From the NCBI RefSeq assembly GCF_003044185.1, contig NZ_PYYB01000001.1, forward strand, positions 1,240,001 through 1,304,000: a DNA stretch of 64,000 nt, written 5' to 3'. The DNA is from Paraconexibacter algicola. GTDB lineage: Bacteria > Actinomycetota > Thermoleophilia > Solirubrobacterales > Solirubrobacteraceae. Numbering within the stretch: the first letter of the stretch is position 1; every line of letters starts with the position of its first letter. Shown in pieces: positions 1 through 64,000 of this stretch. Below the pieces are notes generated by a model. The model was not told where the DNA came from. It was given only the letters and a program-made list of their open reading frames with translations, and made no database searches. Made by a program: the position numbers and the translations under genes.

Positions 1-2488
<2,488 letters not shown>

Positions 2489-2550
2489 GGGGCGTCACCT
2501 TCCGTCCTTCGTGGTCAGTCATGTCCTGCGGTGGGCGCGTCGCGCGAGCG

Positions 2551-5061
<2,511 letters not shown>

Positions 5062-5071
5062 TCAGTACGCG

Positions 5072-5112
5072 AAAAACCCCGGTCACCGAGTCAGCCGACT
5101 CCGGGCCGGGGT
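5072..5112 (-). terminator. Terminator-like hairpin in the gyrB leader
   Basis: Read on the minus strand, an outer 7-bp stem (ACCCCGG/CCGGGGT, 5106-5112 with 5076-5082) encloses an inner 5-bp stem (GAGTC/GACTC, 5097-5101 with 5088-5092). The outer stem ends in a run of five T before CGC. This has the shape of an intrinsic terminator. It ends about 20 nt upstream of the gyrB start and about 90 nt downstream of the dciA stop. It may terminate the dnaA-dciA transcript, or attenuate gyrB transcription if the -10 at 5132-5137 is used. Confidence 0.6.
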
Positions 5113-5131
5113 GCGGGATCTGGTTGACGTA

Positions 5132-5137
5132 AGTCTA
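5132..5137 (-). promoter_or_regulatory. Candidate -10 element for gyrB
   Basis: TAGACT on the minus strand fits the TANNNT form seen at many genes here. Transcription would start about 70 nt upstream of gyrB and run through the hairpin at 5072-5112. No convincing -35 box is visible. Confidence 0.4.
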
Positions 5138-5175
5138 CCACAGCAGCCCCACGCGGCCGGGCCGTTCTCCGTCAC

Positions 5176-5200
5176 GAAAGTGCTGCAAAACAGCACTTTC
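5176..5200. repeat. AT-rich perfect hairpin after dciA
   Basis: A perfect 10-bp inverted repeat, GAAAGTGCTG and CAGCACTTTC, flanks a CAAAA loop. It lies 2 nt beyond the dciA stop codon. Its low GC content stands out from its surroundings. It lacks a T-run on the minus strand, so it is not a classic terminator. It could be an RNA 3'-end structure or a protein-binding palindrome. Confidence 0.6.
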
Positions 5201-5202
5201 TC

Positions 5203-5586
5203 TCAGCGCTGCGGACGGCCGTCGCGCGCCCAGCGCACCGCGGGCGCCGCCTGGCAGCGCAGCGCGGTCACCAGCGGCTCGCCGAGGGCGGCGTTGAGCT
5301 GGTCCACCAGGGTCGGCGCGAGGAGGTCCAGCTCGGCCGCCCAGACGCTCGACCGGCACGTCACCGTGACCACACCGCCCTGCGCCGCGGTCGGCTCCGC
5401 CTGCTCCGCGACGCCCGCGCCGACGGCCTGCGGCCAGACGCGCTGCACGTCGGCCAGCAGCGTCTGCGGGGCGAGCGCGTCCGCGAGCCGGGCGATCGAC
5501 CCGGCCGCCGGGCGGGGCCCGCGTGCACGGTCGCGACGGCGCCGCAGCTCCGGGGCGGGGTCGCGCTCGGGGCCCGGGCCGCTCAC
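5203..5586 (-). CDS. dciA: DciA (DUF721) replicative helicase operator
   Basis: This 127-residue DUF721 protein sits in the classic actinobacterial position directly after recF. Members called DciA interact with the DnaB helicase and are considered the ancestral helicase loader or operator. The basic, proline-rich N-terminus (1-30) is followed by the DUF721 core: LADALAPQTLLADVQRVWP, then a beta-rich segment VVTVTCRSSVWAAELDLLAP typical of the KH-like fold. The GTG at 5586 overlaps the recF stop by 4 bp (GTGA), indicating translational coupling. A DnaC-like ATPase next to dnaB (53638-54405) is a second candidate helicase loader in the same genome. Confidence 0.9.
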   Translation of the reverse strand: MSGPGPERDPAPELRRRRDRARGPRPAAGSIARLADALAPQTLLADVQRVWPQAVGAGVAEQAEPTAAQGGVVTVTCRSSVWAAELDLLAPTLVDQLNAALGEPLVTALRCQAAPAVRWARDGRPQR

Positions 5587-6689
5587 GCCGCCTGCGCCTC
5601 CTGGAGGACGCCGTCCTCGGTCACCGCGATCCGCACGACGTCCGCCTCGCCGCCGCCGGGGACGTGGGCGAGGTCCGTCGTGGTGATGACGCTCTGGCCG
5701 GCGCGGCGCAGCCGCGCCACGAGCAGCCCGCGGCGGTCGGCGTCGAGCTCGCTCATGACGTCGTCGAGCACCATCAGCGGCGCCGCACCCCGCACCTCCT
5801 CGAGCGCCTCGCGCTCGCACAGCAGCAGCGCCAGCAGGCCGAGCCGCTGCTCGCCCTGCGAGCCGTAGACCCGCAGCTCGCGGCCGTCCCGCAGCAGCGC
5901 GAGGTCGTCGCGGTGCGGCCCGTGCCCGGTGAAGCCGCGCTCCAGGTCGCCGTCGAGCCGCTCGGCGAGCTCCGCGGCGAACCCCTCGGGGCTGTCGGCC
6001 TTCGTCCGCGGCCGGTAGCGCAGCTCCGGCGCGCCCGCGAGTCCCAGCTCGGCGGCAATCTGCACGAACCCGGGCTGCAGCAGCGCGACCGTCTCGGCCC
6101 GGTCGGCGCACAGCGCCAGCGCGTGCCGGCCCAGCTCCAGGTCCCACGGCGCCAGCGCCTCCCGACCGACGTACCCCGCACGGACGCGGCCGAGCAGCGC
6201 GTTGCGCTGCGCGAGCGCCTGCTTGTAGGAGCGGCGCGTGGCGGTGCGCGACGGCCACAGGGCGCTGACGACCTGATCCAGGTGCGCGCGGCGCAGCGCC
6301 GGCGGGCCCTTGACGAGCTCGAGACGGTCCGGCAGGAACACGCTGACCAGCGGCCGGGCCGGGTGGTCGACCAGGCGCTCCACGAGCGCGTCGTCGACGC
6401 GGATGCGCTTGGGCTCCCCCGGCTGGAAGCCGACGCTCAGCGCGTGCTCGTCACCATGACGGTCGACGGTGTCGACCTCGACCCGTGCCGCGTCCGCGTC
6501 GAAGGCCACGCACTCGCGCTCGTTCGAGGTCCGGCAGGACCGCGCGGTACAGCCGAAGTACAGGCCCTCGACGAGGTTCGTCTTGCCGATCCCGTTGCGC
6601 CCGTGGACCACGGTGAGGCCCGGGCCCAGGCGCACCTCGACCCGCTCGTGCGTGCGGAAGCCCCGCAGCCGCAGGCGGGTCACGACCAT
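5583..6689 (-). CDS. recF: DNA replication and repair protein RecF
   Basis: RecF is an SMC-like ABC ATPase that acts with RecO and RecR to load RecA at single-stranded gaps. It has 368 residues, normal for the family. The Walker A motif is GRNGIGKT at 30-37, the signature region is SQGEQRLGLLALLL, and Walker B is PLMVLDDVMSELDADRR near the C-terminus. It begins 5 nt after the dnaN stop and overlaps dciA by 4 bp, so dnaN-recF-dciA reads as one translationally linked unit. Confidence 0.96.
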   Translation of the reverse strand: MVVTRLRLRGFRTHERVEVRLGPGLTVVHGRNGIGKTNLVEGLYFGCTARSCRTSNERECVAFDADAARVEVDTVDRHGDEHALSVGFQPGEPKRIRVDDALVERLVDHPARPLVSVFLPDRLELVKGPPALRRAHLDQVVSALWPSRTATRRSYKQALAQRNALLGRVRAGYVGREALAPWDLELGRHALALCADRAETVALLQPGFVQIAAELGLAGAPELRYRPRTKADSPEGFAAELAERLDGDLERGFTGHGPHRDDLALLRDGRELRVYGSQGEQRLGLLALLLCEREALEEVRGAAPLMVLDDVMSELDADRRGLLVARLRRAGQSVITTTDLAHVPGGGEADVVRIAVTEDGVLQEAQAA

Positions 6690-6694
6690 CGCGG

Positions 6695-7813
6695 CTAGAC
6701 GTTCAGCCGGATCGGCATGATCAGGTAGAGGAACCCGCTGCCGTCGCCGGCCTCGATCAGGCCCGGGCGCAGCGGGCTGATGAGCTTCAGCACCACGTCG
6801 CCGGACTCCACGCTCTCCAGGCCGTCGCGCAGGAAGTCCGGGTTGAAGCCGATCTCGAACGGCTCCCCGGTGAACGGGACCGGCAGCGGCTCGCTCGCCT
6901 CGCCGACGTCCGGGGTCTGCGCCGAGACGGTCAGCTCGCCCTCCTGGAAGGCCAGGCGCAGCGGCGCGTTCTTCTGCGCCATCAGGCTGATGCGCCGGAC
7001 GACCCCGGCGAGCTCGTCGCCCGGCACGTGCAGCTCGTGCTCGTAGGTGTCGGGGAGCAGCTGGCGGTAGTTCGGGAACTGGCCGTCGATCAGCCGCGAC
7101 GACAGGACGGTCGCGCCGACCTCGAAGACCACCTGGTTCTCGCGCAGGCCGATCCGGATCTCCGAGGCGTCGCCGCCCTGGACGATCCGCTCGAGCTCCT
7201 GCAGCGCCCGCGCCGGCACGTTGGCCTCGAAGCCCTGCTCGATCGGCGCCTCGAGCTTCGTCTCCTTGACGCTCAGCCGGTAGGAGTCCGTGGCGACCAT
7301 CCGCAGCTCGTCGCCGGAGGCCGAGACGAGGATGCCGGTGAGGATCGGGCGCGTCTCGTCGCGCGAAGCCGACCGGGCGACCTTGCCGATCGTCCCGACG
7401 AACGCCCCAGCGGGCATCGTCACGACCTGGTCGCCGGCGGCGTCGGCGCGCGTGGGCAGCGTCGGGAAGTCCTCGTTGCGCAGCGTGCGGATGTGGAAGC
7501 GCGCCGGACCGCAGACGATCTCCACGTCCTGCTCGGCCTGCCGCAGCTCGAGCGTCATCGGCCCGTCCGGCAGCTGGCGGGCGACGTCGAGCAGCAGCCG
7601 CGCCGGCAGCACGACGGTGCCGTCGCGCTCGACCGTGGCGATCAGCGGCACGCGGAGGGAGACCTCCATGTCGGTGGCGCGCAGCTCGACCGCGCCCTCG
7701 GCGGCGGCGAGCTGGACGCCGGACAGGGCCTGGACCGCGCTGCGGCTCGAGGCCACGCGCGTGACCGTCTGCAGCTGCGAGAGCAGCTCACGGCTGGTGG
7801 TGGACAGCTTCAC
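6695..7813 (-). CDS. dnaN: DNA polymerase III sliding clamp (beta subunit)
   Basis: DnaN forms the ring clamp that tethers DNA polymerase III to DNA. At 372 residues it has the normal length for three repeated clamp folds. It begins with GTG (MKLSTTSRELLSQL) after a GAGG-like ribosome site and ends with the typical clamp C-terminus LIMPIRLNV. The gene lies 124 bp downstream of dnaA, and the spacer contains the two DnaA-box-like sites and a small AT-rich palindrome. Confidence 0.97.
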   Translation of the reverse strand: MKLSTTSRELLSQLQTVTRVASSRSAVQALSGVQLAAAEGAVELRATDMEVSLRVPLIATVERDGTVVLPARLLLDVARQLPDGPMTLELRQAEQDVEIVCGPARFHIRTLRNEDFPTLPTRADAAGDQVVTMPAGAFVGTIGKVARSASRDETRPILTGILVSASGDELRMVATDSYRLSVKETKLEAPIEQGFEANVPARALQELERIVQGGDASEIRIGLRENQVVFEVGATVLSSRLIDGQFPNYRQLLPDTYEHELHVPGDELAGVVRRISLMAQKNAPLRLAFQEGELTVSAQTPDVGEASEPLPVPFTGEPFEIGFNPDFLRDGLESVESGDVVLKLISPLRPGLIEAGDGSGFLYLIMPIRLNV

Positions 7814-7826
7814 GATGGAAACCTCG

Positions 7827-7837
7827 TATCACTGATA
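7827..7837. repeat. Small AT-rich palindrome in the dnaA-dnaN spacer
   Basis: TATCA and TGATA arms flank a single C, just upstream of the dnaN start. It is one of the few AT-rich stretches in the origin zone and lies 14 bp from the DnaA-box pair. It may be part of an unwinding element or a dnaN regulatory site. Confidence 0.35.
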
Positions 7838-7851
7838 GGAGTCATCAGGCC

Positions 7852-7868
7852 TGTGGACGTGTGGAGAA
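7852..7868 (-). promoter_or_regulatory. Two adjacent DnaA-box-like sites
   Basis: On the minus strand the sites read TTCTCCACA (7860-7868) and ACGTCCACA (7852-7860), sharing one base. The first differs from the TTATCCACA consensus at one position and the second at three. They lie between dnaA and dnaN, a usual place for oriC or for DnaA autoregulation. The array is far smaller than the multi-box origins of other actinobacteria. Confidence 0.5.
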
Positions 7869-7937
7869 GGCACCGAAATGGCCGCACGGTGCGGGGAACT
7901 CGCGCACACGTCGGCCCGCAGGGGCGTGCGAAGTCTG

Positions 7938-9362
7938 TCAGTCCTGCCGGTCGGCTCGGAGGCGACGGGTGAGGTCGTCGACCGTGGCGAGCGCGTCGGG
8001 GTCGGTCGCGAGTCGCTCGGCGGTCTTGCGGCACGCGTACATGACCGTCGTGTGGTTCTTGCCGCCGAACGACCGGCCGATCGCCGGGAGGGTCGCATCG
8101 GTGTGCTCGCGCGCGAGGTACATCGCGAGCTGCCGCGGCCAGGAGACCCGCGCCGAGCGGTCGCTGCCCAGCAGCTCCTCGCGCGTGATGCTGAAGGCGT
8201 CACACACCAGGTCCTGGATCTGCTCCATGTCGATCCGCACGGTCTTGCGCGCCTGCGGGTAGAGCGTGTCGAGCACCCGGGTCGCGAGATCGGCGGTGAT
8301 CGGCTCGCGCTCCAGCGACGCGAAGGCGACGACGCGGATGAGCGCGCCCTCGAGCGCGCGGACGTTGGTCGTGATGCGCTGCGCGATGACCTCGAGCGCC
8401 CCCTCGTCGGGCAGCGTCAGGCCGTCGTGGTGGGCGCGCTTGCGCAGCACGCCCATCCGCGTGGCGGGGTCGGGCGTGGTGATGTCGGCGACGAGACCGG
8501 CCTCGAACCGCTCGCGCAGCCGGTCGTGCAGGGCGTCGAGGTCGCGCGGGAGACGGTCGGAGGTCAGGACGAGCTGGCTGCCGGTGTCGTAGAGCGCGTT
8601 GAAGGTGTGGAAGAACTCCTCCTCGGTCTTCGCCTTCTGCTCGAGGAACTGGACGTCGTCGATGAGCAGGACGTCGTTGCGCCGGTAGGTCGCCTTGAAG
8701 CGGTCGATGTGCCCGCCGTGCAGCGCGCCGAGGAACTCGTTGGTGAACCGCTCGACGGTCGTGCAGCGGACGGTGAGCCCGGACCCGTAGCGCCGCACGT
8801 AGTTGCCGATCGCGTGCAGCAGGTGGGTCTTCCCGACCCCCGGGGGCCCGTAGAGGAAGAGCGGGTTGTACGCCTGGCCGGGCAGCTCGGCGACCGAGAG
8901 GGCCGCGGCGTGCGCGAAGCGGTTGGCGTCGCCGATGACGAACTGCTCGAACGTGAGCTTCGGGTTCAGGGGGTCGGGCTGGGACTGGTGCGGGACCACG
9001 GCGCGGGTGCCGTCGGTGCGCTCGGCGCGCCGACGGTCCCGATCGGCGCCGGCGTCGGTGCCGCGACCGCGGCCTGCCGGCTGCTTCCCGCGCGCGGGCG
9101 TGGAGGACTGCACCTCGACGGTGACCTCCGGGCCGAGCAGCGCGGCGGCGGTCGTGTCGAGCAGCCGTCCGAACCGCTGGGCGACGAGTGAGCGGATGCC
9201 GGCGGGAGCCTCCAGGGCGAGCACCTCGCCGTCGAACCCGACGGGCTGCAGCGGCGTGATCCAGATCTCGTACGTGCTGTCCGGGACGGCCTGGCGCAAG
9301 GCGGCCTGCAGGCGGTTCCAGATGTCGTCGAGGTCGTGGGTCACGGCAGGGTCCGGCGGCAC
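7938..9362 (-). CDS. dnaA: Chromosomal replication initiator DnaA
   Basis: DnaA is the AAA+ initiator that binds DnaA boxes and opens oriC. It is 474 residues from the GTG at 9362. A second GTG at 9344 (VTHDLDDIW) is an equally plausible start, since neither has a clear ribosome site. Domain I covers about 1-85, followed by a low-complexity linker rich in Arg and Gly. The AAA+ domain has Walker A GPPGVGKT at 172-179 and Walker B region [16 protein letters not shown]. Domain IV carries the DNA-binding signature [13 protein letters not shown]. It is the head of the minus-strand dnaA-dnaN-recF-dciA series. Confidence 0.97.
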
Positions 9363-9450
9363 CGGGCGGAGCCCGGCGAGCGGTGGTGCGAGGTGCGGCG
9401 AGGACGGCCCTGCGGAGCGGCTGGATCAGGTGCTGCCGGGCCGGGCGGCG

Positions 9451-9456
9451 ACCATA
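9451..9456 (-). promoter_or_regulatory. Candidate -10 element for dnaA
   Basis: TATGGT on the minus strand would give a leader of roughly 80 nt before dnaA. No strong -35 is visible. Confidence 0.4.
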
Positions 9457-9533
9457 CCAGAGGTCCTGGGAGCCGTCGGAGGCGCTCGCGTGCCGTCCGG
9501 GAGGGAGCCCGCAAAACGCGGCAGAATCGGATC

Positions 9534-9548
9534 TGCACACGGTGTGCA
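9534..9548. repeat. Palindrome in the dnaA/rpmH spacer
   Basis: TGCACAC and GTGTGCA are perfect inverted arms around one G. The CACAC half resembles the conserved part of DnaA boxes, but the rest does not. It may bind a regulator. Confidence 0.45.
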
Positions 9549-9560
9549 CGTCCTGTTCAC

Positions 9561-9576
9561 GGCCTGTGCGCAGGCC
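9561..9576. repeat. Second palindrome in the dnaA/rpmH spacer
   Basis: GGCCTG and CAGGCC arms flank TGCG. It follows the 9534-9548 palindrome closely, and both lie upstream of the rpmH -10 element. Confidence 0.4.
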
Positions 9577-9606
9577 TACCGCACGGCCCGGACGGCGTGA
9601 GCGCGC

Positions 9607-9612
9607 TACACT
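9607..9612 (+). promoter_or_regulatory. Candidate -10 element for rpmH-rnpA
   Basis: TACACT lies 37 nt before the rpmH ATG. The same hexamer precedes tRNA-Ile and tRNA-Lys in this window, which supports a housekeeping sigma -10. Confidence 0.5.
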
Positions 9613-9649
9613 GCCTCGCCCGTCGTCCAACCCCGGCGGGACTCTCACC

Positions 9650-9784
9650 ATGAAGCGGACCTACCAGCCCAAGAAGCGCAAGCGCGCACGCACCCACGGC
9701 TTTCGCGAGCGTATGAGCACGAAGGCCGGTCGTTCGGTGCTCAAGCGCCGCCGCGACAAGGGCCGCAAGAAGCTCACCGTCTGA
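9650..9784 (+). CDS. rpmH: 50S ribosomal protein L34
   Basis: L34 is a 44-residue, strongly basic protein of the large ribosomal subunit. The sequence starts [18 protein letters not shown] and carries the conserved [20 protein letters not shown]. It is the first gene of the conserved rpmH-rnpA-yidD-yidC-khpB-rsmG series and lies 5 nt before rnpA. Confidence 0.97.
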
Positions 9785-9789
9785 TCGCG

Positions 9790-10200
9790 GTGGCGCAGAC
9801 GCCGGGATCCGGCGGTCGGCGCTCCAAGCGCGGTCGCCTCTCGCGTTCCGCCGAGTTCGATCGGGTCTTTCGCAGCGGCCGCTCCCATGGCGGCCGCTAT
9901 CTCGTGCTGTACACGTTCCCGCGCGGCGCCGATCCGGCCGCGGGCGAGGAGCTGCAGGCCGAGCCGCGCCTCGGGCTCTCGGTCTCCCGCAAGGTCGGCG
10001 GAGCCGTCGACCGGAACCTCGTCAAGCGCCTGCTGCGCGAGGCGTTCGTGACCGAGTCGCAGCGCCTCCCGGCCGGGGTCGACGTGGTCGTCGTCGCGAG
10101 GCCAGAGGCCCGGGAGCTCGCCGAGCGCGAGGGCCTGGCCGGCATGCGCCGCGAGCTCGGCGAGCTGGTCGGCAAGGCCGCCGGACCGGCGACGGACTGA
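9790..10200 (+). CDS. rnpA: Ribonuclease P protein component
   Basis: RnpA is the protein cofactor of RNase P, which matures tRNA 5' ends. It has 136 residues from a GTG start. The conserved start of the fold is RLSRSAEFDRVFRSGRSHGGRYL, and the RNR-type motif is GGAVDRNLVKRLLREAF. The N- and C-terminal extensions are basic and Gly/Ala-rich. Its stop overlaps the yidD ATG by one base. Confidence 0.95.
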   Translation: MAQTPGSGGRRSKRGRLSRSAEFDRVFRSGRSHGGRYLVLYTFPRGADPAAGEELQAEPRLGLSVSRKVGGAVDRNLVKRLLREAFVTESQRLPAGVDVVVVARPEARELAEREGLAGMRRELGELVGKAAGPATD

Positions 10201-10463
10201 TGCGCGCGCGCCGGATCGCCACCGCGCCGATCCGGTTCTACCGTCGGGCCATCTCGCCCGCGCTCCCGCAGCGGTGCAAGTACGAGCCCAGCTGCTCCGC
10301 CTACGCCGCGCAGGCCATTCAGGACTACGGCATACTCCGCGGTCTCGTGCTCGGGGCGTGGCGCCTCCTGCGCTGCAACCCCTGGAGCCACGGTGGCTTC
10401 GACCCGGTGCACGCACAGCGCCTCTTCCGGCCGCGGGACCCCGGCCCGACCCAAACGAGCTAG
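10200..10463 (+). CDS. yidD: Membrane protein insertion efficiency factor YidD
   Basis: YidD is a small membrane-associated protein that aids YidC-dependent insertion. It has 87 residues. Family hallmarks are IRFYRRAISPALPQRCKYEP followed by SCSAYAAQAI, the RLLRCNPWSHGGFDPV block, and three conserved cysteines. It sits between rnpA and yidC as in most bacteria. Confidence 0.95.
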   Translation: MRARRIATAPIRFYRRAISPALPQRCKYEPSCSAYAAQAIQDYGILRGLVLGAWRLLRCNPWSHGGFDPVHAQRLFRPRDPGPTQTS

Positions 10464-10472
10464 CTGATCCCC

Positions 10473-11321
10473 ATGACCTTCGTCCTGGCCAACATCTTCC
10501 AGCCGCTGATCGACGTGTTCGAACAGGTCCTCCTGTTCTTCCACGACACGATCGGCTTCGGCTGGGGGTTCTCGATCGTCTTCCTGACGATCGTCGTCCG
10601 AGCGCTGCTGCTGCCGCTCACCATCAAGCAGTTCAAGTCGATGCGGGCGCTGCAGGTGCTGGCGCCCGAGATCAAGAAGCTGCAGAACAAGTACAAGGAC
10701 GACAAGCAGCGTCTGAACCAGGAGATGATGAAGTTCTACCAGGAGAACAAGGTCAATCCTTTCGGCTCCTGCCTCCCGGTCGTCGCCCAGCTGCCGGTCT
10801 TCCTCTCGCTCTTCTACATGCTGCAGAAGGACCTGCGGCAGGACATCTGCGGCCAGACCGCCAAGGCTTGTGGTGACCTCGCCACGGCCGCCTGGACGAC
10901 CGGCACGCCCGGAGACGAGAAGTTCCTCTTCATCCCGGACATCACCGACAAGGCGACGGGCGGCGTGCTCATCGCGCTGATCGTCATGTACGTCGGCTCG
11001 CAGCTCGTCTCGAGCCTCCTGATGTCGGTGACCGCGGACCGCAACCAGCGCCTGATCATGATCGCGCTGCCGTTCGTGTTCGTGATCTTCATCCTGAACT
11101 TCCCGGCCGGCCTGATCGTCTACTGGATCACCACGAACGTCTGGACGATCGGCCAGCAGGCGATCGTGCGCCGCACGCTCGGACCGCCGCCGGACACCCG
11201 TGCCGCGATGGCCGAGGCGAACGCCGTCCAGCCCGTCGCGGCCGGCGGCACATCGGTTGCCGGCGCGGCCCCGCCGCCGCCGCCGCGCAAGAAGAAGAAG
11301 AAGACGGGACGCCGCAAGTGA
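10473..11321 (+). CDS. yidC: Membrane protein insertase YidC/Oxa1
   Basis: YidC inserts and folds inner-membrane proteins, alone or with Sec. This 282-residue, Gram-positive-type form lacks the large periplasmic domain of E. coli YidC. TM1 is about residues 18-40 and ends with the conserved cavity arginine (TIVVRALLLPLT). A cytoplasmic hairpin KKLQNKYKDDKQRLNQEMM follows, then TM segments near 95-110, 165-185 and 200-230. The C-terminus is unusual: a polyproline run followed by a lysine/arginine tail, suited to ribosome contact. No lipobox is seen. It overlaps khpB. Confidence 0.95.
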   Translation: MTFVLANIFQPLIDVFEQVLLFFHDTIGFGWGFSIVFLTIVVRALLLPLTIKQFKSMRALQVLAPEIKKLQNKYKDDKQRLNQEMMKFYQENKVNPFGSCLPVVAQLPVFLSLFYMLQKDLRQDICGQTAKACGDLATAAWTTGTPGDEKFLFIPDITDKATGGVLIALIVMYVGSQLVSSLLMSVTADRNQRLIMIALPFVFVIFILNFPAGLIVYWITTNVWTIGQQAIVRRTLGPPPDTRAAMAEANAVQPVAAGGTSVAGAAPPPPPRKKKKKTGRRK

Positions 11322-11800
11322 CCGACCGAACCCTGCCCGGCGCCGACGAGCAGGACGCGCTGCTCGACCTGCTCGAGGAGGTCGCCGACGCACTCGACCT
11401 CGACGCGGAGATCGAGGTCGCCGTGGATGCCGACGGCGAGACGCTCGTGGGCACGCTCCACGGTGAGGACCTCGGGCTGTTCATCGGCCGTCACGGCCAG
11501 ACGATCGATGCGGTGCAGCACCTCGCGGTCCGCACGCTGGCGGCGCTGAAGGACCAGCCCCGGCGCGTGGTCGTCGACGCGGAGGGCTACCGCGCCCGCC
11601 GCCAGGAGGCGCTGGAGCGCCAGGCCGACGAGGCCGCGGCCGAGGCGCTGGAGCACGAGCGGCCGGTGGCCCTCGACCCGATGACCGCGAGCGAGCGCAA
11701 GCTCGTCCACAACTACCTCGCCGAGCGCGGGGACGTGGAGACCTACAGCGAGGGCCGCGAGCCCGAACGCCACCTCGTCGTGGCACCCGCCAAGAGCTGA
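11318..11800 (+). CDS. khpB: KH and R3H domain RNA-binding protein (Jag/KhpB)
   Basis: This 160-residue protein has a type II KH domain (about 45-85, signature GLFIGRHGQTIDAVQHLA) and a C-terminal R3H domain (ALDPMTASERKLVHNYLAE). The Jag_N domain found in Bacillus Jag is missing, as is common in actinobacteria. KhpB proteins bind many small RNAs and mRNAs and affect cell division. The GTG at 11318 overlaps the yidC stop by 4 bp, so translation is probably coupled. Confidence 0.92.
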   Translation: MTDRTLPGADEQDALLDLLEEVADALDLDAEIEVAVDADGETLVGTLHGEDLGLFIGRHGQTIDAVQHLAVRTLAALKDQPRRVVVDAEGYRARRQEALERQADEAAAEALEHERPVALDPMTASERKLVHNYLAERGDVETYSEGREPERHLVVAPAKS

Positions 11801-11828
11801 CGATCCGCGCATCCGCGCCGGACCGTTG

Positions 11829-11854
11829 AACGCCCCGCCGGTTCGCGGGGCGTT
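11829..11854 (+). terminator. Hairpin terminator after khpB
   Basis: A 10-bp perfect stem (AACGCCCCGC with GCGGGGCGTT) and a 6-nt loop are followed by CGTCGTTCCGGG. The same CGTCGTT tail follows hairpins after tRNA-Ile, tRNA-Lys and rplI in this window. Confidence 0.75.
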
Positions 11855-11868
11855 CGTCGTTCCGGGAC

Positions 11869-11884
11869 CGTTCCACGTGAAACG
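11869..11884. promoter_or_regulatory. parS: parS site 1
   Basis: CGTTCCACGTGAAACG keeps the full 14-base parS core GTTNCACGTGAAAC; only the two outermost bases differ from the consensus. It is bound by the ParB encoded at 13764-14672. Confidence 0.9.
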
Positions 11885-11961
11885 CCCCCGCCCTCGCCGC
11901 GCCGCCCCGGGGAGGTCCGGTGGCTGCGCCGCGTGGGCTCGGTGGCGCTGCCCGCGTCGGG

Positions 11962-11977
11962 CGTTCCACGTGAAACA
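11962..11977. promoter_or_regulatory. parS: parS site 2
   Basis: CGTTCCACGTGAAACA has 15 of 16 consensus positions and the complete core. It lies 77 bp beyond site 1. Confidence 0.9.
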
Positions 11978-11994
11978 TCGAGCGCCGGGGGCGG

Positions 11995-12010
11995 TGTTCC
12001 ACGTGAAACA
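11995..12010. promoter_or_regulatory. parS: parS site 3, perfect consensus
   Basis: TGTTCCACGTGAAACA matches the TGTTNCACGTGAAACA consensus at every position. It lies 17 bp from site 2, so it is likely a primary ParB loading site. Confidence 0.95.
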
Positions 12011-12177
12011 TGGAGGCAGCCGCCAGCGTGCAGGAGGCCCTCGAGGGCGAGGTCCGGGCCGCCCGGGTGCCATGGCGCGTCGCGGGGTCGGCTCCGTGCA
12101 GCCCTCCGGGCCGGGAACGCCGACGGTCCGGGCACGGCCGGCGCGGTCGCCGAGCACGTGGCGAGCCGACGGCAGGA

Positions 12178-12193
12178 CGTTCCACGTGAAACG
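12178..12193. promoter_or_regulatory. parS: parS site 4, overlapping the rsmG promoter region
   Basis: CGTTCCACGTGAAACG has the full core. It ends 4 bp upstream of the candidate rsmG -10 (12198-12203), so ParB bound here would cover the -35 region. Confidence 0.9.
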
Positions 12194-12197
12194 TCCC

Positions 12198-12203
12198 TAC
12201 CGT
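12198..12203 (+). promoter_or_regulatory. Candidate -10 for leaderless rsmG
   Basis: TACCGT lies 7 nt before the rsmG GTG with no ribosome site between, which suggests a leaderless mRNA. Confidence 0.5.
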
Positions 12204-12210
12204 CACAGGC

Positions 12211-12921
12211 GTGACCGTCGCGCTGCCCCGCCTCGAAGAGCTCGTCCTCGTCCACGACCTGCCTATCGCGGCAGCCGCCCGGCTCGACCTCCTGCTGGAG
12301 CGGTTCGCCACCGATCCCCAGGCGCCGACGACCGTCACGGCCCCGCGGGAGGGAGCCGACGTCCACGTTGCCGACAGCCTGGTGGCGCTGGAGGTGCCGG
12401 TGGTCCGGGAGGCCCGCCGCATCGCGGACCTCGGCGCCGGTGCCGGCGTCCCCGGGCTGGTGCTGGCCCTCGCGCTGCCGGAGGCGACCGTCAGCCTCGT
12501 CGAGAGCGTCGGGAAGAAGTGCGACTTCATGGCCCGGACCGCAGAGGCGATGGGTCTCACGAACGCCACGCCCGTCGCCCGTCGGGCGGAGGACTGGCCC
12601 GACGGCATCGGGGTCCACGACCTCGTCACGGCGCGCGCGCTCGCGCCGCTCACCGCGCTCGTCGAGTACGCCGCGCCGCTGCTCCAGGAGGGAGGGCACC
12701 TGTGTGCCTGGAAGGGCCAGCGCGATCCCGGGGAGGAGGCGGATGGGGCGGCCGCGGCCGAGGCGACCGGGATGGCGCTCGTGGAGGTCCGGGCGGTCCG
12801 GCCGTGGCCGGGGGTCGAGGCCCGGCATCTCCACGTGTTCTGCAAGATCTCGCCCACGCCGCCGCGATTCCCGCGGCGCCCCGGCATGGCGCGCAAGCGG
12901 CCGATCGTGGCGACTTCCTGA
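12211..12921 (+). CDS. rsmG: 16S rRNA (guanine527-N7)-methyltransferase RsmG
   Basis: RsmG (GidB) methylates G527 of 16S rRNA using SAM; loss of the family enzyme gives low-level streptomycin resistance. It has 236 residues. Rossmann motif I is IADLGAGAGVPGLVLAL, followed by VSLVESVGKKCDFM and the catalytic-region segment VTARALAPLTALVEYAAPLL. A basic tail (RFPRRPGMARKRP) closes it. The GTG start follows a TANNNT -10 by 7 nt and lies just after parS site 4. It is followed by parAB, the usual order. Confidence 0.95.
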   Translation: MTVALPRLEELVLVHDLPIAAAARLDLLLERFATDPQAPTTVTAPREGADVHVADSLVALEVPVVREARRIADLGAGAGVPGLVLALALPEATVSLVESVGKKCDFMARTAEAMGLTNATPVARRAEDWPDGIGVHDLVTARALAPLTALVEYAAPLLQEGGHLCAWKGQRDPGEEADGAAAAEATGMALVEVRAVRPWPGVEARHLHVFCKISPTPPRFPRRPGMARKRPIVATS

Positions 12922-13012
12922 CCTCTTCGTGCCGATTCGCCGCGCCGGAGGTCGCTACGAGCGGGTTTTCCGGCCCGGCCCGACCTCGCGGACGGCTACC
13001 GTGGAGGGTCGC

Positions 13013-13771
13013 ATGGGCACCGTGTACGCGATCGCCAACCAGAAGGGCGGGGTCGGCAAGACCACTACCGCCGTCAACGTCTCGGCCTGCATCGCCGAGG
13101 CCGGCTACGAGACGCTCCTCGTCGACATCGACCCGCAGGCCAACGCGACGGTCGGGCTGGGGGTCGCCAAGGACCTCGAGCCGAACGTCTACGACGTCCT
13201 CGCCGGCGACGCGCCGGCGCACGAGGCGATCGTGCCGTCCGCGATCGAGCGGCTGCACGTCCTGCCGGCGAGCCCGGACCTCGCCGGGGCCACGATGGAG
13301 CTGCCGCGCCAGGCCGGCTCCGAGGGCAACCTGCGCGACGCGCTCGCCCCGATCAAGGACCGCTTCGCCTACATCGTCCTGGACTGCCCGCCGTCGCTGG
13401 GCCCCCTGACCGTCAACGCGCTGGTCGCCGCCGACCGGGTGATCGTCCCGGTCCAGACCGAGTACTACGCGCTGGAGGGCCTGGCGGGCCTGCTCGAGAC
13501 GCTGCAGCTCGTCCAGCAGCAGCTCAACCCGCGCCTGACCATCGCCGGGATGCTGCTGACGATGCACGACGGCCGCACGCGCCTCTCGCGCGATGTCGAG
13601 GAGGACGTGCGCAAGCACTTCCCCGACCTCGTCTTCGACACCGTCATCCCGCGCAACGTGCGCATCAGCGAGTCGCCGAGCCACGGGGTCCCGGTCACCC
13701 ACTACGACCCGCACTGCGTCGGGGCGGACGCGTACTTCGAGCTCGCCAAGGAGGTGGCGGCCCGTGGCTGA
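13013..13771 (+). CDS. parA: Chromosome partitioning ATPase ParA (Soj)
   Basis: ParA is a Walker-type ATPase that works with ParB-parS to segregate new origins. It has 252 residues. The deviant Walker A is KGGVGKTT at 11-18, Walker A' is LLVDIDPQANAT, and Walker B is YIVLDCPPSLGPLT. The ATG at 13013 has a GGAGGG ribosome site just upstream; an in-frame GTG at 13001 is less likely. Its last 8 bp overlap parB. Confidence 0.96.
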   Translation: MGTVYAIANQKGGVGKTTTAVNVSACIAEAGYETLLVDIDPQANATVGLGVAKDLEPNVYDVLAGDAPAHEAIVPSAIERLHVLPASPDLAGATMELPRQAGSEGNLRDALAPIKDRFAYIVLDCPPSLGPLTVNALVAADRVIVPVQTEYYALEGLAGLLETLQLVQQQLNPRLTIAGMLLTMHDGRTRLSRDVEEDVRKHFPDLVFDTVIPRNVRISESPSHGVPVTHYDPHCVGADAYFELAKEVAARG

Positions 13772-14672
13772 GAAGCGCGGCATGGGCCGTGGGCTGTCGG
13801 CGATCCTCTCGGTCACGGCCGAGGACGTCGCCGGACCGGGCGGCGCGGCGGCCCCGGAGGGCGACGAGCTGCGCGAGCTGCCGGTCGGCGAGGTCCACCC
13901 GAACCCCAACCAGCCGCGCAAGCGGTTCGACGAGGAGGCGCTCCAGGCGCTGGCCGACTCGCTCGGGGAGCGCGGCGTGCTGCAGCCGGTGCTGGTCCGG
14001 CCCGCGCCCGGCGGCGCGAAGGGCTACGAGATCGTCGCCGGTGAGCGCCGCTGGCGGGCCGCGCAGATCGCGGGCCTCGCGGCGATCCCCGCGATCGTCC
14101 GCGAGCGCGACGACGCCACGACCCTCGAGGACGCGCTCGTCGAGAACATGGCCCGGCAGGACCTCAACCCCGTCGAGGAGGCCCGCGCGGTCGCCGGTCT
14201 CGTCGAGGAGCTCGGGCTCACCCGGGAGGCCGTCGGCAAGCGCATCGGCCGCAGCCGCGTGGCCGTCTCCAACCTGCTGCGGCTGCTCGACCTTCCCGAG
14301 GAGGCGCTCGACCTGCTCGAGAGCGGTGCGCTGACCGAAGGCCACGGCCGCGCGCTGCTCATGGCCGAGGACCACGCCGACCGTCGCCGCCTCGCCCGGG
14401 CCGCCGCCGACCAGGGCTGGTCGGTCCGCGTGCTGGAGGAGCAGGCCCGTCAGGCCGGCACGGCAGGAGCGCGGAGCGCCACGCGCGGACGGGCGGCGAT
14501 CCACCCCGACCAGGCCGCCGCCGCCGAGGACATCGCCGCGGCGCTGGGCGCCGCGCTCGGCGCCGACCTGAAGGTCAAGCCCCGCGGCACGGGCTATCGG
14601 GTCGAACTGACGTTCGACTCGCCCGACGAGGCGCTGGCGCTCGCGGAGCGCCTCGGCGTGTCGGTCGGCTGA
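13764..14672 (+). CDS. parB: Chromosome partitioning protein ParB (Spo0J)
   Basis: ParB is the CTP-dependent clamp that loads at parS and spreads to form the partition complex. It has 302 residues. The N-terminal MGRGLSAIL box is probably the ParA-activating peptide. The CTPase domain contains GERRWRAAQIAG (about 93) and ENMARQDLNPVEEA (about 127). The HTH parS-binding region is EAVGKRIGRSRVAVSNLLRL, and a C-terminal dimerisation domain follows after about 240. The GTG at 13764 has GGAGG about 10 nt upstream. Its four binding sites lie 1.6-1.9 kb upstream. Confidence 0.96.
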   Translation: MAEKRGMGRGLSAILSVTAEDVAGPGGAAAPEGDELRELPVGEVHPNPNQPRKRFDEEALQALADSLGERGVLQPVLVRPAPGGAKGYEIVAGERRWRAAQIAGLAAIPAIVRERDDATTLEDALVENMARQDLNPVEEARAVAGLVEELGLTREAVGKRIGRSRVAVSNLLRLLDLPEEALDLLESGALTEGHGRALLMAEDHADRRRLARAAADQGWSVRVLEEQARQAGTAGARSATRGRAAIHPDQAAAAEDIAAALGAALGADLKVKPRGTGYRVELTFDSPDEALALAERLGVSVG

Positions 14673-14710
14673 GCGGCTCCGGCCGGTCGCCACGTCACGG
14701 CGCGGCTCGC

Positions 14711-14716
14711 TACACT
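14711..14716 (+). promoter_or_regulatory. Candidate -10 element for tRNA-Ile
   Basis: TACACT ends 10 nt before the mature tRNA 5' end. The same hexamer is found upstream of tRNA-Lys and rpmH. Confidence 0.5.
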
Positions 14717-14726
14717 GCGCGTCCCC

Positions 14727-14800
14727 GGGCGATTAGCTCAGTCGGTTAGAGCGCGTCTCTGATAAGGACGAGGTCGATGGTTCGAATCCATCATCGCCCA
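14727..14800 (+). tRNA. tRNA-Ile (anticodon GAT)
   Basis: This is a 74-nt cloverleaf. The acceptor stem GGGCGAT pairs with ATCGCCC, with discriminator A. The D arm is AGCTCAGTCGGTTAGAG, the anticodon loop CTGATAA carries GAT, and the T loop is TTCGAAT. The 3' CCA is not encoded (ACCT follows). It is outside any rRNA operon. Confidence 0.97.
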
Positions 14801-14817
14801 CCTCGCAGCACGTGAAG

Positions 14818-14835
14818 GCCCCGCCCGCGCGGGGC
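14818..14835 (+). terminator. Terminator after tRNA-Ile
   Basis: A 7-bp stem (GCCCCGC/GCGGGGC) with a CCGC loop is followed by TTTCGTCGTTCTC. The tail is shared with the hairpins after khpB and tRNA-Lys. Confidence 0.75.
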
Positions 14836-14999
14836 TTTCGTCGTTCTCGGGGTGCCACTTCCCAACCGTGAGAAGTCCGTGAGGGAGGACTACTCCGCGG
14901 GCCCGGCGGGAAGTTCACTGCGCGTCACGACGCGGTTCCCGGCAGCGCACGCCAGACCGCCGCAGCACCTCCATCCTCCAGATCCCGAAAGGAGCGCCC

Positions 15000-15920
15000 G
15001 TGCGTCGGTCGCTGATCCCTGCCGTCCTCCTCACGTCCGTCACCCTCACCGGCGTGGCCGCCGGCTCGGCCCAGGCGGCCGACCTGCGCCTCCCGTTCGC
15101 CTGCGGCGCCCAGTTCACCGGCAAGACCTACTCCGGGCACAGCCCGCAGAACGCCATCGACTACAACGGCCTCGGCGGCGGCAACTCCGACCTCGGCATG
15201 AAGATCGTCGCCGCGGGCTCGGGCACGGTCACGAAGTCGCTCTACTACTCCAAGGCCTCCAACGTCGGCTACGGCAACGCGATCGAGATCCGTCACGGCG
15301 ACGGGACCCGCACCTTCTACGCGCACCTGCGCGACCGCAAGGTCAAGGTCGGCGACAAGGTCTCGCGCGGCCAGCTCATCGGGCACCTCGGCAACTCGAG
15401 CGCCAAGTACAACCTGCTCGCCCACCTCCACTACGAGCAGCGCTCCTCCTCCGGCGCCGTCGTCAAGGCGCAGTTCAACGGCAGGACCGCTCCCGAGTAC
15501 GCCCGCTTCGGCTCCGCGGTGAGCCACAAGAGCGACAACTGCCCGAAGTCCACCCCGGGGCCCTCCACGCCGACCCCGACGCCCACGCCCAACCCGACGC
15601 CCGCCCCGCCGAGCGGGGGCGGCATCGGCGTCGCGCTCCCGTCGATCAGCACGCGCTTCCGCGCGACCGTCCGCACCGACAACGGCCTGCCCGTCTCGGC
15701 GCGCAAGGACGCGCGCACCAGCGCGGCGGTCGTCCGCAAGTTCAAGAACGGTGACGCGGTGCGCATCGTCTGCCAGAAGCGCGGCCAGACGGTGACCGGC
15801 AAGTACGGCACCTCGAACCTGTGGGACCTCGTCGACCTCGGCGGCGGCCGCGGCGCGTACATCACCGACACCTACGTCTACACCGGGCGCGACGGGCGCG
15901 TCGCCCCCGCGTGCCCGTGA
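15000..15920 (+). CDS. Secreted M23 (LytM-type) metallopeptidase with SH3-like domain
   Basis: This is a probable zinc endopeptidase that cuts peptidoglycan cross-bridges outside the cell, 306 residues. A Sec signal peptide ends near AQA at residue 26. The M23 core has a first motif of His47 and Asp54 (HSPQNAIDYN), His109 in FYAHL and His142-x-His144 in AHLHY, so the zinc and catalytic set looks complete. A Pro/Thr linker (about 185-205) leads to a C-terminal SH3b-like domain of about 85 residues ending DGRVAPACP. The GTG start follows AAAGGAG. It overlaps by 4 bp the next hydrolase, which carries two copies of the same C-terminal domain. Confidence 0.88.
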   Translation: MRRSLIPAVLLTSVTLTGVAAGSAQAADLRLPFACGAQFTGKTYSGHSPQNAIDYNGLGGGNSDLGMKIVAAGSGTVTKSLYYSKASNVGYGNAIEIRHGDGTRTFYAHLRDRKVKVGDKVSRGQLIGHLGNSSAKYNLLAHLHYEQRSSSGAVVKAQFNGRTAPEYARFGSAVSHKSDNCPKSTPGPSTPTPTPTPNPTPAPPSGGGIGVALPSISTRFRATVRTDNGLPVSARKDARTSAAVVRKFKNGDAVRIVCQKRGQTVTGKYGTSNLWDLVDLGGGRGAYITDTYVYTGRDGRVAPACP

Positions 15921-17182
15921 GCACCGTGCGCCGCACCGCGCTCCTCCTCACCGCGGCCACCGCGACCCTCGGGGTCGCGGTGCCCACCGCGGCCCAGGCG
16001 TCCCGTCCGCCCGCGGACGGTGGAGGTGCCGTCACCGGCGTCACCAAGACCAACCCGCCCAACCGGCTGCTCGTCCGCAAGCAGCCGGGCCGGGGCGCGG
16101 TCATCGCGCGCCTCGCGCCCGAGACCCGGGTCGCGATCCGCTGCCAGACCAGCGGTCCGGCCGTGAACGGGCGCTTCGGCCGCTCCCGCGTCTGGGACCA
16201 GATCGCGACGACCGCCAAGGGCATCGGCTACGTCTCCGACTCCTACGTGTTCACGGGCAGCGACGACCTCGTCGCCCCCGTGTGCGGCCGGAAGGTCTCG
16301 ACCGGCGCGACGAAGCCCGGACGCATCGCGACCGAGCGGCTGCCCCTGATCGTCCGCCGGGCCCCGAACCTGTCGGCCGGCGAGGTCACGCGCCTGGCGC
16401 CCGGCACGCGCGTGCGGATCAGCTGCCAGACCACGGGCCCGGCCGTCGCCGGCACGCTCGGCACCTCGACGCTGTGGAACCGCATCACGTCGCCGACCAC
16501 GGGCTTCGTCCCGGACAGCTACGTGGCGACCGGCAGCGATGGGCGCGTCGCGCCCCCGTGTCGCGCCGCGTCCCCGCCGAGCACGCCCGCGCAGCCGCCC
16601 GAGGACCAGGCGCCGTCGCCCGGCGGCGGACCGAAGCCCGGACAGGCCGAGGAGGGCCGGTGCACGTCCGACGTGCCGTTCCCGCTCGAGCGCGCCCCCG
16701 CCAACCGCGGGCAGTTCATCGACTGGTACGGCGACGACGCGTCGCGCAGCGACCGGCGGACCCAGGTGCCCGCCGCGGTCACGCTCGGGCAGGGCATCCT
16801 CGAGTCCGGGGACGGCCAGCACACCGCCGGGGCCAACAACTACTTCGGCATCAAGGCGGCGTCCAAGGGCGGCGACCGCTACCGCTGGGGTGACGAGGCC
16901 GTCGGCTGCGTGTTCCGCAAGACCCGCGAGGTCGTCAACGGCCAGGACGTCTACGTGGTCGCCGCGTTCCGCCTGTACCGCTCGGCGACGGACTCGTTCG
17001 TCGACCACGCGGAGTTCCTGTCGGAGAGCAGCCGCTACCGGCCCGCGTTCGGCGCCAAGGACGACTCGCGCGAGTTCGTCCGGCGGATCCAGAAGGCCGG
17101 ATACGCCACCGACCCGAAGTACAGCACCCTGGTCATCGGCCTGATGGACCAGAACAACCTGTACCGGTTCGACGTGCGCTGA
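15917..17182 (+). CDS. Secreted glucosaminidase (GH73-like) with two SH3-like repeats
   Basis: This 421-residue probable N-acetylglucosaminidase cleaves peptidoglycan glycan strands. A signal peptide (LLLTAATATLGVAV...AQA) is followed by two SH3b-like repeats of about 80 residues, each with a CQT.GPAV.G..G.S.(V/L)W core, a D(S)YV(F/A)TGSD segment and a closing VAP.C. A Pro-rich linker leads to the catalytic domain, with AVTLGQGILESGDG (putative catalytic Glu) and NNYFGIKA, as in FlgJ/LytG-type enzymes. The GTG at 15917 overlaps the M23 gene by 4 bp. The pair probably acts together in wall remodelling. Confidence 0.85.
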   Translation: MSTVRRTALLLTAATATLGVAVPTAAQASRPPADGGGAVTGVTKTNPPNRLLVRKQPGRGAVIARLAPETRVAIRCQTSGPAVNGRFGRSRVWDQIATTAKGIGYVSDSYVFTGSDDLVAPVCGRKVSTGATKPGRIATERLPLIVRRAPNLSAGEVTRLAPGTRVRISCQTTGPAVAGTLGTSTLWNRITSPTTGFVPDSYVATGSDGRVAPPCRAASPPSTPAQPPEDQAPSPGGGPKPGQAEEGRCTSDVPFPLERAPANRGQFIDWYGDDASRSDRRTQVPAAVTLGQGILESGDGQHTAGANNYFGIKAASKGGDRYRWGDEAVGCVFRKTREVVNGQDVYVVAAFRLYRSATDSFVDHAEFLSESSRYRPAFGAKDDSREFVRRIQKAGYATDPKYSTLVIGLMDQNNLYRFDVR

Positions 17183-17191
17183 GGTCCGCGT

Positions 17192-17232
17192 GCTACCCGG
17201 GGCGGCGATTGTGGTGCGCCGCCCCGGGTAGC
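17192..17232 (+). terminator. Long hairpin after the hydrolase pair
   Basis: Perfect 16-bp arms (17192-17207 and 17217-17232) flank a 9-nt loop. No T-run follows. It ends 9 bp before the next ORF, so it may be a terminator or an RNA-stability element. Confidence 0.65.
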
Positions 17233-17240
17233 CGCCGGAC

Positions 17241-17501
17241 ATGGTCACCGTCGCCCTCGTCGTCGTCCTGCTGCTGGCGCTCGCCGTCGGAGCCGTCCTG
17301 GTCGTGACGCGGCGCACGCCGACCGCGCTCGAGCGTGAGGCCGCCGTCGACGCCCGTGCCCGCAGCGCGGTCGCGGAGGAGGAGGAGCTGTCCGTCTCCG
17401 CCGTGGAGCAGCGGGAGGCCGCGGACCGCGAACGTCCGCTCACGCCCGCCGAGCGCGAGGTCCTGCGCGACCGGGCGGCCGACGAGCGGCCCGAGCGCTA
17501 G
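17241..17501 (+). CDS. Small single-pass membrane protein, unknown function
   Basis: This is an 86-residue ORF. Residues 3-22 (VALVVVLLLALAVGAVLVV) form one hydrophobic helix, and the remainder is highly charged and probably coiled (Glu/Arg/Ala-rich). There is no recognisable domain. No ribosome site precedes the ATG, which follows the long hairpin directly. It overlaps the 3' end of the opposite-strand SDR gene by 4 bp. It may be real but is the least secure gene in this stretch. Confidence 0.45.
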   Translation: MVTVALVVVLLLALAVGAVLVVTRRTPTALEREAAVDARARSAVAEEEELSVSAVEQREAADRERPLTPAEREVLRDRAADERPER

Positions 17502-18331
17502 CGCGGCACGGAGCCGCCCGCGCGCGCGGCAGCGTCCGCCGCGTCCGCGCCCGTCCTGGTGGTGAGCACCGACGCGGCCCCGCCCGCCGTCGCGCGTCGC
17601 ACGAGCCACGGGGTCACCGCGCGCAGCCCGGCGACGATGCCGTAGGCGCGCGGCACGTACCGCTCGGGGCGCCGACCCAGGCCCGCGGAGCGGATCGCCT
17701 CGGCGGCCCGCTCCGGCGTGGAGACGAGCCAGCGCGTCCGCGGGTTGGCGACGAGCTCCTCGGCCGGGAAGCCCTCGGTGGCCACGAAGCCCGGGAGCAC
17801 CAGGCCGACGTGGACGCCGTGCAGGCGCTCCTCGGCGTAGAGCGCGTCGGACCAGCCCGCCAGCGCGAACTTCGAGGCGCTGTACGCGCCGCTGCCCGCG
17901 CGCGACACGCGGCCGGCCGTGCTCGACACGTTGACGATCGCGCTGGGCGCGGAGCGGCGCAGCAGCGGCAGGAGCGCCTCGGTGAGCCGCAGCTGCGCGT
18001 CGAAGTTCAGGTCCATCGTCCGTCGCACGTTCGCGTAGCCGCCGTCCGCGAACGTCGCGCGCCACGCGGCGCCCGCGTTGTTGACCAGCAGGTCGAGCCG
18101 GCCGTGGTGCTCCTCGACGTGCGCGCGGATCCGTCCCGGCGCGTCGTCGTCGACGAGGTCGGCCGCGATCCAGGAGGCGGCCGGCCCGATGCTCGCCGCC
18201 AGCGCGCGCAGCCGCTCCTCGCGCCGCGCGACGAGGATGACGCGGGCGTCGGGCTCGCGGGCGAGCAGACGCGCGGTCGCCTCCCCGATCCCGCTGGACG
18301 CCCCGGTGATGAGGAACACGCGCTCGGCCAT
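17498..18331 (-). CDS. Short-chain dehydrogenase/reductase
   Basis: This 277-residue classical SDR is an NAD(P)-dependent oxidoreductase of unknown substrate. The nucleotide-binding motif is TGASSGIG at 8-15, followed by NNAG. The catalytic set is Ser in IVNVSSTAG and Tyr-x-x-x-Lys in YSASK. The extended C-terminus (after 200) contains a hydrophobic stretch like membrane-associated SDRs of lipid metabolism. The ATG lies 7 nt after a TAGGCT -10, suggesting a leaderless transcript. Confidence 0.88.
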   Translation of the reverse strand: MAERVFLITGASSGIGEATARLLAREPDARVILVARREERLRALAASIGPAASWIAADLVDDDAPGRIRAHVEEHHGRLDLLVNNAGAAWRATFADGGYANVRRTMDLNFDAQLRLTEALLPLLRRSAPSAIVNVSSTAGRVSRAGSGAYSASKFALAGWSDALYAEERLHGVHVGLVLPGFVATEGFPAEELVANPRTRWLVSTPERAAEAIRSAGLGRRPERYVPRAYGIVAGLRAVTPWLVRRATAGGAASVLTTRTGADAADAAARAGGSVPR

Positions 18332-18338
18332 GGCCGGG

Positions 18339-18344
18339 AGCCTA
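18339..18344 (-). promoter_or_regulatory. Candidate -10 for leaderless SDR gene
   Basis: TAGGCT on the minus strand ends 7 nt before the ATG at 18331. It lies at the 3' end of the response-regulator gene. Confidence 0.45.
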
Positions 18345-18740
18345 CGCCCCGCGCGCGGCGGCCCGATCGGCGACCGCGCCCCGGAGCGCGGCGCGGACCG
18401 TCTCCATGTCCGCGCCCTTCTCGACGTAGCGGTCGGCGCCGACCTCGCGGGTCAGGCCCTCCATCCGGTCCGCCGAGAAGCCGCTGAACACGACGATCAC
18501 CATCGCGGGGGCGGCGGCGCGCAGCAGCGGGATCGCCTGCAGCCCGTCGATGCCGGGCATCGACAGGTCCAGCAGGATCCCGTCGGGCTGCTCGCGCCCG
18601 ACGAGCTCGACGCACGCCTGGGCCTCCCCGGCCTCCCCGACGACGGTCATGTCCCCGTCCTCCTCGACGCCGAAGCGCATCAGCGTGCGCAGTTCGGGCA
18701 CGTCGTCGCAGAGCACGATCCGCAGCGGTCCCGCGGTCAT
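18342..18740 (-). CDS. Single-domain (CheY-like) response regulator
   Basis: This 132-residue receiver domain has no output domain. The acidic pocket is LCDDVPE near residue 9, the phospho-acceptor Asp is in LLDLSMPGIDG (about residue 54), Ser is in VVFSGFS, and Lys is in YVEKGAD. Its start overlaps the stop of the upstream PAS histidine kinase by 4 bp (ATGA). It probably receives phosphate from that kinase and acts through protein contact or as a phosphorelay step. Confidence 0.9.
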   Translation of the reverse strand: MTAGPLRIVLCDDVPELRTLMRFGVEEDGDMTVVGEAGEAQACVELVGREQPDGILLDLSMPGIDGLQAIPLLRAAAPAMVIVVFSGFSADRMEGLTREVGADRYVEKGADMETVRAALRGAVADRAAARGA

Positions 18741-19894
18741 GTCGGGGTCTCCGTGTGGTCGGGGAGCGTGAAGCGGAAGTCCGAGCCGCCGTCGGGGGCG
18801 TGCAGGACCCGGATGACGCCGCCGTGTGCCTCGACGGCGCGCTTGCACAGCGCCAGGCCGATGCCGCTACCCGCCCGGTCGCGCCCGGCGCCGCGGCCGC
18901 GCCCGAACATCGCGAAGATCCGCCGGGCGGCCTCGTCGTCGACGCCGATGCCGTTGTCGACCACGGAGATCTCCCAGGCGTCGTCGAGTCGCCGGGCGCC
19001 GACGCGCACGTGCGGGGTCCGGTCCTCGCGCCGGAACTTCACCGCGTTGGCGAGCAGGTTCTGGAGCACCTGGCGCAGCAGCGACGCGTCCCCATGGACG
19101 ACCGGCAGCTCCCCGAGCTCGACGTGGGCCCCCGCGGCCTCGACGCTCGCGGCGATCCGGGCGAGCGCCTCCCCGGCCACCTCGGCGAGGTCGACCTCCG
19201 CCGCCCCGGCGGTCCCCGCGCCCGCGCGCGCGTACCGCAGCAGGTCGTCGATCAGGGTCTGCATCCGGCCGACCGCGCCGACCGCGTTGTCGATGAACTC
19301 GACCGACGTGTCGTCGAGCTGCCCGGCGGTGCGCCGCCGCAGCAGGCCGAGGTACCCGTCGACGATCCGCAGCGGCTCGTGCAGGTCGTGCGACGCGACG
19401 GACGCGAACTGCTGGAGCTCCGCGTTGGAGCGCTCGAGCTCGCGCAGGGCCGCCTGCAGCTCGCTCGCGGCGGCGTGCCGGGCGCTGACGTCGCGCATGA
19501 TCGCGGCGTGGAAGCGTCGGCCGTCGTGCACGTCGCTGGCCAGCGTCAGCTCGACGGGGAACTCGCTGCCGTCACGGCGCAGGCCGATCACCTCGACCGG
19601 GCCCCGACCGACGACGCGTCGCTCGCCCCCGTCCGCAACCCGTCGCAGACCGGCATGGTGCGCGTCGCGCAGCCGCTCGGGGACGATCGTCGTGACGGGT
19701 CGGCCGACGGCCTCGTCGGCCCGCCAGCCGAAGATCTGCTCGGCCGCGCCGGTCCACATCGTGATCGTTCCGGTCTCGTCGGCGATGACGATCGCGTCGC
19801 CGACGGCGCGGACCATCGTGAGCAGGAGCGTCTGCGGCTCGACCGGCAGGACGGTCGGGGCGGCGGGTGACGGATCCGGTTCGGGACGACGCAT
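18737..19894 (-). CDS. PAS-domain sensor histidine kinase
   Basis: This 385-residue kinase has no membrane segment. A PAS domain (about 30-140, ADETGTITMWTGAAEQIFGW and a following PAC segment) is joined by a coiled coil to HisKA with the phospho-accepting His in ASHDLHEPLR. HATPase_c has the N box LLANAVKFRR, the G1 box VVDNGIGV and the G2 box GSGIGLALCK. I chose the ATG at 19894; an upstream in-frame start at 19984 would run into the divergent promoter. A TAGCCT hexamer about 45 nt upstream is a possible -10. The kinase is probably cytoplasmic. Confidence 0.88.
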   Translation of the reverse strand: MRRPEPDPSPAAPTVLPVEPQTLLLTMVRAVGDAIVIADETGTITMWTGAAEQIFGWRADEAVGRPVTTIVPERLRDAHHAGLRRVADGGERRVVGRGPVEVIGLRRDGSEFPVELTLASDVHDGRRFHAAIMRDVSARHAAASELQAALRELERSNAELQQFASVASHDLHEPLRIVDGYLGLLRRRTAGQLDDTSVEFIDNAVGAVGRMQTLIDDLLRYARAGAGTAGAAEVDLAEVAGEALARIAASVEAAGAHVELGELPVVHGDASLLRQVLQNLLANAVKFRREDRTPHVRVGARRLDDAWEISVVDNGIGVDDEAARRIFAMFGRGRGAGRDRAGSGIGLALCKRAVEAHGGVIRVLHAPDGGSDFRFTLPDHTETPT

Positions 19895-19994
19895 GGCGAA
19901 GGGGTTCCCGTGGTCGTGATGATGCCGATGGTCCCCGCGCGAGGCTAGCAGGGAGCCGGCGCGCCCGGCCAGGGGTCTGGACACAGGTCGGGCC

Positions 19995-20000
19995 TATACT
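19995..20000 (+). promoter_or_regulatory. Candidate -10 for the bifunctional nuclease gene
   Basis: TATACT lies 35 nt upstream of the GTG at 20036. The leader carries a GAGGAG ribosome site. Confidence 0.5.
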
Positions 20001-20035
20001 CCAGGGCACCTTCCGGACCCCCGAGGAGTCTGTCT

Positions 20036-20524
20036 GTGCAGGAAATGGTCATCTACGGCGTGAGCTTCGACATGGTCGGCAAGCAGCCGATCGTGCTGCT
20101 CAAGACCGTCGACAGCAACAAGTTCCTGCCGATCTGGATCGGGCACCCCGAGGCCGCCGCGATCCTCATGAAGCTGCAGGGCGCGACGACGCCGCGGCCG
20201 ATGACGCACGACCTGCTCGTGGACATGCTCGGCGAGCTCGAGGTCAAGTGCGCCAAGGTCCAGGTGACCGAACTGCGCGACAACACGTTCTTCGCGTCGA
20301 TCACGCTCTCGGCCGGTGGTCGCGAGGTCGAGATCGACTCGCGCCCCAGCGACGCGCTCGCGCTCGCGGTGCGCTCCGGTGCGCCCATCTTCGCCGCGGA
20401 CGAGGTCATCGCCGAGTCGGCGATCGAGTTCGAGCACGAGGTCGAGGACACCGAGGAGGTCGTCGACCGGTTCAAGGACTTCCTGGACCAGGTCAGCCCC
20501 GAGGACTTCCTCGGCGGCGAGTAG
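20036..20524 (+). CDS. Bifunctional nuclease family protein (DUF151)
   Basis: This 162-residue protein has the BFN/DUF151 core: VLLKTVDSNKFLPIWIGHPEA, then MTHDLLVDML and the conserved SRPSDALALAVRSGAPIFA. Homologues in plants show RNase and DNase activity; the bacterial role is poorly known. An acidic tail (EDTEEVVDRFKDFLDQV) follows the core. The GTG start has GAGGAG about 8 nt upstream. Confidence 0.9.
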   Translation: MQEMVIYGVSFDMVGKQPIVLLKTVDSNKFLPIWIGHPEAAAILMKLQGATTPRPMTHDLLVDMLGELEVKCAKVQVTELRDNTFFASITLSAGGREVEIDSRPSDALALAVRSGAPIFAADEVIAESAIEFEHEVEDTEEVVDRFKDFLDQVSPEDFLGGE

Positions 20525-20552
20525 GTCGTCGCAGGCGCCCGCCCCGGGCGCC

Positions 20553-21494
20553 TCAGTCGAGCGCGAGGCCGACGATCCGGCCGATCAGCTCGTCGAAGCC
20601 GATGCCGGCCGCCTCGGCGGCGAGCGGCATCAGCGACGTCTCGGTCAGCCCGGGGACCGCGTTGGCCTCGAGCACGGTCAGCTCGCCGGTCGCGTCGTCG
20701 CGCATGAGGTCGACGCGCGAGAAGCCCTGGCAGCCGAGCAGGCGGTGGACCGCCAGCGCGAGCTCCTGGGCCTGCGCCGTGGTCTCCGCGGGCAGGTCGG
20801 CGGGGCACACGAACGTCGTGTTGCCGATGTTGTAGCGGGCCTCGAAGTCGTAGGCCCCGGCGTCGGCGGGGATCGCCTGCACGACCGGGAGCGCCTCGTC
20901 GCCGAGCACCGACACGGCGAGATCGGTGCCGGTGACGTGCCGCTCGAGCAGGATCTTCGTCGAGTAGGAGAAGCCGGCGACGAGCGCGCCGGGGACGGCG
21001 GCCGCGTCGGCCGCGAACTTGATGCCCAGCGCCGAGCCCTGGTCGGCCGGCTTGACGACGAGCGGGAAGCCGAGCCGCTCCTCGATCGCCCCGAGCGCCT
21101 CGGCCGCGCCGAGCTCCTTGAACGCGGTCTCGTTGAACGACAGGAAGTCGGGCGTCGGGATCCCGGCGTCGCGCATCGCGTGCTTGGCGAGCACCTTGTC
21201 GGTGCAGCGGATGCACGCGCTGACGCCCGAGCCGGTGTACGGGATGCCGAGGACCTCGAGCAGCTCCTGCACGGTGCCGTCCTCGCCGTCGCGGCCGTGC
21301 AGCGCGACGAACGCGACGTCCGGATCGGCGGCGCGCAGCCGCGCGACGAGGTCGTGCCCGACGTCGATGCCCACGACCCGGTGGCCGCGGCGCTCCAGTG
21401 CGTCCTCGACACGGGCGCCCGAGGTCAGGGAGACGCCGCGCTCCAGCGAGCGGCCGCCCTTGAGCACCGCGACCGACAGCTTCCGCCGGCCCAC
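20553..21494 (-). CDS. ddl: D-alanine--D-alanine ligase
   Basis: Ddl makes the D-Ala-D-Ala dipeptide for peptidoglycan. It is an ATP-grasp enzyme of 313 residues. Visible motifs are HGRDGEDGTVQELLEVLGIP and YTGSGV in the N-lobe, VKPADQGSALGIKF for ATP binding, and LEANAVPGLTETSLMP in the C-terminal metal and substrate loop. The GTG at 21494 starts 5 nt after the aminotransferase stop, with GGAG nearby, so the two are probably cotranscribed. Confidence 0.93.
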   Translation of the reverse strand: MGRRKLSVAVLKGGRSLERGVSLTSGARVEDALERRGHRVVGIDVGHDLVARLRAADPDVAFVALHGRDGEDGTVQELLEVLGIPYTGSGVSACIRCTDKVLAKHAMRDAGIPTPDFLSFNETAFKELGAAEALGAIEERLGFPLVVKPADQGSALGIKFAADAAAVPGALVAGFSYSTKILLERHVTGTDLAVSVLGDEALPVVQAIPADAGAYDFEARYNIGNTTFVCPADLPAETTAQAQELALAVHRLLGCQGFSRVDLMRDDATGELTVLEANAVPGLTETSLMPLAAEAAGIGFDELIGRIVGLALD

Positions 21495-21499
21495 GCGGC

Positions 21500-22954
21500 T
21501 CAGCTCCGCTCGCCGCGGCGGGCGGCGTCCTCGCCGGAGCGTCGCGGCAGGTGCAGCACGTCGGCCAGCGACGGGTCGGGCGCGGCCGCGGGCGGAGCGG
21601 GCCGCGACCGGCGCCCGCCGGTGAGCGTGTCGAGCAGGTGCAGCTGCTCGGCGACGACCTCGCCGATGCGGCGCACGCCCTCCTGCAGGTCGTCCTCGCC
21701 GACCCCGGAGAAGTTCAGGCGCATCGACCGCTCGCCGCGCCCGTCGAGGTACGCCGCCCGGCCGGGCACGAACGCGACGTTGCGCGTCAGCGCCTTGGCG
21801 AGCAGGTCGGTGGTGTCCAGGCCCTCGGGCAGCGTCGCCCACACGAACAGGCCGCCGGCGGGATGCGTCCACGTCGCGTCCGCCGGGAAGTCGGTGGCCA
21901 GCGCGTCCAGCAGCGTGTCGCGGCGGCGCCGATACAGGTCCTTGATCTGCTGGATGTACGCGGGCCAGCGGCCGGTGCGGAAGTAGGTGGAGACGAACAG
22001 CTGCGCGAACGTCGTGGAGCACAGGTCGGTGCCCGCCTTCGCGACGTTGAGCTTCTGCAGCACGGGCCGCGGCGCGGCGGCCCAGCCGACCCGGGCACCG
22101 GGGGAGAGGATCTTCGAGAACGTGCCGAGGTAGATGACGAACTGCCCGCCGTCCAGCGCGTACAGCGTCGGCAGCGGGTCCCCCTCGTAGCGCAGGACGC
22201 CGTAGGGGTTGTCCTCCAGGACGAGCAGCTCGCGCTCCTGCGCGATGTCGACGAGCCGGCGGCGGCGGGCCAGCGACATCGTCGCGCCGCCGGGGTTCTG
22301 GAAGTTCGGGATCGTGTAGATGAACTTCGGGCGGCGGCCCTGCTTCTCGAGGGCGTCGAGCGTCTCCTCGAGCAGGTCGATCCGCATGCCGTCGGCGTCG
22401 ATCTCGATCTGGTGCAGGTCGGCCTGGTAAGCGGCGAAGGTCGGGATCGCGCCCGGGTAGGTCGGCGCCTCGGCGATGACGACGTCGCCCGGATCCACGA
22501 GCGTCTTGCAGACGAGGTCGATCACCTGCTGGCCGCCGGTGGTGACGAGCACGTCGCCGGGATCGACCGGGGTGTCCTCGGCGGCCATGACCTCGGCGAT
22601 CGCCTCGGACAGCTCGGCGATGCCCTCGGTCGGCCCGTACTGCAGCGCCCGCGCGGTGCCCTCCGCGGCGACCATCGACATGATCTGCGCGAAGTCCTCG
22701 GCGGGGAAGGTGGAGGTGTCGGCGAGGCCGCCGGCGAGCGAGATGACCTCGGGCCGCTCGGTGATCGCCATCAGGTCCCGCATCGCGGAGGACTTCATCG
22801 CCTTGGTGCGCTGGGCGAAGAGGCCCGCGTAGCGCTCCAGATCGCGCGAGGACGAGCCCTGGGGCGGGCGGCCGGATGCGCCGGAGCCGATGCGGTGGGG
22901 CATGTCCTTCGGTTCGCCGCGCCCGGGGCGCGGACCTTCTTCCTCTATGGTCAT
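21500..22954 (-). CDS. PLP-dependent aminotransferase (class I, MocR/LysN-like)
   Basis: This 484-residue fold-type I aminotransferase resembles 2-aminoadipate or aromatic transaminases. The PLP lysine is in GTFSKILSPGARVGW. Other family blocks are LQYGPTEGI, VTTGGQQVIDLV and YTIPNFQNPGG. About 40 N-terminal residues are disordered. The ATG at 22954 has GGAGG 5 nt upstream and a TACCGT -10; MPHRIG at 22903 is an alternative start. The unusual Ala/Pro-rich C-terminus follows residue 440. The substrate cannot be fixed, but the coupling to ddl hints at amino acid supply for the wall. Confidence 0.85.
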   Translation of the reverse strand: MTIEEEGPRPGRGEPKDMPHRIGSGASGRPPQGSSSRDLERYAGLFAQRTKAMKSSAMRDLMAITERPEVISLAGGLADTSTFPAEDFAQIMSMVAAEGTARALQYGPTEGIAELSEAIAEVMAAEDTPVDPGDVLVTTGGQQVIDLVCKTLVDPGDVVIAEAPTYPGAIPTFAAYQADLHQIEIDADGMRIDLLEETLDALEKQGRRPKFIYTIPNFQNPGGATMSLARRRRLVDIAQERELLVLEDNPYGVLRYEGDPLPTLYALDGGQFVIYLGTFSKILSPGARVGWAAAPRPVLQKLNVAKAGTDLCSTTFAQLFVSTYFRTGRWPAYIQQIKDLYRRRRDTLLDALATDFPADATWTHPAGGLFVWATLPEGLDTTDLLAKALTRNVAFVPGRAAYLDGRGERSMRLNFSGVGEDDLQEGVRRIGEVVAEQLHLLDTLTGGRRSRPAPPAAAPDPSLADVLHLPRRSGEDAARRGERS

Positions 22955-22964
22955 GCGGCCTCCA

Positions 22965-22970
22965 ACGGTA
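22965..22970 (-). promoter_or_regulatory. Candidate -10 for the aminotransferase-ddl unit
   Basis: TACCGT on the minus strand ends 10 nt before the ATG at 22954. A GGAGG ribosome site lies between. It sits in the 28-bp divergent spacer. Confidence 0.4.
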
Positions 22971-22982
22971 GCGATCCCTCTC

Positions 22983-23564
22983 ATGCGCGCCCTTCTCGAC
23001 AGCCTCCAGGGCGCCGGCCTCGCCGGTGCCGCCGGACTCCGCCCGTTCCTTCCCGCGCTCGTCGCAGGACTGTGCGCGAGCGCGGATCTCGGCCTCGACT
23101 TCGACGACACCGACTTCGCCTTCCTCGAGGCGCCGTGGTTCCTGGCGCTGCTCGCGGTGCTCGCGATCGCGGCGCTCGTCGTGCAGCTCCGCGGGATGGT
23201 GCCCGGGGTGCGCGTCCAGTCCGCGCTCAGCGGCGTCGGGGTCGGTCTCGGCGCGCTGCTGTTCGCGGGCTCCCTGGACGACCGCTTCGCGACCTGGTGG
23301 CCGGGCATCGTCGGTGGCATCGTCGCCGCGCTGATCGCGGGCGCCGCGGCCCGCGCCCTGCTCGCCCGCACGAGCGCGCGACTGGACGCGCAGACCGCCA
23401 CGACGCTGCCGCTGTACGCGGAGGGCGCCGCGATCGTCCTGGCGGGCGGGGCGATCCTGCTGCCGCCGCTGGGCCTCGTCGGCGTGCTCGGCCTCGGGTA
23501 CCTGTACCTGCAGGGCCGCCGCCGCGAGGGCGAGAAGTACGCGGGGCTGCGGATCCTGAAGTGA
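22983..23564 (+). CDS. DUF4126 membrane protein
   Basis: This 193-residue polytopic protein shows the DUF4126 start LQGAGLAGAAGLRPFLPALVAGL. Four or more hydrophobic segments are seen (about 10-30, 50-75, 85-130, 145-180). Its function is unknown. It is the first gene of a run of five plus-strand envelope genes and overlaps the phosphodiesterase gene by 4 bp (GTGA). Confidence 0.8.
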   Translation: MRALLDSLQGAGLAGAAGLRPFLPALVAGLCASADLGLDFDDTDFAFLEAPWFLALLAVLAIAALVVQLRGMVPGVRVQSALSGVGVGLGALLFAGSLDDRFATWWPGIVGGIVAALIAGAAARALLARTSARLDAQTATTLPLYAEGAAIVLAGGAILLPPLGLVGVLGLGYLYLQGRRREGEKYAGLRILK

Positions 23565-25078
23565 GCGCGCGCCCGCGCAAGCTCGTCCTCGCGGTCATCG
23601 ACGGGCTCAAGCCGAGCGCGCTGGAGAAGGCGGTCGCCGACGGCCGCGCCCCGGTGCTTGCGACGCTCATCGACCGCGGCACCTACGTGGACGACTGCTG
23701 CGCGGCGTTCCCGAGCGTGACGCCGTGCTGCGCGGCGACGATCGCGACCGGTCGCCGGCAGGACGACCACCGCATCGCCTCGATGAACTGGTACCACCGC
23801 GACGAGCGCCGCTACGTCGAGTACGGGTCGAGCTTCGGCGCCGCCCGACGGATCGGCATCGCCAAGCAGCTCGGCGACCTCATCTACCGGATGAACCACG
23901 AGCACCTGCCGGCCGACGTGCCGACCGTGTTCGAGCGGCTCGACGACGCGGGCGTGCGCACGGCGGGCACGACCTACCTGTTCTACCGCGGCCGCCACGA
24001 GCACCAGCCGTCGAAGGAGTCGCCGATGAGCCGGCTCGCGACGACGGTCATCCGCAAGCCGGTCAAGGGCCCCCGGGAGCTGTTCTACGCCGATTTGTTC
24101 GCGAGCCGGGAGACCGGCTGCTGGTCGCGGCTGGGGATGCCCGGGCTGCGCGACCAGCACACCGGCTGCGTCGGGGCGTACCTCGTCGAGCACGACCTCT
24201 GCGACTTCCTGCTGTTCTCGCTGCCGGACAACGACACCCACTCCCACGAGCACGGTCCCGACGCGCAGGTCGCGTCGATCGCCGAGGCCGACCGGCAGCT
24301 GGAGCGGCTCGTGCACGCGGGAGGCGGGATCGACGCGTTCCTCGCCGAGCACGCGGTGATCGTCGTGGCCGACCACTCGCACGCCCTGGTCGAGAAGCGG
24401 ATCGACTTCTTCGAGGGCTTCGCCGACTACGCGGTCCTGCCCGCCAACGGGGCGCGGCCCGACCGCGCGGAGATCGCGCTGTGCCCGGCCCAGCGCAGCG
24501 CGATGGTCTACGGCCTGGTGCCCGAGGCGCGCGCCACGCTGCTGCCGCGCCTGGTGGCGACCGCGCGGGGGATCGACGGGGTCGACGTCGTCATGTGGCG
24601 GGCCTCCGACGGGACCGCCGCGGTGGCGCGCGGCGTCGGCAACGGCGGCCCGGTCCCGGCGGGCGAGCTGCGCTTCGCGCCCGGAGACGGGCCGCGCGAC
24701 ACGCGCGGGGAGTCCTGGATCGTCGAGGGCGACCTCGACGTGCTCGAGCTGCACGTGCAGGACGGGCGGATCGCCTCCGACGCCTACCCGGACGCGCTGG
24801 CGCGGATCTGGGCCGCGCTGTCGTGCGCGACCTCCGGCGACCTGCTGCTGTCGGCCGCGGCGGGCCGCGAGTTCCCCGACTGGGGGGACAGCGACCACGT
24901 CGACGCCGGCTCGCACGGGTCGCTGCACGCCGACGACTCGCTCGGCGCGCTCATCTACTGCGGCGTCGAGCCGCCACCGGAGCGGGCCGAGGGCCCCGCT
25001 GCGGGGTCGCGCTGGTCGGGCTGGTCGATCGCCGACATCACCCCGATGGCGCTGCGCCACTTCGGCGTCGAGCCCTGA
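23561..25078 (+). CDS. Type I phosphodiesterase/nucleotide pyrophosphatase-like protein
   Basis: This 505-residue alkaline phosphatase superfamily enzyme has metal-site residues in AVIDGLKPS, the putative nucleophile Thr in FPSVTPCCAATIATG, and further metal ligands in LPDNDTHSHEHG, VVADHSH and HGSLHADD. Such enzymes hydrolyse phosphodiester or pyrophosphate bonds in nucleotides or lipid-linked molecules. No signal peptide is obvious, so it may act inside the cell. The flanking GtrA and GT-C genes suggest work on polyprenyl- or nucleotide-linked sugars. Confidence 0.82.
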   Translation: MSARPRKLVLAVIDGLKPSALEKAVADGRAPVLATLIDRGTYVDDCCAAFPSVTPCCAATIATGRRQDDHRIASMNWYHRDERRYVEYGSSFGAARRIGIAKQLGDLIYRMNHEHLPADVPTVFERLDDAGVRTAGTTYLFYRGRHEHQPSKESPMSRLATTVIRKPVKGPRELFYADLFASRETGCWSRLGMPGLRDQHTGCVGAYLVEHDLCDFLLFSLPDNDTHSHEHGPDAQVASIAEADRQLERLVHAGGGIDAFLAEHAVIVVADHSHALVEKRIDFFEGFADYAVLPANGARPDRAEIALCPAQRSAMVYGLVPEARATLLPRLVATARGIDGVDVVMWRASDGTAAVARGVGNGGPVPAGELRFAPGDGPRDTRGESWIVEGDLDVLELHVQDGRIASDAYPDALARIWAALSCATSGDLLLSAAAGREFPDWGDSDHVDAGSHGSLHADDSLGALIYCGVEPPPERAEGPAAGSRWSGWSIADITPMALRHFGVEP

Positions 25079-25107
25079 GGCGCGGCGGGCGCGCGCCCGC
25101 GTGCCGC

Positions 25108-25113
25108 TACCCT
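25108..25113 (+). promoter_or_regulatory. Candidate internal -10 for gtrA-like gene
   Basis: TACCCT ends 9 nt before the ATG at 25123 with no ribosome site between, consistent with leaderless transcription. Confidence 0.4.
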
Positions 25114-25122
25114 CCAACGCAG

Positions 25123-25590
25123 ATGTCCGCCCCCGGGTCCGAGGTCGCGCACACCGAGCCGGTCCCGCAGCTCCCCAGCGCGGGTCGGCTGCGGGCTGCG
25201 GTGCGCCGACCGTCCAACTGGATGGAGCTCGTCCGCTTCGGCGCGGTCGGGGCGAGCGGCTACGTCGTGAACCTCGGGGTCTTCGCGGCCGCCGTGCACG
25301 CCGGTGGCATCGACTACCGGATCGCCGCGGTGCTCGCGTTCCTCGTCGCGGTCGCGAACAACTTCTTCTGGAACCGGCACTGGACCTTCGACGCCCGGGA
25401 CGGCCACGCCGGCTTCCAGGCCGCGCGGTTCTTCGTCGTGAGCGTCGGGGCGTTCCTCGTCAGCCTCGCCGTGCTCGAGCTGATGGTCGTCGTCGCCGAT
25501 GCGCCCGAGGTGCTCGCCCAGGCGGTCGCGATCGTCGTCGCCACGCCGTTCAACTTCGTCGGCAACAAGCTCTGGAGCTTCCGGCGGTGA
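25123..25590 (+). CDS. GtrA-family membrane protein
   Basis: This 155-residue protein has a GtrA/DPMS3-type core with four predicted membrane helices: ELVRFGAVGASGYVVNLGVF, then IAAVLAFLVAVANNFFWNRHWTF, FFVVSVGAFLVSLAVLEL and a last segment ending FNFVGNKLWSF. The NFxxNRxWTF and NFxxNKLWSF motifs are family hallmarks. GtrA proteins help flip or present polyprenyl-phosphate sugars to glycosyltransferases. It overlaps the following GT-like gene by 4 bp. Confidence 0.9.
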   Translation: MSAPGSEVAHTEPVPQLPSAGRLRAAVRRPSNWMELVRFGAVGASGYVVNLGVFAAAVHAGGIDYRIAAVLAFLVAVANNFFWNRHWTFDARDGHAGFQAARFFVVSVGAFLVSLAVLELMVVVADAPEVLAQAVAIVVATPFNFVGNKLWSFRR

Positions 25591-27407
25591 GGCGCGCCGC
25601 GACCGGTGTCGCGGTGCTCCTCGCGGTCCTGCTCGGGGCGCCCGCCGCGGGCGCGCAGCAGGCCGGCTCGGCCGGCTCGGCCACCACGACGACCGCGACG
25701 GTCCCGGCCTCCGGGGCGCCCGCGGTCGCGACGCCGTCGCAGAAGCCGGACGAGCTCGTGCCGCCCGGGGTGCTCGACCGCAAGCCGGCCGGGCACCGGC
25801 TCGACGGCTACGGCGCGATCGACCTCGCCAAGGCGGTCCCGAAGGTCCGGGCCGAGCTCCGCGGCAGGCGGGACGCCTACCCGGGCGTGTACCTCAAGGG
25901 CCCTACCCGCTGGCAGGTCGGCTACTACCTGCCCTCGCGCGGCGGCGACCCGCCGAAGGAGATCGCGCAGGTGACGATCGACGACCGCTCCGCGCGGGTG
26001 GTCGAGGCGTGGACCGGCGACCAGGTGGCCTGGACGATGGCGCGCGGCTACCCGGGCGCGTTCGGCCGCAAGGTCAACTCGCCGTGGGTGTGGATCCCGC
26101 TGACCGTCCTGTTCGTCGTGCCGTTCCTGCAGCCGCGCCGGTGGCGGCGGATGGTCCACCTCGACCTGCTCGTGCTCGTCGCGTTCGGCGTGTCGGTCGC
26201 GTACTTCAACGACGCGCAGATCGACGTCAGCGTGCCGCTCGTCTACCCGCTGCTCGTCTACCTGCTGCTGCGCATGCTGTGGATCGGGCTGCGGCCCGCG
26301 CGCGCCGCCGACCCGCAGGACGCCGACCCCGCGCGCCGGCGAGACGTGCCGCTGCTGGTGCCGGCGACGTCGCTGGCCGTCGCGACGATCTTCCTCGTCG
26401 GCTTCCGCATCGGGCTGAACGTCACGTCCTCGAACGTCATCGACGTCGGCTACGCCGGGGTGATCGGGGCGCAGAAGCTCGTCGACGGGGATCCGCTCTA
26501 CGGCACGTTCCCGAAGGACAACGAGCACGGTGACACCTACGGGCCGGTCGTCTACGCGGCCTACGTGCCGTTCGAGCAGGTGCTGCCGTGGAGCGGCCGC
26601 TGGGACGACCTTCCCGCCGCGCACGCGGCGTCGATCGCGTTCGACCTCGCGGCGCTCGTGCTCCTGTTCCTCCTGGGCCGGCGCGTCCGCGGACCGGGCC
26701 TGGGGATCGCGCTCGCCTACGGGTGGGCCGCCTACCCGTTCACCCTCTACGCGATGAACTCGGGGTCCAACGACTCGCTCGTCACCGCGCTGCTGCTGGC
26801 CGCCCTGCTCGCGGCGGGGCCGGCGCGGCGCGGCGCGGCGGCGGCCCTGGGCGGCCTGTCGAAGTTCGCGACGCTCGCGCTCGTCCCCCTGTTCGCGCTG
26901 CACGAGCGGCGCCCGCGGCCGGTCGTGCGATTCGGCCTGGCGTTCGGGGCGTGCGCGCTGCTGGCGATGGCCCCGATCCTGCTCGGCGGGGAGTCGCTGC
27001 GCACGATGGTCGACCGCACGCTCGGCTTCCAGGCCGATCGCGAGTCCCCGTTCTCGATCTGGGGGATGTACGAGCTGGGCGGGCTGCAGCGCGCGTGGCA
27101 GCTCGTCGCGGTCGGGCTGGCGCTGCTGCTGCCGCTGGTGCGCCGCCGCGGCGACACGGTCGGACTGGCCGCGTGCGCCGCCGCGATCGTGCTCGCGCTG
27201 CAGCTGGGGGTGACGCACTGGTTCTACCTCTACCTCGTGTGGGTCGCGCCGCTGGTGCTGCTGGCCGGGCTCGGCCGGGAGCTCGTGCCCGCCGCCGCCC
27301 CCGAGCCCGCGACGGCCGCGACGGCCGCCCCGCTGCGCGACGCGGACCCGGGCGCCGTCGACCCGCGCCCCGCCACGGGGGGCGCCCCGTCGGTCGCGCC
27401 GGCGTGA
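25587..27407 (+). CDS. Polytopic membrane protein, GT-C/GT87-like, with N-terminal extracytoplasmic domain
   Basis: This 606-residue protein begins with a signal-like segment (VAVLLAVLLGAPAAGAQ) and an extracytoplasmic region of about 150 residues ending VTIDDRSARVVEAWTGDQVAW, which resembles PepSY-type folds. At least nine hydrophobic segments follow. GT-C-like features are YAGVIGAQKLVDGDPLYG with a following acidic loop DNEHGDTYGPVVYAAYVPFE. It is probably a polyprenyl-phosphate-sugar-dependent transferase; the substrate is unknown. Start and stop overlap both neighbours by 4 bp. Confidence 0.7.
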   Translation: MRRAATGVAVLLAVLLGAPAAGAQQAGSAGSATTTTATVPASGAPAVATPSQKPDELVPPGVLDRKPAGHRLDGYGAIDLAKAVPKVRAELRGRRDAYPGVYLKGPTRWQVGYYLPSRGGDPPKEIAQVTIDDRSARVVEAWTGDQVAWTMARGYPGAFGRKVNSPWVWIPLTVLFVVPFLQPRRWRRMVHLDLLVLVAFGVSVAYFNDAQIDVSVPLVYPLLVYLLLRMLWIGLRPARAADPQDADPARRRDVPLLVPATSLAVATIFLVGFRIGLNVTSSNVIDVGYAGVIGAQKLVDGDPLYGTFPKDNEHGDTYGPVVYAAYVPFEQVLPWSGRWDDLPAAHAASIAFDLAALVLLFLLGRRVRGPGLGIALAYGWAAYPFTLYAMNSGSNDSLVTALLLAALLAAGPARRGAAAALGGLSKFATLALVPLFALHERRPRPVVRFGLAFGACALLAMAPILLGGESLRTMVDRTLGFQADRESPFSIWGMYELGGLQRAWQLVAVGLALLLPLVRRRGDTVGLAACAAAIVLALQLGVTHWFYLYLVWVAPLVLLAGLGRELVPAAAPEPATAATAAPLRDADPGAVDPRPATGGAPSVAPA

Positions 27408-28630
27408 GCCACGCCGGCCGGCTGCTGCCGGCGCTCGCGCTGGCGGTGACGTTCGCGCTGGTCACGACCGTCGGGCCGCTGGCGGACGACTCGATCAGCG
27501 ACCTGTTCGTCTACCGCACCTACGCGGACGCGGTCCTTCACGGGGCGCGCCCGTACGCGGACCTCGGGTTCGAGTACCCGCCCCTGGCGCTCGGGCCGCT
27601 CGTCCTGCCCGGGATCGGGGGCGCGTCGGCGGACGCGTTCGCGTGGCGGTTCGGGGCGCTGATGCTGCTCGCGGCGCTCGTCGTGCAGGCGCTCGTCGGC
27701 GCGCTCGGTGGTCGCCGGGCCGCGTGGCTGCTCGTCGCCCTGCCGCTGCTCACCGGGGCGCTGCTGCGGACCCGCTTCGACCTCGTGCCGGTGGCGCTGC
27801 TGCTCGGCGGGCTCGTGCTCGTCGCCCGCGACCGGCCGACCGCCGGGCTCGCCGTGCTCGGCCTCGGCACGGCGACCAAGCTCTTCCCGGTCGTGGCGGC
27901 CGCGCTCGTGCTCGTGCACCTGGACGCCGTCGGCCGTCGCCGCGACGCCGTGCGCGGCGCCGTCGCCTTCGCGCTCGTGCTGGCCGCGGCCTGCCTGCCG
28001 TTCGCGGGCCCCGGGTTCCTGGACCAGTTCCGCTTCCACCTCGAGCGGCCGGTGCAGATCGAGTCGACGCCCGCCTCCGTGCTGTGGGCGCTGGGCGACT
28101 CCGCGGTGACCGGCGACCCGGTGCGCCCCGACCGGTTCAAGAGCAACGGCCTGGACGGCGGACCGGCCGACCTCGTCGCCGCGCTGTCCGCGATCGCGCT
28201 CGCCGCGACGCTGCTGGCGGTGGCGATCCTCACGCACCGGGCGCGCGACCGGCCCGGCACCGTCGACCGCGCCGTGCTCGCGGGGCTGCTGGCCTTCGTC
28301 GCGCTCGGCAAGGTCCTCTCCCCGCAGTACCTCGTCTGGCTGCTGCCGCTCGCCGCGCTCGCCTGGACGCGCGGGGACCGCGGCCCGGCCGTGCTCGTGA
28401 CCCTCGCGGCGGTCGCCACCCTCGCGTACTTCCCCGGCGACTACTTCGCGCTCGTCGACGGGGACGGCGGGACGTTCGCGCTCGTCGCCGCCCGCAACGC
28501 GCTGCTGCTCGCCGCGACCGTGCTGGCGGTCCGGGCGCTCAGCCGCCCGGCGGCGGCGTCCACGGCAGCAGCACCTGCTCGATCGCGTCCGCGCGCCGCG
28601 GCTGCGACGCCCGCACCACCACCGCGTTGA
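27404..28630 (+). CDS. Polytopic membrane protein, DUF2029/GT87-like
   Basis: This 408-residue, strongly hydrophobic protein has a GT-C pattern: DLFVYRTYADAVLHGARPYADLGFEYPPL (positions 24-52) resembles the DUF2029 mannosyltransferase start, and GLGTATKLFPVVAAALVLV and SPQYLVWLLPLAAL match later family helices. It is probably a partner of the preceding GT-like protein. The last about 30 residues are Ala/Pro/Arg-rich and are encoded antisense to the phosphoesterase gene, a 92-bp convergent overlap. Confidence 0.75.
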   Translation: MSHAGRLLPALALAVTFALVTTVGPLADDSISDLFVYRTYADAVLHGARPYADLGFEYPPLALGPLVLPGIGGASADAFAWRFGALMLLAALVVQALVGALGGRRAAWLLVALPLLTGALLRTRFDLVPVALLLGGLVLVARDRPTAGLAVLGLGTATKLFPVVAAALVLVHLDAVGRRRDAVRGAVAFALVLAAACLPFAGPGFLDQFRFHLERPVQIESTPASVLWALGDSAVTGDPVRPDRFKSNGLDGGPADLVAALSAIALAATLLAVAILTHRARDRPGTVDRAVLAGLLAFVALGKVLSPQYLVWLLPLAALAWTRGDRGPAVLVTLAAVATLAYFPGDYFALVDGDGGTFALVAARNALLLAATVLAVRALSRPAAASTAAAPARSRPRAAAATPAPPPR

Positions 28631-29339
28631 TCCACGGGTCGTCGTCGCTGGTCTCGAACCGCACGCGCATCTGCGACACGAGCGACTCGATCGCCTGCTC
28701 CTTCTTCACACCGATGACGCCGCCGCGCGGGCCGGTCATGCCGACGTCGGTGCAGAACGCGGTGCCGCCGGGGAGGACCCGCGCGTCGGCGGTCGGCACG
28801 TGCGTGTGCGTCCCGACGACCGCGGTGACGCGCCCGTCCAGGTACCAGCCCATCGCGACCTTCTCGCTCGTCGCCTCGGCGTGGAAGTCGACGAGCACGT
28901 GGTCGCACTCCTGCTCCAGGCGGGCGACCTCGGTCTCGGCCTCGCTGAACGCGTGCCGCCCGGTCTGCAGGAACACGTTGCCCTGGAGGTTCAGCACCCC
29001 GAGCCGCACGCCGTCGCGCTCGACGACGCAGGACCCCTTGCCGGGCTGGCGCCGCAGGAAGTTCGCGGGGCGGATCACGCGCTCGGCCCGCTCGAGGTAG
29101 GGGAAGACCTCGCGGTGGTGGTAGGTGTGGTTGCCGAGCGTGATCACGTCGACGCCGGCCGCGAGCAGCTGGTCGGCGATCTTCGGCGTGATCCCCAGGC
29201 CGCCCGCGACGTTCTCCGCGTTGACGACCACGAACGTCGGCGCGTAGCGCTCGCGCAGCGTGGGGAGGAGGCCGAGGAGCGTGCGGCGGCCGAGCGCCCC
29301 GACGACGTCCCCGACGAACAGGATCGTGGCGTCGGTCAC
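28539..29339 (-). CDS. YmdB-type metallophosphoesterase (TIGR00282)
   Basis: This 266-residue dinuclear-metal phosphoesterase has the motifs FVGDVVGALGR, NAENVAGG, TLGNHTYHH, VDFHAEATSEK and GTHTHVPTAD, which carry all expected metal ligands. B. subtilis YmdB hydrolyses cyclic nucleotides and influences biofilm and RNase Y-linked decay. The start is a GTG at 29339, only 16 bp from the divergent ABC gene. Its 3' end overlaps the convergent GT-like gene by 92 bp. Confidence 0.92.
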   Translation of the reverse strand: MTDATILFVGDVVGALGRRTLLGLLPTLRERYAPTFVVVNAENVAGGLGITPKIADQLLAAGVDVITLGNHTYHHREVFPYLERAERVIRPANFLRRQPGKGSCVVERDGVRLGVLNLQGNVFLQTGRHAFSEAETEVARLEQECDHVLVDFHAEATSEKVAMGWYLDGRVTAVVGTHTHVPTADARVLPGGTAFCTDVGMTGPRGGVIGVKKEQAIESLVSQMRVRFETSDDDPWINAVVVRASQPRRADAIEQVLLPWTPPPGG

Positions 29340-29344
29340 CCCCG

Positions 29345-29350
29345 TAGTCT
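29345..29350 (+). promoter_or_regulatory. Candidate -10 for leaderless ABC gene
   Basis: TAGTCT ends 5 nt before the ATG at 29356 in a 16-bp divergent spacer. Its -35 would lie inside the start of the opposite gene. Confidence 0.4.
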
Positions 29351-29355
29351 CTCCG

Positions 29356-30084
29356 ATGGTGCCCGCCTCCGCCGCCACCCCCGCCATCGCCGCCGACGGG
29401 ATCGTCATGACGTACGGGGACCGCGAGGCGGTCCGGGGCGTGTCGTTCGCCGCCGCGCCCGGCGAGGTCGTCGCGATCATCGGGCCCAACGGGGCGGGCA
29501 AGACGACGCTGCTGTCGATCGTCGGCGGCCTGCGCGCCCCGACCGCCGGGTCGATCAGCCGCCCGCCCGCCGAGGTCGGCTGGGTGCCCCAGCAGCCCGC
29601 CGTGTACCGCAAGCTCTCGGTGCGGGAGAACCTGCGGCTGTTCGCGCGGCTGGAGCGCGTCGGCGATCCCGACGCGGTCGTCGCGCGGATGCTCGAGCAG
29701 ACCGGTCTGGCCGACCGGGCCGAGGAGGAGCTCGGCCGCCTGAGCGGCGGCAACCAGCAGCGCGTGAACATCGCGATCGGCCTGCTCGCCGACCCGCCCG
29801 TGCTGCTGCTGGACGAGCCGTCCTCGTCGCTGGACCCGCGGCAGCGCGAGCGGCTGTGGGAGTTCATCACCGGTCTCGCGCGCGACCCGCAGCACCCGAC
29901 CGCAGTCGTGTTCTCGACGCACAACGTGCAGGAGGCGGAGCGGTTCGCCGACACGATCCTCGTGCTGGCCGACGGCGAGCTGCTGTTCTCGGGCTCCCCC
30001 GGCGCGCTGGTCGAGCAGGTCGGCGGCGGCGAGCGGGACTTCGAGGCGGCCTTCGTGCGGTTCCTGCGCGAGCGGGGGCACTGA
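29356..30084 (+). CDS. ABC transporter ATP-binding protein
   Basis: This 242-residue ABC ATPase has Walker A GPNGAGKT, Q-loop region GWVPQQPAVY, signature LSGGNQQRVNIAIGLL, Walker B VLLLDEPSSSLDPRQ and the H-loop His in FSTHNVQEAE. The signature with GGNQQR is typical of ABC-2 exporters. It is followed 9 nt later by its permease. The cargo is unknown. Confidence 0.93.
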   Translation: MVPASAATPAIAADGIVMTYGDREAVRGVSFAAAPGEVVAIIGPNGAGKTTLLSIVGGLRAPTAGSISRPPAEVGWVPQQPAVYRKLSVRENLRLFARLERVGDPDAVVARMLEQTGLADRAEEELGRLSGGNQQRVNIAIGLLADPPVLLLDEPSSSLDPRQRERLWEFITGLARDPQHPTAVVFSTHNVQEAERFADTILVLADGELLFSGSPGALVEQVGGGERDFEAAFVRFLRERGH

Positions 30085-30093
30085 GCGACCGTC

Positions 30094-31449
30094 GTGCGCT
30101 GGTTGCTCGTCAAGGACCTGCAGATCCTGCGGCGCTCGCCGCTGCTGGTGGTGCTGCTCGTCGCCTACCCGGTGATCATCAGCGTGCTGATCGGCCTCGC
30201 GCTCTCCAAGGGGCCGGACAAGCCGACGATCGCGTTCGTCAACAACGTGCCCGCCGGGGAGTCGCAGTTCTCACTGGGCGGCGAGACGCTGGACGCGGCC
30301 AGCTACGCCAACGAGCTCTTCACCTCGGTCGATCCGATCCGGGTGAAGACCCGCGCGGAGGCGGTGAAGATGGTCCGCGACGGCGAGGTGCTCGCTGCGC
30401 TGATCGTGCCGCCGGACGCGACCGAGAAGCTCCGCAAGGCGCTGTCGCTGTCGGGCTCCCCGGATCTCCCGACGCTCGAGGTGATCTACAACCAGGAGGA
30501 CCCGGTCAAGGCCGAGTACGTCGAGTCGACGATCAAGGCCCGGCTCGCGGACGCGAACAAGGCGCTCAGCGACGAGCTGACGAAGATCAGCGGCGGCTAC
30601 CTCGACATCCTGCTGCGCGGCGGCAGCTTCCGGATCCTCGGCCAGGGCTTCGACGTCCTCGGCCTCCAGCGCACCAAGCAGGTGCTCGAGGGCGTCCGCG
30701 CCGGCCTGCCGCGCGACGACCCGGGCCGCCCGGCGCTCGACCAGGTGATCCGCTTCGCCGGCCTGGCGATCGACAACCTCGACTTCTCCGACGAGATCCT
30801 CGGCGCGATCGGCGAGCCGATCAAGGTCAAGCAGACCACGCTCGACGGGGCCAGCACGCCCCTGGACCGCTTCGCGATCGCGATCGCGGTGACGATCTCG
30901 CTGATGTTCGTGACCGTGCTGCTGGCGAGCGGCATGCTCGCGCTGGAGCGGGAGGAGCACGCCTTCGGCCGGCTCGTCCGCGGCCTGGTGTCGCCGGCGA
31001 CGCTCGTCGCGGAGAAGGTGGCGCTGAGCGCGCTGTGCTCGGTGGTGGTGACGCTGGTGATGCTCGGCGGCCTGGCCGTCTTCGTGTCGCTGGACCTCGC
31101 GCGCGCCTGGCTGTGGCCGACCGCGCTCGTGCTCGGCGGCCTGGCCTTCGGGGCGATGGGCGTCGCGCTCGGGGCGCTGGCGCGCGAGGTCCGGGCCGCG
31201 TCGCTGCTGGCCTTCCTGCTGTCGCTGCCGATCGCGTTCCTGGCGCTCGTGCCCAGCGGCGCGGTGAGCGACGGGCTGTTCGACGTCATCCGCGTCGTCA
31301 GCGCCCTGTTCCCGTTCAAGCCCGCGCTCGCGGCGGTGGACGGCGCGGTCAACGCCGCCGACGGCCTGGGCGCGGCGCTCGCGCACCTGGCCGCGCTGAC
31401 GGTCGCCTACGCGGTGATCGCGCGTGTCGCGCTGCGCCGCTTCGCCTGA
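30094..31449 (+). CDS. ABC-2 type permease
   Basis: This 451-residue membrane protein has the ABC2_membrane_3 layout: one helix near residues 17-36, a large extracytoplasmic domain (about 45-260), then five or six helices (from FAIAIAVTISLMFVTVLLASGM to the C-terminus). With the preceding ATPase it forms an exporter of the Yhi/NatB type. The GTG start lacks a strong ribosome site, but the tight spacing suggests cotranslation. Confidence 0.88.
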   Translation: MRWLLVKDLQILRRSPLLVVLLVAYPVIISVLIGLALSKGPDKPTIAFVNNVPAGESQFSLGGETLDAASYANELFTSVDPIRVKTRAEAVKMVRDGEVLAALIVPPDATEKLRKALSLSGSPDLPTLEVIYNQEDPVKAEYVESTIKARLADANKALSDELTKISGGYLDILLRGGSFRILGQGFDVLGLQRTKQVLEGVRAGLPRDDPGRPALDQVIRFAGLAIDNLDFSDEILGAIGEPIKVKQTTLDGASTPLDRFAIAIAVTISLMFVTVLLASGMLALEREEHAFGRLVRGLVSPATLVAEKVALSALCSVVVTLVMLGGLAVFVSLDLARAWLWPTALVLGGLAFGAMGVALGALAREVRAASLLAFLLSLPIAFLALVPSGAVSDGLFDVIRVVSALFPFKPALAAVDGAVNAADGLGAALAHLAALTVAYAVIARVALRRFA

Positions 31450-31469
31450 GGTGGCAGGCTGCCGGTCCC

Positions 31470-32063
31470 GTGCCGTTCAACCGCCCGATCAGTCCCCGCC
31501 TGCGCCTTGACGGCGAGCGCACCGCGATCCGCCCGTTCGCGGCGCGCGACCTCGACGACCTGCTCGCGCTGCGCCAGGCCAACCGCGCGTTCCTGGAGCC
31601 GTACGAGTCGACGCGCGACGCGCGCTTCTTCACGGCGGAGGGCCAGTCGCGCGAGCTGCGCCTGGACCGGGAGGCGTGGACGACCGGGCAGGGCTACGGC
31701 TTCGCGATCCTCGACACGACCGGTGAGGTCGACCGGCTGATCGGCCGGATCGCGGTGGCGAACGTCGTGCTGGGCTCGTGGCGCAACGCGACGATCGGCT
31801 ACTGGGTCGACGAGGCCTCGGGCAGCCGCGGTCACGCGACCGAGGCGGTCCAGCTGGCGCTGCGGTTCTGCTTCGAGGAGCTGGGGCTCCACCGCGTCCA
31901 GGCGGCGGTGATGCCGCACAACGAGCGGTCGCTGCGGGTGGTCGGCAAGTGCGGCCTGCGGCAGGAGGGCGTCGCGCTCGGCTACCTGGAGATCAACGGG
32001 CGCTGGGAGGACCACGTGATCTTCGCGATGACGCTGGAGGAGTGGCGGGCGCGGCAGTCTTGA
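31470..32063 (+). CDS. GNAT N-acetyltransferase, RimJ/RimL type
   Basis: This 197-residue acetyltransferase opens with PRLRLDGERTAIRPFAARDLDD. The acetyl-CoA loop is EASGSRGHATEAVQLALRFCFE, followed by LGLHRVQAAVMPHNERSLRV. RimJ/RimL relatives acetylate ribosomal protein N-termini or amino sugars; the substrate here is not known. Translation starts at GTG 31470, 20 nt after the ABC permease stop. Confidence 0.87.
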   Translation: MPFNRPISPRLRLDGERTAIRPFAARDLDDLLALRQANRAFLEPYESTRDARFFTAEGQSRELRLDREAWTTGQGYGFAILDTTGEVDRLIGRIAVANVVLGSWRNATIGYWVDEASGSRGHATEAVQLALRFCFEELGLHRVQAAVMPHNERSLRVVGKCGLRQEGVALGYLEINGRWEDHVIFAMTLEEWRARQS

Positions 32064-32066
32064 TCC

Positions 32067-32092
32067 GTGACCATACGGTGCCGTATGGTCAC
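32067..32092. promoter_or_regulatory. 26-bp palindromic operator, probable TetR site
   Basis: Two perfect 12-bp arms (GTGACCATACGG, 32067-32078, and CCGTATGGTCAC, 32081-32092) flank TG. The palindrome contains a TATGGT -10 at 32084-32089, 6 nt before the ATG of the MBL gene. A bound dimer would block a leaderless promoter. The TetR repressor encoded two genes on is the likely ligand. Confidence 0.85.
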
Positions 32093-32095
32093 GCC

Positions 32096-32890
32096 ATGAC
32101 GGCGTCCGAGATCACCCTCACCCACGTCGGCGGCCCGACCCTCCTCATCGAGGTCGGCGGCTGGCGCATCCTCACCGACCCGACGTTCGACCCCTCCGGC
32201 GGGCGCTACTTCTTCGGCTGGGGCACCTACTCGCGCAAGCTCGCGGCGCCCGCGGTCGCCGCCGCCGACATCGGGCCGCTCGACGCCGTGCTGGTCAGCC
32301 ACGACCACCACGAGGACAACCTCGACGGCGAGGGGCGCAAGCTCCTGCCCGGGGCGGGGACCGTCATCACGACCGTCCCCGGGGCGGGGCGGCTCGGCGG
32401 CTCGACCGTCGGCCTGGTCCCCTGGCAGACCACGACGCTCGAGGCACCCGGAAAGGTCCCGATCGAGGTCACCGCCACCCCGTGCCGCCACGGACCGCCC
32501 GGCAGCAAGCCGATCGTCGGCCACGTCATCGGCTTCGCGCTGCGCTGGGAGGGTCAGGAGCACGGAGTCCTGTGGATCAGCGGCGACACCGTCCTCTACG
32601 ACGGCGTGCGCGAGGTCCCCTCGCGGCTGGACGTCGGCACCGCGGTCCTGCACCTCGGCGGCGTGACGTTCCCGTGGCTCTCCGGGCCGCTGCGGTACAC
32701 GATGAACGCAGCCGAGGGCCTCGAGATGACGCGGCTGCTGCGCCCCCGCACGGTCGTCCCGATCCACTACGAGGGCTGGAAGCACTTCCGCCAGGGCCGC
32801 CCGGCGATCGAGCGGACGTTCGGCGCGGCGAGCGACGTGCCGGCGCCCACGTGGCTCGCGCACGGGACGCCTGCGACGATCGCCGTGTGA
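32096..32890 (+). CDS. Metallo-beta-lactamase-fold hydrolase
   Basis: This 264-residue MBL-fold protein of the UlaG/RomA-like type has the metal motif HDHHEDNLD, with further ligand regions CRHGPPG, ISGDTVLYDG and PIHYEGWKHF. Its substrate is unknown; relatives include N-acyl phosphatidylethanolamine phospholipase-like and lactonase-like enzymes. It is led by the palindromic operator and overlaps the TetR gene by 4 bp, so it is probably the enzyme controlled by that repressor. Confidence 0.85.
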   Translation: MTASEITLTHVGGPTLLIEVGGWRILTDPTFDPSGGRYFFGWGTYSRKLAAPAVAAADIGPLDAVLVSHDHHEDNLDGEGRKLLPGAGTVITTVPGAGRLGGSTVGLVPWQTTTLEAPGKVPIEVTATPCRHGPPGSKPIVGHVIGFALRWEGQEHGVLWISGDTVLYDGVREVPSRLDVGTAVLHLGGVTFPWLSGPLRYTMNAAEGLEMTRLLRPRTVVPIHYEGWKHFRQGRPAIERTFGAASDVPAPTWLAHGTPATIAV

Positions 32891-33474
32891 GCGCCCGTCG
32901 CCCGAGCAAGGACCCCCAGGACTGGATCGACGCCGCCCTCGCCGCCGTGGAGGAGGGCGGCCTCGCCGCCGTCGCCGTCGAGCCGCTCGCCCGGCGCCTG
33001 GGCGTCACCAAGGGCAGCTTCTACCACCACTTCGCCGACCGGCCGGCGCTGCTGCGCGCGATGCTCGCCGCCTGGGAGGACCGCTTCGTCCGCGCCCAGC
33101 AGGTCGAGTTCGACGCGATCCCCGATCCGCGCGAGCGGCTGCACCGCCTGCTGCACCTCGCCTACGTCGACCTGCGGCCGACCGTGATCGTGCGGCTGCT
33201 CGCGGCGGTCGACGACCCCGACGTCGCGCAGGCGCTCGCCCGCGCGGCCGAGGTCCGGATCGGGATGCTCGAGCGGACCTTCCGCCAGCTCGGCCTGCCG
33301 CCGGCGCGCGCCCGTCACCGGGCCGCCGCCACCTACGGCGCCTACCTCGGCCTCGCGCAGCTGCGCACGCAGGTGCCGGATCTCTTCGACTCCCCGCGCG
33401 CACTGCGGGCGCACGTCCGCGACCTGGAGGCCGCGCTGCTGCACGACCTCCCGGACCCGGCGGCGGCGCGCTAG
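32887..33474 (+). CDS. TetR-family transcriptional regulator
   Basis: This 195-residue regulator has an N-terminal HTH at about 10-55: DWIDAALAAVEEGGLAAVAV, then RLGVTKGSFYHHFADRPALL. The remaining helical domain binds an unknown ligand. The GTG overlaps the MBL stop. The 26-bp palindrome at the head of this two-gene unit suggests autorepression. Confidence 0.92.
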   Translation: MSARRPSKDPQDWIDAALAAVEEGGLAAVAVEPLARRLGVTKGSFYHHFADRPALLRAMLAAWEDRFVRAQQVEFDAIPDPRERLHRLLHLAYVDLRPTVIVRLLAAVDDPDVAQALARAAEVRIGMLERTFRQLGLPPARARHRAAATYGAYLGLAQLRTQVPDLFDSPRALRAHVRDLEAALLHDLPDPAAAR

Positions 33475-33971
33475 TCCCCGTCGCCCTCGCCGCCGACGGG
33501 GGCCGGCTGGTCGCCGACCTCCTTCCAGACCGCCTTGGCGCCGGCGTGCCCGGTGCGCACGTCCCAGACGGTGGCGGTCACCGCGCCGAGCAGCACGAGC
33601 GCCGCCAGCGGGGTGGCCAGGCGCTGCAGCCAGGCGCGCCCGGCGCCGTAGCGCAGCGCGCCGATCCAGGCGGCGGTCAGCGCCGCGAGCGCGATCGCGA
33701 TGTTGCGGAGCTGCTCGCCCAGCTCGGTGTGCTCCTCGACCAGGGCGGTCTCGACCACGCGGCGCTCGAGCTTCTCGCCGCTGCCCGCGGCGAGGATGCA
33801 CAGCCCGGCGAGCACGATCGCGAAGCCGACGAGCGGCAGGCCCCACCGCTCACGCAGTCCGGGCTTCAGGACGAGCAGGACGACGCACAGCAGCAGGACG
33901 GGGGTGAAGACGAGCGGCGCGTGCACCAGGAGCGGATGCGCGGGCAGCCCGAAGAGCTTGTCGATCTCCAT
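33471..33971 (-). CDS. DUF2231 membrane protein
   Basis: This 166-residue, four-helix membrane protein starts with the DUF2231 hallmark LPAHPLLVHAPLVFTPVLLL. Further helices lie near 47-65, 88-108 and 118-138. The function is unknown; relatives are often near haem or redox proteins, as hemB is here. The ATG follows a TAGGGT -10 by 6 nt. Its 3' end overlaps the TetR gene by 4 bp. Confidence 0.85.
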   Translation of the reverse strand: MEIDKLFGLPAHPLLVHAPLVFTPVLLLCVVLLVLKPGLRERWGLPLVGFAIVLAGLCILAAGSGEKLERRVVETALVEEHTELGEQLRNIAIALAALTAAWIGALRYGAGRAWLQRLATPLAALVLLGAVTATVWDVRTGHAGAKAVWKEVGDQPAPVGGEGDGD

Positions 33972-33977
33972 CGGGCG

Positions 33978-33983
33978 ACCCTA
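33978..33983 (-). promoter_or_regulatory. Candidate -10 for leaderless DUF2231 gene
   Basis: TAGGGT on the minus strand ends 6 nt before the ATG at 33971. Confidence 0.45.
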
Positions 33984-34035
33984 GGGCGGGCCGGGTTAGC
34001 GGAGGGCAAAGATCGGTCCGCCCCCGGCCGCGCGC

Positions 34036-34041
34036 TACGCT
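34036..34041 (+). promoter_or_regulatory. Candidate -10 for leaderless hemB
   Basis: TACGCT ends 9 nt before the GTG at 34051 with no ribosome site between. Confidence 0.45.
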
Positions 34042-34050
34042 CGGAGCACC

Positions 34051-35022
34051 GTGCCGTTCCCGCAGCACCGCCCCCGCCGGATGCGCGCGACCCCCGCGCT
34101 GCGCTCGCTCGTGCGCGAGACGACGCTCGCCCCGGGCGATCTCGTCCTGCCCCTGTTCGTCCACGAGCAGGACGGTCGCGCGCCGATCGGCGCGATGCCG
34201 GGCGTGGACCGCCTGAGCGTCCAGGACGCCGTCGCCGAGTGCGGGGAGGCGGTCCGCCTGGGCCTCGGCGGCGTGCTCCTGTTCGGGATCCCGGACCACA
34301 AGGACCCGCAAGGCACCCAGGCCTACGCGCCCGAAGGGATCGTGCAGCGGGCGACGCGCGCGATCAAGGCGGCGCACCCCGACCTGCTCGTGATCACCGA
34401 CGTGTGCCTGTGCGAGTACACCGACCACGGGCACTGCGGGCACGTGCAGGAGGACGGCACCGTCGACAACGACGCATCGCTGGAGCTGCTCGTCGCGACC
34501 GCGGTCTCGCACGCGCGGGCGGGCGCCGACGTCGTCGCACCGAGCGACATGATGGACGGGCGCGTCGGCGCGATCCGGGCGGGCCTCGACGCCGCCGGCC
34601 ACCCCACGACACCGGTCCTCAGCTACTGCACGAAGTACGCGAGCGCCTACTACGGGCCGTTCCGCGAGGCGGCGGACTCGACCCCCGCCTTCGGCGACCG
34701 GCGCAGCTACCAGCTCGATCCCGCCAACGGGGACGAGGGGGTGCGCGAGGCGCTCCAGGACGTGCAGGAGGGCGCCGACATGCTCCTGGTCAAGCCGGCG
34801 CTGCCGTACCTGGACCTGATCTGGCGCGTCAAGGAGGCGACCAGGATGCCCGTCGCCGCGTACAACGTGAGCGGCGAGTATGCGATGGTCAAGGCGGCTG
34901 CGGCCGCCGGGCACATCGACGAGCGCGCCGTCGTGCTCGAGACGCTGACGTCGATCCGCCGCGCGGGCGCCGACGTCGTCATCACCTACCACGCGAAGGA
35001 CGCAGCGACATGGCTGACGTGA
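34051..35022 (+). CDS. hemB: Delta-aminolevulinic acid dehydratase (porphobilinogen synthase)
   Basis: HemB condenses two 5-aminolevulinate molecules to porphobilinogen. It has 323 residues. The three-cysteine zinc site is [14 protein letters not shown], so this is the Zn-dependent type. One catalytic lysine lies in [15 protein letters not shown] and the Schiff-base lysine follows in the segment leading to [15 protein letters not shown]. It heads a hemB-ahbAB-hemL order and overlaps the next gene by 13 bp. Confidence 0.95.
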
Positions 35023-36128
35023 CCCCCACCGAGTCGCCGGACGGCATCTCCGACGACACGTCCAAGCTGAAGATCCGCGAGCGCAAGGACGGCGCCGCCG
35101 TCCCGCTCAGCGAGCTGGACCGCCGGATCCTCGACCTGATGCAGGGCCAGTTCCCGCTCGACACGCACCCGTACGCGCGCGTCGCGGAGAAGGCCGGCTG
35201 CTCGGAGGCCGAGCTGCTGGCGACGATCGAGCGGCTGCTGAAGGACCGGATCATCCGCCAGGTCACCCCGATCTACGACACGCGCGCGCTCGGCTACGGC
35301 TCGATGCTCGTCGCCGCGAAGGTCGACCCGGAGCACACCTGGCGGCCCGCGAAGATCATCAACTCGCACCCCGGGGTCAGCCACAACTACCTGCGCAACC
35401 ACGAGTTCAACATGTGGTTCACGCTGGCGGTGGAGGAGGACTCCAAGCTCGGCCTGCAGGGCACGCTCGACGTGCTGCAGGAGCTCACGGGCGCCGAGTC
35501 GATCCGGCAGCTGCCGACGCTGAAGCTCTTCAAGATCCGCATGGACCTCGAGATGAGCGGCGACACGGACTCCCTGTCCAAGCAGGGCGTCGCGGAGGAC
35601 CCGGTCGAGCTCGACAAGGTCCCCTACGACGACCTCGACCGCGCGGTCATCCGCGAGACGCAGGGCGACCTGCCGGTCGTCAGCGAGCCGTACGCGCAGG
35701 CGGCGGCGCGGCTGGGCATGACGCAGACGCAGCTGCTCGACCACCTCGCCGGCATGCAGGAGCGGGGCATCCTGCGGCGCGTCGCCGCGATCCTCTACCA
35801 CCGTCGCGCCGGCTTCTCCGCCAACGGGATGGGCGTCTGGAAGGTCCCGGACGACAAGATCATGGAGATCGGCCCGGCGATGGCCGCGTTCCGCGGGATC
35901 AGCCACTGCTACCAGCGCCCGACCTACGAGGACTGGCCCTACTCCGTCTTCACGATGGCGCACGGCCGCTCCAAGGAGGAGTGCGACGCGGTGCTCGACA
36001 CGATCGCGGAGAAGACCGGGATCACCGAGCGCGCGACGCTCTACTCCTCGACGGAGTTCAAGAAGATCCGGCTCCTCTACTTCACCGACGACTTCCGCAC
36101 CTGGGAGCGCGAGCACGCCGGTGTCTGA
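35010..36128 (+). CDS. Fused AhbA/AhbB-like (siroheme decarboxylase-type) Lrp/AsnC-fold protein
   Basis: This 372-residue protein has two tandem Lrp/AsnC-like halves. The first (about 37-190) has an HTH ([20 protein letters not shown]) and the AhbA-like segment [19 protein letters not shown]. The second (about 205-370) has its own HTH and the AhbB-like segment [20 protein letters not shown], with the His/Tyr/Arg set seen in siroheme decarboxylases and NirDL. AhbAB decarboxylates siroheme to didecarboxysiroheme. It sits between hemB and hemL, so a role in tetrapyrrole chemistry or haem-responsive regulation is likely. Common annotations would call it an AsnC regulator; I favour the Ahb relationship. 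Confidence 0.78.
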
Positions 36129-36158
36129 CGCGGGCTGACCACGGGCCCGCGGGTCGTC

Positions 36159-36164
36159 TACGGT
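36159..36164 (+). promoter_or_regulatory. Candidate -10 for leaderless hemL
   Basis: TACGGT ends 8 nt before the ATG at 36173. It lies in the 44-bp gap after the AhbAB-like gene, so hemL may have its own promoter. Confidence 0.45.
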
Positions 36165-36172
36165 GGACGGCG

Positions 36173-37456
36173 ATGGCGATCTCCCTCCGTGACACCAAGA
36201 GCGTCGATCACTACGCGCGCGCACTGCAGTACCTGCCGGGGGGTGTGAACTCCCCGGTCCGGGCGATGCGGTCGATCGACCGCACGCCGCTGTTCGTCGA
36301 CCGCGCCGAGGGCGCCGAGCTCGTCGACGTCGACGGCAACCGCTTCGTCGACTACGTCTGCTCATGGGGCCCGCTGATCCACGGCCACGCCCACCCCGAG
36401 ATCCTCGCGGCCGTGCAGGCCGCGGCGGTGAAGGGCACGACGTTCGGCGCCCCGACGGTGGGGGAGGTCGACCTCGCCGAGGAGGTGGGCCGTCGCGTCC
36501 CGTCGGTGGAGATGCTGCGGATGACCTCCTCGGGCACCGAGGCGGCGATGAGCGCGATCCGCCTGGCGCGCGCGGCGACCGGTCGCGAGAAGCTGCTGAA
36601 GTTCGCGGGCGCCTACCACGGGCACCTCGACGGGCTGCTGGCCGAGGCGGGCAGCGGCCTGGCGACCGCGGGCCTTCCGGCGAGCCCCGGCGTGCCCCAG
36701 GGCGCGACCGCGCAGACGATCATCGTCCCGTGGAACGACGGCGAGGCCGTGGTCCGCGCGACCGAGGAGCACGAGTTCGCGGCGGTCCTCGCCGAGCCCT
36801 ATCCGGCGAACATGGGCCTGACGCCGCCGCACGAGGGCTTCCTCGAGCTGCTGCGCGACCGCGCCACCCAGAACGGCGCGCTGCTGGTGTTCGACGAGGT
36901 GATCAGCGGCTTCCGCGTCGCCCGCGGCGGTGCCCAGGAGCTGACCGGCGTCCTCCCGGACATCACGGTGATGGGCAAGGTCATCGGCGGCGGGCTGCCC
37001 GCCGCGGCCTACGGCGGCTCGCGCGAGCTGCTGCAGCGGATCGCCCCGGCGGGCGACGTCTACCAGGCGGGCACGCTCAGCGGGAACCCCTTGGCGGTCG
37101 CCGCGGGCCTGCAGACGCTGCGGATGCTCGACGACGGCGCCTACCTGAAGCTGCGCTCGACGACCGACCGCCTCGCGGCGGGCCTGCGCGAGGCGGCGGG
37201 TGACCGGCCGGTGCAGGTCCAGTCGACCTGCGGCCTCGTGACCGTCTTCTTCTCCGAGGAGCCCGTGACCGACTACGAGAGCGCGAAGGCGTGCGACCTG
37301 GCCGCGCACGCGGCGTGGTGCCGCGAGCTGCTGGCGCGGGGCATCTACCCGCCGCCGTCCCAGTTCGAGGCGTGGTTCCCGTCGCTGGCGCACACCCCGG
37401 AGCACCTGGACCGCACGCTCGAGGCGGCGGCGGCCGCGTTCGCGGAGGTCCTGTGA
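36173..37456 (+). CDS. hemL: Glutamate-1-semialdehyde 2,1-aminomutase
   Basis: HemL converts glutamate-1-semialdehyde to 5-aminolevulinate, the C5 entry to tetrapyrroles. It is a PLP enzyme of 427 residues. Motifs are LPGGVNSPVRAM, TSSGTEAAMSAIRLARA, GAYHGHLDGLL, VFDEVISGFRVARGG and the PLP lysine in MGKVIGGGLPAAAYGG. It overlaps the unknown downstream gene by 4 bp. Its use implies a HemA-type glutamyl-tRNA reductase elsewhere. Confidence 0.95.
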   Translation: MAISLRDTKSVDHYARALQYLPGGVNSPVRAMRSIDRTPLFVDRAEGAELVDVDGNRFVDYVCSWGPLIHGHAHPEILAAVQAAAVKGTTFGAPTVGEVDLAEEVGRRVPSVEMLRMTSSGTEAAMSAIRLARAATGREKLLKFAGAYHGHLDGLLAEAGSGLATAGLPASPGVPQGATAQTIIVPWNDGEAVVRATEEHEFAAVLAEPYPANMGLTPPHEGFLELLRDRATQNGALLVFDEVISGFRVARGGAQELTGVLPDITVMGKVIGGGLPAAAYGGSRELLQRIAPAGDVYQAGTLSGNPLAVAAGLQTLRMLDDGAYLKLRSTTDRLAAGLREAAGDRPVQVQSTCGLVTVFFSEEPVTDYESAKACDLAAHAAWCRELLARGIYPPPSQFEAWFPSLAHTPEHLDRTLEAAAAAFAEVL

Positions 37457-37989
37457 GCGGTCACCCGACGCTCGTGCGCCTCGCCGAGGCGGCGCGCGCG
37501 GACCGGGACCTGCTCGCCGCCGCGGTCGTGGACCCCGATCCGGGCGCGGGCGCGCCGCTGGGCGACGCGGCGGCCGCCGGCGCGGGGCCGCACGGCGAGG
37601 ACCTCGCGTTCGTCGTCGAGGCGGTCCGCGAGGGCTACCTGCTGCACCATCGGCCCGCGCAGGCGCGGATCGTCGCGACCGACGACCTCGATCTCGCGCT
37701 CCTGGCGGGTGACCGGCTCTACGCCCTGGGCCTGGCCCGCCTGGCGGAGCTCGGGCTCGTCGACGCGGTCGGCGAGCTGACCGACGTGATCGCCCTCTGC
37801 GCGGGCGCGCACGCGGCGGGCGAGGAGGAGCTGGCCGACGCGGTCTGGGAGGCCGGGGTGGCGGCCCTCGCGCACGGCTCCTCGGACGCCCTGCGCGCCG
37901 CAAAGGATCGGGCCCGAACGGTTTCTCCGTCCGCCGCAGGCGCCCTCCGCGCCGCGGCGCGCCAGCTTCCGCAGGATCTGGCGCGCTGA
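37453..37989 (+). CDS. Unknown helical protein coupled to hemL
   Basis: I do not recognise this 178-residue protein. It is Ala/Leu-rich and helical, with alternating acidic and hydrophobic residues. The segment VVEAVREGYLLHHRPAQARI has a His pair, and DDLDLALLAGDRLYALGLA is the most ordered-looking block. There is no signal peptide or membrane helix. The GTG at 37453 overlaps the hemL stop (GTGA), which argues for a linked role, for example in tetrapyrrole handling. Confidence 0.75.
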   Translation: MSGHPTLVRLAEAARADRDLLAAAVVDPDPGAGAPLGDAAAAGAGPHGEDLAFVVEAVREGYLLHHRPAQARIVATDDLDLALLAGDRLYALGLARLAELGLVDAVGELTDVIALCAGAHAAGEEELADAVWEAGVAALAHGSSDALRAAKDRARTVSPSAAGALRAAARQLPQDLAR

Positions 37990-38024
37990 AGCGGAAAGCT
38001 GCGCGGGTGGGACGAGCGGACCCC

Positions 38025-38043
38025 TATCGTTTACCGAGCGATA
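38025..38043 (+). promoter_or_regulatory. Promoter or operator candidate for the bc complex operon
   Basis: TATCG (38025-38029) and CGATA (38039-38043) form a short inverted repeat. TATCGT at 38025-38030 can serve as a -10, giving a leader of about 70 nt with a GAGGAG ribosome site before the Rieske gene. The dyad may bind a regulator. Confidence 0.35.
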
Positions 38044-38104
38044 AGGTTCCCGGGCTCATCCGAGACCGACCCCCGACGCGCAGAGGCGCGCTGAGGAGAA
38101 CGCA

Positions 38105-38779
38105 GTGTCCGAAGACCGCAGGAAGACGAAGTCCAACTCCACGCTCGACCGGGGGATCCCGGGCGCCTTCGAAGGCGAGACGGTCACCCGTCGTCGCTTC
38201 ATGACCGGAACGGCCCACGTGGCCGGCGGTGTCGCGGCGTCCGCGTTCCTGCTGCCCGCCCTGGGCTTCGCGGTCGGCCCCATCTTTGACGAGCACGAGC
38301 AGCCGTGGCAGGACGTCATCGCGCTGGACGAGCTCCCGGACGACTCCTACATCCCGAAGACGATCACGCTCGTGACCGGCGTCGGCCAGGCCGGCAAGTC
38401 CACGGTCTACCTGCGCAAGCGCAACGCGTCGATCGACAAGGAGCCGGAGGACCAGTACAACCAGGTCATCGCGCTGTCGACGCGCTGCATGCACCTCGGC
38501 TGTCCCGTCCGCTACGTCTCCGCCGCCGAGCGCTTCATCTGCCCGTGCCACGGCGGCGTCTACGACTTCACCGGCGCCGTCGACGGCGGCCCGCCGGTGC
38601 GGCCGCTTGACCGCTTCTACACGCGGATCACGCAGGCCGGTCGTGTCGAGGTCGGTCCGCGGTTCTCCGTGAACGACGAGCTCGACCGCTTCTCCCCCCG
38701 CGACCCGGGCGAGCCGCTCGACGGCGTGGGGCAGTACCTGTACCCGTCGCGTCCATCGATCCGCAAGCTCGACGAGTAA
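38105..38779 (+). CDS. qcrA: Rieske iron-sulfur subunit of the menaquinol:cytochrome c reductase
   Basis: This 224-residue Rieske protein carries the [2Fe-2S] centre that takes electrons from menaquinol. A twin-arginine signal anchor is visible (TRRRFMTGTAHVAGG, then a hydrophobic helix to about residue 60). Rieske ligands are in CMHLGC and CPCHGG, including the paired structural cysteines. It starts at GTG after GAGGAG and leads the three-gene bc operon. The tatA-tatC genes needed for its export lie 4 kb downstream. Confidence 0.93.
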   Translation: MSEDRRKTKSNSTLDRGIPGAFEGETVTRRRFMTGTAHVAGGVAASAFLLPALGFAVGPIFDEHEQPWQDVIALDELPDDSYIPKTITLVTGVGQAGKSTVYLRKRNASIDKEPEDQYNQVIALSTRCMHLGCPVRYVSAAERFICPCHGGVYDFTGAVDGGPPVRPLDRFYTRITQAGRVEVGPRFSVNDELDRFSPRDPGEPLDGVGQYLYPSRPSIRKLDE

Positions 38780-38785
38780 GAACGC

Positions 38786-39589
38786 ATGCCCAAGCTCAAG
38801 CTCCCCCTCCCGCCCATCCCGGACAAGGTCGTCCCGCTCCCGAAGCGGCCCGGCCAGCCCAAGCAGGGCCCGGTCGACCTCGCCAAGGAGGCCGGCATCT
38901 CCGCGGTCGACTGGGTCGACGAGCGGACCAGCCTCTCCGGCGCCGCCCGCTGGATGATGTTCCGCAAGGTGCCCAAGGGCACCAACTGGTTCTACACGCT
39001 GGGCTCGGCGACGATGTTCGCCTTCCTGAGCCAGGCGGTCACGGGCGTCTTCCTCGCGATGTACTACCGGCCCGACGCCGCCTCCGGCGCGTACGAGTCG
39101 ATGCGCTACGTCAACGACGAGGTCTTCCTCGGCGAGTTCGTGCACGGCATGCACAAGTGGGGCTCGTCGGTGATGGTGATCCTGATCTTCCTCCACATGG
39201 CGAGGACGTTCTTCTTCGGCGCGTACAAGTACCCGCGCGAGCTGAACTGGGTCATCGGCGTCGTCCTGCTCATCCTGACGATGACGATGTCGTTCACCGG
39301 CTACCTGCTGCCGTTCGACCAGCGCTCCTACTGGGCCACGATCGTCGGCGTGAACATCAACGGCACGGGCCCGCTCGTCGGTCCGTTCCTGTCGGACTTC
39401 CTCCGTGGCGGCCCCGAGTTCGGCGCCACGACCCTGTCGCGGTTCTACGCGATCCACATGTTGCTCGTGCCGGGCCTCCTGGGCGCCCTGATCGGCTTCC
39501 ACCTGTACCTGGTGGCCAAGCTCGGCACCACCGCCCCGCCGTGGGTCTCGGCGGAGAAGTACACGAAGAAGGACGAGGAGCAGGCGTGA
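38786..39589 (+). CDS. qcrB: Cytochrome b (b6-type N-terminal half) of the bc complex
   Basis: This 267-residue protein holds the four-helix, dihaem core of cytochrome b. Haem-ligand histidines are in HGMHKWGSSVMVILIFLHMA (helix B) and YAIHMLLVPGLLGALIGFHL (helix D). GYLLPFDQRSYWATIVG is the conserved segment after helix C. The N-terminal 60 residues are a Pro/Lys-rich cytoplasmic extension. Splitting cytochrome b into a b6 half plus a subunit IV half follows the Bacillus and b6f pattern, not the single long QcrB of mycobacteria. Confidence 0.93.
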   Translation: MPKLKLPLPPIPDKVVPLPKRPGQPKQGPVDLAKEAGISAVDWVDERTSLSGAARWMMFRKVPKGTNWFYTLGSATMFAFLSQAVTGVFLAMYYRPDAASGAYESMRYVNDEVFLGEFVHGMHKWGSSVMVILIFLHMARTFFFGAYKYPRELNWVIGVVLLILTMTMSFTGYLLPFDQRSYWATIVGVNINGTGPLVGPFLSDFLRGGPEFGATTLSRFYAIHMLLVPGLLGALIGFHLYLVAKLGTTAPPWVSAEKYTKKDEEQA

Positions 39590-40338
39590 ACAAGCAGGAG
39601 AAGGAGCAGTACCTTCGCGAGTACTCCGTCCTCAAGGCGCAGGGGAAGCCGTTCTTCCCCTACGCCGTCGCGAAGGACGCCCTCATGGCCTGCGTGGTCA
39701 TGCTGGCGATCATCCTCATGTCGCTCATCCTCGGCGCCGAGCTCGGCCCCAAGGCTGACCCGACCACGACGACCTACACGCCCCGCCCGGAGTGGTACTT
39801 CTTCTTCCTCTTCGAGCTGCTCAAGGTCATCAAGCCGCCGGAGCTCGTGCCGCTCGCGACGATCGGCGTCCCGACGATCTGCATGATCCTGCTGTTCCTG
39901 CTGCCGTTCTACGACCGCAGCCCGGAGCGTCGGCCGGAGAAGCGTCCGATCGCCACGACGGCCGGCATCTTCACCATCTGCGCGATGGGCCTGCTGACCT
40001 ACCTCGGTGCCGAGGCGGGCGCGCCGACCCGGATCGAGATGGAGACGCCTGAGCGCATCAGCGCGCAGGGCGGCGCCATGGTCGAGCAGTACGAGGCGGG
40101 CAAGCTCGTCGTCGCGCAGTCCGGCTGCCTGGCCTGCCACAAGATCGCCGAGAACGGCAACGACGGCCCCGGGCCCGAGCTGACCGACATCGCCGACCGG
40201 CTCCCGGCCCAGGCGATCGCGCAGACGCTCGTCAACCCGACGTCGCCGATGCCCTCCTTCCGCTCGCTGCAGGAGAAGGAGCCGGAGAAGTTCCGCAACA
40301 TGGTCATGTTCCTCGGCCAGCTCAAGAAGGACGAGTAG
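39586..40338 (+). CDS. qcrC: Subunit IV fused to cytochrome c of the bc complex
   Basis: This 250-residue protein contains a subunit IV half with three membrane helices and the quinol-site PEWYFFFLFELLKVIK, followed by a C-terminal mono-haem cytochrome c with CLACH in QSGCLACHKIAENG and a likely Met ligand in PTSPMPSF. The same fusion defines QcrC of Bacillus menaquinol:cytochrome c reductase. The GTG start overlaps qcrB by 4 bp. Confidence 0.92.
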   Translation: MNKQEKEQYLREYSVLKAQGKPFFPYAVAKDALMACVVMLAIILMSLILGAELGPKADPTTTTYTPRPEWYFFFLFELLKVIKPPELVPLATIGVPTICMILLFLLPFYDRSPERRPEKRPIATTAGIFTICAMGLLTYLGAEAGAPTRIEMETPERISAQGGAMVEQYEAGKLVVAQSGCLACHKIAENGNDGPGPELTDIADRLPAQAIAQTLVNPTSPMPSFRSLQEKEPEKFRNMVMFLGQLKKDE

Positions 40339-40369
40339 CCCGACCGCCGACGCGGTCCCGGGGGACCCC

Positions 40370-41098
40370 ATGAGCACGACTGCCAACCAGCCGACCGGCT
40401 ACAAGGCCGGCCGGCTGGAGGAGACGCAGGTCCGCGCGATGTTCGATCGCGTCGCGCGGTACTACGACCTCCTGAACTCGGTGATGACCGCCGGGCTGCA
40501 CCACAAGTGGCGCACCCGGGCGGCCGACCTCGCCGCGGTCGGTCCCGGTGACCGCGTCCTGGACGTGGCGACCGGCACCGGCGACCTCGCGATCGAGCTC
40601 GCGGGCCGTGTCGGCCCGCAGGGCGCCGTCGTGGGCTCGGACTTCTCGCCGGGCATGCTCGACCTCGCGCGGCGCAAGCGCCCGCAGGGCATCGCCTGGG
40701 AGCTCGGCAACGCGCTGGAGCTCCCGTACGAGTCCGACAGCTTCGCCGCGGCGACCGTCGGCTTCGGCGCCCGCAACTTCAGCGACCTCGACCAGGGCCT
40801 GCGCGAGATGACCCGCGTCGTCAAGCCCGGGGGCCGCGTCGTCGTCCTCGAGATGACGAACCCGACGAAGCCGCCGCTCTCGACGTTCTTCTCCCTGTGG
40901 TTCGACCGGGCCGTCCCGGTGCTCGGGAAGATCTCCGGCGATCCGGAGGCCTACGAGTACCTCCCCAACAGCGTCAAGCGGTTCCCCGACGCGCACACCC
41001 TCGCGGGCAAGCTCCACGCCGCCGGTCTGGACCCGGTGAAGTACGTGCTCACCGCCGGCGGGATCATCGCGATCCACGTCGGTCAGAAGCCCGCGTGA
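40370..41098 (+). CDS. menG: Demethylmenaquinone methyltransferase
   Basis: MenG (UbiE family) methylates demethylmenaquinone with SAM in the last step of menaquinone synthesis. It has 242 residues. Motifs are VRAMFDRVARYYDLLNSVMT, the SAM loop VLDVATGTGDLAIELA, and FGARNFSDLDQGLREMTRVV. It lies between the bc complex that uses menaquinol and the prenyl synthase that makes its side chain, a logical grouping. Confidence 0.93.
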   Translation: MSTTANQPTGYKAGRLEETQVRAMFDRVARYYDLLNSVMTAGLHHKWRTRAADLAAVGPGDRVLDVATGTGDLAIELAGRVGPQGAVVGSDFSPGMLDLARRKRPQGIAWELGNALELPYESDSFAAATVGFGARNFSDLDQGLREMTRVVKPGGRVVVLEMTNPTKPPLSTFFSLWFDRAVPVLGKISGDPEAYEYLPNSVKRFPDAHTLAGKLHAAGLDPVKYVLTAGGIIAIHVGQKPA

Positions 41099-42090
41099 GC
41101 GCCACGCTCGCGGCTGAGGCGGCACCGATCGCCCAGGCGGCGGGGCCGCACGTCGCGCCGCTGATGGGCGCGGTGGAGGAGCTGCTCGGCGAGATCGCCG
41201 CCGGCACCGCGCCGCAGCTCGCCCCGCACGGCGCGGCGACGATCGCCGCGGGCGGCAAGCGCCTGCGGCCCCTGCTCGTGCTCGTCGCGGCGGGCGCGCC
41301 CGAGCCCGGGCGGGACACCGCGTCGCTGGTCCGGGCGGCCGCCGCGGTCGAGCTCGTCCACAGCGCCACGCTCGTGCACGACGACGTCCTCGACGACGCG
41401 CCGATGCGTCGCGGCGCCCCGACGGTGTACGCGTCCGCGGGACGCGCGATGGCGACGTGCGCCGGTGACCAGCTGTTCGCGCGCGCGTTCTCGCTGCTCG
41501 TGCAGACCGGGCGCCCCGACGAGATCCGCGCCCTGAGCGACGCGGGCTCGGGCCTGGCCCGTGGCGAGCTGCTGCAGCGCGCCGACGCGTGGGACGCCAC
41601 GGTGACGCTGGACCGCTACCTCCTGCGCTGCGAGCTGAAGACCGCGCGGCTGTTCGAGGCCGCCTGCGCGCTCGGGGTGATGGAGTCCGGCCGCGCGGAC
41701 GCCGATCCGACCGTGCTCGGCTCGTTCGGCCGGCGCATCGGCCTGGCGTTCCAGCTGCTCGACGACGTCCTCGACGTCTCCGGCCCGGTGGAGCGGACGG
41801 GCAAGCACCGCGGCACCGACCTGCTGGACGGCACGGTCACGCTCCCCTTCATCGTGGCGCGTGAACGCGACCCGCAGCTCGCGGCGCTCGACCCGCGCAC
41901 GATCACGACCCCGCAGCAGGCCGAGGAGGTCTGCGACGCGATCGCCGCGACCGGCGCGCTCGACGCGGCGCGCGAGCAGGCGCTGGAGCTGGTGGCCGGT
42001 GCGCGTCGGGACATCCCGGCGGACCTGCCGGAGGCCCAGCGCCGGGCGCTGGACCTCGTCGCGACCGGTGTGGTCGCGCGCTACGCGTGA
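41095..42090 (+). CDS. Polyprenyl diphosphate synthase (trans-type)
   Basis: This 331-residue isoprenyl synthase probably makes the menaquinone side chain. The first Asp-rich motif is in VHDDVLDDAPMRRG, preceded by GGKRLRPLLVL, and the second is FQLLDDVLDVSG. The product length cannot be read safely from sequence. The GTG at 41095 overlaps menG (GTGA), supporting a linked role in quinone synthesis. Confidence 0.9.
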   Translation: MSATLAAEAAPIAQAAGPHVAPLMGAVEELLGEIAAGTAPQLAPHGAATIAAGGKRLRPLLVLVAAGAPEPGRDTASLVRAAAAVELVHSATLVHDDVLDDAPMRRGAPTVYASAGRAMATCAGDQLFARAFSLLVQTGRPDEIRALSDAGSGLARGELLQRADAWDATVTLDRYLLRCELKTARLFEAACALGVMESGRADADPTVLGSFGRRIGLAFQLLDDVLDVSGPVERTGKHRGTDLLDGTVTLPFIVARERDPQLAALDPRTITTPQQAEEVCDAIAATGALDAAREQALELVAGARRDIPADLPEAQRRALDLVATGVVARYA

Positions 42091-42094
42091 GCGC

Positions 42095-42532
42095 CTAGAA
42101 GTCCTCGGGCTGGATGTGCCCGCCGTGCAGGGCGCGCACGAACCGCTCGATCTCCGCCTCCATGTTGGCGTGCAGGAGACGGCGCAGGTCGTCGACGACC
42201 TGCTGGGTGCCACGGTCGAGCTCGTCGTCGAAGCGCTCGACCAGCTCCTGCTCGAAGACGCCGGTGCCCTGCCACTCGCAGTTGGGGCAGCGCAGGGAGA
42301 CCTCCCAGTGGCGCGGTCCGGCCTCCGACCACGCGGTCGGGTAGACGAGCTCGCTGCGGCAGGAGCCGCAGACGTGCAGCTCGTCCTGCTGCTCGACCGT
42401 GCGCGTCGAGGGCGAGCCCGCGACCGCGTCGGAGTGCACGACCTGGTCCTCGAAGTAGACGACCTCGATCGTCTTCCCGGACGGCAGGACGACCTTGCGA
42501 ACGTAGTGGTGATGATCCGTGTCTCGTGCCAT
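42095..42532 (-). CDS. Zinc-ribbon protein of unknown function
   Basis: This 145-residue protein has a C-x2-C pair in HVCGSCRSEL and another in LRCPNCEWQG, forming a likely zinc ribbon. An N-terminal His-rich start (DTDHHHYVRKV) and a C-terminal helical, acidic region (ERFDDELDRGTQQVVDDL) flank it. AGGGA lies about 9 nt upstream of the ATG at 42532. It ends 4 bp from the convergent prenyl synthase gene. Confidence 0.8.
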   Translation of the reverse strand: MARDTDHHHYVRKVVLPSGKTIEVVYFEDQVVHSDAVAGSPSTRTVEQQDELHVCGSCRSELVYPTAWSEAGPRHWEVSLRCPNCEWQGTGVFEQELVERFDDELDRGTQQVVDDLRRLLHANMEAEIERFVRALHGGHIQPEDF

Positions 42533-42624
42533 TTCGCAATCCCTGTTGACGCCCACTTCATCGGCGGCGTCACCCAGAGACTTGAGGGGTAGTTCCCGCC
42601 TGCGGCGCGATGACGCGCCGGCGC

Positions 42625-42630
42625 TACGCT
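42625..42630 (+). promoter_or_regulatory. Candidate -10 for tatA-tatC
   Basis: TACGCT lies 34 nt upstream of the tatA ATG. No clear -35 is seen. Confidence 0.4.
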
Positions 42631-42664
42631 TCAAGCGACCCCCACCGGAACGGAAGCGACTCCC

Positions 42665-42898
42665 ATGCCCAACATCGGACCCCTCGAGCTGGCCATCGTG
42701 CTGGTGATCGTGCTGGTGATCTTCGGACCGAAGAAGCTCCCCGGCCTCGGCCGCAGCCTCGGAACCGGGATGCGCGAGTTCAAGGACTCGATCACCGGGG
42801 ACAGCAAGAGCGACGACCGCGATCGCGCCGAGCTCACCGCCGCCGAGGCGACGCCCGCCGAGTCCGCCCGCGAGGACGCGAAGGTCTCGGGCTCCTAG
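42665..42898 (+). CDS. tatA: Sec-independent translocase TatA
   Basis: TatA is the pore-forming component of the twin-arginine translocase. It has 77 residues: a short N-terminus (MPNIGPLELAIVL), one membrane helix, the FGPKKLPGLGRSLG hinge, an amphipathic helix and a charged Ser/Glu/Ala tail. It is 36 bp before tatC. No separate tatB is seen, as in many Gram-positive-type systems. Confidence 0.93.
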   Translation: MPNIGPLELAIVLVIVLVIFGPKKLPGLGRSLGTGMREFKDSITGDSKSDDRDRAELTAAEATPAESAREDAKVSGS

Positions 42899-42934
42899 CC
42901 CGGCCGTCGGTCCCCGGGTCACCGCACACCGCGC

Positions 42935-44059
42935 ATGGCGTCCACGCTTCGTCGCCCCGTCGGGCACGACGACCGGCTGAGTCTCGTCGAGCACCTCGAC
43001 GAGCTCCGGTCGCGCCTGATCGTCTGCGCGTCGGTCCTGCTCGTCTCCTTCATGGTGTGCGCGTGGCAGAACGGCGCGCTGCTGAACATCCTCAACGAGC
43101 CGCTCGAGCGCGCCACGGCGACGTCGCTGGAGAAGGGCCGCGGCCTCCCCGGCCAGCTCCAGAAGACGCAGCTCGCCGTCCGGGCGATCGGGGCCCAGAA
43201 CGCGGCGGTCGCCGCCGCGCTGGCCGACCCGGACCTCGAGCTGAGCGCCGCCGCGCGCCAGAAGCTCCAGGAGACGACGAAGGCGGCGACCGCGGCGATC
43301 GCGGACATGCCGATCACGAAGGGCAACCAACCGGTGACGCTGCGCGTCGGCGAGCCCTTCATGACGACCCTGACGGTGGCGTTGTACTTCGCGTTGCTGT
43401 TCGCGATGCCGCTGCTGCTCTACCAGTTGTACGCGTTCGTGCTGCCCGCGTTCAGTCCCGAGGAACGACGGGTCGCACTCCCGCTGATGTCGATGGTGCC
43501 GGTGCTGTTCATCACGGGCGTGGTCTTCGGCTACTTCGTCGTGCTCCCACCGGCGACCCAGTTCCTGCAGAACTTCAACAGCGACGCGTTCAACGTCCTG
43601 GTCCAGGCCAACGACTACTACAAGTTCGCGGTGCTGGCCCTGGCCGGACTGGGCCTGCTCTTCCAGCTGCCGGTGGCGATCCTCGCCGCGACGCGGGTCG
43701 GGATCGTCACGCCGCTGCAGTTGCGCAAGAACCGTCGCTACTCGCTGCTGATCATCGCCGTCGTCGCGATGCTCCTGCCGGGCACCGACCCGGTGACGAT
43801 GCTCATCTCGATGGCGCCGCTGCTCGTCCTGTACGAGGCGAGCATCTGGCTGGCGGTCCTCTTCAACCGCGGTCGCCCGCAGGAGAGCGTCCTGCAGCAG
43901 TGGCGGGACGAGTGGGGCGACGACGACGAGGACGACGAGGACCTGCCCGAGCCGAACCTCGACTTCGAGATCGACGAGGACTTCCTCGACGAGGACGACC
44001 TCGCCGAGATGGGCGCGCGGGCGGACGACCCGGAGGACGACCGTCCCGCGACGCCGTGA
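42935..44059 (+). CDS. tatC: Sec-independent translocase TatC with long first loop and acidic tail
   Basis: TatC recognises twin-arginine signals. At 374 residues it is about 120 longer than typical. The start DRLSLVEHLDELRSRLIVC carries the conserved signal-binding site. About 90 residues separate TM1 and TM2, including helical Ala/Gln-rich segments (about 65-130), where the usual loop is about 40. The conserved ALYFALLFAMPLLLYQLYAF and FSPEERR segments follow. The last 60 residues are strongly Asp/Glu-rich (DDDEDDEDLPEP). Confidence 0.93.
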   Translation: MASTLRRPVGHDDRLSLVEHLDELRSRLIVCASVLLVSFMVCAWQNGALLNILNEPLERATATSLEKGRGLPGQLQKTQLAVRAIGAQNAAVAAALADPDLELSAAARQKLQETTKAATAAIADMPITKGNQPVTLRVGEPFMTTLTVALYFALLFAMPLLLYQLYAFVLPAFSPEERRVALPLMSMVPVLFITGVVFGYFVVLPPATQFLQNFNSDAFNVLVQANDYYKFAVLALAGLGLLFQLPVAILAATRVGIVTPLQLRKNRRYSLLIIAVVAMLLPGTDPVTMLISMAPLLVLYEASIWLAVLFNRGRPQESVLQQWRDEWGDDDEDDEDLPEPNLDFEIDEDFLDEDDLAEMGARADDPEDDRPATP

Positions 44060-44082
44060 CGCGCCGATGACGGCGCACGCTC

Positions 44083-44088
44083 TACCCT
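44083..44088 (+). promoter_or_regulatory. Candidate -10 for leaderless TPR gene
   Basis: TACCCT ends 9 nt before the ATG at 44098 with no ribosome site between. Confidence 0.45.
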
Positions 44089-44097
44089 AGGTGCACC

Positions 44098-44778
44098 ATG
44101 CTGTTCGATCTCCGCGGCCGTGGCCGGCGACGCACCGTCCAGGCCATCTACCTGTCGCTCGCCCTGCTCATGGGCGGCGGCCTCGTCTTCTTCGGCATCG
44201 GCGGTGACGTGCAGGGCGGTCTCGCCGACGCCATCCGCGGTGACGGCACCGCGGTCGAGGACATCTACTCCGAGCGCATCGACGCGGCCGAGAAGAAGCT
44301 GGCGGCCGACCCGCAGGACGCGCCCACCTGGGCGAACCTCGCCAAGCTCCGCTTCCAGCAGGCCGGCACCGGCGAGAACTTCAACCAGTCGACCGGCGCG
44401 TTCACCGATGGCGGGCTCAAGGAGCTGCGCCGCAGCGAGATCGCCTGGGACAAGTACCTCGCGCTCGACCCGAAGAAGCCCGACGACCGCGTCGCGAACC
44501 TCATGGTCCAGGCGTTCATCGGGCTGAACAAGCTGCCGAAGGCCGTGCAGGCGATGGAGATCGTCGTCGACGCCCGCGAGCCCACCCCGCAGCTGTTCGT
44601 CCAGCTCGCCACCTACGCGTACGCCGCGGGCCAGACCCGCAAGGGCGATCTCGCCGCCGGCAAGGCCGAGGAGCTCGCCAAGCCCGAGGACCGCGAGCAG
44701 ATCAAGGCCCAGCTCCAGTCGGCCAAGACGCAGGCCGCCCAGGCCGCCGCGCAGGGGGCGGGCGCCGCGGCCGAGTAG
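44098..44778 (+). CDS. Membrane-anchored TPR-like protein
   Basis: This 226-residue protein has an N-terminal basic segment (DLRGRGRRR) and one membrane helix (AIYLSLALLMGGGLVFFGIG). The rest is helical with TPR-like repeats: KLAADPQDAPTWANLAKLRF and later KYLALDPKKPDDRVANLMVQ, then QLFVQLATYAYAAGQ. The C-terminus is Ala/Gln-rich. It probably scaffolds a membrane complex; the partner is unknown. Confidence 0.82.
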   Translation: MLFDLRGRGRRRTVQAIYLSLALLMGGGLVFFGIGGDVQGGLADAIRGDGTAVEDIYSERIDAAEKKLAADPQDAPTWANLAKLRFQQAGTGENFNQSTGAFTDGGLKELRRSEIAWDKYLALDPKKPDDRVANLMVQAFIGLNKLPKAVQAMEIVVDAREPTPQLFVQLATYAYAAGQTRKGDLAAGKAEELAKPEDREQIKAQLQSAKTQAAQAAAQGAGAAAE

Positions 44779-44819
44779 TCCCGACCGGGCGCCGCGCGGC
44801 CTGCGCGCGGCGTTCCGGC

Positions 44820-44825
44820 TACACT
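44820..44825 (+). promoter_or_regulatory. Candidate -10 element for tRNA-Lys
   Basis: TACACT ends 9 nt before the mature tRNA 5' end, as for tRNA-Ile. Confidence 0.5.
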
Positions 44826-44834
44826 TCGTCCCAC

Positions 44835-44907
44835 GCCCTTGTAGCTCAACTGGCAGAGCAGCGGACTCTTAATCCGAAGGTTCTAGGTTCGATTCCTAGC
44901 GGGGGCA
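44835..44907 (+). tRNA. tRNA-Lys (anticodon CTT)
   Basis: This is a 73-nt cloverleaf. The acceptor stem GCCCTTG pairs with CGGGGGC (two G-U pairs), with discriminator A. The D arm is AGCTCAACTGGCAGAGC, the anticodon loop CTCTTAA holds CTT, and the T loop is TTCGATT. The 3' CCA is not encoded. Confidence 0.97.
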
Positions 44908-44916
44908 CTCTCTCAC

Positions 44917-44944
44917 CGAAACCTCGGCTCCGGCCGGGGTTTCG
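44917..44944 (+). terminator. Terminator after tRNA-Lys
   Basis: A 12-bp stem with one G-U pair (CGAAACCTCGGC with GCCGGGGTTTCG) and a TCCG loop is followed by TCGTTCTCCGGG. Its tail matches those after tRNA-Ile and khpB. Confidence 0.75.
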
Positions 44945-44968
44945 TCGTTCTCCGGGCGATTCGCGAAC

Positions 44969-45862
44969 CTAGGGCACGAGCACGCCGACGCGCCGCTCCT
45001 CGCTCAGGCCGCGGGGTCGGGCCCAGCGCCACGTCCGTGGCGTGCGGCCGTCGGGGAGGGCGTCCTGGTCGACGAGGACCTCGTCGGGGCCGGCCAGCTC
45101 GCCCAGGCGGGAGGCGAGGTTCACCGGGGTGCCGAACCAGTCGCCGGCGTGGCGGATGACCGCCCCGCGCGCGACGCCCGCCCCGGCGCGCAGCGCCGTC
45201 TGCTCCCCGAGCACGGCGACGGCCTGCACGGTCGCGTCGAGCAGCCGGTCCGGGTCGGCGGAGAAGAACAGGACCCCGTCCCCGAGGAACTTCCCGGCAT
45301 GCACCTCGTGCTGGGCGGCGACCTGGCCGACCGCGAAGTAGAGCTCGTCGACGAGCGCGCAGATCGCCTCGGGCTTCTGGTCGAGCATGAAGCCGGTCGA
45401 GCCCCGCAGGTCGACCATGCCGACCGCGAGGTCCGCGAACTCCAGGTCCGGGGTCGCGCCGCCCGTGCTCACCGCGGAGGCGGTCGCGGCCGACGCGGCG
45501 GCCGCCTGGGTGCGCCGTCGCACCAGCTGCTCCAGGCGCCGGGCGTGGATCAGCGCAAAGGTGTCGACCGCCAGCGGCAGGACGTCCGCCAGCCAGGCGT
45601 CGAGCGTCGCCTCGAACGCCTCGTCGGGCACGTCCGCCAGATGGCGGGCGGCGACGAGCGCCTCCGCGCTGGCGATCCGGTCCACCGCACGCCCGTACGC
45701 CTGCAGGAGCCCGACGAGCGCGTGCTCGTCCATGAAGTCGTTGAGCTGCGAGGCGCGCGCCGCGAGGTCCGCGATCTGCCCGAGCTGGGCGTCGCCGACG
45801 AGCCCGATCGAACGGGCGAGCTCGTAGATGCGGTCGCGGATGGCCTCCTGGTCGTTCTTCAC
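44969..45862 (-). CDS. Class III adenylate/guanylate cyclase-like protein
   Basis: This 297-residue protein has an N-terminal helical domain of about 145 residues with no membrane segment. The C-terminal cyclase homology domain has metal-binding Asp residues in MVDLRGSTGF and LGDGVLFF, the purine-site Lys in AGKFLGDG, and transition-state Asn and Arg in GTPVNLASRL, so it looks active. The usual start would be GTG 45868. GTG 45862 fits better, because the TAGGGT -10 is then 9 nt upstream as at other leaderless genes here. Confidence 0.85.
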   Translation of the reverse strand: MKNDQEAIRDRIYELARSIGLVGDAQLGQIADLAARASQLNDFMDEHALVGLLQAYGRAVDRIASAEALVAARHLADVPDEAFEATLDAWLADVLPLAVDTFALIHARRLEQLVRRRTQAAAASAATASAVSTGGATPDLEFADLAVGMVDLRGSTGFMLDQKPEAICALVDELYFAVGQVAAQHEVHAGKFLGDGVLFFSADPDRLLDATVQAVAVLGEQTALRAGAGVARGAVIRHAGDWFGTPVNLASRLGELAGPDEVLVDQDALPDGRTPRTWRWARPRGLSEERRVGVLVP

Positions 45863-45871
45863 GCGCACGAA

Positions 45872-45877
45872 ACCCTA
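45872..45877 (-). promoter_or_regulatory. Candidate -10 for the cyclase gene
   Basis: TAGGGT on the minus strand ends 9 nt before GTG 45862. It lies 23 bp from the opposite-facing -10 at 45901-45906. Confidence 0.45.
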
Positions 45878-45900
45878 CGGCCGCGGGCGGCGCTGCGGGG

Positions 45901-45906
45901 TATCGT
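45901..45906 (+). promoter_or_regulatory. Candidate -10 for the class IV aminotransferase gene
   Basis: TATCGT ends 7 nt before GTG 45914 with no ribosome site between, so a leaderless transcript is likely. Confidence 0.45.
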
Positions 45907-45913
45907 GCGCCGC

Positions 45914-46708
45914 GTGCCCGACCAGCTCGCGATCCTCGACGGCGTCGTCGTCCCGGCCGCCGAGGCCCGGATCCCCGCCACCGACCCCGGCCTGCTGCGC
46001 GGCGACGGCGTGTTCGAGGTCGCGCGCCTCTACGCGGGGCGGCTGTTCGCCTGGGAGGACCACCTCGAGCGGCTCGTCTCCTCCGCCCGGACCCTGCGGC
46101 TGCCGCTCAACCCGGCGACCGTCGACGCCGACGTGCGCACGCTGCTCCAGGCCGCCGACCCGGTCGACGGCGCCGTCCGCGTGCTCGTCACGATGGGCGG
46201 CACCCGGCTGGCGATGATCGAGCCGCTGCGCAAGCACGCCGACTCCCTCACCCTCGCGACCGTCACCTACGCGCCGACCCGGATCCTCGACGGCGTGAAG
46301 TCCCTGAGCTACGCGGCGAACATGCTCGCGGGGCGCGTCGCCCAGGAGCAGGGCGCCGACGACGCGCTGCTCGTCACCCCGCACGGCCGCGTGCTCGAGG
46401 CCCCGACGTCCTCGTTCTTCTACGCGCTCACCGGCGACCAGCACCTCTACACGCCGCCGCTGGACGACCACATCCTCGACTCGATCACCCGTCGGCGGGT
46501 CCTCGCGCTCACCGGCGCGACCGAGCGGATCACCACCCGGGACGACCTCGCCCGCCTGGAGGAGGCGTTCCTCGCCTCGACCCTGCGGGAGGTGCAGGCG
46601 ATCACGGCGATCGACGGCGCGTGGCTGCCCGCGACACCCGGCGCCCGCACCGTCGAGGCGGCGGCCCGCTTCCGCGCGCACGTCACGGAGGAGCTCGCGG
46701 CCGCGTGA
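45914..46708 (+). CDS. Class IV PLP aminotransferase
   Basis: This 264-residue fold-type IV enzyme groups with branched-chain aminotransferase, D-amino acid aminotransferase and aminodeoxychorismate lyase. The PLP lysine is in DGVKSLSYAANM, the glutamate region is RVLEAPTSSFFY, and STLREVQAITAIDG is the C-terminal family block. The subtype cannot be settled. It overlaps the epimerase gene by 4 bp and could supply an amino group or act in folate or D-amino acid metabolism. Confidence 0.85.
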   Translation: MPDQLAILDGVVVPAAEARIPATDPGLLRGDGVFEVARLYAGRLFAWEDHLERLVSSARTLRLPLNPATVDADVRTLLQAADPVDGAVRVLVTMGGTRLAMIEPLRKHADSLTLATVTYAPTRILDGVKSLSYAANMLAGRVAQEQGADDALLVTPHGRVLEAPTSSFFYALTGDQHLYTPPLDDHILDSITRRRVLALTGATERITTRDDLARLEEAFLASTLREVQAITAIDGAWLPATPGARTVEAAARFRAHVTEELAAA

Positions 46709-47778
46709 GGGTCCTGACCGTCATCGGCAACCGGCCGCAGTTCGTCAAGGCGGCCGCGGTCTCGCGGCGCCTGCAGGAGGTCGCCACCGAGGTGCTCGTC
46801 CACACCGGCCAGCACTACGACGACGAGATGAGCGCCGTGTTCTTCGACGAGCTCGGCGTCCCGCGCCCCACGCACGAGCTCCAGCTCGGCACGGGATCCA
46901 ACACCGAGCAGACCGCGCGGATGCTCAGCGCCATCGCGCCGCTGATCGCGGCGGAGCGCCCCGACGTCGTCCTCGTCTACGGGGACACGAACTCCACGCT
47001 CGCCGGTGGCCTCGCCGCCGCGCAGGCGGGCGTGCCGGTCGCGCACGTGGAGGCCGGCATGCGCTCGTTCGACCGGTCGATGCCCGAGGAGCTCAACCGC
47101 GTCCTGACCGACCACCTCTCGACGCTGCTGCTGTGCTCGTCCGCCGCCCCGACCGAGCACCTCGCCGCCGAGCGGGTCGTCGGCACCGTCGAGGTCGTCG
47201 GGGACGTCATGGTCGACGTGGCGCTGCTCGTCCAGCCCCGCGCCCGCGAGGACGACGGGCCGCTGCGCAGCGCCGAGGTGACGCCCGGCGAGTACGTGCT
47301 CGTCACCGCGCACCGCGCCGGGAACGTCGACGACCCCGAGCGGCTGCGGCGCCTCGTCGACCTGCTGCTGGGCCTGCCGTGCCCGGCGGTGCTCCCGCTG
47401 CACCCGCGGACCGGGGCGCGCCTCGACGCGCAGGGCTGGCTCGACGAGCTGCTCGGCGCCGAGCACGTCTCGATCACCCCGCCGCTCGGCTACCTCGCCT
47501 TCACTGCGCTGCTCACGCGCGCCCGCGCGATGCTCACCGACTCCGGCGGCGTGCAGAAGGAGGCGTACCTCGCGGGCGTCCCCTGCATCACGCTGCGCGA
47601 CACGACCGAGTGGACCGAGACCGTGGACGCGGGCTGGAACGTCCTCGTCGACCTCGACGCGCCCGCGGCCTACGCGGCGCTCGAGCGCACCCCCCCGACC
47701 GAGCGGCCGATGCTCTACGGGGACGGCCGGGCCGGCGAGCGCGTGGTCGACGCGCTCGTGCGCGCCTTCGGCGACTGA
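46705..47778 (+). CDS. UDP-N-acetylglucosamine 2-epimerase (WecB/WbpI type)
   Basis: This 357-residue, non-hydrolysing epimerase inverts C2 of UDP-HexNAc derivatives. Motifs are TVIGNRPQFVKAAAVSR, HTGQHYDDEMS, VYGDTNSTLAGGLAA, HVEAGMRSFDRSMPEELNR and LTDSGGVQKEAYLAGVPC. It acts in making ManNAc or mannuronate-type precursors for surface glycans. It converges on the dehydrogenase gene, with 20 bp between. Confidence 0.9.
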   Translation: MRVLTVIGNRPQFVKAAAVSRRLQEVATEVLVHTGQHYDDEMSAVFFDELGVPRPTHELQLGTGSNTEQTARMLSAIAPLIAAERPDVVLVYGDTNSTLAGGLAAAQAGVPVAHVEAGMRSFDRSMPEELNRVLTDHLSTLLLCSSAAPTEHLAAERVVGTVEVVGDVMVDVALLVQPRAREDDGPLRSAEVTPGEYVLVTAHRAGNVDDPERLRRLVDLLLGLPCPAVLPLHPRTGARLDAQGWLDELLGAEHVSITPPLGYLAFTALLTRARAMLTDSGGVQKEAYLAGVPCITLRDTTEWTETVDAGWNVLVDLDAPAAYAALERTPPTERPMLYGDGRAGERVVDALVRAFGD

Positions 47779-47798
47779 CGCGGACCGCCGAGTGCGCG

Positions 47799-49112
47799 TC
47801 AGCTCACCGTTCTGGTGAGCCCACGCGCAGAGGGCCGCCCGATGACCTTGACCGGCACCCCGGCCTGCGCGAACGCGACCGCGTCCACGATCCCGCGCCC
47901 GTCGACCACCGCGCGCACGCCCGGCAGCCGCGCGGGGCCGAGCTCGCGGTAGGCCGCGTGGTCGGCCTGCACGACGACGCCCGCGACGGCCGCCTCCCCG
48001 TCCCACGGCTGGAACCCGAGCGCCCGGAGCTCGTCGGCGTCGTACAGCGGGTCGGCGGCGACCGGCCGCGCGCCGCGCGCGAGCAGCTCGTCGCGCAGCG
48101 CGAACGCGCCGGAGAACGCGGTCTCCTTCACGCCGCCGCGGTACGCGACGCCGAGGACCAGGACCGTCTCGTCGCGCAGCGGGCCGAGCTGCTGCTCGAG
48201 CAGGTCGACCGCGTACGCGGGCATCGTCTCGTTGACCGCGCGCGCGGTCGCCGGGAGCCGCGCCTGCGGGTCACCGGCGAGGTAGAACCGCGGGTAGACG
48301 GGGATGCAGTGCCCGCCGACCGCGACCCCGGGCCGGTGCACGTGGCTGAACGGCTGCGAGTTCGCGGCGTCGATCACCGCCTGCACGTCGAGCCCGTAGC
48401 GGTCCGCGGCGCGCGCGAACTCGTTGGCGAGCGCGATGTTCACGTCGCGGTACGTCGTCTCGACGAGCTTCGTCATCTCCGCGGCCTCCGCGGACCCCAT
48501 CGCGCGGACCTCCGCGCCGAGGAACGCCGCGTAGGCGGCGACGCCGCGCGCCTCGCCGTCCGCGCCGAGGCCGCCGACGAGCTTCGGGTACGTCTCCAGG
48601 TCCTGGAAGATCCGGCCGCTGAAGACGCGTTCGGGCGAGAAGACGGTGAAGAAGTCGCGCTCCCCGGTCCGACCGCTGCCCGCCTCGAGCGCCGGGGCGA
48701 TCCGGGTCCGTGTCGTGCCGACTGGCAGCGTCGTCTCGATCGCGATCACGGGGCGCGCGTCGCCGGGTGCGGCGGCCAGGCCGCGCGCGATGTCCGCCAC
48801 GACCGCGTCGAGGATCGCGAAGTCCGGGCGGGCGTCCGCGTCGACGATCAGCGGCGGCACCGCGATCACGAGATCCGGCCCCGTCGCGACCGCGGCGGCG
48901 GTGTCGGTCGTCGCCCGCAGGCGGCCCGCGCCGACCGTCTCCTGCAGCGCCTCGAGCAGGCCGCCCTCGCCCGGGAACGGCTCGACCGCCCCGTTGACCG
49001 CGTCGACGACGCGCTGGTCGACGTCGCAGCCGATCACCTCGTGTCCCGCCCGGGCGATCGCCGCCGCGATCGGCAGCCCGATCTTCCCGAGCGCCACGAC
49101 GACTGCGCGCAT
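47799..49112 (-). CDS. UDP-sugar 6-dehydrogenase (WecC/WbpA type)
   Basis: This 437-residue NAD-dependent enzyme oxidises C6 of a UDP-HexNAc to the uronic acid. The Rossmann start is MRAVVVALGKIGLPIAAAIA, followed by FSPERVFSGRI, KLVETTYRDVNIALANEFA and the catalytic Cys in AVGGHCIPVYPRFY. VLVLGVAYRGGVKETAFS marks the C-terminal domain. The ATG overlaps the stop of the Gfo/Idh gene by one base, so the two are coupled. Confidence 0.9.
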   Translation of the reverse strand: MRAVVVALGKIGLPIAAAIARAGHEVIGCDVDQRVVDAVNGAVEPFPGEGGLLEALQETVGAGRLRATTDTAAAVATGPDLVIAVPPLIVDADARPDFAILDAVVADIARGLAAAPGDARPVIAIETTLPVGTTRTRIAPALEAGSGRTGERDFFTVFSPERVFSGRIFQDLETYPKLVGGLGADGEARGVAAYAAFLGAEVRAMGSAEAAEMTKLVETTYRDVNIALANEFARAADRYGLDVQAVIDAANSQPFSHVHRPGVAVGGHCIPVYPRFYLAGDPQARLPATARAVNETMPAYAVDLLEQQLGPLRDETVLVLGVAYRGGVKETAFSGAFALRDELLARGARPVAADPLYDADELRALGFQPWDGEAAVAGVVVQADHAAYRELGPARLPGVRAVVDGRGIVDAVAFAQAGVPVKVIGRPSARGLTRTVS

Positions 49113-50137
49113 CAGACGTCCTCCATCCGCACGGTCATCCCCTCGCGCGCCGACAGCAGCACGGTCTCCGCCGCCTGCACGGCGTGCAGGCCCTCCTCCA
49201 GGGTCACGACGCCCGCGTCGTCGTCGCCGCGCACGTAGGCGCAGAACGTCTCCAGCTGCACGAGCAGCGGCTCGCGGCGCGCGATCGCGAAGCGGGTCAT
49301 GTCGCCCTCGCTCACGCCGCGCAGCGTGCGCGCCGCGTCCCACGTCGACTCGACGTCCCCGTTGCGGTAGAGCGTCAGGTCACCGGTCAGCTGGTCGGCG
49401 ACGAGCATCCCGTCGGAGCCGAGGACCCGCACCCGCCGGACCTTCGTCGGCGTCAGCCAGTCCACCGAGCAGCTGAACGCCACCCCGGACCGCAGCCGGC
49501 CCGTCACGAGCACCAGGTCCTCGTGCGCACGACCCATGCGGTGCTGCGTCTCCGCCGCGACCCGCAGGACCGGGGCGCCCCCGATCCAGCGCACGAGGTC
49601 GAGGTCGTGCGTGCCGAGGTCCTTCACGACCCCGACGTCCTTGATCCGCGCCGGGAACGGGCCCTGCCGCTCGGCGGCGATCATGAACACGTCCCCGACC
49701 TCCCCGGCCTGCGCGCGGCGACGCAGCTCCAGCAGCGCCGGGTTGCACCGCTCGACGTGCCCGACCGCGACCCGGACCCCGGTGCCCTCGCTCAGTCGGA
49801 TCAGCTCGCGCGACTCCTCGACCGTCGCCGCCAGGGGCTTCTCGACCAGCGCGTGCACGCCCGCCTCGATCAGCCGCGCGGCGAGCGGCAGGTGCTCCTC
49901 GGCCGGGGCTGCGACGATCGCGAAGTCCAGCGGGCCCGCCGCGAGCAGCGCGTCGAGCGAGGCGAACACGAGCCCCGGGTCGCGCACGGCGCCGTGCACG
50001 TCCCCGCCCGGGTCGACCGCGCCGGCGAACGCGACCCCCGCCGTGCTCTGCAGCAGGCGGGCGTGGTGGCGGCCCATCATGCCGAGCCCGAGGACGGCGC
50101 CACGCAGCTCGGAGGTGGTCGAAGAGGCGGCGCTCAC
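49112..50137 (-). CDS. Gfo/Idh/MocA-family oxidoreductase (WbpB-like)
   Basis: This 341-residue, NAD-dependent sugar dehydrogenase has the Rossmann motif GAVLGLGMMGRHHARLLQ and the family signature VHALVEKPLAATVEE (EKP). The catalytic His region is LGTHDLDLVRWI. WbpB relatives oxidise C3 of UDP-GlcNAcA. The GTG at 50137 follows a TACCCT -10 by 9 nt. That -10 overlaps the -10 of the divergent acyltransferase. Confidence 0.87.
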   Translation of the reverse strand: MSAASSTTSELRGAVLGLGMMGRHHARLLQSTAGVAFAGAVDPGGDVHGAVRDPGLVFASLDALLAAGPLDFAIVAAPAEEHLPLAARLIEAGVHALVEKPLAATVEESRELIRLSEGTGVRVAVGHVERCNPALLELRRRAQAGEVGDVFMIAAERQGPFPARIKDVGVVKDLGTHDLDLVRWIGGAPVLRVAAETQHRMGRAHEDLVLVTGRLRSGVAFSCSVDWLTPTKVRRVRVLGSDGMLVADQLTGDLTLYRNGDVESTWDAARTLRGVSEGDMTRFAIARREPLLVQLETFCAYVRGDDDAGVVTLEEGLHAVQAAETVLLSAREGMTVRMEDV

Positions 50138-50145
50138 GGCGTGGG

Positions 50146-50152
50146 TAGGGTA
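50146..50152. promoter_or_regulatory. Overlapping back-to-back -10 elements
   Basis: TAGGGTA reads TAGGGT on the plus strand (50146-50151, 7 nt before ATG 50159) and TACCCT on the minus strand (50152-50147, 9 nt before GTG 50137). Both fit the leaderless pattern of this window. The 21-bp spacer would drive both genes from one melted region. Confidence 0.5.
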
Positions 50153-50158
50153 TCCGGG

Positions 50159-50872
50159 ATGGACCACACGGACGCTCCCGGGCTCGTCCTCAGCCCGACC
50201 GCGCGGGTCGGCGACGGGGTCGTCTTCGGCGCCAACGTCGTCGTGCACGACGACGTGATCATCGGTGACGGCGTCCGCATCCAGGACGGCGCCGTGCTCG
50301 GCAAGCCGCCGACGCTGTCCCCCCGGTCCAGCCTGCGCAGCGCCGACGGGCCCGGACCGCTCGTCATCGGCGCCGGCGCCGCGATCTGCACGCACGCCGT
50401 CGTCTTCGCCGGCTCGCAGCTCGGCCCGGGCGTCATCGTCGGCGACCTCGCCGTCGTGCGCGAGCACGCGACCGTCGGGGCGGACACGGTCGTCGGACGC
50501 GGCGCCACCGTCGACCCGCGGTCGACCGTCGGCGCCCGCGTGCGCCTCCAGGCCCACGTGTACCTCACGGCGTTCAGCACCGTCGAGGACGACGTCTTCG
50601 TCGGCCCCGGCGCCGTGACCACCAACGACGACACGATGGCCCGCCTGCCCGAGGGCCGCGCCCTCCAGGGCGCCACCCTGCGCCGCGCCTGCCGCGTCGG
50701 CGGCGGCGCGGTGCTCACCCCCGGCGTCGAGGTGGGGGAGGAGGCGTTCGTCGCCGCCGGCGCGGTCGTCACCGCCGACGTGCCCGCCCGCGCGGTCGTC
50801 ATGGGCGTCCCCGCCCGCGTCGTGCGCCGCGTGCCCGACGCCGAGCTGCTCGAACGCGGCCCCTGGACCTGA
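50159..50872 (+). CDS. Left-handed beta-helix acyltransferase (WbpD-like)
   Basis: This 237-residue hexapeptide-repeat protein has many repeats of the form [IV]-G-x4 (for example ARVGDGVVFGANVVVHDDVI, then later VGEEAFVAAGAVVTADVPA and VVMGVPARVVRR). It is a probable acetyl-CoA-dependent N-acetyltransferase for a nucleotide sugar, as WbpD, or a sugar-nucleotide formyl/acyltransferase. It is divergent from the Gfo/Idh gene and shares its promoter region. Confidence 0.88.
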   Translation: MDHTDAPGLVLSPTARVGDGVVFGANVVVHDDVIIGDGVRIQDGAVLGKPPTLSPRSSLRSADGPGPLVIGAGAAICTHAVVFAGSQLGPGVIVGDLAVVREHATVGADTVVGRGATVDPRSTVGARVRLQAHVYLTAFSTVEDDVFVGPGAVTTNDDTMARLPEGRALQGATLRRACRVGGGAVLTPGVEVGEEAFVAAGAVVTADVPARAVVMGVPARVVRRVPDAELLERGPWT

Positions 50873-50880
50873 GCGGCACG

Positions 50881-51618
50881 GTGCGCTCGGTGGACCTCGT
50901 CATCGGCCGTTCGCGCAGCGCCGCCGCCCGCCGCCGCCGGGAGGTCGCCGAGCGGCGCACGCGCGCGATCGCCGCCGCGGCCGGGGTCACGACGGGCGCC
51001 GTCCTCGTCGCCGAGGTGCTGCGGGTGTGGCGGCGCGGCGACGCGCCGCTGCCGGGCGAGACCGAGGACGTGGTCCTCGCCGCCGAGCAGGCGATCGGGC
51101 AGACCGTCGAGGTCGCCGTCGCCGGCTACAAGGGCGGCTCCACGCGCGAGAACGCGCTGCTGAACCTGCACCTGTCGTTCCTCGCGACCTTCGTGCTGAC
51201 GCGCGTCTCCACGCGCCTGCTGCGCGAGCGCGGCCGCTGGGGACCGCTGCGCAACGTCGTCGTCGGGGACCACCACATCCACCACTTCGTCCCCGGCATC
51301 GCGATGGCGTTCCTCGCCGGAGGCGTGTCGATCGTCTCCCGCGACGAGGACCTCGACCCGTACCTCGCGGTCCCGTTCGGGGCCGGGGTCGCGCTCACCC
51401 TCGACGAGTCCGCGCTGCTGCTGAAGCTCGACGACGTCTACTGGAGCGAGGAGGGGATCGTCAGCGTGCAGATCACCCTCGCCACGCTCGCGATGCTGTC
51501 CGCGCTCGCCCTCGCCCTGCGGGTCCTGCGCCGCGGCGAGGCCGAGGTGCTCGAGCACGACCACGAGATCGGACACGGCATGCCCGGCATGGTCGTGCCG
51601 GTACCCTCGTTCCCATGA
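50881..51618 (+). CDS. Integral membrane protein with HHIHH motif, unknown function
   Basis: This 245-residue protein has an Arg-rich N-terminus (RSRSAAARRRREVAERR) and about five hydrophobic segments. Between them lies VVGDHHIHHFVPGIAMAF, and then ALTLDESALLLKLDDVYWSEEG, a cluster of His, Asp and Glu that could bind metal. I do not recognise a named family with known function. The GTG start lies 8 nt after the acyltransferase stop. It overlaps the RDD gene by 4 bp. Confidence 0.75.
   Translation: MRSVDLVIGRSRSAAARRRREVAERRTRAIAAAAGVTTGAVLVAEVLRVWRRGDAPLPGETEDVVLAAEQAIGQTVEVAVAGYKGGSTRENALLNLHLSFLATFVLTRVSTRLLRERGRWGPLRNVVVGDHHIHHFVPGIAMAFLAGGVSIVSRDEDLDPYLAVPFGAGVALTLDESALLLKLDDVYWSEEGIVSVQITLATLAMLSALALALRVLRRGEAEVLEHDHEIGHGMPGMVVPVPSFP
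51602..51607 (+). promoter_or_regulatory. Candidate -10 for leaderless RDD gene
   Basis: TACCCT ends 7 nt before ATG 51615, inside the 3' end of the HHIHH gene. Confidence 0.4.
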
Positions 51619-52253
51619 GCGACCAGGGGACCGGCCGCGACGCCTTCGGCAACCCGCTGCCACCGCCGCCGCCCGCGCCCGGGTACGGGACCGGCCCGGT
51701 GCCGCCGGGAGCGTACGGCCCGGCCGGCGGGCCCGCGCCCGTCACGCCGACGCCCGTGATGCCGTCAGGGCTGCCCGGAGACGGCCCCGAGCCGCTGCAG
51801 CTCGCCGGCTGGTGGTCGCGCGCGTTCGCGGCGATCGTCGACGGCTTCGTCGTCGTCATGCTCGCGGTCGTGCTCTTCATCCCGCTCGGGGCGATCGGCG
51901 TCACCGTCGACACCGAGGGCGGGTTCTTCGCGCTCGTGCTCGCGTTCTTCGTCCTGATCCTCGTGGTCGGACTGGCGGCGCTCGTCTACCAGCCGCTGAT
52001 GCTGTGGCGCACCGACGGCCGGACGGTCGGCAAGTACGCCGCCGGCATCCGGGTCGTCAAGCGGGACCGCTCGCGGCTGGACCTCGGCACCGCGGTCGTG
52101 CGCGAGGTCGTGCTCAAGAGCCTCGTGGTCGGGGCGGTCGCGAGCTTCACGTTCGGGATCGCGTACCTCGCCGACTGGCTCTGGCCGCTGTTCGACGAGC
52201 AGAACCGCGCGCTGCACGACTTCATCGTCGACACGCGCGTCGTCCGCGCCTAG
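51615..52253 (+). CDS. RDD-family membrane protein
   Basis: This 212-residue protein has a Pro/Gly-rich N-terminal tail (to about 55), then the RDD domain: LAGWWSRAFAAIVDGFVVVM (helix 1), a second helix near 100-125, DGRTVGKYAAGIRVV and a last amphipathic helix near 165-185. RDD proteins have roles in ion or compatible-solute handling, but most are uncharacterised. It is convergent with purA. Confidence 0.85.
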   Translation: MSDQGTGRDAFGNPLPPPPPAPGYGTGPVPPGAYGPAGGPAPVTPTPVMPSGLPGDGPEPLQLAGWWSRAFAAIVDGFVVVMLAVVLFIPLGAIGVTVDTEGGFFALVLAFFVLILVVGLAALVYQPLMLWRTDGRTVGKYAAGIRVVKRDRSRLDLGTAVVREVVLKSLVVGAVASFTFGIAYLADWLWPLFDEQNRALHDFIVDTRVVRA

Positions 52254-52272
52254 GGCGCCCGATCGGGCGCCC
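52253..52272. terminator. Bidirectional terminator candidate between RDD gene and purA
   Basis: A perfect 20-bp palindrome with GGGCGCCC arms around GATC begins at the RDD stop codon. It lies between two convergent genes and could stop transcription both ways. Confidence 0.6.
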
Positions 52273-52286
52273 CGTCCGCGGCGGGG

Positions 52287-53630
<1,344 letters not shown>

Positions 53631-53637
53631 TCAGAGT

Positions 53638-54405
53638 CTACGAACTCTGCTGCAGCCAGTCCGCGACGGACGACTCCACACCCGCCCGGCCGGGCTGCGG
53701 CTGGTGGTCGTCCCAGTCCTCGCGCAGCCGGTTGTCGGCCCCGAACAGCGGCACGAGCTCGCACATCTCCCGCAGCCGGCTGACCGTCCGTGGCGTGATC
53801 TGCTCGCGCAGCTCCTCGTCGTCGACGAGGTTCGTCGTGATCATCACGGCGCGCTCCTCCTCGTAGCGCGTGTTGATGATCGAGTACAGCTGCTCCAGCA
53901 CCCACGGGCTCGTCTTCTCCGCCCCGACGTCGTCGATGTGCAGGAGGTCGACCTCGGTGAGGCGGTCGAGCAGGTCGATGTAGGAGTGCTCGGTGTCCTC
54001 GTCGAACGTCGTGCGGATCTCCGCCAGCAGCCGCGGCAGCGAGTAGATCGCCACCGAGTGCCCGCGATCCAGCGCGGCCTGCGAGACGAGCATCGCGAGC
54101 GTCGTCTTGCCCGTCCCGACGTCGCCGAAGAACCACAGCCCGCGGCCCGTGCGCACGTGCTCGTCGAGGTCGCGCAGGTAGGCGCCGACGACCCGGCGGG
54201 TGCCGTCGGGCATCGACGCGATCGGCTCGCGGTCCAGCGACAGCCCGCGGTACTTCTTCGGGATCGACCGCGCCAGCGACGTCGTGCGCCGCGCGCTCAG
54301 CATCTGCGGCCGGCAGCGGCACGGCCGCGAGGTGCGCGTCGCCTCGTCGACGAGCAGCGCGCTGCCGTCGCACAGGTCGAAGGGGCAGACCCAGGGGCGC
54401 GGCAT
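53638..54405 (-). CDS. DnaC/DnaI-like helicase-loader ATPase
   Basis: This 255-residue AAA+ ATPase lies directly after dnaB, sharing one base with it. The N-terminus has a Cys cluster (CPFDLC, then CRC at about 33) that could bind zinc as in DnaI. Walker A is FGDVGTGKTTLA and Walker B is LLHIDDVGAEKTSPWV, followed by LYSIINTRYEEERAVMITTN with the sensor residue. The order dnaB then loader mirrors phage and Firmicute or Proteobacterial loaders. It could load the same DnaB that DciA serves. Confidence 0.83.
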   Translation of the reverse strand: MPRPWVCPFDLCDGSALLVDEATRTSRPCRCRPQMLSARRTTSLARSIPKKYRGLSLDREPIASMPDGTRRVVGAYLRDLDEHVRTGRGLWFFGDVGTGKTTLAMLVSQAALDRGHSVAIYSLPRLLAEIRTTFDEDTEHSYIDLLDRLTEVDLLHIDDVGAEKTSPWVLEQLYSIINTRYEEERAVMITTNLVDDEELREQITPRTVSRLREMCELVPLFGADNRLREDWDDHQPQPGRAGVESSVADWLQQSS

Positions 54406-57065
54406 CAGTCCTCCCGCGCCTGGCCGAGGAACCGCGGGTACTCGCCCTGGAAGTTCAGGTGCACGGTGCCCAGTCCGCCGTTGCGGTGCTTCGCGATGAT
54501 CAGCTCACCCTCCCCGGGTGCCTCGGTGGTCTCCGGGTAGTAGTACTCGTCGCGGTAGATGAACATGACGAGGTCCGCGTCCTGCTCGATGCCGCCCGAG
54601 TTGTGGGACACGATGCCGTCGGCCAGCCAGCAGTGCGGGCCCGGGACGGTCAGGTCGTAGACGTCCTCCTCACCGGCGGGCGACACCGAGACGACACGGT
54701 CCCAGAAGAGGTCGCAGGACGCGATGTCCGCGAGCACGTCGTCCTCGAGCAGCAGCGCGTACTCCATCGCGACGGTCGGGGACGGCGCGTACGCGAAGTG
54801 CGCGGACCCGCCGTAGGACGTTCCGCGGAGGTCCGCCATCGCCCGCGTGGTGACGCCGCGCTCGGCCATCCGCGCGCGGACGCGGGCCCACACCTCCGTC
54901 GGCAGGGTGTCGACGTTCGTGGCCTCGGCCCGCGTGGCCAGCACCCCTGCGAGCTGCTCCGCCTGGGGGACCCGAGGGCCGAAGGCCCCGACGAGGCGCA
55001 GGAAGCGCCGCTGTGCGGCGCTGCCGGAGACCTGGACGTGGTGGGCGGGTCGGTGCGCGCCCTGGGCGACGGTCGTGATCCGCGCGACGATGCCCAGGCG
55101 CAGGAGCAGCGCGGCCACGTCCTCGGCGAGTCCCCGGCTGATCGTCACGTAGGCGACGCGGCCCTTGTCCCGCCCGCGGTCGCTGCGATCCACGTGGATC
55201 GAGCCGTCAGTGGCCCACAGATGCCGCAGCAGCAGGCCGATCTGGTCGGTGGGGAGACGGAACGCCGCGCGCGGGACGCGCTTCTCTCCCGAGCGCTGGT
55301 CGAAGATCCCGAGCTGCTTCAGCCACGCACCCACCCCGGCCGGGGTCCACCGGTTCCCGTTGCCCGCGATCACCAGCTGGTGCCAGGAGCCCCGGCCCTC
55401 GTGGCGGCGCACGACGGACCCCATCGCGATGGCGGCGGCCCGGACGGCGTCGGAGTTCTCCTGGGAGGCCGTCGTGTACCGCATCGGCTGGCCGCGCAGG
55501 TAGGAGCCGTCGCCGATGAGCTGCCCGAGGAGGACGACCTCGTGCTCGGGCCAGCGGTCGGTGGTGAGCGGCTCCGGCAGGTCGCGGGCGAGCGCCACGC
55601 GGTCTCCGGGGACGAGGCTGCCGACGGTCTCCCACCCGCCACCCGTTCGCAGACGGTGGTCGGCGGTGGTCCGGATCCGGCGTCCCGAGGCGAGACGCAG
55701 CTCGACCACCGCACGACGGCCGACCGGCCACACCTCCTCCGCGACGGCCGGGACGAGTCGGTCGCGCTCGTCGACGGCGACGACCTCCGGCCGGGTTCCG
55801 ACGAGCTCCTCGATCGGGATCCGACGACCGTCGGCGAGCGTCACCAGCGTGTCGCCGGTGACGCACTCACGCAGATCGGACAGCATCGGCCGCTTGTCCG
55901 TGCGGGACTCCACGCCGCGCGAGAGCTGCGAGAGCGCGATCACCGGGCACAGCAGCTCGCGGGCGAGGATCTTCAGGCCGCGGCTCATCGCGGAGACCTG
56001 CTGGACGCGGTTCTCGATCCGGCCGTCGGCGCGCATCAGCTGGAGGTAGTCGACGATGATCAGCCCGAGCTCGTGCTGCTGGTGCAGGCGCCGCGCCTTG
56101 GCGCGGATCTCCAGCAGGCCGATGTCGGAGGAGTCGTCGATGAACAGCTTCGCCGCGTCGTAGCGGGCGGCGGTCTCCAGGACGCGCTTCCAGTCGCGCT
56201 CCTTCTTCAGCCGGCCCTTGCGCAGGTCGTCGCCCTTGATCGACGCCTGCGAGGCGATGAAGCGCTGGGCGAGCTCGCCCTCGCTCATCTCGAGGCTGAA
56301 CAGCGCGACGGCCTTCGGGTTGCTCGGGTGCAGCGCGACGTTCTCGGCGATGTTCGTGACGAGCGCCGACTTCCCCATTGAGGGACGCGCCGCGAGGATG
56401 ATGAGGTTGCCGGGCTGGAAGCCGCCGGTCATCTCGTCGAGGTCCGGGAAGCCCGAGGGCGTGCCGGTCATCGTGATGCCCTCGGTGGCGATCCGCTGCC
56501 AGACGTCGATCTCGGCGTGCAGGACGTCCCCGACCGGCACGAAGTCCTTGGCGCGGTCGTCGTGCGCGACCTCGAGGATCTGCGTCTCCGCCCGCTCGAC
56601 GATCTCGCGCGCCTCCGCCTCGTGGCCGTGCACGGCGGACTGGATGTCGTAGGTCGTCTTCAGGAGCCGCCGCAGCAGCGCGTGCTCCTTGACGATCGCG
56701 CCGTAGCGACGGATGTTCCCGACCGCGGGGACGGCACCGGCCAGCGCGTCGATCTCCGCCGGGCCGCCCGCTTCGTCGAGCTTGCCGCGCGAGCGCAGGT
56801 GCTCGGTGACGGTGAGGACGTCGATCGGCTCGTTCTCCTCGTAGAGCTCGAACATCGTCTCGAAGACGACGCGATGCCGGTCGCGGTAGAAGTCGTCGGG
56901 CGTCAGCGCCGTCTGGACGAGGTACTCGTAGTGCGTCTTGTCCGACAGCAGGATCGCGCCCAGGACGCCCTGCTCGGCCTCCAGCGAGTGCGGCGGAGCC
57001 ATCGCCGCGGCGGTGCTCTGCGGCTCGGTGTAGGGCTCGTAGTCCTCGTCGGGGAAGGTGCTCAT
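54405..57065 (-). CDS. dnaB: Replicative DNA helicase DnaB, interrupted by an intein
   Basis: DnaB unwinds DNA at the fork. The precursor has 886 residues. The extein N-terminal domain is 25-130 (PPHSLEAEQGVLGAILL) and the RecA-like ATPase starts near 195, with Walker A ARPSMGKSAL and Walker B LGLIIVDYLQLM. The intein occupies residues 401-822, between LSDLRE and SGGIEQDADLV, the conserved DnaB insertion point near motif H4. The spliced helicase would be 464 residues, a normal length. The start is ATG 57065, with a TACGGT -10 at 57078-57083. Confidence 0.96.
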   Translation of the reverse strand: MSTFPDEDYEPYTEPQSTAAAMAPPHSLEAEQGVLGAILLSDKTHYEYLVQTALTPDDFYRDRHRVVFETMFELYEENEPIDVLTVTEHLRSRGKLDEAGGPAEIDALAGAVPAVGNIRRYGAIVKEHALLRRLLKTTYDIQSAVHGHEAEAREIVERAETQILEVAHDDRAKDFVPVGDVLHAEIDVWQRIATEGITMTGTPSGFPDLDEMTGGFQPGNLIILAARPSMGKSALVTNIAENVALHPSNPKAVALFSLEMSEGELAQRFIASQASIKGDDLRKGRLKKERDWKRVLETAARYDAAKLFIDDSSDIGLLEIRAKARRLHQQHELGLIIVDYLQLMRADGRIENRVQQVSAMSRGLKILARELLCPVIALSQLSRGVESRTDKRPMLSDLRECVTGDTLVTLADGRRIPIEELVGTRPEVVAVDERDRLVPAVAEEVWPVGRRAVVELRLASGRRIRTTADHRLRTGGGWETVGSLVPGDRVALARDLPEPLTTDRWPEHEVVLLGQLIGDGSYLRGQPMRYTTASQENSDAVRAAAIAMGSVVRRHEGRGSWHQLVIAGNGNRWTPAGVGAWLKQLGIFDQRSGEKRVPRAAFRLPTDQIGLLLRHLWATDGSIHVDRSDRGRDKGRVAYVTISRGLAEDVAALLLRLGIVARITTVAQGAHRPAHHVQVSGSAAQRRFLRLVGAFGPRVPQAEQLAGVLATRAEATNVDTLPTEVWARVRARMAERGVTTRAMADLRGTSYGGSAHFAYAPSPTVAMEYALLLEDDVLADIASCDLFWDRVVSVSPAGEEDVYDLTVPGPHCWLADGIVSHNSGGIEQDADLVMFIYRDEYYYPETTEAPGEGELIIAKHRNGGLGTVHLNFQGEYPRFLGQARED
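54600..55865 (-). mobile_element. DnaB intein with LAGLIDADG homing endonuclease
   Basis: This in-frame, 422-residue protein intron begins with Cys (CVTGDTLVTLADGRRIPI, block A), has block B with the conserved His in TTADHRLRTGGGW, and ends with GPHCWLADGIVSHN, followed by Ser of the extein. The terminal Asn and the +1 Ser fit the standard splicing chemistry. The endonuclease has two LAGLIDADG-type helices, LLGQLIGDGSYL and LLRHLWATDGSIHV, both with the catalytic Asp, so homing could be active. GC content looks like its host gene. Confidence 0.93.
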
Positions 57066-57077
57066 GCTGGACGGTTG

Positions 57078-57083
57078 ACCGTA
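57078..57083 (-). promoter_or_regulatory. Candidate -10 for dnaB
   Basis: TACGGT on the minus strand lies 12 nt before the dnaB ATG, implying a very short leader. Confidence 0.4.
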
Positions 57084-57175
57084 GCAACGGCCCCGTGGAG
57101 GCCGTCGCCGATTTGTGCGGAAGGAGCGTGCTCTTCCACGGAGTCGTCACGAACCGGGGCAGCGCTGACAACGAC

Positions 57176-57200
57176 GACGGGCGCCCGTGGGGCGCCCGTC
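57176..57200 (-). terminator. Terminator after rplI
   Basis: An 11-bp perfect stem (GACGGGCGCCC/GGGCGCCCGTC) with a 3-nt loop is followed on the minus strand by GTCGTTGTC. It separates the rpsF-rplI series from dnaB. Confidence 0.7.
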
Positions 57201-57225
57201 GGTCCGGCTGCGGTTCGGGGTCGAG

Positions 57226-57675
57226 CTAGCGCTCGGTGACGATCGTCTTGACCGTCGCGTGGACGCCCGTGGCGACCTCGACGACGACCTGGTAGGTGCC
57301 GACGGCCTTGATGGCGTCGGGCAGCTCCACGTGCCGCTTGTCGACCGTGATGCCGCGCGCCTCCTTGATGGCGTCGGCGATGTCCTGGGTGGTGACCGAG
57401 CCGAACAGGCGGCCGTCCTCGCCGGCCTGCTGCGGGATCGTCAGGACGGTCTTGTTCAGCAGCGCCGCGAGCTCGTTGGCCTGCGTGACGGCGTCGGCCT
57501 TCGCGCGCTCCTCGGACTCGGCCTTGCGGCGCGCGGTCTCGACGAGGCCCTTGGTCGCCGGGGCGGCGAGCTTGCGGGGGATGAGGTAGTTGCGCAGGTA
57601 GCCCTTGGACACGGTGACGACCGCGCCCTTCTCGCCGACCTGGTCCACGTCCTGGAGGAGAATCGCCTCGGGCAT
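57226..57675 (-). CDS. rplI: 50S ribosomal protein L9
   Basis: L9 is a 149-residue large-subunit protein with two RNA-binding lobes joined by a long helix. The N-lobe is MPEAILLQDVDQVGEKGAVV and VSKGYLRNYLIPRKLA. The linker helix runs about 45-75, and the C-lobe contains GRLFGSVTTQDIADAIKE and VDKRHVELPDAIKAVGTY. It starts 4 bp after the rpsR stop. Confidence 0.96.
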   Translation of the reverse strand: MPEAILLQDVDQVGEKGAVVTVSKGYLRNYLIPRKLAAPATKGLVETARRKAESEERAKADAVTQANELAALLNKTVLTIPQQAGEDGRLFGSVTTQDIADAIKEARGITVDKRHVELPDAIKAVGTYQVVVEVATGVHATVKTIVTER

Positions 57676-57679
57676 GGGA

Positions 57680-58000
57680 CTACCGGTCGCGGTCGCGGCT
57701 GCCGCGGTCGCGCGGGTCGGTGGCCGACTCGTTGACGTACGGGAGCAGCGCGAGCTCACGGGCGCGCTTCACCGCACGGGCGACCTGGTTCTGGTGGCGA
57801 CGGCACGCGCCGGTGATGCGCCGCGAGCGGATCTTGCCGCGCTCGGACACGAACTTGCGCAGCGTCGTGATGTCGCGGTAGTCGACCTGGTCGACCTTGT
57901 CCTTGCAGTGCAGGCACGGCTTGCGTCGGCCGCTGCCGGACCCGCCCTTCTTGTCCCGTCGGCGGGGAGCTGCCTTCCCGCTGTTGCGCTGCTTGGCCAA
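57680..58000 (-). CDS. rpsR: 30S ribosomal protein S18, zinc-binding form, TTG start
   Basis: S18 pairs with S6 in the small-subunit platform. It has 106 residues. The zinc-type (C+) form is shown by CLHC near residue 29 and CRRH near 66. The core is [21 protein letters not shown], ending with a basic ARDR-like tail. The start is the TTG at 58000 (LAKQRNSG), with GAGGA 7 nt upstream; no ATG or GTG fits. The acidic/basic tail [11 protein letters not shown] is unusual. Confidence 0.93.
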
Positions 58001-58077
58001 AACGAAGTCCTCGGGTGAATCCTGGTGACAGTGAGAGCGCGCCGGTGGCGGCGCGCGAACGGGGATTGTGACACGTC

Positions 58078-58159
58078 CGGCCGCGGGGCGGCGTGCGATA
58101 GCACGCGCACCGGCCGGAACAGCACGACGGCCCCGGGCGCGGCGCGCCGGCGGGGCCGT
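58078..58159 (-). repeat. Two strong hairpins in the ssb-rpsR spacer
   Basis: The first hairpin (58078-58118) has an outer CCGGCC/GGCCGG stem around an inner GCGTGC/GCACGC stem with a GATA loop. The second (58128-58159) has an 8-bp ACGGCCCC/GGGGCCGT stem and a long GC loop. Neither has a T-run. They may reduce read-through or set the ratio of ssb to rpsR message. Confidence 0.5.
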
Positions 58160-58184
58160 CGGGCAGGCCGTCCCGTGTGACGGC

Positions 58185-58685
58185 TCAGAACGGGATGTCG
58201 TCGTCCCCGGTCGGCACGGAGCCGCCGCCGGACGGGACCGTCTGGAAGTCGCCGGAGTCGGCGGGGACCTCGGACGGGCCGCCGTAGCCGCCGCCGCCCT
58301 GCTGGCCGCGGGCCTGGTAGCCGCCGCCACCGCCCTGGCCACCACCCTCGCCGCCGCCCAGGAACTGGACGCTGTCGGCGACGATCTCGACCGACTGGCG
58401 CTTGTTGCCCTGCTGGTCCTGCCACTCGCGCCACTCCAGGCGGCCGTCGATCGCGACGCCGCGGCCCTTGGAGAGGTAGCGCGCGCAGTTCTCGCCCTGC
58501 GCGCCCCAGACGGTGACGTCGAAGTAGTTGGGCTTGTCCTCCCACTCGCCGGAGGCGCCCTTGCGCCGCGTGTTGCTCGCGATGCGCAGCTTGCAGACGG
58601 CGGTGCCGCTCGGCAGGGAACGGAGCTCGGGGTCGAACGTGAGGTTGCCGGTCAGCACGACCCGGTTGATGTTGCTCGCGGCCAT
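58185..58685 (-). CDS. ssb: Single-stranded DNA-binding protein
   Basis: SSB protects single-stranded DNA at forks and recruits partners. It has 166 residues. The OB fold starts [20 protein letters not shown] and contains [30 protein letters not shown]. The C-terminal half is a Gly/Gln-rich linker, ending with the conserved acidic tip GDDDIPF, the interaction peptide. ATG 58685 has AAAGGAG upstream. It has its own -10 candidate at 58729-58734. Confidence 0.96.
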
Positions 58686-58728
58686 TCCGCGATCTCCTTT
58701 CGGGGGCGAACGATGCGTCGTCGGTCCG

Positions 58729-58734
58729 AGCATA
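58729..58734 (-). promoter_or_regulatory. Candidate -10 for ssb
   Basis: TATGCT on the minus strand would give a leader of about 37 nt with an AAAGGAG ribosome site. Confidence 0.45.
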
Positions 58735-58836
58735 GACCTGGGTCCGGAGGGCACCCCCGGAATACCCGCTCGTTCCGCCTATTTGTTGCGAAGTCGCCCG
58801 GAAGCCGTCGCATCTGACGGCACCCCGGGAACACGA

Positions 58837-58859
58837 CCGGCGCCCGAGAGGGGCGCCGG
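58837..58859 (-). terminator. Hairpin after rpsF
   Basis: A 9-bp perfect stem (CCGGCGCCC/GGGCGCCGG) with a 5-nt loop lies about 30 bp after the rpsF stop. The minus-strand tail TCGTGTTCC loosely matches the tail of other terminators here. It may separate rpsF from ssb. Confidence 0.55.
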
Positions 58860-58887
58860 AGGGCACGACCGGGTGTGGCGGACGGGG

Positions 58888-59268
58888 CTAGCGCTCGTCC
58901 TCGACGTCGTCGGACGCGGGCGCGTCCTCGAGCGTCGCGTTCTTGAGGTTCGGGACCTCGCCGATGCCCGGCTTCAGCTTGATGATCCGGTAGCGCAGCA
59001 CGCCGTCGGTGATCGGCAGCGTGCGGTCGAGCTCCTCGAGCAGCGGCCGCGGGGCCGGCGAGGAGAACTGGATCAGGTGGTACTCGGCCGCCGCGTGCTT
59101 CTTGACCTCGTAGGTCGTCGGGCGGACGCCCCAGTCGTGGGTGCTGGCGACGGTCCCGTGCTGGCCGATCAGGGCCTGCGCGTCGGCAAGGATCTTCTTG
59201 CGGCGGTCGTCGTCGGCGGTGCTGTCGAGCAGCAGCGTGAGGTCGTAGGTCGGGGCAGGAGCAGCCAT
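58888..59268 (-). CDS. rpsF: 30S ribosomal protein S6
   Basis: S6 binds S18 on the small subunit. It has 126 residues. Motifs are YDLTLLLDSTADDDRRKKIL, GTVASTHDWGVRPTTYEVKK and HAAAEYHLIQFSSP. An acidic C-terminal extension (EDAPASDDVEDER) is present. A TACCTT -10 (59280-59285) lies 11 nt upstream of the ATG. It is the first gene of the rpsF-ssb-rpsR-rplI order. Confidence 0.95.
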   Translation of the reverse strand: MAAPAPTYDLTLLLDSTADDDRRKKILADAQALIGQHGTVASTHDWGVRPTTYEVKKHAAAEYHLIQFSSPAPRPLLEELDRTLPITDGVLRYRIIKLKPGIGEVPNLKNATLEDAPASDDVEDER

Positions 59269-59279
59269 AGCGACGACGG

Positions 59280-59285
59280 AAGGTA
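59280..59285 (-). promoter_or_regulatory. Candidate -10 for rpsF
   Basis: TACCTT on the minus strand ends 11 nt before the rpsF ATG, implying a very short leader. Confidence 0.35.
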
Positions 59286-59367
59286 GCAGCGGGCGGTCCG
59301 TCCGCGCGTTGCGGTACGGGACCGAACGAGGGGGGCGAGTTCCGGCGCCCGGGAGCTAGTGGGGAGG

Positions 59368-59907
59368 ATGGAGTCCTCACCGCCACCCGTCCCGCTCCCG
59401 CCCGCCCGGCGAACGCCGCCCCTGCCGCTGCTCGTCGTGCTCGCCGTCGGGGCCCTCGTCGTGCTCTGGCCGCACCTGGCCCCGTCCGCGCCGGTCGTCC
59501 CGGACGCCCGGCCGGTCGCGCTCGCCGACCCGCCCGCCGCGGTCGCGCCGCGCGCGCCCGCCCGGCCGCCGGGCCCGTCCGCCGCCGGGTCCGTCGACCC
59601 CGCGGCCGCCGCCGCCCGCGCGGCCCCGCCCGCGGACCCCGCCGACCCCGTGGCCGCGCCCGACGCCGACCTCCCACGGCCGGACGGGCAGCAGCGCGCA
59701 CCGTCGGCCGACCGCCGCGCGCGCTCGGAGCGCCGCGCAGCCCGGGCGCGGGCGCGCGCCCGCGCCAAGGCCCGCAGCCGCGCCCGCCGCGCGCGCCGGC
59801 AGGCGGTTCCCGCGCCGGCGCCGGCCCTCGCGGTGCCGCCCGCGCCGCCGCCCGTCCCGGCCCCGGCGCCCCCGCGGCGCCGGCAGGACGTCACGCTGCT
59901 GCCGTAG
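59368..59907 (+). CDS. Single-pass, Ala/Pro-rich membrane protein, unknown function
   Basis: This 179-residue ORF from ATG 59368 has one membrane helix (about 18-38, LPLLVVLAVGALVVLWPHLA). The rest is low complexity: Ala/Pro-rich, then a basic block ([20 protein letters not shown]), then a Pro-rich end. GGGGAGG abuts the ATG, too close for a normal ribosome site; GTG 59359 is an alternative. Codon bias and GC make random ORFs common here, so reality is uncertain. Its 3' end overlaps the otsA 3' end by 17 bp. Confidence 0.45.
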   Translation: MESSPPPVPLPPARRTPPLPLLVVLAVGALVVLWPHLAPSAPVVPDARPVALADPPAAVAPRAPARPPGPSAAGSVDPAAAAARAAPPADPADPVAAPDADLPRPDGQQRAPSADRRARSERRAARARARARAKARSRARRARRQAVPAPAPALAVPPAPPPVPAPAPPRRRQDVTLLP

Positions 59908-61384
59908 GCCCGACCGGCGGACCGAGGTCGACGCCCGCCTTCTTGCGGATGTCGGCCAGCTGCTCGTCGATCCAGTCGCCCGGGTCGCGCTCGGTGACGA
60001 TCGCCTTCAGGCCGTCCAGGCGCTCCGCCCGACGGCCCTCGCCCATCGTCAGCGCCGAGTGGATCGCGTCCGCCAGCTCCTGGATGTCGAACGGGTTGAC
60101 GCTCAGCGCGAACTCGCCGAGCTCCTCGTGCGCGCCGGTGTTCTCCGACAGGATCGAGACGCCGCCGCGCTCGTTGACGAGCGGCCCCTCCTTCGCCACG
60201 AGGTTCATGCCGTCGAACATCGCGTTGACCAGCAGCACGTCGTAGTGCTTGTAGGCGGCGACCGCCTCCTCGAGGTCGTCGCGGAGCTTCAGCTGGATCG
60301 GCATCCAGTCCGGGGTCCCGTGGCGGTGGTTGACCACCGCGACGAGCGCCTCGATCCGCTCGAGGTACTCCGCGTACTCGGGCACGTCGGTCCGCGACGG
60401 CATCAGCTGCGCGACGAACGTCACCTTCTCGGCGAACTCCGGGTGCTGCTCGAGGAACAGGTCGAAGGCGCTGAACCCGCGCAGGACGTTCTTGGACAGG
60501 TCCGCGCGGTCCACGCGCAGGATCAGGTGGTCGCGGCGGCGGCGCAGCAGCTCGGTCTCGAACTGCCGCACGCGCGCGGACCGCGCGACCTGCAGCGTCG
60601 CGCGCGCGTCGATCGGCAGCGGGTACGCGCGCACCCAGACCTCGCGGTCCTCGTAGCGGACGACCCCGGCCTCGTGGTCGACCTCCAGCCCCATCAGGTC
60701 CTCGCAGCACTGCAGGAAGTTGCGCCGGTACGAGCGCGTGTGGAAGCCGACGATGTCGTTGGCGAGGATGCCGCGGAAGACCTCCTCGCGCAGCCGGTTG
60801 GGCAGCACCCGCCAGGCGTCGGACTGCGTCCACGGGATGTGCACGAAGTGGTGCAGGAAGACGTCGGGGCGCGCCGCGCGCACGAGCGCCGGCAGCAGGT
60901 AGAAGTGGTAGTCGTGGACCATCACGACCGGGTGCTCGCGGCCGTCGATCTCCTCGATCACCGCGCGCGCGAGGTCCTCGTTGACCACCCGGTACCCGTA
61001 GTCGAACGCGTCGATCTCGTGCCGGCGGATGTCCGGCGCGTTGCTGAGGTCCCAGAGGTAGTGCTGGATGAACCACAGCATCGGGTTCGCAACGATGTTG
61101 TAGAAGCCGTCGTAGGCCTCCGCGTCGGAGGCGACGAGCTTGACCTGGTACTCGCCGCCGGTCGGGGTGCGGATGTCGATCGGCCGCCCGCCCGCCTCCT
61201 GCGCGCGCTTGGCGTCCGCCGGGGTCATCGCCGACGCGATCCACACCGCGTCGCGGTGCGAGGCCAGCCCGGTCAGCGCGGTGACGAGCCCACCGGTGCC
61301 GCGGGACATCGAGCCGTCGTCCTCGAAGGTGACGGGGCCCCGGTTGGACACCAGGACGAGCGGGGCGGCGGTGTCCGTCGACAT
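59891..61384 (-). CDS. otsA: Trehalose-6-phosphate synthase (GT20)
   Basis: OtsA joins UDP-glucose (or another NDP-glucose) and glucose-6-phosphate to make trehalose-6-phosphate. It has 497 residues. Motifs are LVLVSNRGPVTFEDDG, MVHDYHFYLLPALVRAARPD, HFVHIPWTQSDAWRVLP and VNAMFDGMNLVAKEGPLVN. Trehalose protects against desiccation and osmotic stress. No otsB phosphatase is seen adjacent in this window. Confidence 0.93.
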   Translation of the reverse strand: MSTDTAAPLVLVSNRGPVTFEDDGSMSRGTGGLVTALTGLASHRDAVWIASAMTPADAKRAQEAGGRPIDIRTPTGGEYQVKLVASDAEAYDGFYNIVANPMLWFIQHYLWDLSNAPDIRRHEIDAFDYGYRVVNEDLARAVIEEIDGREHPVVMVHDYHFYLLPALVRAARPDVFLHHFVHIPWTQSDAWRVLPNRLREEVFRGILANDIVGFHTRSYRRNFLQCCEDLMGLEVDHEAGVVRYEDREVWVRAYPLPIDARATLQVARSARVRQFETELLRRRRDHLILRVDRADLSKNVLRGFSAFDLFLEQHPEFAEKVTFVAQLMPSRTDVPEYAEYLERIEALVAVVNHRHGTPDWMPIQLKLRDDLEEAVAAYKHYDVLLVNAMFDGMNLVAKEGPLVNERGGVSILSENTGAHEELGEFALSVNPFDIQELADAIHSALTMGEGRRAERLDGLKAIVTERDPGDWIDEQLADIRKKAGVDLGPPVGPTAAA

Positions 61385-61431
61385 GCCGTCAACGGTACCG
61401 CGCGCGCCGCCCGCCCAAACGGGCCGGGCGC

Positions 61432-62643
61432 TCAGCCGCGGCGCGGTGCGGCGGTCGGCCGCTCGCCGAGCTTCACGCGCACGTCCTGCTTCTGCTGGCC
61501 GCGGTAGAGCGTCAGCGTCACGGTCTCGCCCGGGTCGTAGTCCAGCAGCCGCACGCCGAGATCGGTCTCCTTCTCCACGGGCTTGCCGTCGACCGCGACG
61601 ATCAGGTCGCCGCCCGGCGCGTACGGGCGCGCCTGGAAGACCTTCTCGCCCGTGCCCGCCTTCAGGCCCGCGTCGTCGGCCGGGCCGCCGTCGGTGACCT
61701 CCTGGACCCACGCGCCCTTGGCGACGGGCAGGTCGAACTCCTGCGCCAGCTGCGGGTAGACCGGGGAGCTGGCGATGCCCAGGTAGGAGTAGCTGACCTT
61801 GCCGGCGGCCCGCAGCTGCTCGATCGACCGGCGGACCGTGTCGACCGGCACGGCGAAGCCGACGCCGGTGCCGTCCCCGCTCTCGGTGCGGATCTGCGAG
61901 TTGATGCCGAGCACCTCGCCGGCCGCATTCAGCAGTGGGCCACCCGAGTTGCCGTGGTTGATCGCCGCGTCCGTCTGGATCGCGTCCGCGGTCTGGAAGC
62001 CGGTCAGCGAGTCGATCGAGCGGCCGGTCGCGCTGATGACGCCGACGCTGAGCGACTGCTCCTCCCCGAACGGCGAGCCGATCGCCGCGACGGGCTCGCC
62101 GACCGCGACGTCCTTCGTCGACCCCAGCGGCAGCGGGCGCAGCTTCAGCCCGTCGAGGTCCTCGAGCTTCAGCAGCGCCACGTCGGCGAACGGGTCGAAG
62201 CCGACGATCTTCGCGCCGACCTGGTTGCCGTCCTTGAAGCGGATGAAGACGCTGCCCGCCTTCTTGATCGCCGAGCCCTCGCCGCTGGTGACGACGTGGG
62301 CGTTGGTGGCGATCTCGCCGCGGTCGTTCAGCACGAACCCGGAGCCCAGGCCGCTGTCGCCGCGACCGCTCTGCCCGCCGCCCAGCCCGGTCGCGATCAC
62401 GGTCACGACGCCGAGCGACTCGCGCGCGTAGATGCCGCCCGGGTCGAAGCCCTTCGCGGTCTCGCTCGTGGTCGGCCCGTCGAGGTTCTCGAGCACGTCG
62501 GCGCGCGAGGACGGCACGACGACCGTCTCGGTGCGCACCTCGGCCCGGGTGTCGGAGTCGTCGTCCTTCCCGCAGCCGACGGCGAAGGCCGCACCGCCCC
62601 CGAGGGCGAGGGTGGCGAGGACGACGGCGGGACGACTCGTCAT
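61432..62643 (-). CDS. HtrA/DegP-like serine protease, predicted lipoprotein
   Basis: This 403-residue trypsin-fold protease has a lipobox (FAVGC, about residue 24) after a short signal, so it is probably lipid-anchored outside the membrane. The catalytic triad is His in ATNAHVVTSGEG, Asp in PFADVALLKL and Ser in INHGNSGGPLL. A C-terminal PDZ domain is seen (about 285-395, VYPQLAQEFDLPV, then DLIVAVDGKPVE). It overlaps the upstream kinase gene by 4 bp, so the two are coexpressed and the protease may serve envelope stress control. Confidence 0.92.
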   Translation of the reverse strand: MTSRPAVVLATLALGGGAAFAVGCGKDDDSDTRAEVRTETVVVPSSRADVLENLDGPTTSETAKGFDPGGIYARESLGVVTVIATGLGGGQSGRGDSGLGSGFVLNDRGEIATNAHVVTSGEGSAIKKAGSVFIRFKDGNQVGAKIVGFDPFADVALLKLEDLDGLKLRPLPLGSTKDVAVGEPVAAIGSPFGEEQSLSVGVISATGRSIDSLTGFQTADAIQTDAAINHGNSGGPLLNAAGEVLGINSQIRTESGDGTGVGFAVPVDTVRRSIEQLRAAGKVSYSYLGIASSPVYPQLAQEFDLPVAKGAWVQEVTDGGPADDAGLKAGTGEKVFQARPYAPGGDLIVAVDGKPVEKETDLGVRLLDYDPGETVTLTLYRGQQKQDVRVKLGERPTAAPRRG

Positions 62644-64000
62644 GCGGGGAGCTCCAGGGTGAAGGTGGTGCGACCGGGCTTGCTCTCGGCGATCAGCTCG
62701 CCGGACATCCGCTCCGCGAGCTCGTGCGCGATCGCCAGGCCGAGGCCGGATCCCTGCGCGTCGTCGGAGGTGACGAAGGGCTCGAAGATGTGGGGGAGCA
62801 TGGTGCGGTGGATGCCGGGGCCGAAGTCGGCGACCCCGACGCGGACGCGCTCGCCCCGGCGGCTCGCGCTCAGCACCACGTCGGTGCCGTCCGGCGTGTG
62901 CGTCAAGGCGTTGTCGATGAGGATACGCAGCACCTGCGCGACGCGCTCCGGATCGCACACCGCGTGCACGCGCCCGGCGGGGACGCGCACCTCGAGCGTC
63001 GAGCGGTGGGCGAGCAGCGCCGGCCGGAACTCGCTCGCGACGAGCTCGGCGACCTCGGCGAGGTCGGTCTGCTCCGGACGCAGCTCCAGCGTGCCCGCCT
63101 CGAGCTTGGAGAGGTCCAGCAGATCGGTGGCGAGCTTGCCGAGCCGGTCGACCTGCTGGGCGATCTGGTCGAGGAACGTCGCGCGCGTCGCGTCGTCGAG
63201 GTCCTCGTCCTGGAGCAGCTCGACGAACCCGCCGAGCGAGAAGATCGGCGTGCGCAGCTCGTGCGAGGCGGTCGCGATGAAGCGGCTGCGGGCGTGCTCG
63301 AGCTCGGCGAGCTGGCGGCGCATGTCCTCGAGCGTCTGGGCGAGCCGGCCGAGCTCGTCGCTGTCGTCGACCGGGAACCGCGCGCTGAAGTCCCCGGCGG
63401 CGACGAGGCCCGCGACCGCCTCCAGGCGCCGCACGCGCCGGCCGAGCAGCTCGGCGACCACGGCGCCCGCCAGCGCGGCGAGCAGCGCCGCGACGAGCCC
63501 GGCGACGAGCACGCGGCGGCGCACGACGGCGACCTGGCCCTCGAGGTCGGCGAGCGGGTCGGTGAAGACGACGACCGAGCCGACCTCCGGCCGGCCGTCC
63601 CGCCCGGGGAAGAACAGCGGCACCGCGGCCTGCCCGACGCGCCCCTCGCTGCCCGCCTCGGTCCCGCGCTCGACGCGACCGCTGCGCGCGGCCGACTGGG
63701 CGACCGCGAACTGCAGGTCGGTGATGTCGGTCCGCGCGGTGGAGTCGGACTTCGGGAACGTCTGCAGGCCGAGCGTGCCGCGGTTGACGCCCAGCAGCGT
63801 CACGCGCGCGGTCGACGCGTCCGCGGCGGCGCGCACGGTGCGGTCGAGGACGCGGACGTCCTGGTTGGTCGTGATCGCCCGCTCGATCGGCTCCGCGTAC
63901 TGCCCCGCGGTGCGGGCGAGACCGCGCAGCCGCTCGTCGGTCAGCGACGCCTCCAGGCCCGGCACCACCGACAGGTACACGCCGCCGAACGCGGCGAGCA
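62640..64000 (-). CDS. Membrane sensor histidine kinase (5' end outside window)
   Basis: The visible part has more than 450 codons. The last bases before the right edge continue the frame (LAAFGGVYLSVV), so the first membrane helix and start are outside. An extracytoplasmic sensing region (about 140 residues) leads to a second helix (VLVAGLVAALLAALAGAVVA), a HAMP domain, HisKA with His in TASHELRTPIFSLGGF, and HATPase_c with IDNALTHTPDGT, DFGPGI and GSGLGLAIAHEL. The partner regulator is probably just outside the window. Confidence 0.93.
   Translation of the reverse strand, partial: LAAFGGVYLSVVPGLEASLTDERLRGLARTAGQYAEPIERAITTNQDVRVLDRTVRAAADASTARVTLLGVNRGTLGLQTFPKSDSTARTDITDLQFAVAQSAARSGRVERGTEAGSEGRVGQAAVPLFFPGRDGRPEVGSVVVFTDPLADLEGQVAVVRRRVLVAGLVAALLAALAGAVVAELLGRRVRRLEAVAGLVAAGDFSARFPVDDSDELGRLAQTLEDMRRQLAELEHARSRFIATASHELRTPIFSLGGFVELLQDEDLDDATRATFLDQIAQQVDRLGKLATDLLDLSKLEAGTLELRPEQTDLAEVAELVASEFRPALLAHRSTLEVRVPAGRVHAVCDPERVAQVLRILIDNALTHTPDGTDVVLSASRRGERVRVGVADFGPGIHRTMLPHIFEPFVTSDDAQGSGLGLAIAHELAERMSGELIAESKPGRTTFTLELPA

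What the first reader, a model, noticed from the sequence alone, without database searches (positions are those of the whole stretch)
32067..33474. TetR circuit built on a leaderless promoter
The 26-bp perfect palindrome contains the -10 and ends 3 bp before the ATG of the MBL gene, whose stop overlaps the tetR start. Repressor, operator and enzyme form a compact self-controlled unit, and the MBL-fold enzyme probably destroys or uses the inducer.
Basis: partly seen in the sequence, partly recalled or inferred. Interest (0 to 1): 0.5.

Follow-up and report, generated by a model that had tools for sequence, protein, structure and literature searches.

The report
Self-regulating TetR repressor and hydrolase pair
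A high-GC actinobacterium carries a small enzyme gene and its own repressor behind a mirror-image DNA switch, and the same switch sequence recurs beside related repressors in other bacterial phyla, where it guards different genes.

Summary
A 28-bp inverted repeat (13-bp perfect arms, TG centre, 32066-32093) fills the gap between a GNAT gene and an MBL-fold hydrolase gene. It contains a TANNNT -10 element whose first T lies 12 bp before the ATG; the MBL stop overlaps the tetR start (GTGA). New evidence that the palindrome is this repressor's operator: its core, CATACG-N4-CGTATG, is matched at >=10 of 12 positions upstream of tetR in 74 of 74 loci of related repressors (mostly Xanthomonadales; also Myxococcota, Solirubrobacterales) against 25 of 1480 shuffles, and in 13 of 14 more distant actinobacterial relatives. 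Partner genes differ: this MBL, another MBL, fadE, DUF2867, DUF3995. One relative group is TfmR, a published repressor of fadE released by long-chain fatty acids; I found no operator for it in print. So this looks like a genuine autoregulated repressor-enzyme unit in an unnamed TetR subfamily with a near-fixed operator and exchangeable targets. The leaderless promoter is likely but unproved; 12 of 22 TetR-less orthologues of the enzyme gene have the same signal. That the enzyme consumes the inducer is untested. Best inducer guess: a fatty-acyl compound (weak).

The parts
31470..32063 (+). Upstream GNAT acetyltransferase (RimJ-like), stop codon 2 bp before the palindrome; boundary gene, not thought part of the unit
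   Evidence: Acetyltransf_3 1.4e-22; best NCBIfam hit PRK10809 is below its cut-off; start codon chosen by eye
32060..32065 (+). possible -35 element TTGATC, 18 bp from the -10
   Evidence: read directly; weak; one search found no consensus promoter
32066..32093 (.). Operator: 13-bp perfect arms with TG centre
32072..32087 (.). Conserved operator core CATACG-N4-CGTATG shared with relatives of the repressor
32084..32089 (+). -10 element TATGGT (TANNNT), 6 nt before the ATG: likely leaderless promoter inside the operator
   Evidence: read directly; spacing as in the leaderless-gene survey (passages)
32096..32890 (+). MBL-fold metallo-hydrolase, 264 aa (UlaG/UPF0173/SaxA/NAPE-PLD-like fold), with HxHHxDN in place of HxHxDH
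32887..33474 (+). TetR-family repressor, 195 aa, start overlaps the MBL stop (GTGA); recognition helix TKGSFYHHF

Best explanation
A two-gene, negatively autoregulated operon. Without inducer, the TetR dimer sits on CATACG-N4-CGTATG, which overlaps the -10 and spacer, and keeps RNA polymerase off (inferred; operator identity supported by comparison). An inducer that the enzyme acts on, or that accompanies its substrate, releases the repressor; transcription then starts at or next to the A of the ATG (leaderless, inferred), the MBL hydrolase is made, and tetR is translated by coupling through the GTGA overlap, resetting the switch (inferred). The repressor belongs to an unnamed TetR subfamily, TfmR-type proteins included, with a conserved recognition helix and operator and with exchangeable target genes. 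Inducer: unknown; a fatty-acyl or similar lipophilic compound is the best single guess (about 0.3), by analogy with TfmR.
For: The motif was taken from the window only. Within 250 bp upstream of the MBL gene it scores 9-12 of 12 in 7 of 7 TetR-paired orthologues (window included) against 6-9 in 23 TetR-less ones. Within about 420 bp upstream of tetR it scores 10-12 in 74 of 74 other loci against 25 of 1480 shuffles and 4 of 370 other stretches of the same loci, 2 of which turned out to be real operator regions (L042, L044). It scores >=10 in 13 of 14 more distant actinobacterial relatives. Reverse test: of 9 fetched non-window loci from a DNA-only scan of 101 genomes, 5 lie beside a TetR with this recognition helix, 2 of them not seen before. 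In the own genome the window TetR is the sole close subfamily member (9e-93, next 6e-12), and no site within 2 mismatches lies within 1 kb of the other 8 TetR hits. GTGA overlap possible in 6 of 8 MBL pairs. For the inducer: TfmR is divergent from fadE, represses it, and its DNA binding is inhibited by C14-C20 fatty acids but not C6 or C8 (passages and one section); 69 of 70 Xanthomonadales-type loci here have a FadE-like gene; the best PDB profile hit of the repressor is FasR, an acyl-CoA-responsive regulator (7.8e-13), and 16 of the 50 Foldseek rows shown are FadR or FasR chains.
Against: No binding, RNA or ligand data. Ligand-domain identity to the Xanthomonadales proteins is only about 33%, so the ligand may differ; the second structural aligner does not single out acyl-CoA regulators (top 2np5, uncharacterised, Z 18.6; NemR 17.2; FasR 15.5). 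The 70 Xanthomonadales-type loci are close kin, not 70 independent tests, and one search listed only the best 80 of 495 confirmed stretches. L175 (8 of 12) lacks the site; L002, L004 and L010 have imperfect sites (9 of 12). MBL-paired repressors other than the window have SKGG[LAVF]YH[HQ][FY], not TKGSFY. 4 of the 9 reverse-test loci, and 5 of 6 further loci around sites with at most 1 mismatch, have no such TetR within the fetched stretch. Only the window locus of the 7 combines operator and leaderless -10. The TfmR paper found no effect of TfmR on its own promoter, so autoregulation here rests on the shared promoter.
Confidence: 0.8

Rival explanations
1. The pair is a xenobiotic or toxic-metabolite sensor: the TetR binds a reactive small molecule and the MBL enzyme hydrolyses it, as SaxA does with isothiocyanates; a co-regulated MFS exporter removes the rest.
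For: SaxA isothiocyanate hydrolase is the best sequence-profile hit of the enzyme in PDB (1.5e-12) and among the top structural hits (6brm, Z 26.0). One of two other own-genome sites with 1 mismatch, GATACGGTGCCGTATG, supplies a possible ATG of an MFS_1 transporter. NemR, known to me (recalled) as an electrophile sensor, is among the repressor's structural matches (Z 17.2).
Against: SaxA is only 17-19% identical over the fold; the HxHxDH motif differs. The MFS site has 1 mismatch and no subfamily TetR beside it; sites with up to 2 mismatches number 22 in the genome against 13 for the reversed control. No MFS link was seen among the other subfamily loci that I annotated.
Confidence: 0.25
2. The enzyme substrate and the repressor ligand are unrelated: the subfamily's operator is widely reused and the MBL gene was simply captured by a repressor that senses something general, such as acyl-CoA status.
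For: The same operator and helix type sit beside fadE, DUF2867, DUF3995 and two MBL families not detectably similar by BLASTP; most fetched MBL1 orthologues have no TetR (23 of 30).
Against: The 8 MBL1-paired repressors form one clade (99/96) and the ligand domains of the other 7 are 51-55% identical to the window's, as expected of a kept, specific pairing.
Confidence: 0.3
3. The palindrome is not an operator but a transcription terminator of the GNAT gene or an RNA hairpin.
For: It lies 2 bp after the GNAT stop and could form a 13-bp stem.
Against: No T-tract; the terminator scan found none; the core recurs at variable positions upstream of the MBL gene or between divergent genes.
Confidence: 0.03

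Closest known systems
TfmR of Xanthomonas (XAC3052), TetR-family repressor of mhpC-fadE and fadH
   Same: Xanthomonadales proteins beside FadE-like genes have the helix TKGSFYWHF (window TKGSFYHHF), 62-69% identity to the window TetR in the DNA-binding part, and CATACG-N4-CGTATG or close variants upstream
   Different: Divergent from fadE, not in an operon with an MBL gene; ligand domain about 33% identical; XAC3052 itself was not fetched, so its identity with these loci rests on gene order and taxon as described in the paper
Other members of the same unnamed TetR subfamily paired with MBL2 (PF00753), DUF2867 or DUF3995
   Same: Operator core, recognition-helix type, one repressor next to one target
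   Different: Divergent pairs, many with two or more operators; other target genes
SaxA isothiocyanate hydrolase, UlaG, UPF0173 and NAPE-PLD MBL-fold enzymes
   Same: Fold match, Z 23-27.5 over 210-246 aligned residues
   Different: 14-23% identity; HxHHxDN replaces HxHxDH
Classic autoregulated TetR-target operons (recalled)
   Same: Palindromic operator over the promoter, repressor controls itself and an enzyme
   Different: Operator coincides with a likely leaderless promoter, so it reaches to 2 bp from the start codon

Membership tests
TetR family of repressors | N-terminal TetR_N helix-turn-helix | tested here: met
   PF00440 2.5e-11, above cut-off; predicted fold matches TetR structures, best Z 18.6
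TetR family of repressors | binds a palindromic operator at its own or its target's promoter | tested here: inconclusive
   strong comparative support, no binding test
TfmR group | operator core and recognition-helix type as in Xanthomonadales loci beside FadE-like genes | tested here: met
TfmR group | divergent from fadE with or without mhpC | tested here: not met
   window TetR is downstream of an MBL gene in the same direction
TfmR group | released by long-chain fatty acids | not testable with these tools
   reported for TfmR
MBL-fold hydrolases (PF12706/PF13483) | family profile and fold | tested here: met
MBL-fold hydrolases (PF12706/PF13483) | HxHxDH metal motif | tested here: not met
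   HxHHxDN in the 16 aligned orthologues; H132, D164, H224 invariant
SaxA isothiocyanate hydrolase | hydrolysis of isothiocyanates | not testable with these tools
   only fold and profile similarity
Leaderless genes | TANNNT about 12 bp (first T) before the start codon | tested here: met
   T at 32084, ATG at 32096; rule from passages of PMC3160421
Leaderless genes | [16 protein letters not shown] at the start codon | not testable with these tools
   no RNA data

The most novel reading that the evidence does not exclude
An unrecognised TetR subfamily spanning Actinomycetota, Myxococcota and Pseudomonadota keeps one recognition-helix type and one operator word (CATACG-N4-CGTATG) while its ligand domains and single target genes have been swapped repeatedly (fadE, two unrelated MBL hydrolases, DUF2867, DUF3995). 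In some members the operator word itself carries the -10 or the start codon of its target gene.
Probability: 0.65. Interest if true: 0.55.

Novelty: new member of a known kind. Interest (0 to 1): 0.42.

Why it matters
It hands a testable operator sequence to a TetR subfamily that seems to include TfmR, whose operator I did not find in print, and would let targets be predicted from DNA across three phyla. It would also give an uncharacterised hydrolase a genetic handle for finding its substrate, and offers a natural set of repressors with one operator and many ligand domains.

Tried and rejected
Rejected: terminator reading (no T-tract). The promoter scan found no sigma-70 consensus promoter; the -10 claim rests on TANNNT spacing alone. 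The outer arms GTGA/TCAC are not part of the motif shared with relatives; only the core is. NCBIfam: all hits of the MBL and TetR proteins are below cut-off. MBL1 and MBL2 are not detectably similar by BLASTP. Regulon: 22 sites within 2 mismatches in the genome against 13 for the reversed control, so no large regulon can be claimed. The background figure for TANNNT looked too low and was recounted: 1 in 8850 positions; these are largely coding sequence, so the contrast is flattered. The 'elsewhere' control (4 of 370) was re-inspected: 2 of the 4 are true operator regions caught by fixed offsets. The tree warns of long branches for L151, L060, L008 and L044 among others, and that such joins may be false. 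Own-genome control: 6 of 8 other TetR hits could be placed (7-9 of 12); two of these are the same gene and one placement is poor. Near-identical L028 was dropped from the count (hence 22, not 23). In one search only E <= 1e-20 matches were taken; only the 30 best loci were fetched, loci of 9 non-window genomes were fetched and 3 others with a site were not. Of those 9, L177, L178 and L179 are loci already known from earlier calls. Gene calls beside distant relatives are rough, and 10 neighbours were chosen. The repressor's predicted model (collected after repeated waits) was compared with PDB: FadR and FasR are frequent in Foldseek's list, but the second aligner ranks others higher, so the ligand class stays open.

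Literature searches. PMC6637906: passages and section 8; PMC10304680, PMC13104628, PMC3160421: passages; PMC11173191: a term search that returned no passage; all others: search listing only. 'Operator of TfmR not in print' rests on these searches and passages of open papers; supplements and subscription papers were not seen.

Full report
What is there. The gap between a GNAT gene (stop 32061-32063) and an MBL-fold hydrolase gene (ATG 32096) is 32 bp and is almost wholly an inverted repeat, CGTGACCATACGG-TG-CCGTATGGTCACG, 32066-32093. It is the longest perfect inverted repeat with a short centre in the window; 20 shuffles of the window gave one of that arm length in total. The right arm holds TATGGT at 32084-32089, first T 12 bp before the ATG. 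The MBL gene (264 aa) ends in TGA overlapping the GTG of a 195-aa TetR gene (GTGA). The tetR stop overlaps by 4 nt a convergent DUF2231 membrane-protein gene. The window's genus includes a genome whose contig length equals that of Paraconexibacter antarcticus, so the host is probably a close relative of it (inference).

Is the palindrome the operator of this TetR? I took the core CATACG-N4-CGTATG from the window and asked where else it occurs. Of the 30 best MBL orthologues fetched from 151 genomes (77 of 151 had some match, many weak), 7, window included, have a tetR relative next door; their best matches within 250 bp upstream score 12, 9, 11, 9, 11, 10, 9 of 12, against 6-9 in the 23 without tetR. 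A named-genome search with the TetR alignment returned the best 80 of 495 confirmed stretches: 6 with the MBL next door (5 of them the same loci under names: a Solirubrobacterales MAG, Patulibacter minatonensis, a Patulibacter MAG, Paraconexibacter antarcticus, Patulibacter medicamentivorans; one new, L035, site 10 of 12) and 74 others: 70 of Xanthomonadales type (one labelled a Rhizobium MAG but placed among Arenimonas in the tree), 3 Myxococcota, 1 Solirubrobacterales. In all 74 the core is matched at 10-12 of 12 within about 420 bp upstream of tetR, against 25 of 1480 shuffled stretches and 4 of 370 other stretches of the same loci, 2 of those 4 being true operator regions. A search of 396 genomes of the phylum gave 14 more distant TetR relatives; 13 have >=10 of 12, one (L175) has 8. 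A reverse test, scanning 101 genomes of the family for the 18-bp DNA word alone, found it in 13, the window's included; of the 9 non-window loci fetched, 5 have a TetR of this helix type within about 200 bp and 4 have none; 3 of the 5 were known from earlier calls. Of 6 further loci around sites with at most one mismatch (own genome and relatives), only the Patulibacter MBL2 locus has such a TetR, so isolated sites may be chance or distant targets. In the own genome no site within two mismatches lies near any of the other 8 TetR hits. In the helix region K42, G43 and Y46 are invariant in 85 sequences and T41, S44, F45 are kept in over 90%, but 70 of the 85 are Xanthomonadales-type, and the other MBL-paired repressors read SKGG.YH. 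Together this makes the palindrome the operator with high likelihood, though no binding was measured.

What the relatives control. 69 of the 70 Xanthomonadales-type loci have a FadE-like gene in the fetched flank, 41 of them also an MhpC-like esterase (tblastn at 1e-8; FadE in L038, L040 and L045 and the esterase in L045 were confirmed with family profiles); the one without, L085, holds only 278 bases upstream of the tetR match. This is the arrangement published for TfmR of Xanthomonas citri, which represses mhpC-fadE and is released by long-chain fatty acids (passages and one section). The paper states that homologues were not found outside Xanthomonadales; the present search finds relatives with the same operator in two other phyla. 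Four loci of the window's order (L044, L131, L132, L151) have the repressor divergent from an MBL enzyme of another family (PF00753), and in three of them (L044, L131, L132) the operator's own ATG is a possible start codon of that enzyme. Of 10 candidate neighbours tested beside the more distant actinobacterial relatives, 5 are DUF2867, 2 are DUF3995, 3 had no family; a Myxococcus relative also has DUF2867 beside it. In the tree the 8 MBL1-paired repressors form one clade (99/96). The DNA-binding part is more conserved than the ligand part: mean ligand-domain identity to the window protein is 53% within MBL1 pairs, 41.5% in MBL2 pairs, 38% in Myxococcota, 33% in the Xanthomonadales group, 26% in the other actinobacterial relatives. 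So operator and helix type are kept while ligand domain and target vary.

Leaderless promoter. A survey of leaderless genes describes TANNNT about 12 bp before the start codon, frequent in Actinobacteria (passages of PMC3160421). The window fits. Of 22 TetR-less MBL orthologues (one near-duplicate dropped) 12 have TANNNT 5-8 nt before an in-frame start; of 7 TetR-paired ones only the window has it; in 8850 positions further upstream there is one TANNNT (largely coding sequence). So leaderless expression is probably an old habit of this enzyme gene, and in the window the operator has been laid over it. In the other TetR-paired loci the operator core ends 24-90 bp before the matched start region, in L004 and L010 across a TTGAC-like -35 (read).

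The enzyme. The predicted model is good (pLDDT 89.3, pTM 0.90) and matches UlaG/UPF0173-type hydrolases, SaxA isothiocyanate hydrolase and NAPE-PLD (Z 23-27.5 over 210-246 aligned residues, 14-23% identity). The 16 aligned orthologues have HxHHxDN instead of HxHxDH, with H132, D164 and H224 invariant. Substrate unknown.

The repressor's ligand. The model of the TetR (pLDDT 92.5) gives many Foldseek matches at similar E-values; 16 of the 50 rows shown are FadR or FasR chains, which are acyl-CoA regulators, and FasR is the best profile hit in PDB. The second aligner puts an uncharacterised Rhodococcus regulator first (Z 18.6), NemR at 17.2 and FasR at 15.5. This mildly favours, and does not settle, an acyl ligand.

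Mechanism. Supported by comparison: operator identity, gene order, overlap possible in 6 of 8 MBL pairs. Inferred: steric block of the promoter, leaderless start, translational coupling, self-repression. Guessed: inducer of fatty-acyl type (about 0.3) or a small electrophile (about 0.25). The claim that the enzyme removes the inducer is plausible and untested.

Verdict. A real, ordinary-looking autoregulated TetR unit; its interest lies in the wider subfamily with one operator and many targets, which I did not find described in the papers I could search.

Noticed in passing
window 32300-32320 (residues 69-75 of the MBL protein): The metal motif is HxHHxDN instead of HxHxDH in the 16 aligned orthologues: one extra residue and Asn for the usual second-metal His.
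   Followed up: partly
L134:1501-1516 (own genome C1:2950951-2950966): A second near-perfect operator, GATACGGTGCCGTATG, whose last three bases could be the start codon of an MFS_1 transporter, with TACGGT 5 nt before it; no subfamily TetR in the fetched stretch.
   Followed up: partly
L131, L132, L044, L151: The same repressor subfamily is divergent from another MBL enzyme (PF00753), with two to four operators; in L131 and L132 a MeaB-like gene follows tetR.
   Followed up: partly
L164, L167, L169, L172, L176, L060: DUF2867 genes lie beside members of this repressor subfamily, with operator sites near their starts; no paper holding both 'DUF2867' and 'TetR' was found.
   Followed up: partly
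window 33471-33971: The tetR stop overlaps by 4 nt the end of a convergent DUF2231 membrane-protein gene.
   Followed up: no
window 34051-35022: The next gene looks like delta-aminolevulinate dehydratase (HemB) by recalled motifs; not tested.
   Followed up: no
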